Shown one piece after another: positions 1 through 64,000 of a DNA stretch of 64,000 bases. The notes under the pieces were generated by a model. It saw only the letters and a list, made by a program, of their open reading frames with translations. It was not told the DNA's origin and did not search any database. A program made the translations under genes and the position numbers. Position 1 is the first letter of the stretch; each line of letters starts with the position of its first letter. Source of the DNA: Oscillospiraceae bacterium (GTDB taxonomy: Bacteria > Bacillota > Clostridia > Oscillospirales > CAG-272); assembly GCA_015063625.1 (NCBI GenBank), contig SVTT01000001.1, positions 1 through 64,000 of the forward strand, in the 5' to 3' direction.

Positions 1-800
1 CCGAGACCCTGCTTGGCGACAACGGGGATCTCACGACCGACCAAGGGCAGGATCAGGGTTTTACCCACCGCATCTCGGTAGCGCTCATCGCTCGGGTTAA
101 CGGCAACGGCGGTGTCGCCAAGCAGGGTCTCGGGACGGGTGGTGGCAAGCTCAAGATAGCCGGAGCCGTCGGCAAAGGGGTAGCGGATATGCCAGAAATG
201 CCCCGCCTTTTCCTCGTATTCGACCTCTGCGTCCGAGATCGACGTCAGGCATTTCGGGCACCAGTTGATGATGCGCTCGCCGCGGTAGATGAGTCCCTTT
301 TCATAGAGGCGAACAAACACCTCCTTGACCGCCTCCGAGCAGCCCTCGTCCATGGTAAAGCGCTCGCGAGACCAGTCGCAGGAGGAGCCCATGCGCTTGA
401 GCTGCGAAACGATGCGACCACCGTACTGCTCCTTCCATGCCCATGCGCGCTTGAGGAAGCCATCTCTGCCAAGGTCGTCCTTGGTCACGCCCTCCTTGCG
501 CATCGCCTCCACGATCTTTGCCTCGGTGGCGATCGATGCGTGGTCGGTTCCGGGCAGCCAGAGCGTGCAGAAGCCACTCATGCGCTTGTAGCGGATCAGA
601 ATGTCCTGAAGAGTATTGTCGAGTGCGTGACCCATGTGCAGCTGTCCCGTAATATTTGGCGGGGGAATGACGATGGTATAGGGCTTCTTTTTCTTGTCGA
701 TCTTGGGGGTGAAGTAGCCCTTTTCGCACCAATTTTTATAAATGCGCTCCTCAAACTCACCGGGGGCATAGGTTTTCGGAAGCTCGTGATATTCGGCCAT
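1..800 (-). CDS. valS: Valine--tRNA ligase, N-terminal part (runs off window start)
   Basis: Reverse-strand translation from ATG at 800: [32 protein letters not shown]...[36 protein letters not shown]...LPGTDHA; class I synthetase HMGH-type motif. Missing from the ORF track because it is open at the edge. Confidence 0.95.
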
Positions 801-972
801 AGTGCACCTCAAAACAAATAATGATATTATAGTATAACATTAAAAAGTGGGAATGTCAAGCAACACAGAGATTTATCGGGGACACAAATACGCTTTTTTC
901 GCAAAAAATGAGTGAATTGCTTTTCTTTTTGCAAAAGCCGCGAAAAAAGTGAAAAATATTTGTGAAAAGCAC

Positions 973-1001
973 TTGACAAGCGGCGTTTCATTTGCTATAA
1001 T
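973..1001 (+). promoter_or_regulatory. Sigma-A type promoter for tRNA-Thr
   Basis: TTGACA (973-978), 17-bp spacer, TATAAT (996-1001), about 26 bp before the tRNA. Confidence 0.85.
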
Positions 1002-1026
1002 AGCATCCGTTGCGAGTGAGCAACAT

Positions 1027-1102
1027 GCTGCTATAGCTCAGTCGGTAGAGCACGTCATTGGTAATGACGAGGTCATCGGTCCGAATCCGATTAGCAGCTC
1101 CA
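1027..1102 (+). tRNA. tRNA-Thr (anticodon GGT), CCA encoded
   Basis: GCTGCTA...TAGCAGC acceptor stem, TAGCTCAGTCGGTAGAGCA D-arm, CATTGGTAATG anticodon arm, GGTCCGAATCC T-arm, CCA end. Confidence 0.95.
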
Positions 1103-1103
1103 T

Positions 1104-1139
1104 AAAAAAGAACCGCCCCAATCGGGGCGGTTCTTTTTT
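1104..1139 (+). terminator. Rho-independent terminator
   Basis: AAAAAAGAACCGCCCC-AAT-CGGGGCGGTTCTTTTTT. Confidence 0.9.
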
Positions 1140-1391
1140 ATGCAATTGTACTCCGATAGGATCGATGACAAGGTGCAAAGGAATGCTGACGCCTCACAGC
1201 GCACAAGCGTGCACCTTGTCCTGTCGCCGCAGGCGACAGAGGTGGTCACGAATCCGATGAAAGCCCCAATCGGGGCGGTTCTTTTTATGCAACTTGTTTG
1301 TCATCGTCATTAAATTGCAGAAAAGTGATTGTATTATTTCTTGCTTTGCGCTATAATGTAGTTGAAGAAAAACGGTCACAGGGGTGCGATC

Positions 1392-2036
1392 ATGAAAAAC
1401 GAGAGAGAAATTCTGACGGTTGCCGTCACGGGCGGTCCCTGTGGAGGCAAAAGCACGGCACTTTCCCGTATTCGCGAATTTGGAGAGCTTGCGGGCTTTG
1501 GTGTGGTGGTGATTCCCGAAACGGCAACCGAACTGATCGGTGCGGGCATCTCGCCGCAGTCGCTTGACAGCAATGAGGCGTATCAGCGCTGCCAGATGAA
1601 GCTTCAGCTTGAAAAGGAGCGCATCTACCTTGAAGGGGCTGCCCGTCTGGCAAATGCCCATCGTGTGCTGGTGGTGTGTGACAGGGGGCTTCTTGACAAT
1701 CGGGCGTATATGACCGAGGAGGAATTTGAGCGTGTGCTTGCACTGCTCGGGATCGGCAGAGAACAGGCGCTTTCGCGCTACGATGCGGTCTTTCACCTGG
1801 TCAGTGCCGCGAAGGGTGCACAGGCCTTCTATACACTTGACAATAACGGTGCGAGGACAGAGGGGCTGTCGCGTGCGGCAGAGCTTGACGATGCGCTTCT
1901 CGCAGCGTGGTCAGGACATCCGTATCACCGTGTGATCGACAACAGCACTGACTTTGCGGGGAAAATGGATCGGCTTCTTATGCACATCTCGGCGTTCCTT
2001 GAATGGCGCTTAGATGTGCACGATGCGGAGGATTGA
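1392..2036 (+). CDS. AAA family ATPase (AAA_28-like, NadR/Ttd14-like fold)
   Basis: P-loop GGPCGGKST near the N-terminus; ORF open from 1362, ATG at 1392 preferred. Confidence 0.75.
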   Translation: MKNEREILTVAVTGGPCGGKSTALSRIREFGELAGFGVVVIPETATELIGAGISPQSLDSNEAYQRCQMKLQLEKERIYLEGAARLANAHRVLVVCDRGLLDNRAYMTEEEFERVLALLGIGREQALSRYDAVFHLVSAAKGAQAFYTLDNNGARTEGLSRAAELDDALLAAWSGHPYHRVIDNSTDFAGKMDRLLMHISAFLEWRLDVHDAED

Positions 2037-2083
2037 TCATTACGCTGCAATGATACCGAAAAGCTTGACAAGGAGGTGTGGGA

Positions 2084-3493
2084 ATGATCTGTAAGCAGTG
2101 CGGAACCGAATATACGGGTTCTTATTGCGTGCACTGTGCCGAGAGGGAGCAAAGGGGCGCCGCGCAGCCGAAGCGGCAGCGTGTGGGGCGGCGCATGCAA
2201 GATCGTAAGGGGCACACAAGGCTGTCGCTTCCTATGGTGATCCGAGATGCGTGCCTCTTCTTTTTGCCGCTGTTTTATATTTTTTCGGAGGTGTTCGTTG
2301 CCTATTCGCCCGGACTCTACGGCGAGGCGGGGGGCGGCAATCTGCTTTCGCTGCTGATCGAACGCCTTGCGGATGCGGGGCTTGCCTCCAATCCGACCTC
2401 CGATATTTTTTCCGCCACCTATGAAACGGGCGTCCTGTACGAAACGGTGTCGCTTGCCGAGCTATCGACTCGGATCGATTTTGTCCCCGCACTGACGGTG
2501 ATCGCGATCCTCGCATTGCTCGGTGCGGCGGCAGGCTCGCTGTTGCTTGTCACGGGCGGGCGCATTCTTTACCGCCGCCTGTTTGCCGATCTGATCGTTT
2601 TTGCGGGGGGCGCGGGTGCTCTCTCGCCGTTGGTCGGCATGCTGGTGCTCCGCCTTTCATATCTGCCACACGGGGGCTTTGTCGAAGCTGATCGGGAGGC
2701 GCTTTTCGTGGGCTTTACCGTCGAGGCGTATCTCGGTGCGGCGGTGCTGCTGTGCTTGACCCTCTTTTCGGTGCGGTCGGTTGCCCTGCTTGCCGCACGT
2801 GTGCACGGCGAGGAATCAGGGCATCTTTGGGTGTTCTTTAAGCTCCTTCCCACAAAGCGCTACAATGTTTTGCGTTGGGGCGCTTTCGTTCTCTCGCTTT
2901 TCGCGGTGCTGCTCGGTGCACTCACGGCACTTTCTCCCGTGCTTTCGATCGGCAATGCCTTCCGTGCACGATTCGATTTCAGCGAGGTGCTCGGTCACCT
3001 TGGCAACGACATCGCAAGCTGCTTTTCTCAAGGAGAAACCGCCCCCGACGTCCTTTCGCGCCTTGGCTTTGCTCTGCAATGTCTGGTTTGCGCGGTCACG
3101 CTGCTGTCTGCGCTGTTGCTCTGCTGGCGTCTGATGCTGGCAAAAAAGAATACGCTCTCTCGCCAACGGCGTGCCGATGCCCTGATGAGGGGAGGGAGGA
3201 CCCTGCGCGCTTCCACGTTTGCCTTTTTTGGTATTTCGATTGCCACGCAGCTTGCCATTGCGTGCTGCCTGCTCTTCAACACGGGAATGACAGCCCGTCT
3301 TGACGTTTCCTCGGTCGAGGGGGTGCTCTCGCTCGTCTATCCCGTGCTTTCCTATGCAAGATCGCTTGTGCCGATCACCTCGGCATCGTTGCTGACAGGT
3401 GTCGGCTCGCTCCTCCTTGCGGGTGTCGTCGGCGGTATCTCACGTCGGCTGGTCGAGATCTCGCGCTCGGAGCAGGTGCGCGAGCATCTTTGA
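2084..3493 (+). CDS. Zinc-ribbon multi-pass membrane protein, function unknown
   Basis: N-terminal CxxCGTEYTGSYCVHC followed by several hydrophobic segments; AGGAGG upstream. Confidence 0.7.
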   Translation: MICKQCGTEYTGSYCVHCAEREQRGAAQPKRQRVGRRMQDRKGHTRLSLPMVIRDACLFFLPLFYIFSEVFVAYSPGLYGEAGGGNLLSLLIERLADAGLASNPTSDIFSATYETGVLYETVSLAELSTRIDFVPALTVIAILALLGAAAGSLLLVTGGRILYRRLFADLIVFAGGAGALSPLVGMLVLRLSYLPHGGFVEADREALFVGFTVEAYLGAAVLLCLTLFSVRSVALLAARVHGEESGHLWVFFKLLPTKRYNVLRWGAFVLSLFAVLLGALTALSPVLSIGNAFRARFDFSEVLGHLGNDIASCFSQGETAPDVLSRLGFALQCLVCAVTLLSALLLCWRLMLAKKNTLSRQRRADALMRGGRTLRASTFAFFGISIATQLAIACCLLFNTGMTARLDVSSVEGVLSLVYPVLSYARSLVPITSASLLTGVGSLLLAGVVGGISRRLVEISRSEQVREHL

Positions 3494-3506
3494 TCGGCTT
3501 TCCAAT

Positions 3507-3545
3507 CAAAAATACCGCAGATCCGTACGGATCTGCGGTATTTTT
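3507..3545. terminator. Bidirectional terminator
   Basis: AAAAATACCGCAGATCCGTACGGATCTGCGGTATTTTT perfect hairpin between convergent genes. Confidence 0.9.
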
Positions 3546-3591
3546 GATATGTCACGTGTTTTTGCGGCAAAAGCGGCATTGCGTTTGGATC

Positions 3592-4458
3592 TTATGCCTT
3601 TTCAAACATCTGAGCAAGGCGGCGTGCGGCGGCAGCCATCTCCTTCACGCCCTCAAACACGTTTTCTGCGGTACGACCGCCGAGATAGGCGTCGGCTTCA
3701 AGGGTAAGCTCTCCCTGATAGTCGATCTCCTTGAGCGCCTTGATCACGGCATCGAAGTCGATCTGCATCGAAAAGGGAAGCTGATGAGAATCCTTCCACA
3801 GGTCGTTGTCGTGGATGTGGAGCGCCTGCAGGCTGTCCCCGAGGGTGCGGATCATGGTGGGGGCGTCGGTGTCAAGGCCGCGCATCTCGGCATGACCGAT
3901 GTCAAGGCAGGCAACGAGATACGGATCGTTCACCGCCTTGATATGCGCCGCAAAATCCTCATGATGGGAGCAGGCAGCCTTGGAGGCACAGTTTTTTTCC
4001 TTGTCCCAGTTCCACATATTCTCGGTGGCGATCTTCACGCCGTGCTCCTTGGCAAACGGGAGCAGCTCGAAATACATCTCGGCGTTCTCCTCGGCGGACT
4101 TGTTGTTGTCGGGATGAATGATGCAGATCTTGCCGCCTGCCTCGGCGGTGCATTCGATGGCTCTCTTCAAAAGACCTCTGATCTCGGGGCAGATAACGGG
4201 GAAGGGAGCGTGCGATTGGTTGCACTCAATGCCGTTGTCAAGACCGACCTGCTTCAGCCTTCTCGCGAAGGAGAGGTAATTCTGCCCTGTCAGCGGATGA
4301 CCGGTGGGGATCACGCGGTTGTTACCCCAGTCGTATTTTGCCATAGCGAACATCGAAAAGTCCCAGGCGTCAAAGCCTGCTTTGGCGACGTATTCAACGG
4401 CCTTCTCCTCGCCAACGATCCTTGCGATCGAGCTGATCTCGGTTGATGTTTTTTTCAT
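3592..4458 (-). CDS. Sugar phosphate isomerase/epimerase (xylose isomerase-like TIM barrel)
   Basis: MKKTSTEISSIARIVGEEKAVEYVAKAGFDAWDFSMF...CLDIGHAEM...LHIHDND; AP-endonuclease-2-like fold motifs. Confidence 0.85.
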   Translation of the reverse strand: MKKTSTEISSIARIVGEEKAVEYVAKAGFDAWDFSMFAMAKYDWGNNRVIPTGHPLTGQNYLSFARRLKQVGLDNGIECNQSHAPFPVICPEIRGLLKRAIECTAEAGGKICIIHPDNNKSAEENAEMYFELLPFAKEHGVKIATENMWNWDKEKNCASKAACSHHEDFAAHIKAVNDPYLVACLDIGHAEMRGLDTDAPTMIRTLGDSLQALHIHDNDLWKDSHQLPFSMQIDFDAVIKALKEIDYQGELTLEADAYLGGRTAENVFEGVKEMAAAARRLAQMFEKA

Positions 4459-4591
4459 CGTACGACCTCCGTATGATTTGTCATTTACATTTTACTGCGA
4501 GACCCCCCCGATTGTCAAGCGGCTTTGTGAAAAATGAGCGTTCTCGCTCGGACGAAATCTCCTTGCTTGGTGGGAAGGGTGGCTGTGCTGT

Positions 4592-7500
4592 TCAGCTCGG
4601 ATCCTCCAGCGCCTCTCCGAAGGGGAGAGAATAGATCAGAGTCCTCCTCGGATAGCGTCCGCAGATATCGTAAAGCGCCTCGCGGTAGTAATGGAGCTGA
4701 TCGCCGTGCCTTGCAAAGAGAAAGCTTGCTGCGGCACGTGCATCTCGCCTCGCCTCGGGGGGCAGACGGTCGGTCTTGTAATCACAAAGCACAAGCTCGC
4801 CGTTTTTGTCGGTGAAAAAGAGGTCGATCACGCCCTGTACCAAAAGCTGCTCATCCTTGATCTGCTCGCGGAAATCGGGGTCTGCCGTGAAGCGTTCTGC
4901 ATCCATCAGAACGTGAAAGCGCGTTTCGCGGTGGAGCTCGGTTGCATCGCGCAGCTCCTTGTAAAAGCGGCTTTTAAAGAATGCCTCCAGCTCGTTCTGG
5001 CGCACAGCGTCGGCAGTGCCACCCGAGAGAAAGCCCAGCTCCACCAGGCGTGTCAGCTCGTCGCGGACGCCATGTTGTTCGGCGCGCCCGAAATCGCAGA
5101 ACTGCAAAAATTCATGTGTTGCCGTGCCCCTTTGTGCGGCGGACGGCTCCTCGCTGCCATATCCAAGCAGGGGCTCTCGCTCAAAGGTGTGCAAAAGCTG
5201 TTCGGCATCGGGGGTCAGCAGCTCGCTCGGGGAAGGGGCAGGCTCTGTGTCAAATACGTCGAGGATCTCGGGCGTGAGGCGGGAGACCGAGAGCTTTGCG
5301 GGCAGACGCGTAAGATGCGCAAAGGGATAGGTGAAGGCAAAGCGCTCGCGCAAAAGCGCCTCCGCGCGCTCGGTGTCCTCAAGAGGAGCAGTCGGTGTCG
5401 GCTCAAGGATACTTGCGGGATCCCTTTCAAAGATGTCAAGCTCGCTTTCCCGTATCACGTGAATGCGGCAGAATTCCTCGTAGGGCGCGCGTAAAAGTGC
5501 GGAGAGGATCCACTCAAGATAGCAGCTGCCGTCGGTGGCAAAGGCACGCGAGAGGGCGCTTCCGTAGAGCGACGCGCGCTCAAACAGGAGATCCTTGTTG
5601 GGGGTGCGTCCCGAAATGTAAAGGCGCTCCTTTGCTCGCGTCATTGCAACGTACAGCACGCGCATCTCCTCCTCCTTGTCAAGGCGTAGCAGCTCGGTGG
5701 AGATTGCGGCGCGGTAAAAGGTGTTGGCGCGCGAGAAGGCGCCTGCGTTGGGCAGGCGGATGCCGCACCCCAGCCGTTCGTCACAGAGCAGCGGCGGCTG
5801 CGTGTCCGAAAGATTGAAGCGCGAGCCCGTGCCGAAGATAAAGCAAACGGGGAATTCAAGGCCCTTGGAGTGATGAATGGTGATCAGCGAAACAGCGTTT
5901 TCCGGCCCCTCGGGTGTGGGCATCTCGGTGTCGTTGCTCATGATCTCGTCCACGTAGCGGACAAAGGAGTAAAGGCCCTTGAAGCCCCCTGCCTCAAAGC
6001 TCCTTGCGTATTCAAACAAGCGCAGGAGATTGGCGCGACGCGCTTTGCCGCCGTCTGCGGGGTCACGCTCCACGCCTGCAAAGGAGAGCACGGCGGTATC
6101 GCGGTAAAGATAGCGCAGCAGCTTGTCCACGGGCAGAATCCTTGCCTTTTCGCGGTAGCGATCAAGGCGTGCCAGCGCGCGCGCACATTTGTCCGCAAGC
6201 GTGCGGTTGGTCAGCTTCTCGGGTGCGGCTTTCATTGCCTCAAAGAGGGAAAATGCGTCGGGAAGTGCGGCACGCACGCTGATAAGCTCCTCCAGCGTAA
6301 AGCCGAAGAAGGGAGAGCGAAGCGTGGCGGCAAAATAGATGTCGCGCATGGGGTTATCGATGCTGGCAAGGAGGCTGTACATGCAAAGCACCTCGGGATT
6401 TTCAAAAAAGCTCTGCCTTGCCGTGTTGTTGGTCGGGATCCCCTCTGCCTCCAGCATCTCTGCGATCCGACTGAAATGCGTCGTGCTGCGAGAGAGAATG
6501 GCAATGTCGCCGTAGCGGATGGGGGTGCCGTCTGCCTTTTTTTCGCCGCCGAGGAGGCGCTTGATCTCTGCGACCACCGCACGTGCCTCCGCATCGGCAC
6601 CGACGCGGTCGCCAGAGCTGCGCTCCTTTTTTTCTGCCTCGCAGATGAGGAGATGGCAGAGTGCCGACGGAGCGTCGGGAGAGGGCTTTTGCTTGCTGAA
6701 AACGAGGTCGTCGGCATCGGTATAGCCAATGCTTTTCGCCGCATTTTTGAAAAGATACGAGGAAACGGTGTTGGAAAAGCGGATCACGTTCTCGTCGCAT
6801 CGGAAGCAGCTTGACATCAGCACCGAGGCGGCAGGGTCATTGTCCCCTGCGTTCTCAAGGAGGGGGAACTGCCTTTTGTAGGAGGCGAATACGGCGGGTG
6901 CCGCACCGCGGAAGCGATAGATGCTTTGCTTGATATCTCCCACCATAAAGCGGTTTTTTTCGGTGGAGATGGCACGGAAGGTGGCATCCTGCATGGCGTT
7001 GACGTCCTGGTACTCGTCAATGTAAATGGCGTCAAAGGAGCAGGAGAGCGCCCTCGCGATCGCTGTCGGGCTGCCGTCCCTTTCCACCAGAAGCTGATAG
7101 GCGGCACGGGAGATATCCGAAAATTCGGCGATCTCCTTGTTCCTTTTGGCGGCGGCGTATTCCTCCAGATAAAGCGTGAGCGTTTTGTGCAGCAGTCGGA
7201 GCAGCAGGGCTGCCTCCTCGCCTCCCTCGCGGATCTCCTTTCGATCAAACACCCCGAAAACGGGGGCGGTTTTTTTCCATTTTTCGCGGAAAAGGTCGCA
7301 AAGACGGATCGCCTCCAGTGTGGAGAAGGAGATCTCGGGCATTTTTTGCCTGCCGATCGATGCGCTGAGAGGATCGCTCAGTGCGGCACAGACGGCATCC
7401 GCATCCTCCCCTTCGAGTGCTGCAAGCAATGCGCGGCAGCGTGTCAGCAGCTCAGTGTAAACCGACGCAAATTTCCGTTGCAGTGCTGCCGCCGGTGCCT

Positions 7501-8212
7501 CGGCGTCGATTTGTCGGATCGCCTCCTCGATCAGACAGATCCCGTTTTCAGCAAGGTCCCACAGCATATCCTTGATGACCTTGCCGTGTGGGGTGGAGAA
7601 GGGCTGTTCGGTGTCAGTTGCCATTCTTGCCGAGCGAAGCAGAATGTCGGGACCCTCGACAAGGGTGTCGGTTTTTTTCACGATCTCCAGCAGCGCTTCG
7701 GTCAGGGACGCCTCGTCGCGCACGGTGGAAAAGAGATCCGCCACGGCAGAAAAGCCCGCTTCCTCGGCGTACATGCGGTCGATCACGCGATTCATGATCT
7801 CGCGGCGTGTGGCATAAAGCTCGGTGTCGTCGGCGAGTCGAAAGGTCGGGGAAAAGCCCACCTTTTCAAAATTGGCACGGACGAGATCAAGATAAAAGGA
7901 GTCAATGGTCGAGATCCTCGCGCCGCCCAGCAGCATCAGCTGTCTTGTCAGATGTCGGTTGCCGGGATCGACGGCGAGTGCCGAGGATAGGGCGCTTGAA
8001 ATGCGCTTGCGCAGCTCTCCTGCGGCGGCACGGGTGAAGGTAACGACCAGAATGCGCGAGATGTCGATGGGGTTTTCCGGGTCGGTGAGTGAGGCAATGA
8101 TGCGCTCGGTGAGCACGGCGGTCTTGCCGGAGCCTGCGGCGGCGGATACCAGCAGAGTACGGCTTCGTTCGTCTATCGCGGCACGCTGTGCCGCAGTCCA
8201 CTGTCTTGACAT
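4592..8212 (-). CDS. addA: Helicase-exonuclease AddAB, subunit AddA
   Basis: 1206 aa; WTAAQRAAIDERSRTLLVSAAAGSGKTAVLTERI, IYIDEYQDVN, GDIKQSIYRFRGA, ITIHHSKGLEFPV, C-terminal nuclease VQGVIDLFF..LCDYKTDR. Confidence 0.97.
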   Translation of the reverse strand: MSRQWTAAQRAAIDERSRTLLVSAAAGSGKTAVLTERIIASLTDPENPIDISRILVVTFTRAAAGELRKRISSALSSALAVDPGNRHLTRQLMLLGGARISTIDSFYLDLVRANFEKVGFSPTFRLADDTELYATRREIMNRVIDRMYAEEAGFSAVADLFSTVRDEASLTEALLEIVKKTDTLVEGPDILLRSARMATDTEQPFSTPHGKVIKDMLWDLAENGICLIEEAIRQIDAEAPAAALQRKFASVYTELLTRCRALLAALEGEDADAVCAALSDPLSASIGRQKMPEISFSTLEAIRLCDLFREKWKKTAPVFGVFDRKEIREGGEEAALLLRLLHKTLTLYLEEYAAAKRNKEIAEFSDISRAAYQLLVERDGSPTAIARALSCSFDAIYIDEYQDVNAMQDATFRAISTEKNRFMVGDIKQSIYRFRGAAPAVFASYKRQFPLLENAGDNDPAASVLMSSCFRCDENVIRFSNTVSSYLFKNAAKSIGYTDADDLVFSKQKPSPDAPSALCHLLICEAEKKERSSGDRVGADAEARAVVAEIKRLLGGEKKADGTPIRYGDIAILSRSTTHFSRIAEMLEAEGIPTNNTARQSFFENPEVLCMYSLLASIDNPMRDIYFAATLRSPFFGFTLEELISVRAALPDAFSLFEAMKAAPEKLTNRTLADKCARALARLDRYREKARILPVDKLLRYLYRDTAVLSFAGVERDPADGGKARRANLLRLFEYARSFEAGGFKGLYSFVRYVDEIMSNDTEMPTPEGPENAVSLITIHHSKGLEFPVCFIFGTGSRFNLSDTQPPLLCDERLGCGIRLPNAGAFSRANTFYRAAISTELLRLDKEEEMRVLYVAMTRAKERLYISGRTPNKDLLFERASLYGSALSRAFATDGSCYLEWILSALLRAPYEEFCRIHVIRESELDIFERDPASILEPTPTAPLEDTERAEALLRERFAFTYPFAHLTRLPAKLSVSRLTPEILDVFDTEPAPSPSELLTPDAEQLLHTFEREPLLGYGSEEPSAAQRGTATHEFLQFCDFGRAEQHGVRDELTRLVELGFLSGGTADAVRQNELEAFFKSRFYKELRDATELHRETRFHVLMDAERFTADPDFREQIKDEQLLVQGVIDLFFTDKNGELVLCDYKTDRLPPEARRDARAAASFLFARHGDQLHYYREALYDICGRYPRRTLIYSLPFGEALEDPS

Positions 8213-8224
8213 GGTATCCTCCCT

Positions 8225-11200
8225 TCAGGCTTTCTTTTTTTCTTTTTGCGCCGCACGGCAGATCGGTGCAAAGGCGCAGTAATTACAGGGTGAGGTGCCG
8301 CCGTTTTTGCGAGGGGCAATGGTTGCCGTGCCGCTTTTCATTTCGGCGGATATACGTGATACGGTGCTCGACAGCTCTTCAAAAAGCTCGTCAAAGCCCG
8401 CCGCGGATACAGTCTGCTTGGAGCTGCCTCTGCCCCCGATGATGGCAGTGCTTCCCGAAAGGGACATGGCGCGTAGGATCTCCTTGTCATCCAGTAAAAG
8501 TCCCTCGCGGTGGATGCGCTTGGCGGCTGCACTCAGCGCTTCCCCTCGGTCCTCGCGCGCAGGCGTGTTGTCGGTGGTGATGGCAGTAGAGAGATAGGTG
8601 ACGCCGGCAGGGTGAAACACGGTGTCCCTGTCAAGTCCGAGCTGCTCGGCAAGCTCGGGGTGGCGTCCGCGGCAGAGGGCGAACAGGTAAAGGGGCATTT
8701 GCAGGCAGAAGCCGTCGGGAATATCCTTGGCACGAAAGCTTTTTCTTCCGGTCTTGTAGTCGGCAACGCGCAAATAGACCTTGCCGTCCTCGGCGCGGTA
8801 TACGTCCACGCGGTCTGCCTTGCCCGAAAGAGGGATCTCCCCCCCGTTTCGGAGCAGGACCGAGGCGCGCTCTCGCTCCCCCGTCAGATCCAATTCGAGA
8901 AATGCGGGGACAAACAAGCTGTCCGCGAACTCGGCAAAGAGCGAGGAGATCACGAGGCGCGCAAGCTCTGTAAGGCGCGAGATCAGTGCCTCGGCACGCG
9001 GCGTAAGCTTGCCGCCCGCACGGAGGAGGTGCTCGCGGTAATCGGCAACGGTGCTCTGTACCAGAGCCTCTGTGCGTTCTTCGGAGATCCTGTCGAATGC
9101 GCCGCCGTTGCGGTTAACGGCGTCAAAAATGTGCTCCAGGATATAGTGCATGAATATGCCGACGGCGGCAGAGCCGAGGGTGTCGATCGGCTCCTCGCGC
9201 AGCCGAAGGATCTTGCTGCAATAATAAGCAAATCGGCAGGTGGCGTATTTTTCGAGTCCCGTTGGGTTGAAGGCATTTTTCCCAAAGAGGGTGGAGGCGC
9301 GTTCGGGAGAAACGGTAGCGTTGATCTCTGTCACCGGGGTGGAAAGCGCCGCGATCTGCTCGGCGCGCGCCTCATTCTCTGAGAGCAACGCCAGCACGCG
9401 CCTGCGCAGTGCGGGTGAAAGCTCGGGCAGGTGCTCCATGGCACCGTTCGGCGTATAGATCTTGGAGAGGGGATCCAAGGCATCAAAGTGGGCGACACGC
9501 AGCTTCGGGAAAAGGGCGCGGATGCGCTCCACGGCAAGTGACGGTGCGAGAACACGTCCGTCCGCACTGCTTTCCGCGTAGGAAAGGAAGAGCTTCTCGC
9601 GCGGCAGCGTCAGGGCGCGGTGAACGTAAAACAGCTCGTCCGAGGCAGAGGTCGCGGTGTCGGCGGAAAGCTCGATGCCAAGCTCGGCAAGCCGTTGCTT
9701 TTCGGCGTCGCTGATCAGCCCGTCGTCCCCGACCGCGCGTGGAAAAATGCCCTCGTTGAGTCCCAGTACGACGGCATAGCGCGTGCGCTCGGCACGGAGC
9801 GTGGAGGCGGAGCCCACCGTGACCTCGTCGGCAGAGGTGGGGATGGTGCCGATATCGGTCCTTTCAAAGACCAGCCTCAGTGCATCCAGCAGCTCACTTG
9901 CAGAAAATGCTTCCTCGCCGACTGTGGAGCAGATGGCGTCGATCGCCTCCACGGTGATGTCCCAAAGACGGGAAAGCTCCTGTGCCTCACGGCGCTCACC
10001 TGCGGCAAGTCGGCGCCCCGCCTCCCGCTTCAAGGACTCGGGAACCGAAAGGGCTTGCAGAAATCGGTAAAGGGCACGGCACATGTCGGCGGCGCATGCA
10101 GCGTCGTCAAGCTCATCAAAGAAGGTTCCAAGCAACGGCACGATTGCCTCGCGCACACGGTTTGCGGCAGGAAGGATGCGCTCTCCTCGTGCCGATACAC
10201 GCTCGGCATAGCCGTCAGGGTTCATGGTAAAGGTGGCTTCAAAGGCGGATCTTCCGTGTAGCCTCCACACACCGCAGTACTGCTCAAAGCAGTTGATATC
10301 GTCGGTATCGACGCCGCAAAGCCCGGTCTTCAGAAACCCCACGATGTCGTCGCCTTGCCAATTGTGGATGCGGATGCGCAGAGCAAACAGGATCAGCTTG
10401 ATCAGAGGGCTCGTGGTGATATCGGTTTTTTCTGAAAGAAAATAAGGAATGCCGTCGCGCTCGAGCGCCGCACCGATGATGCCGCTGCTTGCGGCGGCAT
10501 CGCGCAGAATGACGGTGATGTCGCGGTAGCGGCAGCCTTCCCGTACCAGGCGGGAGATGGTAGCAGCGGCGTATTCCGCTTCGGCAAAGGGGGAGGAGCA
10601 CACCGTCATCTCAAGCTCCCCCGACTCTGCTGCGGAAAGGGGAGCCGGCTCGGCACTCATATCAAACAGATGACGGGAAAGATAGGCAAGGACGCTGCTC
10701 GTCGCCCCCCGATGAGTCAAGTCCTCGGTCGGCTCGAGGAAAATGCGCCGTTCCGCTTCCTTCGCAAGGCGAAGAATGCGGCGATGCGTAGTGCTCGCCG
10801 AGGCGAGATGGATCGCTTCGTCCCTGCCCGAGCGCAAAGGGGAGGTCATCGTGAGGGAGGGCGCCGTTTTCATCAGCACCTCAAGCAGGCGGAGCTCCTG
10901 TGCGGTAAAATCGGTAAAGGAGTCCACGTAAACGTGTGTGTCCGAAAAAAGCCCGTGACGCAGAATGAGCTCGGTGGCGCGGGAGATGTCGTCTGCGCTG
11001 TCGGCAAAGGCAGCCCCAAGCGCGCGGTCGTAGGTGGAGATCACAAGACCGAGGTCCGAGAGCTTGTCCCTCAAGGGGTCCTCCTTTTCAAGGCGATCTG
11101 CGGCGTCAAGTAGCATATCGGGTGAGACGCAATACGCCTTGAACTGTGCCGCTGCCGAGAGCATACGGTCGGTCAGACGGGGGTCGAGCGCGGCACCTGC

Positions 11201-11521
11201 GGAATAGCAGGAAAGCGCGCCGGCAAGACTGTGCAGCGTGCGCCACATAAAGAGCGCGGAAACGGCAGGGGAGGCATAGCGCTTGGCGAGTCCGCCGACC
11301 GTGCGGAACACACGGTTGGCAAGTCTTGTGAAATTCAGGACCTCAAATCGCAGCTGCGAGGAGGGGGGGAGAGCGTGCAGCAGTCGGCGCTCCGCACTGA
11401 CCGCCTCCTGCTCGGGCACCAGCAGGATCGCCCTTTTGCCCGTATCGATGTCCTGCCTGATGGCGTCAAGCAAAGTGCGGGCGGTGCTGTCGCTGCCCGC
11501 ACCGTAGAGAATACGGATCAT
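8225..11521 (-). CDS. addB: Helicase-exonuclease AddAB, subunit AddB
   Basis: 1098 aa, abuts addA; C-terminal Fe-S nuclease GKADRVDVY...VADYKTG and CNYCAFAPICR. Confidence 0.95.
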   Translation of the reverse strand: MIRILYGAGSDSTARTLLDAIRQDIDTGKRAILLVPEQEAVSAERRLLHALPPSSQLRFEVLNFTRLANRVFRTVGGLAKRYASPAVSALFMWRTLHSLAGALSCYSAGAALDPRLTDRMLSAAAQFKAYCVSPDMLLDAADRLEKEDPLRDKLSDLGLVISTYDRALGAAFADSADDISRATELILRHGLFSDTHVYVDSFTDFTAQELRLLEVLMKTAPSLTMTSPLRSGRDEAIHLASASTTHRRILRLAKEAERRIFLEPTEDLTHRGATSSVLAYLSRHLFDMSAEPAPLSAAESGELEMTVCSSPFAEAEYAAATISRLVREGCRYRDITVILRDAAASSGIIGAALERDGIPYFLSEKTDITTSPLIKLILFALRIRIHNWQGDDIVGFLKTGLCGVDTDDINCFEQYCGVWRLHGRSAFEATFTMNPDGYAERVSARGERILPAANRVREAIVPLLGTFFDELDDAACAADMCRALYRFLQALSVPESLKREAGRRLAAGERREAQELSRLWDITVEAIDAICSTVGEEAFSASELLDALRLVFERTDIGTIPTSADEVTVGSASTLRAERTRYAVVLGLNEGIFPRAVGDDGLISDAEKQRLAELGIELSADTATSASDELFYVHRALTLPREKLFLSYAESSADGRVLAPSLAVERIRALFPKLRVAHFDALDPLSKIYTPNGAMEHLPELSPALRRRVLALLSENEARAEQIAALSTPVTEINATVSPERASTLFGKNAFNPTGLEKYATCRFAYYCSKILRLREEPIDTLGSAAVGIFMHYILEHIFDAVNRNGGAFDRISEERTEALVQSTVADYREHLLRAGGKLTPRAEALISRLTELARLVISSLFAEFADSLFVPAFLELDLTGERERASVLLRNGGEIPLSGKADRVDVYRAEDGKVYLRVADYKTGRKSFRAKDIPDGFCLQMPLYLFALCRGRHPELAEQLGLDRDTVFHPAGVTYLSTAITTDNTPAREDRGEALSAAAKRIHREGLLLDDKEILRAMSLSGSTAIIGGRGSSKQTVSAAGFDELFEELSSTVSRISAEMKSGTATIAPRKNGGTSPCNYCAFAPICRAAQKEKKKA

Positions 11522-12342
11522 CGGAGGTCCTCCTTTTCAAGCAATTTGATGTTGCGGGCGATGACAGCCCTGCCGCGCCAGGCAAAGGCGCGTTTTGAAA
11601 ATTCCTCGTCGCTCATGGAAAAAAGGGTGCCGGAATCGAGATGGGGAAGGGTGGCTTCGGCAAAAAAGGGAACGTTGGAATAAAGCGTTCCCGCATCGCG
11701 TGCCGCCTTGGTCACGGGACAGACCTCCTGACAGCGGTCGCAGCCCCAGAGCGAGCCTCCTTTTCGTATGGCATCGCACTCCTCCTCGGACAGCGTGCCC
11801 TTCTTCTGAGTCAGCGCTGAAAGACAACGCGACACGTCCAGCCCCACGGGACAGGCGTGGAGGCATGCGCCGCAGTCAGTGCAAAGCGAAAGCTCCTTTG
11901 CCTCGCAGGGGAGCACGGCGTCGGTGATCAGCTCGCCGAGAAAAACGAAGGAGGAGTGCTCCTTGGTGAGAAACAGATGATTTTTGCCAAATACGCCAAG
12001 TCCCGCCTTCACGGCAGCCTCCGCCTCGCTGATGGGCGAGTGATCCGAAAAGCCCGCAAAGCGGTTTTTCGGGAATGCATCTTGCAAAAGGGGGAGAAGA
12101 TCGTCAAAAAGCTGTGAAAAAAACAGATGGTAATCACGGGAAACGGCGTATGCCGAAATATTTCTTGAAATATCGTCGTGCAGTGTGGTATAATAAGGAA
12201 CAGCAAAGACAAAGACGGTGCCGTCCGTGATGCCCGCGCGCTCCAGAAGATAGGGACGCGTGATCCTGCATTGTGCAATCGGGAGGGGTGCGCAAAGCAA
12301 AATTCCGCGCTCCCGAAGCAAAGATATGACCGTGTTCCTCAT
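11518..12342 (-). CDS. QueG-like epoxyqueuosine reductase / double 4Fe-4S cluster protein (short form)
   Basis: CTDCGACLHACPVG and WGCDRCQEVCPV cluster motifs; ATG at 12342 preferred over the longer ORF. Confidence 0.75.
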   Translation of the reverse strand: MRNTVISLLRERGILLCAPLPIAQCRITRPYLLERAGITDGTVFVFAVPYYTTLHDDISRNISAYAVSRDYHLFFSQLFDDLLPLLQDAFPKNRFAGFSDHSPISEAEAAVKAGLGVFGKNHLFLTKEHSSFVFLGELITDAVLPCEAKELSLCTDCGACLHACPVGLDVSRCLSALTQKKGTLSEEECDAIRKGGSLWGCDRCQEVCPVTKAARDAGTLYSNVPFFAEATLPHLDSGTLFSMSDEEFSKRAFAWRGRAVIARNIKLLEKEDLR

Positions 12343-12515
12343 CGTGCACCGCCTCAAAAAATACTTTACTTTTATTATAGCAAACCGGACGGTCTTTTTC
12401 AATGCCGAAAGCTGCGGATTTTTGCTTTTCAACTTATTTTTGCGGCACAATCATCAAATCGTCACAATTTGCAGCTATAATAAACATGTAAAAATACGGA
12501 AGGAGTGTGAATTGT

Positions 12516-13922
12516 ATGAACGATAATGGTCATTTCAATGAGCGTGAAAGAGAGTACGAGGCTTCCGAAACAGAGGGCCGCCCCGTAGGCGGCGAGGAGT
12601 ATCGACAGGAGCCTGCGCATGAGGAGAGCGAGCCCCAATGGTACGGCGTTTCTTATGACAGAGAGAAGGGTAACACCTATACACATCCTGTGCAGGAGAA
12701 AGAACAGGAGGGCTTTTTTTCTCGCATGAGAAGAAAGCGCCTTGCCGTGCTGGCGCTCGGACTTGCCTTTTTTGCACTCGTCAGTTTTTTTGCGGGGAGC
12801 TTTGGCTATGCGCTGGCAAAAAACATGATCGAGCTTGAGGAGCAGAACGACACAGGCATCATGCCGAGTGGGGCGAACGGTTTACCGGGCACTGCCGACG
12901 TTTATGAGAATACCGACAACGGGCAATACGATTTCAGCTCGGTCACGATCGGCAAAAACGACGGCTCCACGCTGGTCGGATCGGACAACGGCTCTGCGGG
13001 CGACGCTGCCATGAGCCGCATTGAGGCAATTGCCGCTGTGCATCACTCGGTGGTCGAGATCGCCACCACAACGGTGTCCTCCCGCGGTCAGATCAACGCC
13101 GGCGCGGGAAGCGGTGTCATCATTCACGCCGACGGTGTCATCGTGACCAATAACCACGTTATCGACGGCGTCGATACGATCTACGTGCGCCTGACCAACG
13201 GGAACACCTATGAGGCGGTCCTGCGGGGCACGGACGAGGAGAACGATATTGCGATCTTAAAGATCACGCCGCAGGAAACGCTGACTGTGGCAAGGCTTGG
13301 CTGCAGTGCGGCGCTCGCACTTGGTGAGGAGGTCATTGCCATCGGCAATCCGCTTGGCGAGCTTGGCGGCACGGTGACCAACGGTATCATCAGCGCGCTG
13401 GAGCGCGAGGTCCTGATCGATAATATCACCATGACGCTGTTGCAGACCAATGCCGCCATCAACTCGGGCAACTCGGGCGGCGGTCTGTTCAACCTGGCGG
13501 GAGAGCTGGTCGGTGTTGTCAATGCCAAATATTCGGCATCGGGCGTGGAGGGGCTTGGCTTTGCCATCCCGATCGATACGGCGATCCTTTCGATCAATGC
13601 GTTGCTGGAGCACGGCTACATGCCGGGGCGCGCCGATCTGGGTGTAACGGTTGCCGAGAAGAACGTTTTCTTCAACGGTAGACTGACCTCGATGCCCTAT
13701 ATTTACGCGGCATCCGAGGACTCCCCCCTTAAGGTGGGTGATCTGATCTATAAGATCGGAGAGAAGGAGGTCTTTACCGCCAGTGAGCTGAAGCGTGCTG
13801 TGCGCGCCTATGCGGTCGGAGATACCGTTGCGGTAACGGTTTACCGCGACAACGGCTGGCTGACTGTCAATGTCACGCTTTGCGAATATGTCCCGGAGAA
13901 TTCCAGCGTTGACTTTCAGTGA
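12516..13922 (+). CDS. HtrA/DegP-like S1C trypsin-like serine protease with TM anchor and PDZ
   Basis: GSGVIIHADGVIVTNNHVI, DIAILKI, NAAINSGNSGGGLFN, C-terminal PDZ-like region. Confidence 0.93.
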   Translation: MNDNGHFNEREREYEASETEGRPVGGEEYRQEPAHEESEPQWYGVSYDREKGNTYTHPVQEKEQEGFFSRMRRKRLAVLALGLAFFALVSFFAGSFGYALAKNMIELEEQNDTGIMPSGANGLPGTADVYENTDNGQYDFSSVTIGKNDGSTLVGSDNGSAGDAAMSRIEAIAAVHHSVVEIATTTVSSRGQINAGAGSGVIIHADGVIVTNNHVIDGVDTIYVRLTNGNTYEAVLRGTDEENDIAILKITPQETLTVARLGCSAALALGEEVIAIGNPLGELGGTVTNGIISALEREVLIDNITMTLLQTNAAINSGNSGGGLFNLAGELVGVVNAKYSASGVEGLGFAIPIDTAILSINALLEHGYMPGRADLGVTVAEKNVFFNGRLTSMPYIYAASEDSPLKVGDLIYKIGEKEVFTASELKRAVRAYAVGDTVAVTVYRDNGWLTVNVTLCEYVPENSSVDFQ

Positions 13923-13945
13923 GCGACGGGGAGGAGGATGACAGT

Positions 13946-14638
13946 ATGTATCATATTCTGATCGTGGATGATGAGATCCGCATTCGCTCCATGATCCGCA
14001 AGTACGCCGAGTTTGAGGGGCACACCGTGACCGAGGCGGGAGATGGCATGGAGGCAGTGCGCCTTGCGCGCAAAGAGGATTTTGATATCATCATTCTGGA
14101 TATCATGATGCCCGAGCTTGACGGCTTCTCGGCATGCCGCGAGATCCGCAAGGTCAAAAGCACGCCCATCATCATGCTTTCGGCAAGGGGAGAGGAATAC
14201 GATAAGATCAATGGCTTTGAATCGGGAGTAGACGATTATGTGGTCAAGCCCTTTTCACCGCGCGAGCTGATGCTGCGCGTGGAGGCGGTGATGAAGCGCG
14301 TCAGACGGGCGAGCGAGGAGAGCCGAGCCGAAAATCAGATCATGGAGTTTGACGGCGGTGGGCTTCGCGTGGACCTGACGGCGCGGATCGTCTATGTGGA
14401 TGGTGCACGCGTCGAGATGTCCCCCAAGGAGTATGATCTCTTCTTCTACCTGCTCCGCAACCGAAACGTGGCACTGACGCGTGAGCGCCTGATCAGCGAG
14501 GTGTGGGGCTATGATTTCTTTGGCGATGCGCGCACGCTGGATACGCATATCAAGCTGTTGCGCAAAAGCCTTGGCAGATACAGCGAATATATCGTCACCC
14601 TGCGCGGCGTGGGATATCGCTTTGAGGAGCAAAAATGA
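13946..14638 (+). CDS. OmpR/PhoB family response regulator
   Basis: MYHILIVDDEIRIRSM...IILDIMMPELDGF...VKPFSPREL and winged-helix C-terminus. Confidence 0.93.
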   Translation: MYHILIVDDEIRIRSMIRKYAEFEGHTVTEAGDGMEAVRLARKEDFDIIILDIMMPELDGFSACREIRKVKSTPIIMLSARGEEYDKINGFESGVDDYVVKPFSPRELMLRVEAVMKRVRRASEESRAENQIMEFDGGGLRVDLTARIVYVDGARVEMSPKEYDLFFYLLRNRNVALTRERLISEVWGYDFFGDARTLDTHIKLLRKSLGRYSEYIVTLRGVGYRFEEQK

Positions 14639-16128
14639 TCTTCAAAAAAACGAAGAATACCGACAAAAAGGGGCATGTCGGGCTTCGGTGGAAGCTGTTT
14701 GCCTATCTTGCGGCGTTCACGCTGCTGATCCTGCTGGCACTCTGGGTCCTGCAGATCCGTCTGCTTGGGTATTTTTACGAGCGTGAAAAGTTTTCCGAGC
14801 TGGAGGATGCGGCAGACGTGATCGGTAAAAGTATGGGTAACGGGCTTGACGGACAGGTATCGTCGATCTCGGCGAGCAAGAACATGTGCATTCGCATTTT
14901 CCTGATCGAGGACGGCGCGGCGCACCAGGTGGCGGATGCCGAGGCAAGCGTGGATTGTATGATCCACCATCTTCCGAGCGAGCTGCTTGCCGATCTTTAC
15001 GACAGTGCCAACGAGGGGGGCGGAACCTATCACAAGAAGGTCAGCTTCAACCACGATCCGGGCGAGTCGGAGGATGATTTTCGTCTGCCCGGTATGCACC
15101 ATCCTGCCAATATCTCCAATGCCATCTACGTGCGATTGATCGAGCATGAGGGACGGCGTTATATGGCGGTCTTTGACAGCGAGCTGACACCCGTCACCGC
15201 CACAGTCAATACACTTCAGGTGCAATTTCTTTGGATATCGGCATTTTTGCTGTTTGCGGCATTTTTGCTGGCGCTGGTGCTCTCGCGCGTGATCGCAACG
15301 CCCCTTGCGGCGGTCACGGCAAAGGCAAGAAAGCTGGCGGCGGGGAATTACGAGGCGGATTTTGAAGGAATCGGCTATCGCGAGATCGAGGAGCTTGCCT
15401 CCACCCTGAATTTTGCCGCCAATGAGATCGGAGCCACCGACCGCCTGCAAAAGGAGCTGATCGCGAATATTTCGCATGATCTGCGCACGCCCTTGACCAT
15501 GATCAAGGGCTACAGCGAGCTGATGCGTGATCTGCCGGGCGAGAACAATGCCGCCAATGCGCAGATCATCATTGACGAAACGACCAGGCTTTCCGAGCTT
15601 GTCAATGATCTTCTTGATATTTCCAAGCTGCAAGCGGGAACAAAAAAGCCCGAATACAGTGTGTTCGATCTTGCGGCGCTGGTGGAGGAAACCATGCTGC
15701 GCTACGAGGCGTTGATCCGTCATCACGGCTACCGCATCGAGCTGAAGGTTGCCGAAAAGGCGTTCGTGCGTGCCGATCGCACCATGATCTTGCAGGTGAT
15801 CTATAACCTGATCAATAATGCGGTCAACTATACGGGAGATTCCTTACGTGTTGGCGTGGATATGAAGATCCTGGAGGACCGTGTCAGACTATCTGTGACC
15901 GATGACGGAGAGGGCATATCTCCCGAGCGTATCAAGGATATCTGGGAGCGCTATTACCGCGTAGACAAGGTGCACAAGCGTGCCGTGATGGGTACGGGAC
16001 TGGGGCTCTCGATCGTCAAGGGCATTTTGGAGGCGCACGGTGCGAGATACGGTGTGGACAGTGCCGTCGGCGTGGGGAGCGTGTTCTGGTTTGAGTTGCC
16101 GCTGGTCGGCGAGGGAGGATCCATATAA
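14635..16128 (+). CDS. Membrane sensor histidine kinase (HAMP)
   Basis: Two TM segments, NISHDLRTPLTMIKGYSE H-box, NLINNAVNY N-box, GTGLGLSIVK G-box. Confidence 0.95.
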   Translation: MIFKKTKNTDKKGHVGLRWKLFAYLAAFTLLILLALWVLQIRLLGYFYEREKFSELEDAADVIGKSMGNGLDGQVSSISASKNMCIRIFLIEDGAAHQVADAEASVDCMIHHLPSELLADLYDSANEGGGTYHKKVSFNHDPGESEDDFRLPGMHHPANISNAIYVRLIEHEGRRYMAVFDSELTPVTATVNTLQVQFLWISAFLLFAAFLLALVLSRVIATPLAAVTAKARKLAAGNYEADFEGIGYREIEELASTLNFAANEIGATDRLQKELIANISHDLRTPLTMIKGYSELMRDLPGENNAANAQIIIDETTRLSELVNDLLDISKLQAGTKKPEYSVFDLAALVEETMLRYEALIRHHGYRIELKVAEKAFVRADRTMILQVIYNLINNAVNYTGDSLRVGVDMKILEDRVRLSVTDDGEGISPERIKDIWERYYRVDKVHKRAVMGTGLGLSIVKGILEAHGARYGVDSAVGVGSVFWFELPLVGEGGSI

Positions 16129-16152
16129 ATTGCGTGCTTGCCCGCACGTATC

Positions 16153-16190
16153 AAGCCGCCATCGACCCGAAAGGGTGGATGGCGGCTTTT
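16153..16190 (+). terminator. Rho-independent terminator
   Basis: AAGCCGCCATC...GATGGCGGCTTTT. Confidence 0.85.
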
Positions 16191-16276
16191 CGCTTTGCGC
16201 TTGTCGTGATACTTGCTATTTCTTCCAAAACGTGCTACAATAAAAGGGATAGAAAGCTTTAACGGAGGAACTTACC

Positions 16277-17092
16277 TTGTGGTGGCAGTATAGCTTGAAA
16301 TGCCCGATCTGCGGCAGCGAAATGAAGCGGGAGGAAAAGAGCCTTATTTGTGTTGGAGGAAAGCGCCATTGCTTTGATCTTGCGGCACAGGGGTATGTCA
16401 ACCTTGCCTCCTCGCGTGCGGCGGGTGGCGGCGACGACGCGGCACTGATCCGCGCCAGAACGGCATTCTTGTCGGCAGGGCACTATGCCCCCTTTGCCGA
16501 GCGCATTGTGGCGCTGTTGAAGGAGCATGCAAAGGGGGATCGTGTGGTGGATGCAGGCTGCGGTGAGGGATATTATACCTGCCGTGTTGCACAAAGCGGA
16601 TTTTATGTATACGGCTTTGATCTTTCCAAGCGTGGCGTGCGCGAGGGGGCGAAAAACGCTACCCGTATAGGGGCAAATGCCTTTTTTGGCGTGGCAGGGA
16701 TCTTTGATCTGCCCTTGAAGGACGAATCGGCAGATGCGGTGATCTCGCTGTTTGCGCCCATTGCGGAGCATGAATTTTTGCGCGTGCTAAGACCGGGTGG
16801 CATTCTCATCGCGGCAGGCGCGGGAGAGGATCACCTGCTTTCCCTCAAACGGGTCCTCTATGATACTCCCCGTAAAAACGATCTGCGTGCCGACCTGCCT
16901 CACGGCATGGAGCCGCTTCATTCCGAAACGCTTGCCTTCACCATGCACCTTTCAAGGGAGGATGCGGCAAATCTGTTTGCCATGACTCCATATTATTACC
17001 GTACGTCGCTTCTGGGCAAGGAAGCGCTGGCAGCGCTTCCGTCACTCGAATGCGAGGCGGAAATGGATATCCGCGTGTACCGAAAGGGGTAA
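16277..17092 (+). CDS. RlmA-like 23S rRNA (guanine-N1) methyltransferase
   Basis: N-terminal Zn finger CPICGSEMKREEKSLICVGGKRHCFDLAAQGYVNL and SAM motif VVDAGCGEGYYT. Confidence 0.85.
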   Translation: MWWQYSLKCPICGSEMKREEKSLICVGGKRHCFDLAAQGYVNLASSRAAGGGDDAALIRARTAFLSAGHYAPFAERIVALLKEHAKGDRVVDAGCGEGYYTCRVAQSGFYVYGFDLSKRGVREGAKNATRIGANAFFGVAGIFDLPLKDESADAVISLFAPIAEHEFLRVLRPGGILIAAGAGEDHLLSLKRVLYDTPRKNDLRADLPHGMEPLHSETLAFTMHLSREDAANLFAMTPYYYRTSLLGKEALAALPSLECEAEMDIRVYRKG

Positions 17093-17188
17093 AAGCTCTT
17101 GTTTTGATGACCTAAAAGGCTTGCTTGTTGTCTTTGGCGAAAAAGGCATCAAAACCAGGCGCGTTAAGAGCCGTTTTTTGCTTTTTTC

Positions 17189-17217
17189 TTGACACCTCGG
17201 GGAAAATATGGTAAAAT
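17189..17217 (+). promoter_or_regulatory. Sigma-A type promoter for the RHS toxin gene
   Basis: TTGACA (17189-17194), 17-bp spacer, TAAAAT (17212-17217). Confidence 0.75.
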
Positions 17218-17254
17218 GAAATAAAAGAAAGAGAGCCACGAGGCGAGAGGAATT

Positions 17255-17285
17255 CCGCCCCCGACGGAAATTCCGTCGGGGGCGG
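17255..17285 (+). promoter_or_regulatory. Leader hairpin between promoter and RBS of the RHS gene
   Basis: CCGCCCCCGACGGAA-A-TTCCGTCGGGGGCGG, 15-bp perfect inverted repeat. Confidence 0.7.
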
Positions 17286-17331
17286 TTTGCATGGAGGAAA
17301 CTCAGTAGAGAAAAGAAGAAAGGAGCAGAAG

Positions 17332-20300
17332 ATGGAGCAGACGAGAAGGAGCATGTGGTTCAAGCTGTTGTCGGTCGTGATGACGGTTGCCATCCTGGCG
17401 GTGTCGTTGCCGCTGACGGTATTTGGCATGGAGAGCCTTGATGCGGCAGAAGCCGAGGCGCCGACGGGAGAGGCACCCGAGGTGTGGGAGGTTGTGGAGC
17501 TGCGCGGGGAGAACGTGAAGCATTTTCGCCTCTCGGACGGCTCGTACGTAGCGGCGCGGTACAGCGGCGCGGTGCATGAGCTTGACGGGGAGGGCAAATG
17601 GCAGGACATCGATAACACCCTGACAGAAACGCTGACGGGCTACAAGACCGAGAATGCACGCGTGAAATTTGCTAAGAATTCAAACGCCTCCAAGCTGTTC
17701 AGCCTCAAGGATGGGGAGTATGGCGTGTCCTTCGGTCTTGCGGATGCGGCAAGGTCAAGGGGCGTGGTGAAAAACGGCAGTAACGAGAGTGGGCTCACGG
17801 GCTACGAGGCGCTCTCCACGCTTTCGCACCTGGTGTCAAGCGTCAGGTATGCTGACGTGTATGAAAGCACGGACCTGGAATACGTGGTGAGGGGCAGGAG
17901 CGTAAAGGAGAACATCATCCTAAAATCGGGCGGGAGTGCATCCTATTCTTATACCTTCGAGATGAAGGTGAAGGGTCTGACCCCGACGCTAGGCGAGGAT
18001 GGCTCTGTCACGCTTGCCGACAGCGACACGGGCAAGGGCGTGTATCGGATCCCTGCACCCTATATGTACGATGCGGCGGGCAAGCGCTCCGAGGCGGTTT
18101 CCTATACGCTGACGGGCAGCGGCAACAAATACAAGCTAACGGTGACGGCAGATGCGGCATGGATCAATGCCGCCGACCGCGCGTTTCCCGTCACGATCGA
18201 CCCGACGGTCTCGCGGTTGGACTTCTCGCTCGATTTCGTACACATTGAATCTTCGCGGGGCAACTGCTTTTCGGAGGATGCGGAGCTGAAGATCGGGTAC
18301 TCGGGAGATACCATGATACTCGGCAAGATCACGGACATGAGCTTTCTTCCCGATGAAAGCGTGATCGTTTCTGCAAAGCTGCAGCTTTCGGGAAGGTTTT
18401 ACTATGCCTGTGAGAGCATGACGGTGCAGGTAGGCAATATCATACCGACAGAATACAGCAATAGCACGGGCGATCTGTGGAATTTCAGAAGCGTTAAGCA
18501 CAGTGATTACCGATATAGCTTCGATATCGATCGGGAGAATGTAATCGACTATGCCTATCTTGCTTATGGAGATCATGGCGTAGCCTCAATGACACTTGAT
18601 ATCACCGAGCTGGTTATGGGATGGGCAGAGGGCTCGATCGATAACCAGGGCTTTGCCGTTTATCCCGTTGCGCAAAGCGGAGAGGAGCCGGCTTATCTGG
18701 GGATCCAGAAGACCGAGGAATCTCCCATGTTGGAGATCACCTACCGCGATGCGAAGGGGATCGAGGAATATTACGATTATTTTACCGCGTCGGCAGGGAG
18801 TGCGGGCACGGGCTACGTGAATGCCTATACGGGACAGCTGCAATTTTTGCATGATCTCCTCAGCACCACCGATTCGTTGCTGCCCTACACGCTGGGTCTT
18901 GCCTATAACGGACATCTGTCGGGGCGCTTCTATACCTCGGAAAATGCCGAAACCGCGCTGATCTCGGCGTTCGCGGGCAAGGGCATGAAGCTTTACTGTG
19001 ATGAAACCGTCACGGTAAAGCTCATCAAGGATAGCAGCTTGTTTATCTGGTCGGATGCCGATGGCACCGAGCATCATTTCCCGTATCTCGGATATTTTAG
19101 CCCCTCTGACGAGCAAAGCCTTACGGTGGAGGATGAAGATGATCTCCACCTCACCCTGAAGGTGGAAAAGCCCGAGGACGGTGCGCTTTTCTTTGAGATC
19201 TCGGACGAGGTCGGCAATAAAAAGCACTTTGATACCAACGGATATCTGGTGTATATCGAGGATGCGGTGGGCAATCGCCGCGTATTCACGCGAGATGCCA
19301 ACCACCGTGTCACCGCCATCTCGCTGGTCCCCAAGGGTCACAGTGAGATCAGCCAGCTGACGCTGACCTACAGTGGCGGCTTGCTTTCCGGCGTCACCAA
19401 TATTGTGGCGGGGATCTCGGCGGCGCTCTCCTACAATACCGATGGGTATCTGACGGCGATCACCTATACCTATCCCCCCGACGGGAGTGCAACGGTCACC
19501 TTTGCCTACGACGGTGCGGGCCGCCTGACCCTTGCCAAGGACGAAAAGGGCTGCCGTGCGCTCGGTTACAGCTATGATGACTCGGGCAGAGTGATCGAGG
19601 TCACCGAATATGCCTTTGCGGATGCGAGCAGCGAAATGACGGCAGGTCAGCGCGCGGGCATCTCCTATGCGACGCGGCAGACCGTGTACCGCACGGCGGG
19701 CAAGGACGATGTCTTTGGCAACGGTGATGATGTTTATGCCGTATACGGCTTCAATATGTCAGGCAAGCTTGTCAGTGCCTATACCACTGACGGAGCAACC
19801 GTTTACGGTGCGGGCAATTATGAATATGACGGAGAAAGCAACCGCATCTCCTCTGTGATGTCCACGGGGGGCATGACGGTCAACCATCTTGCCAACCCCG
19901 GCTTTGATAGCGTGGTGGGTGTAATGCCTCTGCTGTGGGAAACGAGTGGAACTGTCTATTCCCGTTTTTCGGTTACCGATTTCAGCGAAAACCGTGTCGC
20001 GGCATTGTCCGCATCGGGAAATGGCAGCTCCACTGCTGCCATCAAGCAAAAATTCCATCTTGCCGAGGGCACCTATACCTTCTCGGCTCGCCTTGATATG
20101 CACGCTATGTATACCGCACAGGGCGGCGTGCGCCTTGTGATCTATCGGGAGGATGGCAGTGCGATCTCGGAGGGCTACGTGAGAAACCGTATGGTCAACC
20201 AAGGCGGACAGGAAACCTACAGCTGGGAAACGGTGCACGTCACCTTCGCGGTAACGGGCACTGCCTGTGAGGCGCAGGGCTGGTATGCGGCGATCGAGCT

Positions 20301-23300
20301 GTATCATCCCGAGGCAGGCTCCTCCTCGGCGGTCTACGTGGATTCCGCGATGCTCGAAACGGGCAGCGTGGTCAGTGCTTACAGCAGCGTTCACGGCAGC
20401 TTTGACAGCGGCGCTTCAGATTGGACAGGCGGCACGGTCGTGTCGGGTGAATCGCTTGACGGCACGCGCGCCCTGTGCGTGACGGGCAACGTCCTTCAGG
20501 CGCGGAGAGCCTCGATCACCGTGCACCTGGAGCACGGATTGAGAATAGAGTCGGACTCGGATACGGGCAGAACGCAAAAGCCTGCCACACTGGTGCTATC
20601 GGGATGGGCAAAGGCAAATGCGGTGCCAAACGGCGCACGCGCGGGTCATGAGGGAGGCTCCTTGTTTGGCTTGCGTGCCGTGGTGCATTATTATGACACC
20701 AACGCCACCACCACGCATGAGGCGACCTTCACAACGAGCGTGGAGGACTGGCAGTTCATCTCACTGGATATCTGCCCGATGTACGATACCGTAAAGCACG
20801 GCTTTTATGGCATCACCTCCATCGATATCTACTGCGTGTACGACTACAACGTGGGCAACGCCTATTTCGATAACATCTCGCTGATCCGCGATTCGGATTG
20901 CGTGGTGAACTATTTCTATAATGCCGACGGTAAGATCGTGGGCACCTCGACCTCGGATAGCAACAGCGAAAGCTATACCTATGCCGAGAACGGTGTGGAC
21001 GTCGAAAGGGTGACCGATGAGCTTGGCAACGAGTATGACTACGGCTATGACGGCCAGCACCGCGTGGAGACCTCGGTCAACGCAAGCGGCAATGTGGTGT
21101 ATGATCCGGACGTAGAGTACAGTGGGATCTATTCGATCGACTACACCAATTACACCGTTTACAGTGTTTATGACGACGAGGGCAACTACGGCAATCTGAT
21201 GAAGACCTATCAGATCGGAAAGTATAACAGAACCATGCTGGAAAGCAGCGTCACCTACAATTACAGTGATGCGGCATTTTCCGCCGTCGCCACCGAGACC
21301 GACGCGGCAGGCGGTGTGACCCGTTATTTCTATCGGAATAACGGACTGCTGCACGGCATGTGCGATCCGAACGGCAACGGGCTTGTGTATAGCTATAACG
21401 CCTTCGGTCAGCTCACGCGCGCCGTAGCCGCGACCTATGACGCTGCCACCAATACCTTGGTCGTACCCGAGCAGGGGGAGGAGCAGCATGACGTTACGTA
21501 TAGCTATGACGGCAAGGGTCAGCTGACGGGCATTGACAGTGATGGGGCACTCTATACCTTCCTTTATGACGTATTCGGCAATGCCACCGAGGTCAGGCTG
21601 GGCAGTGACGTGCTTGCCACCTACGAGTATGCTGCCAATAACGGCAAGCTCAAAAGGATGAGCTATGGCAACGGTACGTACGTGCTGTATGAGTATGATG
21701 CCGTTGACAGGGTAGTGGGTATCTGTTATAATGGAAGAGAAACAGCCGTTTACAGCTATTTCTATAATGCCAACGGTCAGGTTGCCGAGCATACCGATCT
21801 TGCTACGGGTATTTGTTATGAATACAATTACGATGCAAGTGGCAGAATGCTGCAAGAAACGGCAAAAAAGAGCAACGCATCCGATCTGCTTTATTTCAGA
21901 GAGCTGGAATATGATATTTACGGCAGAATCGTATCGCACTACGTGTATTTCCTTGATACCCCTGCCGCCCCGCTGTCGCTCACTGAGTATGCTTATAACG
22001 CACAGGGAAACATTGGGGAGGTCAATCTTGCCAATATTTCAAAGCTGCTCACCTACTCCTATGACGAGCATGGGCGCGTTTCAAGTAAATATTTGACAAA
22101 TTGGACGGATCATGAAAATCGCACCGTGTATTTGGGGCAGAGCTTCACCTATGAGCGTGGCAGAACCGTGCAGTCACCGGTTGATAACGGAAATGCGTAT
22201 ACCAATACGGGGCATTTAAAGATGCATACGATCGAGGATGCGGACGGACCAATCTTTATTTCCCAAGACTATGATGCGGCGGGGAATATTACCGAGATTC
22301 GTACGGCAACGCTTGGTGTGTTGCATGCAAAAGCTCATTTCCACTATGACAAATTGGGTCAGCTGGTGCGCGAGGATCAATGGTTTGCAGACACCTCCAC
22401 CGCCTCCTTCACCATGGTCTATACCTATGACAAGGCAGGCAATATGACCTCAAAGAAGCAGTATGCCTATACTGCTTCGGATACCGCCGTCAGCGGTGCA
22501 CCTGTATCGACCACCACGTTCACCTACGTGGGGAATATGCTGACCGCGATCAACGGCTCGCCGCTTCGGTATGATGCGATCGGCAATTTGTGCGAATGTA
22601 ACGGAGTCACCTATAAGTGGAATGGCAGACGGTTTACGGAATACGATGCTTTGGGACTCTCTGTCTATTACACGTATAACGCCGACGGTGTACGGACTGT
22701 GAAAACGGTGAATAACGTGCGGCATGAGTACGTGTTAGACGGAATCAAGGTCATGCGCGAGGCGATCTATGATCCCTCGAGGTATCTTGCCACCGATCTG
22801 CGCTTCAGCTATGATGCCGAGGGCAACCCCGTGGGTATGCGGTGCTTCCAAATGAATGCGGCAGGCACGGTGATCTCGGACAATGCCTATTTCTATGCCA
22901 CCAATGCCCAGGGCGACGTCATTGCTATTTACAGTAACACAGGCACCAAGCTTTATACTTATACCTACGATGCCTGGGGCAACCTCATCGAGGGGAGAGA
23001 AGTCGCCGCAGGCGGCGCTGCCGTCGGCGCACTCAATCCCCTCCGTTACCGCGGTTACTACTACGATGCCGAAACAGGACTTTACTATCTCAATTCCCGT
23101 TACTATAACCCCCAGTGGGGTAGATTCCTCAATGCGGATGATGCTACCGTCATCACTGCAACCCCCGGTGCACTTACCGATAAGAATCTGTATATCTACT
23201 GCGACAATAACCCCGTCATGCGTGCAGATGACGGAGGGCATTTCTGGGATACTGTATTTGACGTTGTTTCGCTTTGCTTTAGTGTGGTAGACGTCATCCA

Positions 23301-23751
23301 AAATCCAGATGATCCGTGGGCATGGGTAGGGCTTGCTGCCGATGTTGCATCACTGGTTATTCCGTGCGTATCTGGCGGTAGTTCGGTTGTTAAAGCTGCG
23401 ACGAAGGCGGATGATGCGGTAGATGCGGTTAAGGCGATTGATAGGGTTGACGATGCAGTAGATACTGTAAAAACGGGATGGCATGTTGGAGACGATATTA
23501 CAAATTTGACTAAAGCGGGTAATAATCCCAGTTGGTCAACAGTACGCCAGCGCTACTGGAAGAATGAGGCTCTTAATCACCCTGAGCGCTATTCTAGCGA
23601 TTTGGATCGACTTAAAAAGGGGTTGGCACCTATTGGAAAAGATGGATTTTCAATGGAACTTCACCATCCCATGGGAAGGACCGGAAAGAATTTTTTTAAC
23701 TTTGAACCATTAACGCAAACAGCGCACAGGTTGGTTCATTGGGGAGGTTGA
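17332..23751 (+). CDS. Secreted RHS/YD-repeat polymorphic toxin, DNRLRE-like region, HNH/EndoVII-like C-terminal nuclease tip
   Basis: AAAGGAG RBS and ATG at 17332; signal peptide WFKLLSVVMTVAILAVSLPLTVFG; dozens of YDxxGr-type repeats; RHS core YDAETGLYYLNSRYYNPQWGRFLNAD; tip YWKNEALNHPERY...MELHHPMGRTGKNFFNFEPLTQTAHRLVHW. Confidence 0.92.
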   Translation: MEQTRRSMWFKLLSVVMTVAILAVSLPLTVFGMESLDAAEAEAPTGEAPEVWEVVELRGENVKHFRLSDGSYVAARYSGAVHELDGEGKWQDIDNTLTETLTGYKTENARVKFAKNSNASKLFSLKDGEYGVSFGLADAARSRGVVKNGSNESGLTGYEALSTLSHLVSSVRYADVYESTDLEYVVRGRSVKENIILKSGGSASYSYTFEMKVKGLTPTLGEDGSVTLADSDTGKGVYRIPAPYMYDAAGKRSEAVSYTLTGSGNKYKLTVTADAAWINAADRAFPVTIDPTVSRLDFSLDFVHIESSRGNCFSEDAELKIGYSGDTMILGKITDMSFLPDESVIVSAKLQLSGRFYYACESMTVQVGNIIPTEYSNSTGDLWNFRSVKHSDYRYSFDIDRENVIDYAYLAYGDHGVASMTLDITELVMGWAEGSIDNQGFAVYPVAQSGEEPAYLGIQKTEESPMLEITYRDAKGIEEYYDYFTASAGSAGTGYVNAYTGQLQFLHDLLSTTDSLLPYTLGLAYNGHLSGRFYTSENAETALISAFAGKGMKLYCDETVTVKLIKDSSLFIWSDADGTEHHFPYLGYFSPSDEQSLTVEDEDDLHLTLKVEKPEDGALFFEISDEVGNKKHFDTNGYLVYIEDAVGNRRVFTRDANHRVTAISLVPKGHSEISQLTLTYSGGLLSGVTNIVAGISAALSYNTDGYLTAITYTYPPDGSATVTFAYDGAGRLTLAKDEKGCRALGYSYDDSGRVIEVTEYAFADASSEMTAGQRAGISYATRQTVYRTAGKDDVFGNGDDVYAVYGFNMSGKLVSAYTTDGATVYGAGNYEYDGESNRISSVMSTGGMTVNHLANPGFDSVVGVMPLLWETSGTVYSRFSVTDFSENRVAALSASGNGSSTAAIKQKFHLAEGTYTFSARLDMHAMYTAQGGVRLVIYREDGSAISEGYVRNRMVNQGGQETYSWETVHVTFAVTGTACEAQGWYAAIELYHPEAGSSSAVYVDSAMLETGSVVSAYSSVHGSFDSGASDWTGGTVVSGESLDGTRALCVTGNVLQARRASITVHLEHGLRIESDSDTGRTQKPATLVLSGWAKANAVPNGARAGHEGGSLFGLRAVVHYYDTNATTTHEATFTTSVEDWQFISLDICPMYDTVKHGFYGITSIDIYCVYDYNVGNAYFDNISLIRDSDCVVNYFYNADGKIVGTSTSDSNSESYTYAENGVDVERVTDELGNEYDYGYDGQHRVETSVNASGNVVYDPDVEYSGIYSIDYTNYTVYSVYDDEGNYGNLMKTYQIGKYNRTMLESSVTYNYSDAAFSAVATETDAAGGVTRYFYRNNGLLHGMCDPNGNGLVYSYNAFGQLTRAVAATYDAATNTLVVPEQGEEQHDVTYSYDGKGQLTGIDSDGALYTFLYDVFGNATEVRLGSDVLATYEYAANNGKLKRMSYGNGTYVLYEYDAVDRVVGICYNGRETAVYSYFYNANGQVAEHTDLATGICYEYNYDASGRMLQETAKKSNASDLLYFRELEYDIYGRIVSHYVYFLDTPAAPLSLTEYAYNAQGNIGEVNLANISKLLTYSYDEHGRVSSKYLTNWTDHENRTVYLGQSFTYERGRTVQSPVDNGNAYTNTGHLKMHTIEDADGPIFISQDYDAAGNITEIRTATLGVLHAKAHFHYDKLGQLVREDQWFADTSTASFTMVYTYDKAGNMTSKKQYAYTASDTAVSGAPVSTTTFTYVGNMLTAINGSPLRYDAIGNLCECNGVTYKWNGRRFTEYDALGLSVYYTYNADGVRTVKTVNNVRHEYVLDGIKVMREAIYDPSRYLATDLRFSYDAEGNPVGMRCFQMNAAGTVISDNAYFYATNAQGDVIAIYSNTGTKLYTYTYDAWGNLIEGREVAAGGAAVGALNPLRYRGYYYDAETGLYYLNSRYYNPQWGRFLNADDATVITATPGALTDKNLYIYCDNNPVMRADDGGHFWDTVFDVVSLCFSVVDVIQNPDDPWAWVGLAADVASLVIPCVSGGSSVVKAATKADDAVDAVKAIDRVDDAVDTVKTGWHVGDDITNLTKAGNNPSWSTVRQRYWKNEALNHPERYSSDLDRLKKGLAPIGKDGFSMELHHPMGRTGKNFFNFEPLTQTAHRLVHWGG

Positions 23752-23754
23752 TAT

Positions 23755-24354
23755 ATGGATTTCAAAGAAGAGATAAGATGTCGAGATGAAATAATGTCTC
23801 GGATACGCAATGGCGAAAAAGTCGCTCCTGAAGATCGACTATGGCTCGTAACACATCCGTTGTATAATTGGTTTTTGGGATATCCTTACTTGAACTCAGA
23901 TATCATTTATTTACATTCGAAAGTGAGTTATTGCATTCGTGTTAAGGTGGAAACTCTCATATATCCGAGGCTAATTCTTCCGGTTATTACGGTTCCGGGA
24001 GGCAAGGGCGCGATTGTTACAAGCTATCCCTTGATTAACTATAGAGGAAATGTGACAATAGGGAAACCCGTTAAGATGTTAGCGGTTCCAGTTTATTTGA
24101 ATCAAGATGAAACAGAATTCACTTATCGGTCGAGTCTAGGCTTACTTGGGGTAAGCTTTTTGTGTGACTATTTTGATGATAAACAACGCTTAACAATTCG
24201 TAAGGATTCCGACGTGGGGGATCCTGATTTTGCAATGCAAAAAGAGGTTTTGTCGGATAGCAAAGTGCTGTATAGGTGTAAGACTCCCGGTAGTGAAAAT
24301 TTTGGTAGCTATGCTTTTTCAATCGAATGGAAGCCCTTGGAAAAGAAGAAATAA
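23755..24354 (+). CDS. Candidate immunity protein for the full-length RHS nuclease tip
   Basis: Starts 4 nt after the toxin stop; small, soluble, AT-richer than the core genes; position only. Confidence 0.6.
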   Translation: MDFKEEIRCRDEIMSRIRNGEKVAPEDRLWLVTHPLYNWFLGYPYLNSDIIYLHSKVSYCIRVKVETLIYPRLILPVITVPGGKGAIVTSYPLINYRGNVTIGKPVKMLAVPVYLNQDETEFTYRSSLGLLGVSFLCDYFDDKQRLTIRKDSDVGDPDFAMQKEVLSDSKVLYRCKTPGSENFGSYAFSIEWKPLEKKK

Positions 24355-24402
24355 TTGCTCTTTGAGGATTTCTGTAACACTCGTTTCTACAGGTGACCTG
24401 AT

Positions 24403-25436
24403 CGCGCTTCAGCTATGATGCCGAGGGCAACCCCGTGGGTATGCGGTGCTTCCAAATGAATGCGGCAGGCACGGTGATCTCGGACAATGCCTATTTCTAT
24501 GCCACCAACGCCCAGGGCGACGTCATTGCTATTTACAGTAACACAGGCACCAAGCTTTATACTTATACCTACGATGCCTGGGGCAACCTCATTGAGGGTA
24601 GAGAAGTCGCCGCAGGCGGCGCTGCCGTCGGCGCACTCAATCCCCTCCGTTACCGCGGTTACTACTACGATGCCGAAACAGGGCTTTACTACCTCAATTC
24701 CCGTTACTATAATCCCCAGTGGGGCAGATTCCTCAATGCGGATGGGTATGTTTCTACAGGGCAAGGTGTATTGGGGAATAATATGTTTGCCTACTGTGGT
24801 AACAATCCTGTTAACCGAAAAGACCCTGCAGGTCAGTTTTGGATTACTGCTCTAATAGTTACAGCCGTTGTTGCGGTTTGTACCGTAACTCTTTCGGGTT
24901 GTTCAGCGAAACCTGATCCCGCACCACTACCATATAAAACCGCAGATGAAGCGGCTATGGCTTTTGCAAATTCTACGTATAGTTCAAGCAGTTATATTCG
25001 TCATGAATATGGAACTGTGATATATTCAAGAACTACTAATGGGACTACAACTTATGATTTCGCAACGCCTGTTGCAGGTAGTCCTCATAGCGTGGCGTAT
25101 GGGAATGTTAAAATTCCATCGGGAACAACAAAAGTAGCAACTGCTCATACACATCCAAATAGCAATAGTTTCTCAGGACTAACACCGGGAGCTACAAGCG
25201 GAGACATTCCTAATGCTGTTAGACGAGGACTTGACAGCTATGTTATTGGTCCCAACTTAAATTTGCAAAAATATAGTATATCCTCTGGCACTGTTTCTGT
25301 TGTCGGTGTTGCTTCTCCTGTCTCTCTAACAAGTCAGCAAAAAACCGCACTTATTTCACAATTTCAAATATCTTGGGATAACCATTTAGGGACATGTGCA
25401 TTTGGCTGTGAGCATATGTCTTGGCCAGCGCCTTGA
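24403..25436 (+). CDS. Orphan RHS core + toxin tip 1 (DUF4329/JAB-like)
   Basis: Core near-identical to 22802-23140; tip TADEAAMAFA...EYGTVIYS...HSV...VATAHTHPNSN; no signal peptide. ORF-track start 24435 (GTG). Confidence 0.8.
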
Positions 25437-25449
25437 AGGAGGGAAAACA

Positions 25450-25875
25450 ATGAGAAAAATATTCCCCTTGATACTTTTATTATTTTTGCTTTTGGGATGT
25501 AGCAATCCAAGGGAGGATGATATTGTGGAGGATATTGATATTACCGAAATAGAGTGGTGCGGTATAGAGTGGAATCAAATTCAGTTTCCTATTGATTTGA
25601 GTGAAGATGTTTTGAAAGGAATAATACCAATAGACACAAACCAAATTGCGGTAGATATTGGGAAAAACATAATAGCAGAACTTCATAGGGAGGGGAAACT
25701 ATCCGAATATACTTTGATTTCTATTACTCATTCGACAGAAGATAATGTGTGGTGCTTCGAATATTCAATAGATCAACGAAGCGTGGATGTTGATAACTTA
25801 ATTGATTGTGGATGCTTGTATGTTGCAATTGATGGAAACAAGGGGGCATTAATTAAAGCCTGGCTTGAAGAGTAA
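25450..25875 (+). CDS. Candidate immunity lipoprotein for orphan 1
   Basis: MRKIFPLILLLFLLLGCSN lipobox; GGAGG upstream of ATG 25450; directly downstream of tip 1. Confidence 0.7.
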   Translation: MRKIFPLILLLFLLLGCSNPREDDIVEDIDITEIEWCGIEWNQIQFPIDLSEDVLKGIIPIDTNQIAVDIGKNIIAELHREGKLSEYTLISITHSTEDNVWCFEYSIDQRSVDVDNLIDCGCLYVAIDGNKGALIKAWLEE

Positions 25876-25887
25876 AAGAGTCATACT

Positions 25888-26004
25888 AGCAAGCATCGCC
25901 TTTTGGGGACAAAAGGCAGCTTGTTGGGATAGTCCCAAGCCCTTAAAGGTTTCAGGAATATTCCTGACAAGTCTGTGTTTGGGTGACCAAACGCGATGCT
26001 TGCT
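25888..26004 (+). other. 117-nt structured inter-cassette element, copy 1
   Basis: Outer stem AGCAAGCATCGC/GCGATGCTTGCT (12 bp) enclosing four hairpins: CTTTTG/CAAAAG, TTGGGA/TCCCAA, TCAGG/CCTGA, GTTTGG/CCAAAC. Confidence 0.75.
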
Positions 26005-26021
26005 GATAGAGGTCAAACCCC

Positions 26022-26981
26022 GTGGGTATGCGGTGCTTCCAAATGAATGCGGCAGGCACGGTGATCTCGGACAATGCCTATTTCTATGCCACCAATGCCC
26101 AGGGCGACGTCATTGCTATTTACAGTAACACAGGCACCAAGCTTTATACTTATACCTACGATGCCTGGGGGAACCTCATCGAGGGCAGAGAAGTCGCCGC
26201 AGGCGGCGCTGCCATTGGCGCACTCAACCCTCTCCGCTACCGCGGTTATTACTTCGATGCCGAAACAGGGCTTTACTACCTCAATTCCCGTTACTATAAC
26301 CCCCAGTGGGGCAGATTCCTCAATGCGGATGATGCTACCGTCATCACTGCAACCCCCGGTGCACTTACCGATAAGAATCTGTATATCTACTGCGACAATA
26401 ACCCCGTCATGCGTGCAGATGAAGATGGGGAGTTTTGGAATGTCATTGTTGGTGCAGTTGTTGGTGCTGTTGCGGGTGGTTTAATTGCAGCTTTGAATGG
26501 TGAAGACACAGCTGGCATTGTTATAGGAGCCTTGTCTGGAGCTGCTTCTGGTGCTGTTGCAGCTACCGGATTGGGATGGGTGGCACAAGCAGGAATTAGC
26601 GCAGCGATAAGTGCAACTGCTGATATGGCGAATCAAACAATTGATATTGTCCAGTCTGGTGGCACTATTTCAGATTACGATGTATTTCAAACTGTGACAG
26701 AGGCAGGATTGGGATTTGCAACTTCTGCTGCGGGTTCGGCACTAGGTAAGTTCGCAGGGAAAAAGGTGACAAAAACCGCGGTAAAGGCTGACCAACTATA
26801 TGATCGGTATTTAGGGAAGACTTTTACAGCAGGTTTGCGGAAAGAGGCCGGAAAATCCTCAACGGCGTTGCTGCGACAGGCAAATAATTTTTTGACGCAA
26901 TCCAACTTTTTCCAAAATGTTTCCAATGGAGTATCTTCTGTTATAGGCTCAGGTATTTCCTTTTGGAATATAGCGAGGTAG
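26022..26981 (+). CDS. Orphan RHS core + toxin tip 2 (Gly/Ala-rich hydrophobic pretoxin, unassigned tip)
   Basis: Core shared with the full-length gene through FLNADDATVITATPGALTDKNLYIYCDNNPVMRAD, then unique sequence. Confidence 0.75.
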   Translation: MGMRCFQMNAAGTVISDNAYFYATNAQGDVIAIYSNTGTKLYTYTYDAWGNLIEGREVAAGGAAIGALNPLRYRGYYFDAETGLYYLNSRYYNPQWGRFLNADDATVITATPGALTDKNLYIYCDNNPVMRADEDGEFWNVIVGAVVGAVAGGLIAALNGEDTAGIVIGALSGAASGAVAATGLGWVAQAGISAAISATADMANQTIDIVQSGGTISDYDVFQTVTEAGLGFATSAAGSALGKFAGKKVTKTAVKADQLYDRYLGKTFTAGLRKEAGKSSTALLRQANNFLTQSNFFQNVSNGVSSVIGSGISFWNIAR

Positions 26982-26986
26982 TATGC

Positions 26987-27496
26987 ATGAAGAAGCAAAG
27001 AAAAATGTCTGCTTGCCTAAAAAAATTTCAAAGGGATCCGCAAAAGCAATATATAAAAAGATTTCGCGTGTATCCGAGTTTTATGTATGCGCATCTTGAC
27101 TGGTGGTTGAAAACGATGAGCTTGTCTGGGTGGCACATTGTGCACTGTGGATTATTTATCTTTTACTTTGAAAAGGGAGCACCTTCCGAAAAAGAGTATT
27201 TCACCTACAGTGATCCTGTAAATGAAGGATATTATTCGATCCAACTGCGCCACCCGTTTTTGGAGAAGAACTATGGTGTAAAAAAGAAGAAGTCCAAAAT
27301 TAACGCCAACGAAGCCAAAGCCCATCAAATTGTTGAAATTGATCTGCAAAAAATTGATGTCCAGAAAGATGTGGGCTATAAGGAAATGGTGAGCGACAGA
27401 AATCGCCTTTATTTGCGATTTTTCATAAGAAATATCAGCATGATATTAATTGGTCTAGCCATCGCCTTTGGTTTTGGAAAATTAATTACTAATTAA
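26987..27496 (+). CDS. Candidate immunity protein for orphan 2 (DUF2812-like, C-terminal TM)
   Basis: ATG at 26987 just after tip 2 stop; DWWLKTMSLSGWHIVHCG motif and C-terminal ISMILIGLAIAFGFG helix. Confidence 0.55.
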   Translation: MKKQRKMSACLKKFQRDPQKQYIKRFRVYPSFMYAHLDWWLKTMSLSGWHIVHCGLFIFYFEKGAPSEKEYFTYSDPVNEGYYSIQLRHPFLEKNYGVKKKKSKINANEAKAHQIVEIDLQKIDVQKDVGYKEMVSDRNRLYLRFFIRNISMILIGLAIAFGFGKLITN

Positions 27497-27623
27497 GAAG
27501 AAAAGGGACAAAGGATAAGTTAAAAGTTCTTTTGTCCCCTCGGCACAATTATGCCTAAGCAGGTAATCTTCCGATCTCAGCAAATGGTACGACGACACAT
27601 GTTTCTTTGCCCGACGCCGAAGG

Positions 27624-27696
27624 TGTCATTCTGAGCGAGCGAAGCGACTCGAACTGATTTGCCCGAGATCCGTTCGACTTCGCTCAGGATGATGTC
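27624..27696. repeat. Imperfect inverted repeat (TGTCATTCTGAGCGA-type)
   Basis: TGTCATTCTGAGCGAGCGAAGCGACTCGAAC ... GTTCGACTTCGCTCAGGATGATGTC. Confidence 0.75.
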
Positions 27697-27699
27697 GTA

Positions 27700-28713
27700 C
27701 AAATCAGCGCTGATGGTACGGTCGTGTCCGACCAGTCCTATTTCTATGCCACCAATGTCCAGGGCGACGTCATTGCTATTTACAGTAACACAGGCACCAA
27801 GCTTTATACTTATACCTACGATGCCTGGGGGAACCTCATCGAGGGCAGAGAGGTCGCCGCAGGCGGCGCTGCCGTCGGCGCACTCAATCCTCTCCGCTAC
27901 CGCGGCTACTACTACGATGCCGAAACTCAGCTTTATTGGGTATCCTCACGTTACTATTCGCCTGAATTATGTAGATTCATTCAACCAGCAGATGTATCAA
28001 GTTTAAATCCATCAAGTATTAATGGACTTAACTTATATAGTTACGCTAATAACGATCCTATTAATATTCAATATAATACAGCACTAGCTAGTGCTGGAAT
28101 TATTGGAGGAGGAATGATAAGTTCTATTGGTTCATCCGTTGGCGGAGGAGCAGTGTCTGGTAGTGGAGGTGGAGGCTTATCCTCTCCATCAAGAAATTTA
28201 CCTCCTGTACCCGGATGGTTAGGAACATTATCAACAGGACTAGACCATGGATTTACAATGATTAATCCTATTAGAAGTGCAATTGCTTGTTTGCAATTTA
28301 CAGATCTATGGGATTTAATGAGATTAGATGGTGTAACAGAATTACCAGGAATTTTATCTAAAGTTGCAACTGGAATTGGTTGGGGACTTTCTATTGCCGG
28401 TGGTGTAGTTGCAGGATATGAGAAATATGCATCAAGTGCAAATATAAGTAGTTCTATTGCTGGTGGATTAATTAATGCTGGCATTAGTATTGGTGGTATG
28501 TACGCTTCAACAGCTATTGCTACGGCTGCTATGGGAGCTTTAGCTGCCTCTTCATTAGCTATACCAGGTGGCGCAATTATTGCAGGAGGAGCAATTATAG
28601 CTGTCGCTACAGGTATTTCAATCAACCACTTGTTTACAAAATTAGAAATTGGCGGAAATACGATAGAAGGGCATTTAAATGATTTTGTGGATCGGTTAAT
28701 TTTTTGGGATTAG
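27700..28713 (+). CDS. Orphan RHS core + toxin tip 3 (AT-rich, Gly-rich hydrophobic tip)
   Basis: Core SDQSYFYATNVQGDVIAIY...LRYRGYYYDAET then LYWVSSRYYSPELCRFIQPADVSSLNPSSINGLNLYSYANNDPI; ORF-track start 27724. Confidence 0.75.
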   Translation, partial: QISADGTVVSDQSYFYATNVQGDVIAIYSNTGTKLYTYTYDAWGNLIEGREVAAGGAAVGALNPLRYRGYYYDAETQLYWVSSRYYSPELCRFIQPADVSSLNPSSINGLNLYSYANNDPINIQYNTALASAGIIGGGMISSIGSSVGGGAVSGSGGGGLSSPSRNLPPVPGWLGTLSTGLDHGFTMINPIRSAIACLQFTDLWDLMRLDGVTELPGILSKVATGIGWGLSIAGGVVAGYEKYASSANISSSIAGGLINAGISIGGMYASTAIATAAMGALAASSLAIPGGAIIAGGAIIAVATGISINHLFTKLEIGGNTIEGHLNDFVDRLIFWD

Positions 28714-28737
28714 TATAAAATGAAAGGAGATATAAAA

Positions 28738-29280
28738 ATGGGATTTAAAAGAAACATAACTATTACTTTGGCTTGTGTTATTACAGAATGCTTAATAAGT
28801 TTAATACCAATGATATTTATGATTTATTTCTTTTTTATGATGGATAAGATAAGTGAAATATTCTCTACATTATTGATAGTTCCATATTTTATATTAATAG
28901 TAAATGTTATTCTAATCATAATTTCTTTTATTGCACAAATATTTATTAAAACAAAATACTATGTAAACGATCGATGTTTAGTTATTAAAACTAAAACAAA
29001 AAATAAGGAAATAAATTATAACGAAATAGGTGGTATTACATATGATTATGGAGATTTAACTAAATTTAATACCAAACCATCACAATTGGTGTTATTTGAT
29101 AAAGATTATAAACAACTATTATCTATTAATAATCCATCAATTATGATGGTACATTTGATAAGAAAAAGGTGTAAACATGTTGAATTTAGTTATTATCATA
29201 ATAAAAGATTCTTATATTTATTATCATTAATTAATGGTATAGTTTTACTTGTTTCTATATTAGTTAAATTATTTTCTTGA
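28738..29280 (+). CDS. Candidate membrane immunity protein for orphan 3
   Basis: AAAGGAG RBS; at least two N-terminal TM segments plus a C-terminal one; directly after tip 3; strongly AT-rich. Confidence 0.6.
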   Translation: MGFKRNITITLACVITECLISLIPMIFMIYFFFMMDKISEIFSTLLIVPYFILIVNVILIIISFIAQIFIKTKYYVNDRCLVIKTKTKNKEINYNEIGGITYDYGDLTKFNTKPSQLVLFDKDYKQLLSINNPSIMMVHLIRKRCKHVEFSYYHNKRFLYLLSLINGIVLLVSILVKLFS

Positions 29281-29329
29281 TAACAAAAAATATAAAAATC
29301 CAATGGACTTTTGACATTGAATTAACCCC

Positions 29330-30208
29330 GTGGGTATGCGGTGCTTCCAAATCAGCGCTGATGGTACGGTCGTGTCCGACCAGTCCTATTTCTATGCCAC
29401 CAACGCCCAGGGCGACGTCATTGCTATTTACGACGAAAACGGTGTTAAAATTTACACCTATGCCTACGATGCCTGGGGGAACCTGATCGAGGGGAGAGAA
29501 GTCGCCGCAGGCGGCGCTGCCGCAGCGGCAGTAAACCCCCTCCGCTACCGCGGCTATTACTTCGATGCGGAAACTGGTCTTTACTACCTCAATTCCCGCT
29601 ACTATAATCCCCAGTGGGGTAGATTCCTCAATGCGGACACGTATATCAGTACGGGGACAGGATTGATTGGATACAATATGTATGCGTATTGTAACAATAA
29701 TCCGGTTATGTACATCGATCCAACCGGTGACATTTCCAAAGAGCAAGTAGGTGCAATTGTGGGGATGTTTTTTGGTCCTCTCCCGCAAATTTTAGTGTAT
29801 GTGTTTATGCCGGATGAAGAAGAGCACTATGCTAGAAATGAGAACAATACAATTGCTATACCTAAAACAAGGGATGAGGTGCCAGGAGATTGGAAAGCAT
29901 CAAATGGCGAAGGCAATCGTGAAGTTGGGCCGAAAGCCAATGCACATCAATTTACATCTCCCGATCATTCAAATGTAAAATATACTTCTCCTGACGGAAC
30001 AATGGAGGCAATCTATGATAAGAATGGCGACCTTGTAACGGATCCGCGTGATGTGGGCACTTACAATTTCTATCCATCGGAAAAGATATTTGGCTTTTTT
30101 GGTCATGGGGTGATGGACATATTGCCTTGGATTATATGGGGGAATTCTGATACGGACACCACAACGCCGTTACAACGTGTGAAAGGATTGGTAGGCATTT
30201 ATGGTTAA
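29330..30208 (+). CDS. Orphan RHS core + toxin tip 4
   Basis: MGMRCFQISADGTVVSDQSYFYATN core; tip YDKNGDLVTDPRDVGTYNFYPSEK...HGVMDILPWIIWGNSDTDTTT. Confidence 0.75.
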   Translation: MGMRCFQISADGTVVSDQSYFYATNAQGDVIAIYDENGVKIYTYAYDAWGNLIEGREVAAGGAAAAAVNPLRYRGYYFDAETGLYYLNSRYYNPQWGRFLNADTYISTGTGLIGYNMYAYCNNNPVMYIDPTGDISKEQVGAIVGMFFGPLPQILVYVFMPDEEEHYARNENNTIAIPKTRDEVPGDWKASNGEGNREVGPKANAHQFTSPDHSNVKYTSPDGTMEAIYDKNGDLVTDPRDVGTYNFYPSEKIFGFFGHGVMDILPWIIWGNSDTDTTTPLQRVKGLVGIYG

Positions 30209-31043
30209 AAAACGCTTAATCAAGTACGGCGTTCTAGTTGTTGCCGTAGTAATTGCTTTTGTCGGTATTTTTGCCATCAGTCGAACGGCTTTTTCCAGAA
30301 AAATAGTCAAGCTGATTCGTGAAAGGGATTATGTTCACTTGGAGAAGATGTGTGAAGCACACCCAGGTTCCATCGATCACGTGCCATGGATCCATCAATT
30401 TTTTGGAGCACTGGCGGAGAAGCCCGAAATACTGACGCCTTTGCAAGAAGCTTGCCTTCGAAACGATATGATGGCGGTTGAAATTTTGGTGGAGCATGGT
30501 GCCGATCCGAATGTTAACAGTCATTTTGCCTCTGAATATCCACTGTCTTATGCTGTTTCAAAGGGGAATCTTCCCATGACCAAGCTGCTTGTCGATCATG
30601 GTGCAGATATAGCACTTTGCCGTGAAAAGCTGTGCTACAATCTGGCAGTGTACGCGCGTAATGAGCATGCGAATATGTGCATCGAGGAGTATATAGAAAT
30701 GGTTGAGTTATTGGAACAGAACGGCATGGATTTTTTGGAAGGAGATTCGTCTTCCTCGTGCAATATTTTTTTGAATACCGCATTATTAAATGATCTTGAA
30801 GCGGCAAGCTATTGGCTGGACTGCAAAAACGTATTGGTCGATCAGACCGATTCAAAGGGTAGAAACGCCCTTCATTTGGCTGTCCTTACGGGACATATAC
30901 GTCCGAAACTGCAATTTGTTCAATTTTTGGTGGATCGTGGAATTGATCCCTGTGCAATGGATTATGACGGAAAAACCGCTTACGATCATGCTGTGGAACG
31001 GGGATGTACCGAAATCGCGGAATATCTAAAGGAGAGAATGTAG
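30201..31043 (+). CDS. Membrane-anchored ankyrin-repeat protein, candidate immunity for orphan 4
   Basis: Overlaps tip 4 stop by 8 nt; N-terminal TM YGVLVVAVVIAFVGIFAI; TPLQEACLRNDMMAVEILVEHGADPNVN, GRNALHLAVLTG ankyrin motifs. Confidence 0.75.
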   Translation: MVKKRLIKYGVLVVAVVIAFVGIFAISRTAFSRKIVKLIRERDYVHLEKMCEAHPGSIDHVPWIHQFFGALAEKPEILTPLQEACLRNDMMAVEILVEHGADPNVNSHFASEYPLSYAVSKGNLPMTKLLVDHGADIALCREKLCYNLAVYARNEHANMCIEEYIEMVELLEQNGMDFLEGDSSSSCNIFLNTALLNDLEAASYWLDCKNVLVDQTDSKGRNALHLAVLTGHIRPKLQFVQFLVDRGIDPCAMDYDGKTAYDHAVERGCTEIAEYLKERM

Positions 31044-31083
31044 GATAGAACAAGGTTTTCTATCTTACGAAATCAAACCAAAT

Positions 31084-31141
31084 GAGGCAGACGATATGCA
31101 AGTAAAGATCAATCAGATCTTACTGTATGTTTGCCTGCCTC
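31084..31141 (+). other. Imperfect long hairpin before orphan 5
   Basis: GAGGCAGACGATATGCAAGTAAAGATC-AATCA-GATCTTACTGTATGTTTGCCTGCCTC. Confidence 0.55.
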
Positions 31142-32181
31142 CTGTATTTGTAATTTTCCATGATGCCTGGGGCAACCCCGTGGGTATGCGGTGCTTCCAA
31201 ATGAATGCGGCAGGCACGGTGATCTCGGACAATGCATATTTCTATGCCACCAACGCCCAGGGCGACGTCATTGCTATTTACGACGAAAACGGTGTTAAAA
31301 TTTACACCTATGCCTACGATGCCTGGGGGAACCTCATCGAGGGCAGAGAAGTCGCCGCAGGCGGCGCTGCCGTCGGCGCACTCAATCCCCTCCGTTACCG
31401 CGGTTACTACTACGATGCCGAAACAGGGCTCTACTATGTATCCAGCCGTTATTATGACCCTGAGATCTGCCGGTGGATAAATGCGGATAATCAGCTCTCA
31501 GCAGGTAGTGATTTAACAGGAATGAATTTGTTTGCTTACTGTGGCAACAATCCTGTTAATCGAATTGATCCTACTGGAGAAGCGTGGTGGCATTGGGCGC
31601 TTGGTGCAGCAGTTGTGGCCGTAGCCGCAGTTGCCACAGTTGTTACTTGCGGTGGTTTTGCTGCCGCAGCAACAGCAGTGTGTATGGTCGGTAGTGGCGT
31701 TGCAGCTGCTACGACCGCATCTACAGTTGCCGCCGGAGCATTTATAGGGTCGGCAACTGTTTATGGCATGGCAGTTTTGTTTGCTGCTTCTACTTCAAGT
31801 TCTGCGCAAGAGTTCAACGACCAAGGAAATTGGGGTACGGTTGCGGCAACAGCTTTTGGTGGGCTAACGGGTGGATACGCTGGATATACAATGTCCAAAG
31901 CACAAACGCCGACAAGCACTCCAACCAACACTTCACGTGGTTCAACTGGAAGAACCGAACCAGCCAATTTGAGGGAACAATTAGCCATGGAACAAGTAAA
32001 GTCCAATCCATCGGCAGGCACACAGTTAACAAGAATCACGTTGAATGACCCACGCTGGCCTTCATCTGAGGGGTGGGTAAAAATGCAACAGATAGTACCT
32101 ACATCTCAGGGAGATATTAACATTCATTATGTTTATAACCAAACCTTAAAAATATTTGATGATTTTAAGTTTAAGTCGTAG
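31096..32181 (+). CDS. Orphan RHS core + toxin tip 5
   Basis: HDAWGNPVGMRCFQMNAAG hybrid junction; core; tip RTEPANLREQLAMEQVKSNPSAGTQL...LNDPRWPSSEGWVKMQQIV...INIHYVYNQTLKIFDDFKFKS. Confidence 0.75.
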   Translation: MQVKINQILLYVCLPPVFVIFHDAWGNPVGMRCFQMNAAGTVISDNAYFYATNAQGDVIAIYDENGVKIYTYAYDAWGNLIEGREVAAGGAAVGALNPLRYRGYYYDAETGLYYVSSRYYDPEICRWINADNQLSAGSDLTGMNLFAYCGNNPVNRIDPTGEAWWHWALGAAVVAVAAVATVVTCGGFAAAATAVCMVGSGVAAATTASTVAAGAFIGSATVYGMAVLFAASTSSSAQEFNDQGNWGTVAATAFGGLTGGYAGYTMSKAQTPTSTPTNTSRGSTGRTEPANLREQLAMEQVKSNPSAGTQLTRITLNDPRWPSSEGWVKMQQIVPTSQGDINIHYVYNQTLKIFDDFKFKS

Positions 32182-32201
32182 TTTGAAGAAGGAGTGATAC
32201 A

Positions 32202-32627
32202 GTGAAGGACAATATTATATTTAGCAAGATATGGCAAGATGATGATGTAATAGAATTAAAAGTTACGTGTTCCTCTTCTGTGGCAACTATCACATCAAAA
32301 ATATATGTTTCGGATCCTTTAATTGATGAATTGATTTGCCAAATTAAGCAATTCCTAGATGGAAATAACGAAGAAGGTTTATGGGCGAATGAAGATAAAG
32401 GAAATGATTCAACAGCGTGTGTATCATTACGATTTTTTAGAAAAGATAAGTTAGGACATATCGTTATAGAAGTGTTTGCGGAAATAGACGACGGAGGGGA
32501 CTACAGCGAACACAATTGTTGCTTTTATGTTAGTACGGAATATGGTTTATTAATGAGTTTTTGTGAAAGTTTAGTTCAATTAAAGAAAAATCCAGTAGGA
32601 TATGAAATTCAATTAAACTGTTCTTAA
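32202..32627 (+). CDS. Candidate immunity protein for orphan 5
   Basis: GTG start preceded by AAGGAG, 20 nt after tip 5; small acidic soluble protein. Confidence 0.6.
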   Translation: MKDNIIFSKIWQDDDVIELKVTCSSSVATITSKIYVSDPLIDELICQIKQFLDGNNEEGLWANEDKGNDSTACVSLRFFRKDKLGHIVIEVFAEIDDGGDYSEHNCCFYVSTEYGLLMSFCESLVQLKKNPVGYEIQLNCS

Positions 32628-32639
32628 ATGACATATGCC

Positions 32640-32756
32640 AGCAAGCATCACCTTTTGGGGACAAAAGGCAGCTTGTTGGGATACTCCCAAGCCCTTAAAG
32701 GTTTCGGGAATATTCTTGATAAGACTGTGTTTGGGTGACCAAACGCGATGCTTGCT
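32640..32756 (+). other. 117-nt structured inter-cassette element, copy 2
   Basis: Same length as copy 1 with 6 differences; outer stem and all four hairpins retained (one terminal A-C mismatch). Confidence 0.75.
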
Positions 32757-32773
32757 GATAGAGATCAAACCCC

Positions 32774-33700
32774 GTGGGTATGCGGTGCTTCCAAATGAAT
32801 GCGGCAGGCACGGTAATCTCGGACAATGCATATTTCTATGCCACCAATGTCCAGGGCGACGTCATTGCTATTTACGACGAAAACGGTGTTAAAATTTACA
32901 CCTATGCCTACGATGCCTGGGGGAACCTCATCGAGGGCAGAGAAGTCGCCGCAGGCGGCGCTGCCGCAGCGGCAGTAAACCCCCTCCGCTACCGCGGCTA
33001 CTACTACGATGCCGAAACAGGACTTTACTATCTCAATTCCCGTTACTATAACCCCCAGTGGGGTAGATTCCTCAATGCGGATTCACAATTAAGTATTTCT
33101 TTAGGTGTTTTAGGCTGTAACATGTATGCCTATTGCCTAAACAATCCAATAAACAAAGTGGATCGCAGAGGTAATAAGCCCGGTGATTTGTTTGATACGG
33201 CGGATGAAGCTGCAATAGATTTTGCAGAATATATCAATGAAAAGTCCATAAATGTAGATCGTGAATATGGTTCTTTTATATATTCAAAAACCGTCTGGGA
33301 AACTAAAATGGCAGTATGTTATTATCCTCGCGTGCCTGGTAATAACTTTTTGTCACGCTTTTGGAATGATAACATTGCCGGCAGAATTTCTAAGATGACG
33401 AGAATATGGGTTAGAGTTACCAAATACTCGTATGTTGAGCCCGTAAAAGGAACTGCACATAGTGTGTCTATTCCCGCTAATCAATCTCGTACGAGAATAA
33501 AGGTTGCCGAAATCCACACTCATGGTGCTTATAGTCCTGGCTATCATAATGATGTTTTTTCTTCTGCAGATATAAATAATTATGTCAATTACTTGGTAAC
33601 ACCGTTAGGAACTGTAAGAAAATACGATCCTGCCGATAAAAGTGACATAATAATTTACTATGATGCACCTTTCGATCCAAAGCATCCAGGGAGGAAATAG
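32774..33700 (+). CDS. Orphan RHS core + toxin tip 6 (second DUF4329/JAB-like tip)
   Basis: Core, then TADEAAIDFAEYINEK...REYGSFIYSK...AHSVSIPANQS...KVAEIHTHGAYS. Confidence 0.75.
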   Translation: MGMRCFQMNAAGTVISDNAYFYATNVQGDVIAIYDENGVKIYTYAYDAWGNLIEGREVAAGGAAAAAVNPLRYRGYYYDAETGLYYLNSRYYNPQWGRFLNADSQLSISLGVLGCNMYAYCLNNPINKVDRRGNKPGDLFDTADEAAIDFAEYINEKSINVDREYGSFIYSKTVWETKMAVCYYPRVPGNNFLSRFWNDNIAGRISKMTRIWVRVTKYSYVEPVKGTAHSVSIPANQSRTRIKVAEIHTHGAYSPGYHNDVFSSADINNYVNYLVTPLGTVRKYDPADKSDIIIYYDAPFDPKHPGRK

Positions 33701-33706
33701 ACAATA

Positions 33707-34111
33707 ATGAAAAAAAGAATATATTTGCTTGTGTTTATCTTAATAATATTGGGAGGAGTCCTAATGATAGTCATTCAAAAAGATTTTCATAATATAAAAT
33801 ATCAAAATAATCCTTCTAATGTTAAAAGTTTTGAATTCAGTGACTATCAATATCATATTGAAAATTTTTCTTCGGATGAAGATGTTGGTCCCATTATTGA
33901 TGCGGAAGAAGCTGTTGCAAAAGCGGAAGAAGTTTGGAAAAAAGTGTATGGAGAGAGCGTAGAGGAGGAAAAACCATATCAAGTATTCTATGATGAAAAA
34001 AATGAAATTTGGTTAGTACATGGAACACTAGAGCCTAATATGAAGGGCGGTGTGGCATACATATTGATAGAAAGTACCGGCAAAGTGTTAGCCGTATGGC
34101 ACGAAAAATAG
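33707..34111 (+). CDS. Candidate immunity protein for orphan 6 (NTF2-fold immunity-like, N-terminal TM)
   Basis: MKKRIYLLVFILIILGGVLMIVI anchor; IIDAEEAVAKAEEVWKKVYGE...KPYQVFYDEKNEIWLVHGTLEPNMKGGVAYILIESTGKVLAVW. Confidence 0.7.
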   Translation: MKKRIYLLVFILIILGGVLMIVIQKDFHNIKYQNNPSNVKSFEFSDYQYHIENFSSDEDVGPIIDAEEAVAKAEEVWKKVYGESVEEEKPYQVFYDEKNEIWLVHGTLEPNMKGGVAYILIESTGKVLAVWHEK

Positions 34112-34123
34112 ATCATATAAGCA

Positions 34124-34153
34124 GCATCGTCTTTTTGTGTCAAAAGGCGATGC
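34124..34153 (+). other. Collapsed derivative of the structured inter-cassette element (terminator-like hairpin)
   Basis: GCATCGTCTTTTTG-TGT-CAAAAGGCGATGC; right arm plus TTGC is the exact reverse complement of 25889-25905. Confidence 0.6.
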
Positions 34154-34161
34154 TTGCAGTG

Positions 34162-34480
34162 AACAGGCACCAAGCTTTATACTTATACCTACGATGCCTG
34201 GGACAACCTCATCGAGGGCAGAGAAGTCGCCGCAGGCGGCGCTGCCGCAGCGGCAGTAAACCCCCTCCGCTACCGCGGTTATTACTTCGATGCCGAAACA
34301 GGGCTTTACTACCTCAATTCCCGTTACTATTAACTCCCAGTGGGGTAGATTCCTCAATGCGGATGACATTCAATATCTTGGCGCAAACGGTGATCTGGAA
34401 GGTTTTAATCTCCACATTTATTGTTCTAACAATCCGGTTAATTGTATCGATCCAACAGGGCATAGTATGCAAGTGAACGG
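34162..34480 (+). pseudogene. Decayed RHS core remnant (orphan 7), frameshifted, no toxin tip
   Basis: Core from GGCACCAAGCTTTATAC; TACTATTAACTCCCAGTGG versus intact TACTATAACCCCCAGTGG gives a stop/frameshift; resumes as WGRFLNADDIQYLGANGD...DPTGHSMQVN and ends. Confidence 0.8.
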
Positions 34481-34515
34481 AAGGGCTCTACTTGTGCATT
34501 TGTCTACCTTTCTGA

Positions 34516-34555
34516 GAAAAAGCGCGGAAAGACTGTCAGTCTTTCCGCGCTTTTT
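34516..34555. terminator. Strong bidirectional terminator closing the RHS island
   Basis: AAAAAGCGCGGAAAGACTG-TCAGTCTTTCCGCGCTTTTT. Confidence 0.9.
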
Positions 34556-34562
34556 GGCGCTG

Positions 34563-35033
34563 TTATCTCCGATGACGGCGGACTCTTTTTTTCTCGCGTG
34601 TTGCAAGGAAAGCGCCTGCCATGCAAAAGGGAAAAAGCAGGGCATGAAGCCCGACGGACAGCGGGTGAGAGAGCTGATTGCCCGAGTCGGGGAGGACGAG
34701 AGAGAATAGAAAAAGAGCAACCAGCAGCAGTGCTCCCGAGGCGATACCGCAAAAGAGGGGCGCGCGCTTTTTTTGCAGACGCGCGGTCAAGGAGCCTAAG
34801 AAGAGTGCCGCGGTATAAAGAAGAACCGTGCCTGCTGCGACACCGTAGCGGTCGGGGTCCTCGGTGGTCAGCAGGAGTGCCGTGATCGCTGCGATCAGCA
34901 ACAAAAATACGCCTGTCGTGATCACAAATGCCAATGCTGTGTTTTTAATGAGTGTGGGGAAAAGAGCTTCATGCTCGCCTTGCGCACTGCTGCGCCTGCG
35001 CTTGCTGCTTGCCTTCCGTTTTGGGGTAGACAT
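34563..35033 (-). CDS. TIGR04086-type small membrane protein
   Basis: Four TM segments, Lys/Arg-rich N-terminus, adjacent to yajC. Confidence 0.6.
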   Translation of the reverse strand: MSTPKRKASSKRRRSSAQGEHEALFPTLIKNTALAFVITTGVFLLLIAAITALLLTTEDPDRYGVAAGTVLLYTAALFLGSLTARLQKKRAPLFCGIASGALLLVALFLFSLVLPDSGNQLSHPLSVGLHALLFPFCMAGAFLATREKKRVRRHRR

Positions 35034-35086
35034 AAAAATTCCTCCTTCAAGCGTACTTGGTACACTATATGAAGGAGGAATCAAAA

Positions 35087-35368
35087 TTAGTCCTGTGCGT
35101 CCTCGGCGTGAACGTCCACATTACGGACAGCGCTCTTCAAAAGGCGCATACGGGTGTGATCGCGACCGGTTTCGATGATCATGGTTTCTTCCTTGATGCT
35201 GACGATCTTGCCGATGATGCCGCCGATGGTGGTGATCTCGTCACCCACCTTCAGATTGTTACGCATTTCGGCTGCTGCCTGCTCCTGCTTCTTTTGCGGA
35301 CGGATGCCAAAGAAGTAGAATACGACCACGACGACTGCGATCATACCAACTGTTACCCAAATATCCAT
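35087..35368 (-). CDS. yajC: Preprotein translocase subunit YajC
   Basis: FYFFGIRPQKKQEQAAAEMRNNLKVGDEITTIGGIIGKIVSI. Confidence 0.95.
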   Translation of the reverse strand: MDIWVTVGMIAVVVVVFYFFGIRPQKKQEQAAAEMRNNLKVGDEITTIGGIIGKIVSIKEETMIIETGRDHTRMRLLKSAVRNVDVHAEDAQD

Positions 35369-35615
35369 GCTGTTCCTCCATTTTTATCGTGATGTGGTAA
35401 AACTCCGACCGCACGAGGGGGGAACGGAGCACTCATGTCCTATATTATAACATCAGAATATTTGTTTTACAAGTCCCCAAATGTAAATAATTTCATAAAA
35501 CGGGTCATGAATGGGATTTTTTATTTTCTGTGTTGAAAAAAAGATAAAAATATGATATATTAAAATGTAGAATGGCAGATTGTATGTTTGCCGCGTGACA
35601 TGAAAGGAACAGATT

Positions 35616-36122
35616 ATGCCTTACATCGAATATCCCGAATGCGGAAAGATCATCAATACCCACGGGTGTCACGGTGCGCTCAAGATCGAGTCGTGGTGCG
35701 ACAGCCCCACCGTTCTTGCCGCGCTGCCTTTTGTATATCTCAAAAAAGGGGAAATGCTTCAGCCCCTTCGTGTTCTGCGCGCATCGGTGTTTCGCAATTT
35801 CGTATTTGCGGAGCTTGAGGGTGTGGATTCGATGGAGGCGGCAGATGCAATGCGCAACACCGTGCTCTATGCAAGGCGTGCCGACCTGCACATTCCCGAG
35901 GGCACGCTACTGATCGCGGAAATGATCGGACTGCCCGTCATTCACGCCGAAACGGGAGAGCGTCTTGGCACGCTCAAGGATGTGATCCATCCCGCTATGA
36001 CCGATATTTACGTGATCGCCACCGAAAAGGGCGAAGCGATGGTTCCCGTGGTGGAGGAGTTTGTTCGCTCGGTGGATATCGAAAAGGGGATCTGCCTTGC
36101 TCCCATAGAAGGGATGTTCTGA
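35616..36122 (+). CDS. rimM: Ribosome maturation factor RimM
   Basis: GKIINTHGCHGALKIESW...LPVIHAETGERLGTLKDV; followed by trmD. Confidence 0.93.
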   Translation: MPYIEYPECGKIINTHGCHGALKIESWCDSPTVLAALPFVYLKKGEMLQPLRVLRASVFRNFVFAELEGVDSMEAADAMRNTVLYARRADLHIPEGTLLIAEMIGLPVIHAETGERLGTLKDVIHPAMTDIYVIATEKGEAMVPVVEEFVRSVDIEKGICLAPIEGMF

Positions 36123-36124
36123 CC

Positions 36125-36835
36125 ATGCGATTTGATATCATGACGCTGTTTCCTGAATTCGTGACCCGTGTGCTGGAGGAAAGCATCATCGGCAGAGCAC
36201 AGAAAAGCGGACATATTACAGTCACGGCGCGCAATATCAGGGATTATTCAAAGGATAAGCATCGTCGCGTCGACGATACCCCCTACGGCGGTGGAAAGGG
36301 AATGCTGATGATGGCGCCCCCTATTTACGATTGCTATGCCTCGATCGTCGAGGAAACGCCCGAGATCGGGAAGCGCCGTGTGATCTACATGTCGCCGCGC
36401 GGCAAGGTTCTTGACCAGAGCAAGGCGAGAGAGCTGACCGCATACGATCAGCTGATCATTCTTTGCGGTCACTATGAGGGCGTTGATGCACGCATCATCG
36501 AGGAGATCGTGGACGAGGAGATCTCCATCGGAGATTTTGTGCTGACGGGCGGGGAGCTGCCTGCGTGTATTCTGATTGACGCCGTGGCGCGGCTGGTTGA
36601 CGGTGTGCTCGCCGCCCCCGAGTGTCACGAGAACGAGAGCTTGACGAACGGGCTTGTCGAATATCCTCAATATACGCGTCCTGTTTCCTTTCACGGTATG
36701 GATGTGCCCGAGGTGCTTTTGTCGGGACATCACGCCAACATTGAAAAATGGCGAGCAAAGGAGTCGTTGGCGGCAACTGAGCGCTTGCGCCCCGATCTTC
36801 TGAAACGCTCCTCGGAGAAGGGAGAAGAGAAGTGA
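36125..36835 (+). CDS. trmD: tRNA (guanine37-N1)-methyltransferase
   Basis: MRFDIMTLFPEF...DDTPYGGGKGMLM...CGHYEGVDARI...SIGDFVLTGGELPA. Confidence 0.97.
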   Translation: MRFDIMTLFPEFVTRVLEESIIGRAQKSGHITVTARNIRDYSKDKHRRVDDTPYGGGKGMLMMAPPIYDCYASIVEETPEIGKRRVIYMSPRGKVLDQSKARELTAYDQLIILCGHYEGVDARIIEEIVDEEISIGDFVLTGGELPACILIDAVARLVDGVLAAPECHENESLTNGLVEYPQYTRPVSFHGMDVPEVLLSGHHANIEKWRAKESLAATERLRPDLLKRSSEKGEEK

Positions 36836-38817
36836 AAAAAGAGAAAAACATTGTCCTGCGGTTCTTCTCCCGCATGACAAAATTTGTCTATCATGCGATA
36901 GCTGTCAGCCCTGTAGGACGGCTTTTCGGAGCATATGATGCCTCAAATGCCATTTTAGAGGGCTCTGTGGTCGGCCGTGTGGGCAAGAACAAGCGCGCGG
37001 GTCTTTTCGGTCATCACCGCTTGCGGAGAACCGTAGCGTGTGTGATGGAGGAAAACGTACTGCTGCGCCTCTGGCGTAGGTTGACCGTTGGCATTTCCAC
37101 TTGCAGCCTGCGTACGGTCGGTGTTTTTTTGCTCGCATACGGTATTTTTTCCGCCTCGGCGTTTTGGTTGGATGATCCTGTCTTTCATATCACGCTTGCG
37201 AGCTGGATGCATCCGATGATGGGGCTTTGTGCCTGCCTGCTCGGTGTGATTGCTCTTTGCTCGGATCGCTCGGTTGGGCATCTGGTGAAGAAGGGGATCT
37301 TCGGAGCCTTTCTTTCCGTAGCCTTCGGTATGGGGGACGATGCGCAGACGGAGTGGGAGGAACGCGGCAAAAACCGTTACGCGCTTGCGGTGCTGTTCGG
37401 TTTGCTTTCCGGCGTCATCGGTCTTTTCGTCTATCCGCTTGCTCTGTTGATCATCATCGACGGCGTGCTGCTGCTCGGCTTGATTCTTTCGGTGCCGGAA
37501 TCGGGCGTGCTGCTGCTCTTGTTTTTCACTCCCTTGACGGGGCTTCTTCCGTACGGTACCGTTCTCCTCTCTATTTTGTTGGGGGTGTCATTGGCAGGGT
37601 ATCTCGGCAAGCTGATCAGAGGTAACCGCGTCTTTCGTCTGGATGCACAGGATATTCCCGTGCTCCTCTTGATCCTGTTGTTTGTCTTTTCCTCCTTCTC
37701 GGTTGCAGACGGGGCTGTGAAGACTGCTTTTTTCCGTGTCTTCTTGCTCTTGTTTTATCTCCTGGTCGTCAATACGATTGCCACCGAACGCTGGTTTTTG
37801 CGTTGTCGCGCCGTAATGACGGTATCGGGAGTTCTCGCCTCGGTGATCGGTATTTTACAGTTTGTGATGGCAGTGATCGCCTCCCCCGCCAAGACCGATC
37901 TTGATGTGGCGCGCTTCGGCAGTGCCGTTAAGGCGGGCTTTGCCGACCATATTGCACTTGCTTATTTTCTGGTGATCTCGTTTGCCTTTACCTTTCCCGC
38001 TATTTGGTATGTCAAAAAGCGGACTCGCCCGATCCTGGTCATTTCCTGCGGCTTGATCGCGGGGGCGATTGCCCTGACGTGGGTGCAGAGTGCCTGGTTG
38101 GCGCTGGCAGTGATGATCGGCATCTTTTTACTGATCTTCGAGCACAGGAGCTTTCCGTTTTTGCTGTTTGGAGGCGTTGGTGCCACGGGAGCATTTTTTC
38201 TGCTGTCGGGCAATATCCGTACCCGTATCACCGATCTTTTGCGTGCAGTCGCAGATGCCGCCGTGGCGAGAAGGGCTGCAATGACGCACGCTGCATCGGC
38301 GATCCTTTTCGGCTCCTCCGAGAGCGCCTTCGGCAATGCCGCCGGTGTTCGGGGCTTCTTGTTCGGTGTAGGCACGGGTGGCTTTGCCAAGCTCTTTCCG
38401 CTTTACGCCGCACAGGATGCCGCGTTTATTCCCTGCGCCTGCAATTTCTTCGTCTATCTCATGACCGAGCTTGGGATTGTCGGCTTGTTGGTTTATGCAA
38501 TGCTGCTGTTTCTGGTGCTTCAGAACTGCTATTCGGCGCTTCGTGTGGCAGAGGAGCATCACCGCCCCATCTTTTCGTTTATCGGGATCACCATGGTGGC
38601 GGGCGTGCTGCTGCTCAATTTCTTCAGCTATTCCTTTTATGATCCTGCCGCCTTTCTGATGTTCTTTGCGGGGCTTGCACTGGTCGGTGCGGGGCTTCGC
38701 CACGAGCGTCGACATCAGAACAGCAAATCCGCTATGATGACACAAAATGAATCCTCGGCAGAGCTCTCTTACCGCGGCCGTTTTGTGGCGAAATCCAAAA
38801 AAGGAGGTACTGTATGA
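36832..38817 (+). CDS. O-antigen ligase/polymerase-like membrane protein
   Basis: About 12 hydrophobic segments, Wzy_C-like region; overlaps trmD. Confidence 0.75.
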   Translation: MKKEKNIVLRFFSRMTKFVYHAIAVSPVGRLFGAYDASNAILEGSVVGRVGKNKRAGLFGHHRLRRTVACVMEENVLLRLWRRLTVGISTCSLRTVGVFLLAYGIFSASAFWLDDPVFHITLASWMHPMMGLCACLLGVIALCSDRSVGHLVKKGIFGAFLSVAFGMGDDAQTEWEERGKNRYALAVLFGLLSGVIGLFVYPLALLIIIDGVLLLGLILSVPESGVLLLLFFTPLTGLLPYGTVLLSILLGVSLAGYLGKLIRGNRVFRLDAQDIPVLLLILLFVFSSFSVADGAVKTAFFRVFLLLFYLLVVNTIATERWFLRCRAVMTVSGVLASVIGILQFVMAVIASPAKTDLDVARFGSAVKAGFADHIALAYFLVISFAFTFPAIWYVKKRTRPILVISCGLIAGAIALTWVQSAWLALAVMIGIFLLIFEHRSFPFLLFGGVGATGAFFLLSGNIRTRITDLLRAVADAAVARRAAMTHAASAILFGSSESAFGNAAGVRGFLFGVGTGGFAKLFPLYAAQDAAFIPCACNFFVYLMTELGIVGLLVYAMLLFLVLQNCYSALRVAEEHHRPIFSFIGITMVAGVLLLNFFSYSFYDPAAFLMFFAGLALVGAGLRHERRHQNSKSAMMTQNESSAELSYRGRFVAKSKKGGTV

Positions 38818-39404
38818 ATCGCGAAAGACCGGATCTGAATGCCTCGGATTCCAAAAAATCTAAATTTTCCTCGTTTGATAAGCACGGCGTCTTGTTTGAT
38901 AAAAGTGATAAGCCGCGTTGGCTGGTCATCACCGTGGATGTGCTGCTGCTTCTGTTGATCGCCAGTGCCGTGTTATTCGTGGTGTCGCTGTTTACCCCGT
39001 TTTCGCCCTTTGTTCTGGCAAGCCGCAACGACAAAACCGTGACCTATACGCTGGAGCTTGAGGATCTTGACGATGCCACCTTTGCCGCACTGTCGGTCGG
39101 GCAAATCCTGCTTGATTTTGAAAGCGGAGCAACCATCGGCACGGTGGTTGCGGTTGATAGCCGCGCCTACGAAACCTATACCGCCAATCCGACTGATGAC
39201 AAGGATCCCGAGCTTGACAGCTTTTTGGTTGAAACCTTGACGCATTCCACGCATACCGCCATCGTTACCGTGACGCTGGATGCCGATTACGAGGAGGGCG
39301 TCGGTTATACCACTGATGATATTCGTATTGCCGTGGGACGCACCTATTGCATCGCGTTCGGCGAGTATATGGCACAGGGCGTCTGCGTGACGCTGCTCGG
39401 ATAG
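38814..39404 (+). CDS. DUF4330-like single-TM protein
   Basis: DVLLLLLIASAVLFVVSLF anchor then VTYTLELEDLDDATFAAL. Confidence 0.5.
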   Translation: MNRERPDLNASDSKKSKFSSFDKHGVLFDKSDKPRWLVITVDVLLLLLIASAVLFVVSLFTPFSPFVLASRNDKTVTYTLELEDLDDATFAALSVGQILLDFESGATIGTVVAVDSRAYETYTANPTDDKDPELDSFLVETLTHSTHTAIVTVTLDADYEEGVGYTTDDIRIAVGRTYCIAFGEYMAQGVCVTLLG

Positions 39405-39420
39405 GCAGGAGGGAAAAGAG

Positions 39421-39942
39421 ATGAACGAAGAAAAGAAAAAGAATCACTCCCGCACGCGCATCAACTGCCTTGACGTCTTTCTCATCTTGCTGTTGGTGCT
39501 GTGTGTCGTGAGCGTTTGGCAAAGAAATAATCTCAAAAACCTGTTTGAATCCGAGGATACGCTACAGGACCATACGATCTCCTTTGAAATCAAGGCATTG
39601 CGCGCCACGACCGCCGTTTTGTTGACCAAGGATGCCGTGCTCTACCTCGGCGGGGAGGGCGAGCATCATTTGCTCGGTAGGCTTCTTGAGGACAGCGTCG
39701 CAGCTCCCGCCTCGGTGGAGCTTTCCGATGGCGCGGGGAATACGATTCAGGCAGTTTATCCGCAGGATGATGCACGTTCGCTCAAGGATGTGACGGGAAC
39801 GCTTGTGTGTAGCGGGTTTTCCCGTGACGGCGCCTTTTTCCTTGGCGGTACGATACGCCTTGCCGTCAACCAAACTGTGTCTGTCTGCACGGAACGCGTG
39901 GATTTGGAGATCAGAATCATCGATATCAACGAAAAAACCTGA
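39421..39942 (+). CDS. DUF4330-like single-TM protein
   Basis: INCLDVFLILLLVLCVVSVW then ISFEIKALRATTAVLL; same layout as upstream gene. Confidence 0.5.
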   Translation: MNEEKKKNHSRTRINCLDVFLILLLVLCVVSVWQRNNLKNLFESEDTLQDHTISFEIKALRATTAVLLTKDAVLYLGGEGEHHLLGRLLEDSVAAPASVELSDGAGNTIQAVYPQDDARSLKDVTGTLVCSGFSRDGAFFLGGTIRLAVNQTVSVCTERVDLEIRIIDINEKT

Positions 39943-40005
39943 TTTTGTGGTCAAAATATACAGAGTTTGTGACTCTATGATGGCAAAATACCAAAAAAAT
40001 GCCCA

Positions 40006-40034
40006 TTGATTTTTAAGGCGTATTTTGTTATACT
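40006..40034 (+). promoter_or_regulatory. Promoter of HPr gene
   Basis: TTGATT, 17-bp spacer, TATACT. Confidence 0.65.
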
Positions 40035-40108
40035 ATCATAAAGAGACAACCAAAGGGGTTGTCCCGCCGTTTTTGCGGCAGGTATGAAGAAATGGAGCGT
40101 TGACTGAC

Positions 40109-40372
40109 ATGATCTCTCGTGAAGTTACCATTACAAATGCAATCGGCTTGCACGCACGGCCTGCCACGTTTTTCATCCAGAAGGCAAATGGCTTCAAGTG
40201 CTCCGTTTGGGTTGAAAAAGAGGATCGCAAGGTCAATGCCAAAAGCTTGCTCGGCGTTCTTTCTCTCGGTGTGGCGCAGGGCGCGACGATCAAGCTGATC
40301 GCCGATGGCTCGGACGAGGAGGAGGCGCTTGCGGCTCTTCAGCAGTTGGTCGACAACGGGTTTCAGGATTAA
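40109..40372 (+). CDS. ptsH: HPr family phosphocarrier protein
   Basis: ITNAIGLHARPATFFIQKA (His15) and KSLLGVLSLGV (Ser46 region). Confidence 0.9.
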   Translation: MISREVTITNAIGLHARPATFFIQKANGFKCSVWVEKEDRKVNAKSLLGVLSLGVAQGATIKLIADGSDEEEALAALQQLVDNGFQD

Positions 40373-40406
40373 TTAAATTGGGCGGAGCTTTCCGCCGTGA
40401 TGAAAC

Positions 40407-40436
40407 GGGGCGCCCTGGTGGCGCCCCTGCTTTTTT
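40407..40436 (+). terminator. Rho-independent terminator
   Basis: GGGGCGCCCTGGTGGCGCCCCTGCTTTTTT. Confidence 0.85.
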
Positions 40437-40451
40437 GAGGAGGTGAAGCGA

Positions 40452-42305
40452 GTGCAAAGTGAAGAAACGCGCAAGCGACTGCTTGAAAAGGCAAACAGTC
40501 TGCCTCTTTCTCCCGGTGTGTATCTGATGCGCGACCGTGACGACCGTATTATCTACGTTGGAAAATCGCGCAAGCTGAAGAACCGTGTTTCACAGTATTT
40601 CCGCAACGGGGAAAAGAATCTCAAGACCGTACACATGGCCTCCCGTGTTGAGAATTTCGACTATTTTCTTTGCAATACCGAAATGGAGGCGTTGGCGCTT
40701 GAGAATACGCTGATCAAGCAGCATGCTCCCAAATATAATATTCGTTTAAAGGACGCGAAGTCCTATCCGTATATCAAGATCACGCACGAGGAGTATCCGC
40801 GCCTTGAGTTTACGCGTCGGCGCATATCGGATAAGGCGCGCTATTACGGGCCCTATTCGGGCGCCTCTGTGGCGGGATCCGTTTTGCGCACCCTGCAAAA
40901 AATATTGCGCTTGCCAACCTGTAAGCGTCGCTTTCCGCAGGATATCGGAAAGCAGCGCCCCTGCCTTTATCATCAGCTGGGGCAGTGCTGCGGTGTCTGT
41001 ATCGGAAGGGTTTCAAGGGATGAGTACGGAGAGCTGATCCGTCTTGCCGCGGATATTCTTCGGGGCAACAGCGCGTCGGCGCGGCGCAACATCCGCGAGC
41101 AGATGACGGCGGCTGCCGAGGAAGAGCGCTTTGAGAAGGCTGCGGCATTGCGCGATGCACTCTTTGCATTGGAAAAGCTGTCCGAGAAGCAACGCGTCGT
41201 GGCATCTCCCGATGCCTTTGCGGACGTGTTCGGCTTTTACCGCGCCGAGCATTTTGCCGTCATATCGGTTTTTTATGTGCGTGAGGGTGCGCTGATCGAT
41301 AAATCCGAGACCGTGATCTCGGCAGATGAGCTGCTGGACGAGCAGGAAGCGCTGATCAGCTTTATCTACGATCATTACCGTCGCCGTTCGGATATTCCGC
41401 CCCGCGTGCTGCTCTCCTTTTCGCTGGGTGAGGAGGATGTCTCCTTGCTTTTGGCGTCGCTTTGCGAGCTTGCCGGCTCGCGCGTGCAGATCCATACCCC
41501 CGAACGGGGCGATCTTCGTGTGCTATCGGAGCTGGCGGTCAAAAATGCGCGAGAGTATGCCGAGGCACAGCTGCGTGAATCCGAGAAAAACGATGAAACC
41601 GCCGTCAGGCTTGCCGCATTGCTGGCGCTTGAGGTGGTCCCGTCACGCATCGAGGCATACGATATTTCCAATCTCGGCACAGAGCACAAAACCTGTGGCA
41701 TGATCGTGCTGGAGGACGGAAAATGGAAAAAAAGCGACTACCGCACCTTTCACATCAAAACCGTGGAGGGCACCGATGATTATGCCTCTATGCGTGAGGC
41801 GCTTTCCAGAAGGTTCACCAATCTATTGGAGGACCGCGGAGGCTCGTTTTCGGCGATCCCCGATCTGATCCTGCTGGACGGCGGTAAAACGCACGTGGCG
41901 GCAGTGCGCGGCGTTGCAGCGGAGCTTGGCATCAGCATACCGATCTTCGGCATGGTCAAGGATGAATTTCACAAAACACGTGCACTTTGCACCGATGTCG
42001 AGGAGATCTCCATCGCGCTCGATCAGGGCATCTATCACCTGATCTACCGTATTCAGGAGGAGGTGCACCGTTTTTCGGTCAAGCGAATGAGCGAGGCAAA
42101 GAGCAAGACGTTAAAGACCTCGTCGCTTGAAAAAATACCGGGTGTCGGAAAGCAGAAGGCAAAGCTGCTGCTGGCACATTTTGGTGGACTTTCGGCTGTG
42201 GCACGCGCAGACGAGAGAGAATTGACCGGCGCGCCCGGTATTGGGCCTGCCCTTGCGAGGGAGATCTACCGATATTTTCACGAAAAGAACGGAGGGCTTG
42301 TATGA
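40452..42305 (+). CDS. uvrC: Excinuclease ABC subunit C
   Basis: LPLSPGVYLMRDRDDRIIYVGKSRKLKNRVSQYF...LLDGGKTHV...IPGVGKQKAKLLLAHFG. Confidence 0.97.
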   Translation: MQSEETRKRLLEKANSLPLSPGVYLMRDRDDRIIYVGKSRKLKNRVSQYFRNGEKNLKTVHMASRVENFDYFLCNTEMEALALENTLIKQHAPKYNIRLKDAKSYPYIKITHEEYPRLEFTRRRISDKARYYGPYSGASVAGSVLRTLQKILRLPTCKRRFPQDIGKQRPCLYHQLGQCCGVCIGRVSRDEYGELIRLAADILRGNSASARRNIREQMTAAAEEERFEKAAALRDALFALEKLSEKQRVVASPDAFADVFGFYRAEHFAVISVFYVREGALIDKSETVISADELLDEQEALISFIYDHYRRRSDIPPRVLLSFSLGEEDVSLLLASLCELAGSRVQIHTPERGDLRVLSELAVKNAREYAEAQLRESEKNDETAVRLAALLALEVVPSRIEAYDISNLGTEHKTCGMIVLEDGKWKKSDYRTFHIKTVEGTDDYASMREALSRRFTNLLEDRGGSFSAIPDLILLDGGKTHVAAVRGVAAELGISIPIFGMVKDEFHKTRALCTDVEEISIALDQGIYHLIYRIQEEVHRFSVKRMSEAKSKTLKTSSLEKIPGVGKQKAKLLLAHFGGLSAVARADERELTGAPGIGPALAREIYRYFHEKNGGLV

Positions 42306-42880
42306 TGCGCATTATTACGGGTAGTGCAAGGGGAACAAGGCTGATTGCTCCCGTGGGTGAGCACACACGCCCTACGGCGGAGCGCACCAAGGAGGCGATC
42401 TTCTCCATGCTGCAATTTGAGCTTGAGGGGCGCCGTGTGCTGGATCTGTTTGGAGGCTCGGGGCAATTGGCATTAGAGGCGCTCAGCCGCGGTGCGTCGC
42501 GTGCGGTGATCTTAGACGATTCGCCTGATGCGATCCGTGCCATCACACAAAATGTTGCCAAAACACGCCTTGCCGATCGCGCTGAAATCCTGAAGCGTGA
42601 TGCGCTTTCCTTTTTGCGCTCGTATACGGGAGCGCCCTTCCATCTTGTCTTTTTGGATCCTCCCTATGCGCTGGGAATGATCCCCCAATGCCTCTCCTTG
42701 CTCAAGGTGCGCAGCATGCTGACGGCAGGGGCGGTGGTGGTCTGTGAAAGCCGAAGCGAGCAGGATGTTTTTGCAGGCAATGATGCGCTGGAGGCGGGCT
42801 TTCTCACTCTGAAAAGCACGCGGTACGGTGTGGCATTTGTTCGGATCCTGCAAAATCAGTCAAACGGAGAGCATCTATGA
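42302..42880 (+). CDS. rsmD: 16S rRNA (guanine966-N2)-methyltransferase
   Basis: MRIITGSARGTRLIAP...RPTAERTKEAIFSML...LDLFGGSGQLALEALSRGA...FLDPPY. Confidence 0.95.
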   Translation: MMRIITGSARGTRLIAPVGEHTRPTAERTKEAIFSMLQFELEGRRVLDLFGGSGQLALEALSRGASRAVILDDSPDAIRAITQNVAKTRLADRAEILKRDALSFLRSYTGAPFHLVFLDPPYALGMIPQCLSLLKVRSMLTAGAVVVCESRSEQDVFAGNDALEAGFLTLKSTRYGVAFVRILQNQSNGEHL

Positions 42881-43356
42881 GCTGTGCAATTTTACCCGGT
42901 AGCTATGATCCCATCACCACAGGGCATCTGGATATCGTCAAACGGGCGACAGAGCTTTATGACGAGGTCATCGTTGCCGTGATGAATAATGACCAAAAGA
43001 AATATCTTTATAATATGGAACAAAGAGAGCATATGGTGCGTCTTGCCACTCACGGTCTGGAGCGCGTGCGCGTGCTTTCGGATGCAGGAATGCTGATCGA
43101 TCTCTTTGACCGCGTGGGAGCCGACGTGATCGTGAAGGGCGTGCGAAACGACCGTGACCGCGTTTATGAGGAGCAGATGGCGGCTTGGAATCTGTCCCAC
43201 AATCCGCGCGCCAAAACCGTGCTTTTGGAGGCGTCCGAGGATCTGATCGATGTTTCCTCCACCGCCGTGCGGGAAATGCTGAAGCGCGGCGAAAGCCCAG
43301 AGGAGATCCTGCCATCGGTAGTATTTGCCTATATGAAGGAATTGGAGCGAGCATGA
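42877..43356 (+). CDS. coaD: Pantetheine-phosphate adenylyltransferase
   Basis: AILPGSYDPITTGHLDIVKRA...VKGVRNDRD...LIDVSSTAVREML. Confidence 0.97.
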   Translation: MSCAILPGSYDPITTGHLDIVKRATELYDEVIVAVMNNDQKKYLYNMEQREHMVRLATHGLERVRVLSDAGMLIDLFDRVGADVIVKGVRNDRDRVYEEQMAAWNLSHNPRAKTVLLEASEDLIDVSSTAVREMLKRGESPEEILPSVVFAYMKELERA

Positions 43357-44267
43357 AGCAGGGAAAACAAACCGCTTTGCTCGGTTCGGTTGCCGTTCTC
43401 GGCGCGGGTGCGCTTTGGGGGAGTATGGGCGTTTTTGCCAATCGGCTTTACGATCTTGGCTACTCGCCCCTTGGCGTGTGCTTTTTGCGCTCCTTTTTTG
43501 CCCTGCTGCTGTTCGGTGTTTGGCTGCTGCTATTCAATCGGACTGCCTTTTTGGTCAGGATAAAGGATCTTTGGTGCTTTTTGGGCACGGGCATCGCAAG
43601 CCTCGCCTTCTTCAATATCTGTTATTTTACCGCCATTGACCGCACCACCATGGCGATCGCGGCAATTCTGCTTTATACCTCTCCTGTGTTCGTGCTGTTG
43701 ATCTCTCGCGTCCTGTTTGCCGAAAAAATGACCCCACAAAAGCTGGTGGCGATCCTGCTGGTGCTTGGAGGATGCGTGCTCATTTCGGGCGTGCTCGGAA
43801 ATGACGCCTCGCTCGGTGCGGTCGATCTTTTGATCGGCTTGGGCGCAGGACTCGGATATGCACTTTACAGCATCTTCGGACGGTTTGCCATACGGCGCGG
43901 ATACGGAAGCGCGACCATCAATTTTTACACCTTTCTGTTTTCCTCACTGGGGCTGTTCCCACTGGCAGATCTTTCTCGTGTGACAAGTATGACCTCCTCA
44001 CACCCGCAAAACGTGCTCACCGTGCTGCTGCTTGCTCTTGTGGCAACGCTGTTACCTTATTTGCTCTATACGTGGGGGCTTTTACATACCGAAAACGGAA
44101 TTGCCTCTATTCTTGCGGGGATCGAGCCTGTGGTTGCGGCGTTGTTCGGTGTTCTCCTGCTGGGTGAGCCGTTGCCAAAAGGGGTTTCCTTGCTTGGTAT
44201 GCTGTTCATCCTGGTTGCTATCATAATTCCCAATCTCGGTCAAAGAAAAGGGGGAGCTGATCGATGA
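43353..44267 (+). CDS. EamA/DMT-family transporter
   Basis: 10 TM layout, GALWGSMGVFANRLYDLGYSP; ATG 43353 overlapping coaD stop. Confidence 0.88.
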   Translation: MKQGKQTALLGSVAVLGAGALWGSMGVFANRLYDLGYSPLGVCFLRSFFALLLFGVWLLLFNRTAFLVRIKDLWCFLGTGIASLAFFNICYFTAIDRTTMAIAAILLYTSPVFVLLISRVLFAEKMTPQKLVAILLVLGGCVLISGVLGNDASLGAVDLLIGLGAGLGYALYSIFGRFAIRRGYGSATINFYTFLFSSLGLFPLADLSRVTSMTSSHPQNVLTVLLLALVATLLPYLLYTWGLLHTENGIASILAGIEPVVAALFGVLLLGEPLPKGVSLLGMLFILVAIIIPNLGQRKGGADR

Positions 44268-44791
44268 ATCAATTGAAGAAATATTACATTTTGCGCGTCG
44301 TCGTTTCGGCGCTGTTCGGTATCGGCTTTGGCGTGGCGCTGCTGCTTCTGCGGCCTTATGCCATTGAGATCTTTGATATATTGATCATTGCGCTCGGATT
44401 GCTGACTGCGGTCATGAATCTGCCGGGACTTTATCTTGCTGTAAAAAACATCCGCAGGCGCGGAGAGTGGATCAACTGTATCATTTCCTTATTGGTCGTT
44501 CTGCTCGGCTTTGCTCTGATGCTGATGCAAAAGGACTACCTGCTGTTGCTCTTGGGCATCTATTCGGTGATCCTTCCTGCCGTTCGCGTCATGCTGGTGG
44601 AACGGCATGCCGTTCAGCTGAAGCGCGAATTGCCTCACTTTTTCACGGGTCTTGTTATGGTCGTGATCTTCATTGCCGAGGTAGAGGAGCTGATCTTCTT
44701 ATTTGGTGCAATGGCTGCGTTTTCCATCTCGGTGATCTACCTGGTCTATCACCTGGTCGCAGCCCACTTTATCTTCTCTGAAAAACAATAA
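44264..44791 (+). CDS. DUF308-like small multi-TM membrane protein
   Basis: Six hydrophobic segments; overlaps upstream stop. Confidence 0.55.
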   Translation: MNQLKKYYILRVVVSALFGIGFGVALLLLRPYAIEIFDILIIALGLLTAVMNLPGLYLAVKNIRRRGEWINCIISLLVVLLGFALMLMQKDYLLLLLGIYSVILPAVRVMLVERHAVQLKRELPHFFTGLVMVVIFIAEVEELIFLFGAMAAFSISVIYLVYHLVAAHFIFSEKQ

Positions 44792-44830
44792 AAAACGCGG
44801 TGCTTGCTTGATTTGCAGGCACCGCGTTTT
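44792..44830. terminator. Terminator between convergent genes
   Basis: AAAACGCGGTGC...GCACCGCGTTTT. Confidence 0.8.
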
Positions 44831-44914
44831 ATATTTTGAAAATCAAAGATCTTTTGTAATAGAAACTTGGAATTTTAAAAAAAGGAATTGGAAAATCAAG
44901 CGAGAAATGTGGAA

Positions 44915-46399
44915 TCAGTCGAGAATCTCGCAAATGCCGTCGATGATATCGCTTGCCATCAGTCCGTGGCGTCCGCGCCGCTTTGCCGCTGCATCGCCTG
45001 CCAGTGCATGCACCAGCACACCGTGCACGGCTGCGTCAAGGGGGAGCTCGGTTGCGGCAAGGGCGGCGATCGTGCCTGCCAGCACATCCCCGCTCCCGGC
45101 GGTTGACATGCCATTGTTTCCAAAGGGGTTCAGATAGCAGCACTTGCCATCCGAGATCACGGTTCGTGCGTCCTTGAGCACCGTGACAGTGCCGCTGGCG
45201 GCGGCAAAGGAGCGTGCATGCTCGGGAAGATCGCGCATCAGCTCAGCCACGCTTTTTCCCGCAAGACGACTCATCTCGCCGAGGTGCGGCGTAAGGACGG
45301 TTGGTGCGGTACGCGCGTAAAGCAGCGCGAGCAGTGCGGGGTCGGCGGCAATGGCGTTGAGCGCGTCGGCATCCACCACCAGTGGCACGGTTGTCAGCTC
45401 CAGTGCGGTGCGAACCAGCTCTTTGGCGGTTTCGCTCACCGAAAGTCCCATGCCGATGGCGACCGCGTCGGCACGCCGAAGGGCATCGGCAAGTGCCTCT
45501 CTCGCACGGTCGGCACTATAAAGTGTAAGGACTGCTTCGGGCAGCGCGATCTGGTAGATCTCACGATTCTCATAGGGCGTGAAGATTTCGACCAAGCCTG
45601 CCCCTGCACGGTATGCCGCTTTGGCGGCAAGAAGGGCAGCTCCACTCATGCCGATCGAGCCCCCGATGGTCAGAATGCGTCCAAAGGTACCCTTGTGTGA
45701 GCGCTCCGGGCGCTTCGGCAATGTGTCAAGATCGGTTCTTTCAAGCAAAAAAGCATTGGCACTCTCCACCTCGATCCCGATATCGGTAACCTCAACGCTG
45801 CCGCAGAGGGAAAGACCGGGGTAGAGCACGTGCCCGCGCTTTTTGGCGGCGATGGCAAGCGTTTTGGTGGCACGGACCGCGCAGCCGTGCAGCATGCCGC
45901 TGTCGGCGCAAACCCCTGTGGGGATGTCGATGGAAAGCACGGGTACGCCGCTTTTCGCCAAGGCCGCGATAGCCTCGACAAAGGGAGAGGAAAGGGGACG
46001 GGAAAGCCCGATGCCGAGCATTGCGTCAACAGCAACGGTGACATCCTTCAGATCAGGATAACTGATGATCGGGATCTGCGGAGGAAGCAGGGAGAACTGA
46101 TAGGCGCACTCCTTGCTCATGGCACGGGGGTCGGGTGCTCCCTGCTCGGTGAGCTTGCCGAGATAGCAGAGTCTGCAGACGCCGCCCTGCTCGGCAAAAA
46201 GCCTTGCCATCGCAACGCCGTCCCCACCGTTGTTTCCGCCTCCGCAGAGAAAAAGAACCAGCGAGGTGTCAAAATTTTGCATCAGGTATCGAAGTGCGTT
46301 GCGTGCGGCACGCTCCATCAGGCGGGTTGCCGTAAGACCTCGGTTGACGGTGCGCTCATCGGCACAACGCATTTCGGCGGCAGTCAGAATGGGTTGCAT
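44915..46399 (-). CDS. nnr: Bifunctional NAD(P)H-hydrate epimerase/dehydratase
   Basis: CGGGNNGGDGVAMAR and SIDIPTGV (epimerase); ILTIGGSIGMSGAALLAAKAAYRAGAGLV and GNNGMSTAGSGDVLAGTIAAL (dehydratase). Confidence 0.95.
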   Translation of the reverse strand: MQPILTAAEMRCADERTVNRGLTATRLMERAARNALRYLMQNFDTSLVLFLCGGGNNGGDGVAMARLFAEQGGVCRLCYLGKLTEQGAPDPRAMSKECAYQFSLLPPQIPIISYPDLKDVTVAVDAMLGIGLSRPLSSPFVEAIAALAKSGVPVLSIDIPTGVCADSGMLHGCAVRATKTLAIAAKKRGHVLYPGLSLCGSVEVTDIGIEVESANAFLLERTDLDTLPKRPERSHKGTFGRILTIGGSIGMSGAALLAAKAAYRAGAGLVEIFTPYENREIYQIALPEAVLTLYSADRAREALADALRRADAVAIGMGLSVSETAKELVRTALELTTVPLVVDADALNAIAADPALLALLYARTAPTVLTPHLGEMSRLAGKSVAELMRDLPEHARSFAAASGTVTVLKDARTVISDGKCCYLNPFGNNGMSTAGSGDVLAGTIAALAATELPLDAAVHGVLVHALAGDAAAKRRGRHGLMASDIIDGICEILD

Positions 46400-46540
46400 A
46401 GCAGGCTCCTTTTTTATGCTTTTTTCGGTGTGCTACGCTCATTATACACTAAAAAATGCATGGTGGCAAGGGAGATGAGCGAAGATTGAGAACTCTTTGG
46501 GAAAACAAAAAATTAATCGCAAAAAAAATCAAAAAATCTC

Positions 46541-46569
46541 TTGACAAGCGCCCCTTTCATCAGTATAAT
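46541..46569 (+). promoter_or_regulatory. Sigma-A type promoter for DUF177-rpmF
   Basis: TTGACA, 17-bp spacer, TATAAT. Confidence 0.85.
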
Positions 46570-46631
46570 ATATCTGTTGCTTTTTTGGCAGTAGGCGTTT
46601 TGTGCCGCTTTTTGCAAAGGAGAAGGTGCGT

Positions 46632-47147
46632 ATGGTCATTAATATGGGTCCTATCTTGCGCGGAGAGATCACACGCATGGAGATCGAGTACGATCTCGCA
46701 CCGGAGCCTGTTCTTGACGTCACCTTTCCGCAAAATGCGAGTGTTAAGGGCGTTTTGACCGATGATGCGGGCTATATGCGTCTTTCCTTGCGTGCCACCT
46801 TGCCCTATCGCGGACAGTGTGCACGCTGCCTTGATCCCGTTGAGGGAGTTTTTACGTTGGACTTTGAACGTACCGTGGCAGCCGAGGGGTCGATCTCTGA
46901 GGAGCGTCTTGCTGAAATGGACGATTCCTACGTGATGATCCGTGACGGAAGGCTGGATGTCGACGAACCGCTGAGAGAGGAGCTTTTGATGTGCTTCCCC
47001 ATGCGCTTGCTCTGCGATGAGGATTGTCCCGGTCTTTGTCCTAAGTGCGGAAAGCCCTTGCGCGACGGTGATTGCGGTTGCCCCAAAAAAGAAATTGACC
47101 CACGTCTTGCAGTTTTGCAAAAATGGGTTGACAAACAGGAAAAATAA
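46632..47147 (+). CDS. YceD/DUF177 family protein
   Basis: CARCLDPVEGVFTLDFERT, CPKCGKPLRDGDCGC, upstream of rpmF. Confidence 0.9.
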   Translation: MVINMGPILRGEITRMEIEYDLAPEPVLDVTFPQNASVKGVLTDDAGYMRLSLRATLPYRGQCARCLDPVEGVFTLDFERTVAAEGSISEERLAEMDDSYVMIRDGRLDVDEPLREELLMCFPMRLLCDEDCPGLCPKCGKPLRDGDCGCPKKEIDPRLAVLQKWVDKQEK

Positions 47148-47201
47148 ATATATAATATATAACGATGTGTTCAACACAAGCCCAAGGAGGTGTAGATAGA
47201 A

Positions 47202-47384
47202 ATGGCAGTTCCGAAGAAAAAAGTATCGAAAGCGCGCAGAGATAAGAGACGTTCCAACAACTCGAAGCTCGATATGCCCGGTATGGTCAAGTGCGCAAAG
47301 TGCGGTGAGTACGTTTTGGCTCATCGTGTGTGCAAGGCCTGCGGTTCTTACGACGGTAAAGAAGTCGTTAAGCAGGATGCCTGA
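47202..47384 (+). CDS. rpmF: 50S ribosomal protein L32
   Basis: MAVPKKKVSKARRDKRRSN...CAKCGEYVLAHRVCKACGSYDGKEVV. Confidence 0.97.
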   Translation: MAVPKKKVSKARRDKRRSNNSKLDMPGMVKCAKCGEYVLAHRVCKACGSYDGKEVVKQDA

Positions 47385-47394
47385 TGCACCCATC

Positions 47395-47430
47395 AAAAAA
47401 GGAGAGGAACTTTGGTTCCTCTCCTTTTTT
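47395..47430. terminator. Bidirectional terminator
   Basis: AAAAAAGGAGAGGAACTTTGGTTCCTCTCCTTTTTT. Confidence 0.92.
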
Positions 47431-47437
47431 GTGCCGT

Positions 47438-48541
47438 TCACGCCTTTGCTTTTTTGAAAGCGAACAGCAGGGCGGTGGCAAGGAGGAGCAGGAGGAGTGG
47501 AAGGAGCGCGCCGCACGGCAACGGTAGGGAGCCGACGTGTTCCTTGAAGGAATCGCCGAAAACGCTGATCCCTTCAAGGAAGCTCGGACGTGCCAGCCGT
47601 AAATATAGCTTCGCAAGCAGTGCGGAGAAGCCACCCTGCAGGAGCTTTGACAGCAGATAGGGAGAAATGGGTGGGTTTTCTTTTTCAAGGATCGAAAAGA
47701 TCTGAAAAAAGACCGATATTCCAGAGAAACCGGCGAGAAAGGCGCAGACGCAAAAGGCGGTGCCCACAGGGAGTGAGGTGACGGCGGTGCTGATCCCGGA
47801 GGTCATTTCCAGTATGCCGCACAGGATCACGCGAATCACAGTGGGGGGCGAGAGCGCTTCGGCAAGCTCGCTGAGACATTCCGAAAGACAGGAAAAAAAG
47901 AGCACGAATGCGATGACCTGCAAAAGATTTTGCAGCGCGCGGGAAACTCCGTTGGTAAAATCGGTCAGACTTTGGCTGTTTTTCGTCACGTAAAGGGGGA
48001 TATTTGACATTTCAGGCAGACTTCCGCCAAGGAGGTGAAGGAGGATTCCCGCAAAAATCGACGTGCTCGCTATGATGCAAAAGAGCGCAATGCCCGCACG
48101 GGCGTCGCCAAAGAGCGCACTGCCGACTCCGCCGATCAGAAAGCCCGATCCCGGGATGTTGGCAAACAGAAGAATCCTTTGAAGCTCTCTTTTTCCGATC
48201 TTTCCCTGTTCGTAAAGTGTGCGTGCCGCGGCACTTCCCACGGGCATACCGCACAAAAAGCCGATCACGATGGCGACAGACCCTGCGCGCGTCGTTCCGA
48301 ACATCCTTCGCAGGGGACGGGAAAGCGGTACCGCAATTCGCTCTCCCACCCGAAAACGCACGACAAGCTCGGACAGAACCAGAAAGGGAAACAGGGACGG
48401 GATCAGCGTTTCAAGTACGAGAGAAAGCCCTTTTCGCACACCGTTCATGGCCGTTTCCGAATCGGTCAGGAGCAGGCAGAGCAGGCAGAGCAACAGTCCT
48501 GTCGGCATCATGTCCATCAGCGTATGCACCGGCTTTTTCAC
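47438..48541 (-). CDS. YlbJ-like sporulation integral membrane protein (nucleoside recognition domain)
   Basis: LIPSLFPFLVLSELVV, GFLCGMPVGSAAARTLYEQGKI, NIPGSGFLIGGVGSALFGD. Confidence 0.8.
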   Translation of the reverse strand: MKKPVHTLMDMMPTGLLLCLLCLLLTDSETAMNGVRKGLSLVLETLIPSLFPFLVLSELVVRFRVGERIAVPLSRPLRRMFGTTRAGSVAIVIGFLCGMPVGSAAARTLYEQGKIGKRELQRILLFANIPGSGFLIGGVGSALFGDARAGIALFCIIASTSIFAGILLHLLGGSLPEMSNIPLYVTKNSQSLTDFTNGVSRALQNLLQVIAFVLFFSCLSECLSELAEALSPPTVIRVILCGILEMTSGISTAVTSLPVGTAFCVCAFLAGFSGISVFFQIFSILEKENPPISPYLLSKLLQGGFSALLAKLYLRLARPSFLEGISVFGDSFKEHVGSLPLPCGALLPLLLLLLATALLFAFKKAKA

Positions 48542-48630
48542 GGAATAATCCTTCCTTTCACATCATAAGATAGGGCACATGCGGCACTGGAATGTCGTGT
48601 GTTTTATGCTATGTGAAAGGGATTTTTATT

Positions 48631-48915
48631 ATGCCAAGGTCAAGAGATCTGTTATCAAATTTCAGCAAGCGGCTGGATATTCCGCGTGAAGCCCTGCCGG
48701 GAGGCTTCGGGCTGACGCTGTCGGGAGAAAGTGAGCTGACCGTGCGCGGCTGTAAGCGTATTCTGTCATACGGCAGTGAGCTGATCTGTCTTCGTGTGGG
48801 AAAAACAAGGCTGTTCGTACGGGGCAAGGGATTGTTTTGTACATCCTTCGGCGCAGGCTGCGTCACGGTCAGCGGCAGGATCATGTCGCTGGCGCTGGGG
48901 GAGGAACCGACATGA
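48631..48915 (+). CDS. yqfC: YqfC-type sporulation protein
   Basis: RLDIPREALPGGFGLTLSGESELTVRGCKRILSY; followed by yqfD. Confidence 0.85.
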   Translation: MPRSRDLLSNFSKRLDIPREALPGGFGLTLSGESELTVRGCKRILSYGSELICLRVGKTRLFVRGKGLFCTSFGAGCVTVSGRIMSLALGEEPT

Positions 48916-50087
48916 GGCTATTTCTTTTCCTTTGCGGTGCGACCGATCTTTCCGTGGCTGCCGATGACGTGACCGAATTTACCGAGCTGTGCCGTGTACA
49001 TCACGTAACGCCAAACCGCGTGTGGCGAGAAAAGGGGAGTGATGATCTTCATCTGACGCTGGAAACGCGTGCTGCGGGGCGTCTGCTCTCGCTTTGTGGG
49101 GAGCTTGAGGGAGTCCGTGTCATCAAAACGTCGGGGCTTCCGCATATTCTGGGTAAGGCGGCACGCCGTCCCGGGCTCTTGCTTGGCTGTATTTTCGCGC
49201 TGTTACTCATCACGTTGTCCCACTTGTTTGTCTGGGAGATCCGTGTGGAGGGGTGTGAGAGCATCCCGACGGAGGAGCTTTTCGGGGAGCTGTCGGCGGT
49301 CGGGCTTCGTGAGGGGAGCTTTATCCCTCTGCTGGATGGCGATTCGCTTGCCGCCGCCCTTCGCGCAGGCGACGCGCGCATTGCGTACGCCTCGGTGCAC
49401 GTGAAGGGCACGGTGGCACGGGTGCAGGTTCGGGAAAGCAATGTGCCCGAAAAGGAAAGAGAGCTGCTGCCTGCCAATCTGGTGGCGCGCTGCGATGGCG
49501 TGATCACCGCCCCTCTTGTCTTTGAGGGAGAGGTTCTGGTCAGGGAGGGGGAAACGGTACGTGCGGGGCAGCTGCTTGCGGGAGGGCTGATCGATACCGA
49601 GGCGGGAGGCATTCGCATGACCCGTGCGGCAGGGCAGGTCTTTGCACGTACCGTGCACACCTACGAGGTCCGTGTTCCGTTTGCATACGAGAAAAAGAGC
49701 TATACGGGAAGGAAGGGCAGGGAGGTGTCGCTTTTTTTCTTCTCGTTTGACCGAAAAGTTTTCAAAACCACTGGAAATTTATCGGGTAATTGTGATATAA
49801 TAGAAAAAGTAAATCGGTTTCGGGTGAGTGATGGACGGTATCTTCCCTTCGGCTATGCCGAAACCGTGCTTGAGGAGTATACGCTTGAGGCGGCTTACTA
49901 TACCGCCGAGGAGGCGCTTGCCAAGGCAAACGCAGAGCTGGATGCTCTATTGGAGGCAGAGAGCGGTGAGCGAATGCTCCTGCAAAAAAACGTGGAGGTC
50001 GCCGTGGACGGGGAGGGTATCACCCTCTTTTGTACGGTGATCGCCGAGGAGGATATTGCCAGGGTGGTGGAATTTACGGTGAGCTGA
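48912..50087 (+). CDS. yqfD: YqfD family sporulation protein
   Basis: ATG 48912; IWEIRVEG-type FtsQ/YqfD region and ITAPLVFEGEVLVREGETVRAGQLL. Confidence 0.85.
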   Translation: MRLFLFLCGATDLSVAADDVTEFTELCRVHHVTPNRVWREKGSDDLHLTLETRAAGRLLSLCGELEGVRVIKTSGLPHILGKAARRPGLLLGCIFALLLITLSHLFVWEIRVEGCESIPTEELFGELSAVGLREGSFIPLLDGDSLAAALRAGDARIAYASVHVKGTVARVQVRESNVPEKERELLPANLVARCDGVITAPLVFEGEVLVREGETVRAGQLLAGGLIDTEAGGIRMTRAAGQVFARTVHTYEVRVPFAYEKKSYTGRKGREVSLFFFSFDRKVFKTTGNLSGNCDIIEKVNRFRVSDGRYLPFGYAETVLEEYTLEAAYYTAEEALAKANAELDALLEAESGERMLLQKNVEVAVDGEGITLFCTVIAEEDIARVVEFTVS

Positions 50088-50125
50088 TACCGTATGCCGC
50101 GTTCTGTGCCCTGCAGGAGGTTGAT

Positions 50126-51136
50126 ATGGAGAAAGAGATCGTTCGTACCGAGAGCAGCGACGTCACCGCGCGTGTTTTCGGTGTGTGTGATGCCTATGCA
50201 CACGAGGTGGAGCAGGCGTTCGGGGTGGACATCCGTAATCGCTCCGAGGGGGGCGGCGACGCCATCGTGATCACGGGTGAGGATGGTGCGGATGTACGGC
50301 TTGCCGCCACCGTGATCGAGCGATTGCGCGATGAGGCGCGCGCGGTGAGCGAGCTCTCGGAGCAGCGTGTTTCTTATATCATCAACATGGTACGGGACGG
50401 GCAGAGTGAGGATCTGGCGGCGCTGGATGGCGGCACTGTGTGCCTGACAGGGCGCGGGAAGCCGGTAAAGGCAAAGACCGTGGGGCAGAAGCGGTACGTG
50501 GATGCCATTGCAAAAAACACCGTGGTACTGGGCGTGGGTCCTGCCGGTACGGGCAAGACCTTTCTTGCCGTTGCCATGGCGGTCAAGGCACTGCGCAACA
50601 AGGAGGTCAGCCGTATCGTGCTGACCCGCCCTGCCATCGAGGCGGGCGAAAAGCTCGGCTTTTTGCCGGGGGATCTGCAAAGCAAGATCGACCCTTATCT
50701 GCGTCCGCTTTACGATGCGCTTTACGAGATGATGGGCGCGGAGAATTATGCCAAGCACGTCGAGAAGCAGATCATTGAGATCGCCCCACTTGCCTACATG
50801 CGCGGGCGCACGCTTGATGATTCGTTCATCATCCTGGACGAGGCACAAAATGCCACTCCGGAGCAGATGAAGATGTTCCTGACCCGTCTCGGCTTCAATT
50901 CCAAGGCGGTCGTTACAGGCGATCTGACGCAGACTGATCTTCCGAATGGGCAAAAAAGCGGCCTTGCCGCGGCGGTCAAGATCCTTGCCGGTATCGAGGA
51001 CGTCAAGATCCATTATTTTACCGAGAAGGACGTGGTAAGGCACAAGCTTGTGCAGAAGATCATATTGGCATACGAGCGATATGAACGGGAGCAGCAGCGT
51101 CCCCGCAGTGTGAAAAAGGAGAGGACAGGCAAATGA
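50126..51136 (+). CDS. PhoH family ATPase
   Basis: VLGVGPAGTGKTFLAVAMAV, LTRPAIEAGEKLGFLPGDL, FIILDEAQNATPEQMKMFLTRLG. Confidence 0.95.
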   Translation: MEKEIVRTESSDVTARVFGVCDAYAHEVEQAFGVDIRNRSEGGGDAIVITGEDGADVRLAATVIERLRDEARAVSELSEQRVSYIINMVRDGQSEDLAALDGGTVCLTGRGKPVKAKTVGQKRYVDAIAKNTVVLGVGPAGTGKTFLAVAMAVKALRNKEVSRIVLTRPAIEAGEKLGFLPGDLQSKIDPYLRPLYDALYEMMGAENYAKHVEKQIIEIAPLAYMRGRTLDDSFIILDEAQNATPEQMKMFLTRLGFNSKAVVTGDLTQTDLPNGQKSGLAAAVKILAGIEDVKIHYFTEKDVVRHKLVQKIILAYERYEREQQRPRSVKKERTGK

Positions 51137-51612
51137 AGCTGAAGATCTATTTCGAAAACGACCAGGAGCAGGTGGAGATCACCTATTCGCTGAAAATGCT
51201 GATCCGCCGTGCGGTGCTTGCCACACTTGCGGCGGAGGGAGTGACGGGGCACAGCGAGGTCTCGGTCACCTTCACCGATAACGAGGGGATCCGTGCGCTG
51301 AACCGACGATTTCGGGAGGTTGATGCGCCCACCGACGTTCTGTCCTTCCCACTGTTTGAGGATGGCTTTGCGGGGGCGGATTTCGGACATATGCTCGGTG
51401 ATATCGTGCTCTCACTTGAAAAATGCAGAGCGCAGGCGGAGGAATTCGGACATAGCTTTATGCGCGAGTGCGCCTTTTTGACGGTGCATTCCACGCTGCA
51501 TCTGTTGGGATACGATCATGAAACGAGCGAGGAGGACGATGCCGACATGCGCGCGCGTCAGACGGCGATCGTTGAGAGCATGGGACTTGGTGTAAAGGAG
51601 AGCAGCAAATGA
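51133..51612 (+). CDS. ybeY: Endoribonuclease YbeY
   Basis: LNRRFREVDAPTDVLSFP and HSTLHLLGYDHE. Confidence 0.96.
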   Translation: MKLKIYFENDQEQVEITYSLKMLIRRAVLATLAAEGVTGHSEVSVTFTDNEGIRALNRRFREVDAPTDVLSFPLFEDGFAGADFGHMLGDIVLSLEKCRAQAEEFGHSFMRECAFLTVHSTLHLLGYDHETSEEDDADMRARQTAIVESMGLGVKESSK

Positions 51613-52496
51613 AAAAAGCAGGATATATTGCCATCGTAGGTCGCCCCAATGTGGGCAAGTCGACCTTGCTGAACGCCATACTGGGAGAGAAGATCGCCAT
51701 CGTATCGAACAAGCCCCAGACCACCAGAAACCGCATTCTCGGCATTCTGACCAAGGGAGAAGCGCAGTTTATTTTCGTGGATACCCCGGGCATCCATAAG
51801 CCGCAGAACAGCCTTGGCGACTTTATGGTAGAAGCGGCAAACGCATCGATGCGCGAAGCGGACGGAGTGATCCTGATGGCGGATGCGGGCAGGGAACCCA
51901 CCAACGTCGAGGAGAACGTCATCCGTTATCTCAAGCAATCGGGCGTACCCGCCGTGCTGGCGCTCAATAAGACCGATCTTTACAACGCGCCCGAGATCGC
52001 GCAGACCATTCAGCGCTACGCGGCATTGCACGATTTTGCCGCCTTTGTGCCCCTTTGTGCCAAAAACGGCAAGCAGGTCACGGACGTGCTTGACGAGTGC
52101 GCCAAGCTGCTGCCCGAGTCCGAGTGGTTTTTCCCCGAGGATATGATCACCGATCAGCCCGAGCGTCAGATGGCGGCTGAGATCATTCGCGAAAAGCTTT
52201 TGCGCACCCTCAACAAGGAGGTGCCGCACGGTGTTGCCGTGGTGATCGAGGAGTTCAAGGATGAGGATACGCTTATCCGTATCCGCGCCGAGATCTTTTG
52301 CGAGAAGGCATCCCATAAGGGGATCATTGTGGGCAAAAACGGTGCCGAGCTGAAGATGGTGGGCACCTACGCGAGAGAGGATCTTGAAAAGCTTTTCGGC
52401 GTCAAGGTCTATCTCAATCTCTGGGTCAAGGTCAAGGAGAACTGGCGTGACAGCCGTGCCGCAGTCGGCAATTTCGGTTATCGGGAGGAGAAATAA
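51609..52496 (+). CDS. era: GTPase Era
   Basis: VGRPNVGKSTLLNAILGEKIAIVSNKPQTTRNRI, DTPGIHKP, NKTD, C-terminal KH IVGKNGAELKMVG. Confidence 0.98.
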   Translation: MKKAGYIAIVGRPNVGKSTLLNAILGEKIAIVSNKPQTTRNRILGILTKGEAQFIFVDTPGIHKPQNSLGDFMVEAANASMREADGVILMADAGREPTNVEENVIRYLKQSGVPAVLALNKTDLYNAPEIAQTIQRYAALHDFAAFVPLCAKNGKQVTDVLDECAKLLPESEWFFPEDMITDQPERQMAAEIIREKLLRTLNKEVPHGVAVVIEEFKDEDTLIRIRAEIFCEKASHKGIIVGKNGAELKMVGTYAREDLEKLFGVKVYLNLWVKVKENWRDSRAAVGNFGYREEK

Positions 52497-52499
52497 GCG

Positions 52500-53333
52500 G
52501 TGCTCCATTTTTCTGCCGATGCGCTGGTCTTACGCGCTGTTGCGCGCGATGAGCACGATAAGCTGCTGACGCTGCTGACCGCCGATTACGGCAGGTTTTA
52601 TGCGGTGGTCAAGGGGGCACATTCGGCGCGCCGCCGCGAGATCGGCAGCTTTGAGCCTTATACCTTCGGCAATTTCGAGCTTGGAGGAGGGGGCAGCGTC
52701 AAGTGGGTGCGGAATGCGACCACGCTTGAGGCGTTCGGGGGGCTTCGCTATGACCCCGAGAAGCTGTTTTTGGCGGCGTATATCGCCGACGTGGCATACG
52801 ATCTTTCGGGCGAGCGAGAGCCCGCGCACGAGATGCTGTCGCTGACGCTCAATACTCTGCACAGGATCTCGGAGGCAAAGGGAAGTCTTGGTCTTATCAA
52901 GGCGGCGTTTGAAATGCGCGCTGCCGCCATTTCGGGCTTTTGCCCGGAGCTTTCAGGATGCGGCAGGTGCGGCGCTCCCGTGGGAGATTCGATCTGTCTT
53001 GACGTAATGAACGGCTCTTTTCTCTGCGGCGACTGCCTTCATAGGGCATCGCTTGCCTACAGCCGTGAGGTGGATGAGCTGGGGGAGCGCAACGTGCTCT
53101 GTCCTCTGGATGCCTCGGCTGCCGCGGCGCTTGCTTATGTCGTTCGTGCCGATGCCAAGCGCATCTTTTCCTTTAGCCTGACCGATCCTGTATCGGTCGA
53201 TCTCTTCTGCCGTGCGGCAGAGGCGTATCTTCTGCATCATCTTGAAAGGACCTTCGTCACACTTGAGAATTACAAGAAAATGCAGATCACCCATTCTTCA
53301 GTCACCAAAGAAAATACGGCGAGGGGGATCTGA
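52500..53333 (+). CDS. recO: DNA repair protein RecO
   Basis: ALVLRAVARDEHDKLLTLLTADYGRFYAVVKGAHS; CxxC Zn-binding CGRCGAP...LCGDC; follows era. Confidence 0.93.
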   Translation: MLHFSADALVLRAVARDEHDKLLTLLTADYGRFYAVVKGAHSARRREIGSFEPYTFGNFELGGGGSVKWVRNATTLEAFGGLRYDPEKLFLAAYIADVAYDLSGEREPAHEMLSLTLNTLHRISEAKGSLGLIKAAFEMRAAAISGFCPELSGCGRCGAPVGDSICLDVMNGSFLCGDCLHRASLAYSREVDELGERNVLCPLDASAAAALAYVVRADAKRIFSFSLTDPVSVDLFCRAAEAYLLHHLERTFVTLENYKKMQITHSSVTKENTARGI

Positions 53334-53356
53334 CCCTCTTGCGTACATGAGGTATC

Positions 53357-55747
53357 ATGCAGATCAATCAAAAAGCGCTCCAAACGCTGGAGTATGATAA
53401 AATACTGGCAATGCTTGCCGCCTGTGCGCCTACAGCGGGCTCACGCGAGATGGCGCTGGCGCTTCTGCCGGACGACGACGAATATACCGTCAACAAAAAA
53501 TTAAAGCGTACCGATGATGCGCGGAAGCTTCTTTCGGATAAGGGCATGCCCTCCTTTGGGCTTGTCAAGGATATTACCGATTCGCTTGCCCGTGCCGCAA
53601 AGGGGGCAACCCTGACAACGGGTGAGCTGCTTGATGTCGGCAACGTGCTGCGCACGGCGCGGGGGCTGCTTGAATACAGTCGGACGAACCGCCATTTTGA
53701 AACGGTTCTTGACGAGGTGTTTGAGCGTCTTTTGCCCGACAAGCGGCTTGAGGAACGAATTTATCGCGCCATTGTGTCGGAGGACGTCATTGCCGATGAG
53801 GCGAGCCCCGCGCTTTCGGATATCCGTCGGAAGATCCGCATTGCCAACAATCGAATTAAGGACACTCTGCAGCACTATATCACCACCAATACCTATGCCA
53901 GGCATCTGCAAGAGAGCATCGTGACCATGCGAAACGGTCGCTACGTCATTCCCGTGCGTGTGGAGAGCAAAAACGAGATCAAGGGACTCATTCATGACAC
54001 CTCCTCGTCGGGCTCGACCATCTTCGTCGAGCCGATGGCAGTGGTGGATGCCAACAACGAGCTGCGTATGCTGGAATCGAGGGAAAAGCATGAGATCGAG
54101 CGCGTGCTGCTTGAGCTTTCCTCTATGGTCGGCGGGTGTGCGGGTGCGCTTTCTCTCAATTATGCCAATATCAACGAGCTTGCCTTTGTGTTTGCGTGCG
54201 GCAAGCTTGCCGATCGCATGGATGCCGTGTTTCCCGTCATCACCGCCGATCGACGGATCGATCTTGTCAAGGCGCGTCATCCCCTGATCGACAAGGAGCG
54301 TGTAGTGCCCATTACGGTGTCACTCGGCAAGGCGTGGGATACCCTGATCATTACAGGCCCGAATACGGGCGGTAAGACTGTCACACTCAAGACGCTCGGA
54401 CTGTTTGCGTTGATGGCGCAGTCCGGCTTGCATATCCCGGCGGATGAGGGCTCTGAGCTTTGTCTTTTTGACCGTGTGCTGGTCGATCTCGGCGACGAGC
54501 AGAGCATCGAGCAGTCGCTTTCCACCTTCTCCTCACACATGGTGCATATCGTTTCGATCGTGAGCGAGGTGAGCGATCGGTCGTTGGTTCTTTTTGACGA
54601 GCTCGGTGCGGGCACCGACCCCGTCGAGGGCGCGGCGCTTGCGGTGGCGATCATTTCCCGTATGAGGGAATGCGGCGCGCTGACGGCGGCAACCACGCAC
54701 TATGCCGAGCTGAAGGCATTTGCGCTGGATACCGAGGGCGTGCAGAACGCTTCCTGCGAATTTGACGTCGGTACCCTGCGCCCGACCTACCGTCTGATCA
54801 TCGGTGCACCGGGAAAGTCCAATGCCTTTGCCATCTCGGAAAAGCTGGGGCTGCCTGCCGAGGTGGTGGCACGGGCGAGGGAATTGATCAGTGCCGAAAA
54901 CCGCCACTTTGAACGGGTGATCGAGCAGCTGGAGAAGGCGCGCCTTGAGGCAGACCGTGATCGGGAGGCGGCAGAGCGCCTGCGCGCGGATCTTGAGAGG
55001 CAGCGCGAAGCAGCGCAAAGGGAGGCAGAAGCCGCAAAAAAGGCGGCAAGCGCCGCATTGGATGCAGCACAGGCAAAGGCAACCGCTTTGGTCGAGAGTG
55101 CACGCGCGTCGAGCGAGTTTATTTTTGCCCAGCTGGAGGAGGTGCGCCGACAGCGCGAATCCGAGCGACTCGGCGAGGAGCTTGACAAGACCCGCCGCGC
55201 GGTGCGTGCGCATCTGCGCGAGAACGAGTCGCGCTTCAATCCCGTCGAGGAGCGAAACAACGAGGACTACCGTCTTCCCCGTCCCCTGAAGAAGGGGGAT
55301 GAGGTCTATCTGGTGGATATCGATAAAAAGGGCGTTCTTCTTTCCGATCCCGATCGCAGCGGTAACGTGCAGGTGCAGGCAGGCATTATCAAGACGCGCT
55401 CGAGGATCGAGAATCTGCGTCTGATCGAGAACACGCCGGGAGTGGGTGCTCCGGGTGAGAAGAAAACGGCGGCAAAGGATTACCGCGTCAGTGTATCAAG
55501 AGAATTTCGTGATGAGATCGATCTGCGCGGCTGCACGGGTGACGAGGCGTGGTTCATGGTGGATAAATACTTTGACACGGCTGCCATCGCCGGCTTCAAA
55601 ACGGTTCGCCTGATTCACGGCAAGGGTACTGGTGCGCTCCGAAATTCGCTCTGGGGTTATCTGAAGCGCGATCGTCGCGTTGCCACCTTCCGTATCGGCA
55701 GATACGGCGAGGGAGATGGGGGCGTCACTGTGGTGGAGCTGAAATAA
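53357..55747 (+). CDS. mutS2: Endonuclease MutS2
   Basis: ITGPNTGGKTVTLKTLGLF, FDELGAGTDPVEGAALAVAI, C-terminal Smr LIHGKGTGALRNSLWGYL. Confidence 0.97.
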   Translation: MQINQKALQTLEYDKILAMLAACAPTAGSREMALALLPDDDEYTVNKKLKRTDDARKLLSDKGMPSFGLVKDITDSLARAAKGATLTTGELLDVGNVLRTARGLLEYSRTNRHFETVLDEVFERLLPDKRLEERIYRAIVSEDVIADEASPALSDIRRKIRIANNRIKDTLQHYITTNTYARHLQESIVTMRNGRYVIPVRVESKNEIKGLIHDTSSSGSTIFVEPMAVVDANNELRMLESREKHEIERVLLELSSMVGGCAGALSLNYANINELAFVFACGKLADRMDAVFPVITADRRIDLVKARHPLIDKERVVPITVSLGKAWDTLIITGPNTGGKTVTLKTLGLFALMAQSGLHIPADEGSELCLFDRVLVDLGDEQSIEQSLSTFSSHMVHIVSIVSEVSDRSLVLFDELGAGTDPVEGAALAVAIISRMRECGALTAATTHYAELKAFALDTEGVQNASCEFDVGTLRPTYRLIIGAPGKSNAFAISEKLGLPAEVVARARELISAENRHFERVIEQLEKARLEADRDREAAERLRADLERQREAAQREAEAAKKAASAALDAAQAKATALVESARASSEFIFAQLEEVRRQRESERLGEELDKTRRAVRAHLRENESRFNPVEERNNEDYRLPRPLKKGDEVYLVDIDKKGVLLSDPDRSGNVQVQAGIIKTRSRIENLRLIENTPGVGAPGEKKTAAKDYRVSVSREFRDEIDLRGCTGDEAWFMVDKYFDTAAIAGFKTVRLIHGKGTGALRNSLWGYLKRDRRVATFRIGRYGEGDGGVTVVELK

Positions 55748-55946
55748 AGCCCTTCGTTTTGGGCAGTTTGTAAAAAAAATTGTGTACTTTTTTTGTTTTT
55801 AAAGCAAACCGACCGTAAAAAAATGACAAAACAACCGAATTCGATTTTTTTCACGCAAAAGGGTTTTCAAAGAAGACTTTATATGTTATAATACTTTTAT
55901 ATTTGGGCTTGCCCGTATCCATCTTATATGTTTCATTTGGAGGTTT

Positions 55947-57101
55947 ATGATGAAGGAATCACTGTACGGAGAACTGAGTGTCATCGGTATGCGCGGCTGC
56001 GAGCAGTTTGTTGCTCAGGTCGACAACTATCTCAAGGAGTGGAGAAGACATGGCGGAGAGGAATCCTTCCTCGCGTCGATCGAGTGCCCTCGCTTCGGCA
56101 CCGGCGAAGGAAAGGGCCTTTTGCACGACTCCATGCGCGGTCATGACGTTTATATCATCTGTGATCCCTTTAACTACGGTGTCACCTACAAAATGTACGG
56201 CAAGGAGGTGCCCATGAGCCCCGATGATCACTACGCCGATCTTAAGCGCGTGATCGCCGCGATCGAGGGTAAGGCACGCCGCGTGTCGGTGATCATGCCG
56301 ATGCTTTACGAGGGACGTCAGCACAAGCGCTCCTCCCGCGAGTCGCTCGACTGTGCGCTGATGCTTCAGGAGTTGGATTCTATGGGTGTCAAGAATATCA
56401 TCACCTTTGATGCGCACGACCCCCGTGTGCAGAACGCTATTCCGCTTTGCGGCTTCGATGACGTTCGTCCCACCTATCAGATGATCAAGGCTCTGGTTCG
56501 TCAGTATCCCGATATTTCCATCGACAAGGAAAACCTGATGATCATCTCACCCGACGAGGGAGCCATGGGCCGTTGCATGTACTATTCCTCCATGCTGGGT
56601 CTTGATATCGGCATGTTCTATAAGCGCCGCGATTATTCCAAGATCGTCAACGGCAGAAACCCCATCGAGGCACACGAGTATCTCGGCAGAGATCTTACGG
56701 GCAAGGACGTGATCATCATTGACGATATGATCTCCTCGGGTGAATCACTGCTTGATGTGGCACTGCAGCTCAAGGAGAAGGGCGCAAAGCGCATCTTCAA
56801 CTTTGCCACCTTCGGTCTTTTCACCGATGGCTTTGACAAGTTTGACAAGGCATATGCCGATGGCGTCATTACCCGTATTTTCACAACCAACCTGGTCTAC
56901 CGCACTCCCGAGCTGCTCTCCAAGGAGTGGTACGTTGAGGTCAATATGTGCAAATACGTTTCCTACATCATCGACACGCTGAATCATGACGATACCATCA
57001 GCAATCTCCTCAATCCCGCCAAGCGAATCCAGAAGCTGCTTGATAAGCATAAGAAGGAGATGGGCGGTCAGCTGAAGATGGATTTTAAGAACAAGCGCTG
57101 A
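55947..57101 (+). CDS. prs: Ribose-phosphate pyrophosphokinase
   Basis: MPMLYEGRQHKRSSRESLDCALMLQEL and VIIIDDMISSGESLLDVALQLKEKGAKRI. Confidence 0.9.
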   Translation: MMKESLYGELSVIGMRGCEQFVAQVDNYLKEWRRHGGEESFLASIECPRFGTGEGKGLLHDSMRGHDVYIICDPFNYGVTYKMYGKEVPMSPDDHYADLKRVIAAIEGKARRVSVIMPMLYEGRQHKRSSRESLDCALMLQELDSMGVKNIITFDAHDPRVQNAIPLCGFDDVRPTYQMIKALVRQYPDISIDKENLMIISPDEGAMGRCMYYSSMLGLDIGMFYKRRDYSKIVNGRNPIEAHEYLGRDLTGKDVIIIDDMISSGESLLDVALQLKEKGAKRIFNFATFGLFTDGFDKFDKAYADGVITRIFTTNLVYRTPELLSKEWYVEVNMCKYVSYIIDTLNHDDTISNLLNPAKRIQKLLDKHKKEMGGQLKMDFKNKR

Positions 57102-57196
57102 CCAAAACGAAACACCGCCGGCATACATAGGCATATCATACGGATATGACGTTGTACCCGGCGGATCGTTTTATGCTACTTTTGAAAGGTCATTTT

Positions 57197-58249
57197 ATGA
57201 AAGATAAGAATTGCGCTCCCTGCAAAAAGACCTCGATCGGCGGACAGGCACTGATCGAGGGAATCATGATGCGAGGACCTCAAAAAAGCGCCATGGCGGT
57301 GCGCCGTCCGAACGGTGAGATCTATTTTGAGGAAAGTGATAACGAAAAAAGAAAGCGCCCCCGCATCTGCCGTCTGCCCTTTATCCGCGGTATTTTCGGG
57401 TTTGTGGATTCCATGATGATCGGCTATAAGGCGCTGATGCGCTCGGCAGAGATCTTCAGCGAGGAGGTCCCCGGGGAGTCGGCAAACGAAACGGAAAAGC
57501 CTGCTTCTGCTGAAAGCGTTACTCCCGATGCCGCAGAGCAGAAGGAGCCCGAGAGCATGTTTGGAAAGGCGACCATGGCAGTCATCATGGTGCTTGCTAC
57601 CGTGCTTGGTGTGGCGCTCGCACTCGGACTGTTTGTCTGGCTGCCCACGTTTATTTACAGCAAGCTCGCGTTGCTTTTGCCCGAGCACCTTGCGGCAAAT
57701 CGCCTGCTTCGGTCGAGCTTTGAGGGTGTTTTTAAGATCGTTTTGCTGGTGCTTTATATGGCGCTCGTGTCCTTGATGAAGGATATCAGACGCACCTTTA
57801 TGTACCACGGCGCCGAGCACAAGACGATCTTCTGCTATGAAAAGGGCATGGAGCTGACGATGGAAAACGTGAAAAGGCAACGCCGTTTTCACCCCCGTTG
57901 CGGCACTTCTTTCCTGATTTTGATGCTCTTGGTCAGTATTGTGGTGGGACTTTTTATCCCTGCGCAATTCGGCTCAGTGGGCGGTACCGCCGCAACGCTG
58001 CTTCGTGCTGCCGTCAAGCTGCTTTGCATCCCCGTGATCATGGGTATCGGATACGAGCTACTGAAGCTTGCTGGCAAGTATGACAATATTCTCACCCGTA
58101 TCATCTCTGCGCCCGGTATGTGGCTGCAGCGCATCACGGTTCGTGAGCCCACCGACGATATGATCGAGTGCGCCATTCGCGCGTTCGTCGCCGTGCTTCC
58201 CGAGGAGGAGTGCACCGCACCCGCCGATCGCCCCAAGTCCCCGTCATGA
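57197..58249 (+). CDS. yqhQ: DUF1385 family membrane protein (YqhQ-like)
   Basis: SIGGQALIEGIMMRGPQKSAMAVRRPNGEI and YHGAEHKTIFCYEKG. Confidence 0.92.
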   Translation: MKDKNCAPCKKTSIGGQALIEGIMMRGPQKSAMAVRRPNGEIYFEESDNEKRKRPRICRLPFIRGIFGFVDSMMIGYKALMRSAEIFSEEVPGESANETEKPASAESVTPDAAEQKEPESMFGKATMAVIMVLATVLGVALALGLFVWLPTFIYSKLALLLPEHLAANRLLRSSFEGVFKIVLLVLYMALVSLMKDIRRTFMYHGAEHKTIFCYEKGMELTMENVKRQRRFHPRCGTSFLILMLLVSIVVGLFIPAQFGSVGGTAATLLRAAVKLLCIPVIMGIGYELLKLAGKYDNILTRIISAPGMWLQRITVREPTDDMIECAIRAFVAVLPEEECTAPADRPKSPS

Positions 58250-58253
58250 TCTG

Positions 58254-58303
58254 CAAAGCCGTCAGGTCTGCCTCTTTCAGAGGTGGCTTGGCGGCTTTTT
58301 GAC
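58254..58303 (+). terminator. Rho-independent terminator
   Basis: AAAGCCGTCAGGTCTGCCTCTTTCAGAGGTGGCTTGGCGGCTTTTT. Confidence 0.75.
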
Positions 58304-58399
58304 GTTACCTCTTGACTTTGGGGCATCAATATTATACAATTAATAAAATATGAACATCTCTTGCGCGCGAGGGATGTGCCGTGAAGGGAGGGGAAGGGC

Positions 58400-59491
58400 T
58401 TGGTTCGTGTCTTGCATGTCATTTCGGGCTTTGAGGGCGGCGGCGTGGAAACACTGATCGGCCGCTGGCAGGATGAGCTGAAGCAGGATGTGGAATTTCA
58501 CATTGCCGCACACGATCTTGCCGTGCCCGCCTGTGCCGAGGCGCTGAAGCAGGGAGGGGCGGTGCTCCACATGATCCCCTCGAGAAAGCACCTCCTCGGT
58601 CATACGCGTGCCTTGAAGCGCTTGCTTTCCTCGCTTTGCCCCGACGTCGTGCACGTCCATACCACCGAGTGGGGCTTTTTTGCCCTTCGCGCGGCAAAAG
58701 CAACGGGGGTCCCCGTTCGCATTCAGCATTCTCATGCAGCGCGGCGCACGGCAAACCCCTTTCGAAGGATCTTTTACCGCGTTTGCTTTTGGCTTGGCAA
58801 AAAGGCAGCCACTACGTATCTTGCGTGCGGCAGGGAGGCGGCGATCTTTGCTTTTGGCAAACGGGAAACCGAGCAGGGACTAGTCAAACTTCTCAAAAAC
58901 GGCATCGATACCGATCGCTTTGCCTTTTCGGCAAAGGCGCGCATCGGGATGCGTGCGGCACTCGGCATTGATGAGGACACCGAGGTGATCGGCATGGTCG
59001 CTCGCTTCAATCCGCAAAAAAATCACAAGGCGGCACTTCGCCTGTTTTCGGCATACCGCGCTTTGCACGAAAAGGCAGTTCTGCTCCTTGTCGGCGATGG
59101 GCGTCTGATGGGGCGCATCAAGCGGCGTGCAGCCGCCCTTCCCGATGGATCGGTGCGATTTCTCGGTGCGCGCAACGATGTTCCTGCGCTTTATGCAGCT
59201 ATGGACGTGTTTATCCTGACCTCGCGCTTCGAGGGACTGCCCATTTCGCTCATCGAGGCGCAGACCTCGGGGCTTCGCGCCTTAGTCACGGATCGCGTGG
59301 CACGGGAGGCGGCTTTTACTGAGCTCGTCAGCTTTTTACCGTTGCGTGATCGTGCGGCGTGGTGCCGTGCGCTCGCCTTACCCTCTGTCCGAGGACGGGA
59401 GGATTTTTATGCCGTGGCAAACAGGGCGGGGTATTCCCTTAAAGGTGCGGCGGCGGAGCTGCTGACCGTTTATCGGGGGAGCAGCTCTTAA
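58400..59491 (+). CDS. Glycosyltransferase family 4/1-like (EpsF-like)
   Basis: VLHVISGFEGGGVETLIGRW, GMVARFNPQKNH, SRFEGLPISLIEAQ. Confidence 0.9.
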   Translation: MVRVLHVISGFEGGGVETLIGRWQDELKQDVEFHIAAHDLAVPACAEALKQGGAVLHMIPSRKHLLGHTRALKRLLSSLCPDVVHVHTTEWGFFALRAAKATGVPVRIQHSHAARRTANPFRRIFYRVCFWLGKKAATTYLACGREAAIFAFGKRETEQGLVKLLKNGIDTDRFAFSAKARIGMRAALGIDEDTEVIGMVARFNPQKNHKAALRLFSAYRALHEKAVLLLVGDGRLMGRIKRRAAALPDGSVRFLGARNDVPALYAAMDVFILTSRFEGLPISLIEAQTSGLRALVTDRVAREAAFTELVSFLPLRDRAAWCRALALPSVRGREDFYAVANRAGYSLKGAAAELLTVYRGSSS

Positions 59492-59516
59492 AGGATGCCG
59501 AAAAGGAGGTGTGGGT

Positions 59517-60623
59517 ATGGCATATGTTGGTGTGGTTGCCGCGATGGCGGTGCTGCGCTTGATCTTTGCGCGTGACACCGATCGGGATCGCCGTATTTTT
59601 TCCACCCTCACCCTTGTTCTGCTGCTGTTTTTTGCTGCCTGTCGCGCGCCGTCGGTGGGACGTGATACGGCCTCCTTCATCGATGTGTTTTTGAAGCTGC
59701 GCGGCAGAGGACTTCTTGATATTCTCCGGTTTTCCTCTTGGACCGAGCCCGGCTTCCGCCTGCTTTGTGCCCTTGTGGGACTGTTTACGGCGAATGGGCA
59801 GTGGCTGATCGCCGTGACAAGCCTTCTCATACATGGCTCTGTGGCACGCTTTATCTGCCGTCATTCAAGAAATATCTATCTCAGCTTTTTCCTTTACGTC
59901 ACGCTGATGATCTATCCCTTCTACTTCAGCATGATGCGGCAGGCACTTGCCGTGGCGGTATGGCTTTTTGCTTATGGATTTCTGAAAAAAAGAAAGCTTG
60001 TCCCATACCTTTTGTTGGTTTTGTTGGCGGCAAGCTTTCATACCAGTGCGCTGCTGTTTTTGGTCTGTCCGTTGCTTGCGCTTGTTCGCGTTGACCGTCA
60101 AGGCTTGCGCATTTTGCTGCCTCTCACGGTGGGGCTCTCCTTGGCAGGGGCACTTTTTGCCGAGCCGGCGGTGCATCTGGTCACGCGCCTCATTCCGCGC
60201 TATGCGAACTATGAGGTCACCACCTTTGACGCGCTTTACTGGTATTTTGCGGTGTTTGTGCTGATCACAGGCTACGGAATCTTCAAGCTGTATTACGTGA
60301 GATCCGATGTGCCGCCCGTTGCGACCGACGGCTTTGATGAAAAGAGCTTTCTCACCGTGATGATGCTGCTCGGCACGGTGGTGGCGGCGACCATGACCCG
60401 TTTCGGACAGCTGGAACGCCTTTTCAACTATTTTGAGGTGCTGTATCTTCTCTGGCTACCCATGGTGATCTCGCCCGCCTTTTATCGGAAGGGGGAGCGT
60501 CGGCTTGCTTTTCCCGTCGAGCTGATCGTGACACTGCTGTTGTCGCTTGCTTATTTTATTGTCATTTTGTTTTTCAGAAGCGGACTGTGGTACGATGCCA
60601 TGCCGTATACGTTTTTTTGGTAA
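59517..60623 (+). CDS. EpsG family polysaccharide polymerase-like protein
   Basis: Multi-TM; RAPSVGRDTASFIDVF...EPGFRLLCALVGLFTANGQWLIAVTS. Confidence 0.8.
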   Translation: MAYVGVVAAMAVLRLIFARDTDRDRRIFSTLTLVLLLFFAACRAPSVGRDTASFIDVFLKLRGRGLLDILRFSSWTEPGFRLLCALVGLFTANGQWLIAVTSLLIHGSVARFICRHSRNIYLSFFLYVTLMIYPFYFSMMRQALAVAVWLFAYGFLKKRKLVPYLLLVLLAASFHTSALLFLVCPLLALVRVDRQGLRILLPLTVGLSLAGALFAEPAVHLVTRLIPRYANYEVTTFDALYWYFAVFVLITGYGIFKLYYVRSDVPPVATDGFDEKSFLTVMMLLGTVVAATMTRFGQLERLFNYFEVLYLLWLPMVISPAFYRKGERRLAFPVELIVTLLLSLAYFIVILFFRSGLWYDAMPYTFFW

Positions 60624-60655
60624 TTTTTTAAGCTGTTGAAAGGGAGGTGAAGACC

Positions 60656-62092
60656 GTGACCGAAGAAAACAAAACGATGCCAAGGTTTTTCCGTTCCTCC
60701 TTTTCCTATCTGTTCGGGAACATCCTATCCAAGATCGCGGTGTTCTTCATGCTGCCTCTTTATACGGCGCGCATTCCCTCTGCCGACATGGGCTATTACG
60801 ATACCGCCACAGCGGTCGTTATTCTGGTTGCGTCGGTGCTGTTTCTTGACGTCGGTATCGGGCTGATGCGCTTTATGCTGGGTGCAAAAGACGAACGTGC
60901 ACGGGAGGAGATCCTTTCCTCGGGTCTTGTGATCGTCCTGCTGTCCTCGCTGCTGTATGTTGCCGTTGCACTCGCGGTAGCACTGCTTTTCGAAATTCCG
61001 TATTATCCCCTCATTGTGCTGTACGGACTTCTCAATGCCGTGATGACGGCGTTTGGCTACGTGGCAAGGGCACGGGGCTTTGTGATGTTTTACGCGTTGT
61101 CGGGGGCGGTTTCCACCCTCCTGCAGGTGATCCTCAATCTGGTCCTTATCCTGGTGTTTGATTGGGGCTATGCCTCGCTTTACGTGGCGTTTTGCTGCGG
61201 CGCGCTGGTTTCGATCGTGATGCTGACGGTTCGGTGCGGTGTTCGCTCCTTTTTTTCGCTTGGCAGTGCCAGGAGGGAAACGGTGGCGCGTCTGATCCGC
61301 TTTTCCTTGCCGCTTGGTATCAACTCCGCCGCCTTCTGGCTGCTCAATTCGCTCAACCGCGTGCTGGTCACGGTCTGCCTTGGCGCGGAGCAAAACGGCT
61401 ATTATGCCATTGCCATGAAATTCACCCAGATCCTGATTTTCTTTTCCACCTGCTTTCAATTTGCCTGGCAGGAGGTGTCCTTTGCCAAGGGCTTTGAGAA
61501 AAAGGAGGAGGACCGTTGCTACTATGCCGAAAAGACAGACCTGTTTTTGCGGATCTTTATGGCGGCACTGCTGCTGCTGATCCCGGGGGCAAGGGTCGGA
61601 CTGTGGCTCTTTCCGGGCTTTATCCATGAGTCCTACAGCGCGGCGATCGATCTGCTGCCCGTGGCACTGCTCGGAGCCTTTATGTCGGTGCTCGCCTCCT
61701 TTCTTGATCCCATTTTCAGTGCGGCACGGAAAAACGGTATGATCCTTCTCTCAACGGCGCTGGGCGCGGCAGTCAACGTGTCGCTGGTGCTTCTGCTGTT
61801 CCGACTCGGCACAGGTGTTATCGCTGCAAACATTGCGTTTCTTGCAGGCTATACCGTGACGGTGGCAGTGAGGATCATCGGTCTTCGCCGCACCTCGGGG
61901 CTGACTCTTCCGCTTTGTCGTTATCTTTGGTTTTTGCCTGCGGTTGCAGGTGTCACGGCGGCGTTTTATCTGCTGAAGCCCGCCCTGAACATCGCGCTGA
62001 TCCCCGTGGCAGCTCTCATCGCCTTCCTCCTGCTTCGGGAGGAGCTGGGTGTGATATTCAGACGCTCCATCGGCTCAAAGGACAATTCCTGA
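60656..62092 (+). CDS. Polysaccharide flippase (Wzx/MATE-like)
   Basis: 12-14 TM segments, SFSYLFGNILSKIAVFFMLPLYTARI. Confidence 0.88.
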   Translation: MTEENKTMPRFFRSSFSYLFGNILSKIAVFFMLPLYTARIPSADMGYYDTATAVVILVASVLFLDVGIGLMRFMLGAKDERAREEILSSGLVIVLLSSLLYVAVALAVALLFEIPYYPLIVLYGLLNAVMTAFGYVARARGFVMFYALSGAVSTLLQVILNLVLILVFDWGYASLYVAFCCGALVSIVMLTVRCGVRSFFSLGSARRETVARLIRFSLPLGINSAAFWLLNSLNRVLVTVCLGAEQNGYYAIAMKFTQILIFFSTCFQFAWQEVSFAKGFEKKEEDRCYYAEKTDLFLRIFMAALLLLIPGARVGLWLFPGFIHESYSAAIDLLPVALLGAFMSVLASFLDPIFSAARKNGMILLSTALGAAVNVSLVLLLFRLGTGVIAANIAFLAGYTVTVAVRIIGLRRTSGLTLPLCRYLWFLPAVAGVTAAFYLLKPALNIALIPVAALIAFLLLREELGVIFRRSIGSKDNS

Positions 62093-62320
62093 AGCCCAAA
62101 TATCGTGTTATAAAACCGCAAGCTCCTTCGTTGACGGCGCTCCCCCCTCGTAATGATGCAGAATAATATTCGCAAATTTTACTAAGGAGATGGATGAAAG
62201 GAATTCGCAAGAATTTCTGCCGAGAAAAATATCCGCATCGTTATCTTGGGATAGAAACGTCATCCTTGTATGATGTCGTTTTTCAGTTTTGGCTCTGCAC
62301 AGAATGAGGAGATCCTTTTT

Positions 62321-62998
62321 TTAACAAAGCTCACGGAGTGTATCAAGCGCACCCTTTTCGATACGGCTGACGTAGGAGCGCGAGATGCCGAGCAGCTCTG
62401 CCACCTCGCGCTGGGTGCGCGGCTCTGTGCCGTCCAGTCCGTAGCGGAGCACGACGATCTGTCGCTCCCGTTCCCCTAACACCGTGCCGACCAGTCTTCT
62501 GATACGCAGAGATTTGATATGCGTGTCAACCTCCTCCTCCACATTGTCCTCGGTGGAGATGACGTCCATGTAGGTCAGCGGGTTCCCGTCGCGGTCAACG
62601 TCAATGGTTTCGTGGATCGAAACCTCGGCTGACAGCTTTTTCTGCGAGCGAAAATGCATAAGGATCTCGTTTTGAATGCACTTGGCAGCGTAGGTGGCAA
62701 ATCGCGCACCGTTGGTGGGGTTAAAGGTGTCCACCGCCTTGACCAGACCGATCGTGCCGATCGAAACGAGATCCTCTTGGTTTTTTGCCGTTCCGTAGTA
62801 TTTTCTTACGATGTGCGATACGAGGCGCAGATTGTGAAGGATCAGCTTTTCTCGCGCCTGCATATTGCCCGCCGCCTTTGCGACAAAAGCCTCGCGCTCC
62901 TCGCCCGCCTCCAGCGGCGGTGGGAAGCTCTGGGGGGAGCCGATGCCGAGTAAAAGGTGCACAGCGTTCAAGAGCAGTGAAATGAGCATGGAAAGCAT
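62321..62998 (-). CDS. sigK: RNA polymerase sporulation sigma factor SigK (uninterrupted)
   Basis: LILHNLRLVSHIVRKYYGTAKNQEDLVSIGTIGLVKAVDTFNPTNGARFATYAAKCIQNEILMHFRSQKK; C-terminal HTH. Confidence 0.92.
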   Translation of the reverse strand: MLSMLISLLLNAVHLLLGIGSPQSFPPPLEAGEEREAFVAKAAGNMQAREKLILHNLRLVSHIVRKYYGTAKNQEDLVSIGTIGLVKAVDTFNPTNGARFATYAAKCIQNEILMHFRSQKKLSAEVSIHETIDVDRDGNPLTYMDVISTEDNVEEEVDTHIKSLRIRRLVGTVLGERERQIVVLRYGLDGTEPRTQREVAELLGISRSYVSRIEKGALDTLRELC

Positions 62999-63342
62999 AT
63001 TGTATCACCTCCAAAGAAATCATACTATGTATATGTTCTCTCGCCTGTCCGACATGACGCATTGCTCCACAGCTTTATATTTCCGACCTTCCATCGACAA
63101 AATCCCTCAGAGGCAGCGTGTTCTCCTTGAGGAGAGCACACCAAAGCCATGATCGTTTTGACGGGCAAGCTACGATAAGCTTCGCATCGTGATGGTTGGA
63201 TTTGTGGGGCTTGAGGTTAGATGGGCGATCATACCATAACATCTGCACAGCAAATTCATCACGGCACGCGCCGGCGAGCCTTATAACGCTGTGCTGAAAA
63301 ATGCGCAAAAATAGCAGGAATGTTCGATATGGTATAAATTTC

Positions 63343-63371
63343 TTGACAGTGCGAAAAATATTTGATATACT
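63343..63371 (+). promoter_or_regulatory. Promoter for phosphofructokinase gene
   Basis: TTGACA, 17-bp spacer, TATACT. Confidence 0.75.
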
Positions 63372-63410
63372 TTCATCAAGCGCTTACTTTTTGCGGAGGT
63401 CAGTTGTCTA

Positions 63411-64000
63411 TGAAAAAGCTTTACGGAAACGCGGTCGTCGGTCAGTCGGGCGGTCCCACCGCCGCCATCAACGCCACGCTTGCGGGCGTGATCCGCGGTG
63501 TGCTGGAGGACGTGGGCGAGGGGGCGATCAAGACGCTTTACGGCATGAGAAACGGTGTGGAGGGGCTTCTTGAGGAGCGCCTTGTCAATTTGAATGAGCT
63601 CTTTGCAAGGGAAGAGAATATTGAAATGCTGGAGCACACGCCTGCGGCGGCGCTCGGCTCCTGCCGCAAAAAGCTGCCCAAGCCCGGTGAGAACGACGCG
63701 GTTTATGAGAAGCTGCTTTCGATCTTTCAAAAATACGATATCCGCTATTTCTTCTATATCGGCGGCAACGATTCGATGGATACGGTTGCCAAGCTCTCTG
63801 CTTATACCAAGGAGCACGACTATGAGATGTGTATTATGGGCGTGCCAAAGACCATCGATAACGATCTTGTGGTGACCGACCATACCCCTGGCTTCGGCTC
63901 TGCCGCGAAGTATATCGCGGTCACGGTGCAGGAGATCATCCGTGACTGTGCCGTATATACCGTGCCTGCCGTGACCATTGTGGAGATCATGGGACGTGAT
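63411..64000 (+). CDS. 6-phosphofructokinase, probably PPi-type (partial, runs off window end)
   Basis: VVGQSGGPTAAINATLAGV, FYIGGNDSMDT, MGVPKTIDNDLVVTDHTPGFGSAAKY. Confidence 0.9.

Follow-up and report, generated by a model that had tools for sequence, protein, structure and literature searches.

The RHS array and its intergenic palindromes

The window analysed here, a stretch of 64,000 nucleotides from an Oscillospiraceae bacterium, carries an RHS array with eight RHS core 3' repeats and seven junctions behind immunity genes. At its head lies a full-length RHS/WapA-like toxin gene (17287-23751, + strand), an arrangement shared with previously described RHS and polymorphic-toxin orphan cassettes, in which toxin tips and immunity genes are likewise arrayed behind a full-length gene, and which are thought to recombine into that gene (PMC3482391). 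An orphan RHS core with a DUF4329 tip (24435-25436, +; PF05593, PF14220) is followed by the immunity-like ORF of orphan cassette 1 (25396-25875, +; its real start is probably 25450). The first copy of the element considered here (25884-26008, assigned to no strand) occupies the 3' end of that cassette, and the next orphan RHS core (26022-26981, +; PF05593) lies beyond it. The layout is repeated further along the array, where an immunity-like ORF (32202-32627, +) is succeeded by a second copy (32636-32760, no strand) and directly afterwards by another orphan core with a DUF4329 tip (32774-33700, +; PF05593, PF14220). A third immunity-like ORF (33707-34111, +) precedes a short hairpin (34120-34157, no strand) that consists of an arm, a single hairpin and an arm.

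The original prediction placed the element ‘at cassette boundaries’, which holds for three of the seven junctions (two full copies and the short hairpin) and fails for the other four, where no copy is present. The array is varied in other respects as well. At 27610-27700, another junction carries an inverted repeat with CATTCTGAGCGAGCGAAGCGACTCGAAC.. in place of the dimer described below; one orphan cassette has an immunity gene (30201-31043) whose product contains ankyrin repeats; and the orphan core at 31096-32181 begins in an ORF with additional N-terminal residues (MQVKINQILLYVCLPPVFVIFHDAWGNPVG), at a different type of junction that lacks the element.

The core spans of the two full copies (25888-26004 and 32640-32756) are each 117 nt long and differ by exactly six substitutions, at 25898, 25932, 25954, 25964, 25968 and 25972. 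Copy 2, measured to its GCAAGC, starts 13 nt past the stop of the preceding ORF, and the alignment of the copies continues into the RHS core. The arms of copy 1, AGCAAGCATCGC (25888-25899) and GCGATGCTTGCT (25993-26004), are perfectly complementary over 12 bp. All of these properties (the closing stem, the second copy with its length and substitutions, and the homology running into the core) had been described correctly beforehand, as had the first, second and fourth of the four enclosed hairpins; the third (TCAGGA/TCCTGA) had been placed one base off, and lies at 25951-25956/25962-25967.

The fold is far more stable than that of shuffled sequences (z = -6.8 with RNA and -7.4 with DNA parameters, with none of 200 shuffles equally good). 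Under DNA parameters, all four hairpins appear in the minimum free energy structure, and a further stem (CTTGT/ACAAG) closes the middle two, which under RNA parameters fuse into one long arm. So stable an RNA fold, situated close behind stop codons, invites the explanation that the element is a structured RNA, or a 3'-end stabiliser or terminator of the immunity transcript. Against this, no U-tract accompanies the hairpins, in agreement with the earlier statement that the element has no poly-T tail and is not a simple (intrinsic) terminator; the element is present in either orientation; and no Rfam family reaches its gathering score in a search with it.

Association with toxin-immunity cassettes

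One check proposed with the original prediction concerned genome-wide dispersal, and the element proved to be confined, within its own genome, to this RHS array (a remnant besides the two full copies). Homologues from other genera within the family are 94-98% identical over the length of the element, and the matches stop at its edges. A scan of GTDB genome contigs with a degenerate form of the element half returned 87 contigs, mainly from Clostridia and many with ruminant-gut names, of which 26 contain dimers (full or partial), 48 contain single units (including some chance matches in coding sequence) and 13 contain a different dispersed repeat. Phage records gave no match to the element and a scan of viral contigs only one, which is chance-like; among plasmid records, a dimer query produced one 29-nt match and a monomer query one Subdoligranulum record.

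The dimers are strongly associated with RHS genes. An RHS core was found by tblastn within 4 kb in 19 of the 26 dimer contigs from the scan, as opposed to 3 of the 61 contigs in the other classes (p about 1e-10), and several of the remaining seven either end nearby or carry an immunity gene that has RHS-linked homologues (L093, L145, L154). Their position relative to the preceding gene is equally regular: 35 of 37 examined elements begin 3-52 nt past the stop codon of a small ORF, mostly of 94-240 aa, whereas the corresponding rate is 6.6% for random positions and 5 of 20 for relaxase-linked single units. When the 35 preceding proteins were compared all against all by blastp, only eight related pairs were found, leaving about 29 unrelated families. 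Because the dimers lie near RHS cores and start just behind small-ORF stops, these comparisons indicate that, across many genera, the element marks where RHS toxin-immunity cassettes end on their 3' side; the link to RHS toxin cassettes first suggested for this one locus is both real and general.

In eight pairs of homologous immunity genes, each drawn from different genomes, the genes are accompanied by the element or its remnant. The gene at 33707-34111, followed in the window by the short hairpin, has a homologue (62% identity; L035/L154) with a full dimer after it, and the same relationship connects a remnant in G040 with a full element in L157. Since such homologous genes bear either form, sequence comparison indicates that the element moves together with cassettes and is eroded by deletions inside its palindrome; the hairpin at 34120-34157 is probably an internal-deletion remnant of this kind.

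A short, palindromic, intergenic sequence without coding capacity, present in both orientations relative to the preceding gene, might also be a MITE or a repeat of the REP/BIME kind that a transposase (such as one of the Y1/TnpA-REP type) has inserted by chance behind genes. REP sequences, which are likewise short, intergenic pairs of inverted hairpins, have been proposed in one account to be moved by TnpA-REP (PMC8266576). The element departs from them in being linked to a single class of locus, rather than scattered through its own genome or away from RHS loci elsewhere. The Y1 transposase (PF01797) has no match in the element's own genome and is absent from 6 of 12 element-bearing genomes, and the relatives of the element's constituent unit are transfer origins (below). 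The explanation is improbable. No target-site duplications are evident in the inspected flanks of a subset of elements.

The original prediction also offered a folded-DNA recombination or mobility site functionally like an attC, and in one respect this came close. As in integrons, each cassette has a single foldable site, placed where a gene ends, and the element is an imperfect palindrome able to fold as a single strand. The R boxes of attC sites are GTTRRRY/RYYYAAC. The arms of the element (GCAAGCATCGC) are unlike these, R' and R'' boxes are absent, orientation is free, the relatives of the unit are transfer origins, and none of the 12 element genomes contains an integron integrase (IntI) above the cut-off. 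A site of an integron-type tyrosine recombinase is thus very improbable; the more general idea of a mobility site fared better.

An inverted pair of probable MOBP-type oriT units

What the original prediction missed, while seeing the fold and the copies correctly, was the dimeric make-up of the element and the oriT nature of its unit. It is built from two inverted copies of a unit of about 58 nt, in which ACCAGCAAGCATCGC is followed by ‘hairpin A’, a stretch of about 9 nt containing CTTGT, ‘hairpin B’ and CCCTTAA. In the left unit (25885-25946, +), with the arm ACTAGCAAGCATCGC, hairpins A (CTTTTG/CAAAAG) and B (TTGGGA/TCCCAA) stand on either side of CTTGT, and CCCTTAA comes last; in the right unit, which is inverted (25943-26007, -), the hairpins that follow the arm are GTTTGG/CCAAAC (A) and TCAGGA/TCCTGA (B), again on either side of CTTGT, and CCTTTAA comes last. 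The single hairpin between the arms at 34120-34157 is hairpin A.

Monomeric copies of this unit occur in many Clostridia upstream of NikA-like/MobC genes (PF21983, PF05713), in most cases at a distance of 7-140 nt, and the next gene downstream is usually a MOBP-type relaxase (PF03432). Annotated mobC genes are preceded by the same layout in Cohnella (where the relaxase gene is next) and Pusillibacter plasmids, as is the gene for a NikA homologue in Subdoligranulum. Monomers and dimers differ sharply in this regard, with nikA or relaxase genes near 18 of the 48 monomers and none of the 26 dimers. Hairpin A of the left unit is identical to that of a unit upstream of nikA in Holdemania (L132), and the right unit nearly matches units upstream of nikA-relaxase genes at three other loci (L086, L115, L138); the two halves therefore appear, by sequence, to be two distinct oriT variants, joined so that the candidate nic site of each points outward.

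Taken from the strand opposite to that of the unit sequence given above, the arm is GCGATGCTTGCTGGT; read outward, it (GATGCTTG|C) fits the published nic consensus of Tn1549 (RYGCTTG|C), which is tabulated together with that of pRJ6 (TGCTTG|CCA) in PMC7755788 (Table A3). In the left unit, the candidate nic site lies at 25889-25896 on the bottom strand (ATGCTTG|C), with a predicted cut between 25890 and 25889; in the right unit, it lies at 25996-26003 on the top strand (ATGCTTG|C), with a predicted cut between 26002 and 26003. The octamer RYGCTTGC alone occurs 32 times in the window, and only its context is telling.

That context includes two conserved inverted repeats next to nic. Among 78 distinct units, hairpin A reaches at least 5 bp in 60 (shuffle mean 2.7), as does hairpin B, also in 60 (shuffle mean 6.8), and the numbers of distinct stem entries (25 for hairpin A and 32 for hairpin B) are far above those of shuffles. 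The sequences of both hairpins vary, and pairing is kept across relatives by many compensatory changes, which is the outcome anticipated by the covariation check proposed earlier, with the proviso that the signal is weak in the dimers alone (whose copies are too alike) and strong only once the monomeric units are added. An RNA covariance model (R1) recovered full dimers; being palindromic, it also scored the opposite strand, together with low-scoring unrelated repeats.

Because the monomers adjoin nikA/mobC-relaxase genes and the arm fits the Tn1549 nic consensus, the unit can be identified with good confidence as a MOBP-type oriT, and by every feature testable here it groups with that class: the nic core is present in both arms, the conserved inverted repeats lie beside it, and relaxosome and relaxase genes adjoin the monomers, though not the dimers themselves. 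This kinship also bears on the structured-RNA explanation. The homologous monomers of mobilisation regions stand upstream of genes, not behind them, and because the relatives of the unit (as judged by their nikA and relaxase neighbours) are DNA transfer origins and the dimers occur in both orientations, an RNA function seems improbable.

Related sequences were encountered in other settings. At thirteen loci, a different palindromic repeat (TGACAAAAGTGCAAGCATCGCATTTGTC..GGGCTAAGCCCAAACCCTTAA) has the arm and CCCTTAA words in common with the oriT unit, and neither RHS nor relaxase genes are nearby. Several tandem units consisting of AGCAAGCA(T/C)(C/T)GC and a hairpin are found behind lexA-like genes (L029-L031, L033, L034 at 1200-1750); at L209, from G180, units of this type precede a NikA gene. 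Such tandem units possibly represent multiple nic-like sites within one region.

A proposed transfer origin served in trans

The element has in common with the MOBP/NikA-MobC origins (the Tn1549 group, with pRJ6-like nic) the nic consensus, the adjacent inverted repeats, and the words and hairpins of the unit. It differs in that two units are joined tail to tail into one palindrome that lies behind RHS immunity genes, with no relaxase or nikA gene beside it. A precedent is provided by the oriT mimics of Staphylococcus plasmids, hairpin-rich and in several copies, without a relaxase of their own, which are mobilised in trans by pWBG749 and which are known to recombine with each other (PMC4652767). 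Those mimics have a different oriT core, reside on plasmids instead of in chromosomal toxin cassettes, and are not inverted dimers. No description of a double oriT, or any other mobility site, on polymorphic-toxin cassettes was found in the open-licence literature searched. The kind of unit is known; what appears to be new is that two units are joined tail to tail and that the dimer holds a fixed position on such cassettes.

Sequence comparison establishes the dimer structure, the homology of its unit to sites directly upstream of nikA/mobC-relaxase genes, the fit to the Tn1549 nic consensus and the strict placement, in many genera, behind immunity genes and beside RHS cores. The most likely role of this dimer of MOBP/NikA-MobC origins, with its outward, Tn1549-like nic sites at the cassette 3' end, would be that of a transfer or recombination site used by a relaxase acting in trans, a reading to which we assign a probability slightly better than even (roughly 0.55). 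A relaxase from a visiting IME or ICE would nick at either arm, since each strand of the dimer has a single candidate nic site. With a start at the left unit, the adjoining cassette would be led out single-stranded, in the order immunity gene, toxin tip and RHS core; transfer could end at the next dimer upstream, which has a like-oriented unit; and recombination, either between oriTs or through the homology of the repeated RHS cores, could then fix the cassette in a recipient or elsewhere in the array. A more elaborate version, in which successive double origins bound each cassette, so that the trans-acting relaxase starts at one dimer, stops at the next and hands over a single circle, which RHS core homology or oriT-oriT recombination then inserts in the recipient, is as a whole rather unlikely.

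Several observations count against a relaxase acting in trans. The Tn1549 relaxase has been reported to be cis-acting (PMC6856555). Four of the seven array junctions carry no element, and cassettes can therefore be gained or kept without it. Neither a MOBP relaxase nor NikA was found in the element's own genome (a 93.7% complete assembly), and among 12 element-bearing genomes a relaxase is present in three and NikA in five; metagenome-assembled genomes often lose mobile elements.

The absence of both proteins from its own genome makes a serious rival of the idea that the element is a fossil or hitchhiker: the cassettes would once have been IME cargo, with an oriT and a recombinase end behind the immunity gene, and the dimer would now be an idle leftover that spreads with them. 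Behind the dimer at four loci (L091, L119, L124, L154) come the conserved leader of a serine-recombinase operon and a small ORF (MRKVKLIVHE..), and at two of these (L124 and L154) also the start of an apparently truncated large serine recombinase gene, an arrangement suggesting that the dimer may be the leftover end of cassette-carrying IMEs; half elements and deletion remnants of the dimer also exist. Set against this are the 94-98% identity of full dimers between genera, the occurrence of the element behind about 29 unrelated immunity families, and the pattern of substitution in 17 dimers, where changes are rarer in stems and arms (15 of 1189 cells) than in loops and spacers (37 of 764), and variable columns likewise (14 of 70 versus 18 of 45, p = 0.03). 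This slower change in the stems hints, weakly, at selection. On balance the fossil is possible, on the unlikely side. The leader itself (TTACGGTTACAAAATTGCCTTTAAGTGAGGAAACAGTTGGAGGG..CCTC) is found behind the dimer at the same four loci and at three others (L036, L042, L043), and only in some of them do the small ORF and the recombinase start follow.

If the preferred reading of an origin served in trans is correct, borrowed conjugation enzymes may carry toxin-immunity cassettes from one gut bacterium to another. The movement of RHS and polymorphic-toxin tips with their immunity genes between strains is usually attributed to recombination of an unspecified kind; with an origin of transfer held in place behind the immunity genes, these pairs of weapon and antidote would have a concrete, conjugative route between gut bacteria. 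The element also serves as a DNA tag by which such cassettes can be located, having marked about 26 dimer contigs in the GTDB scan and about 29 unrelated immunity families.
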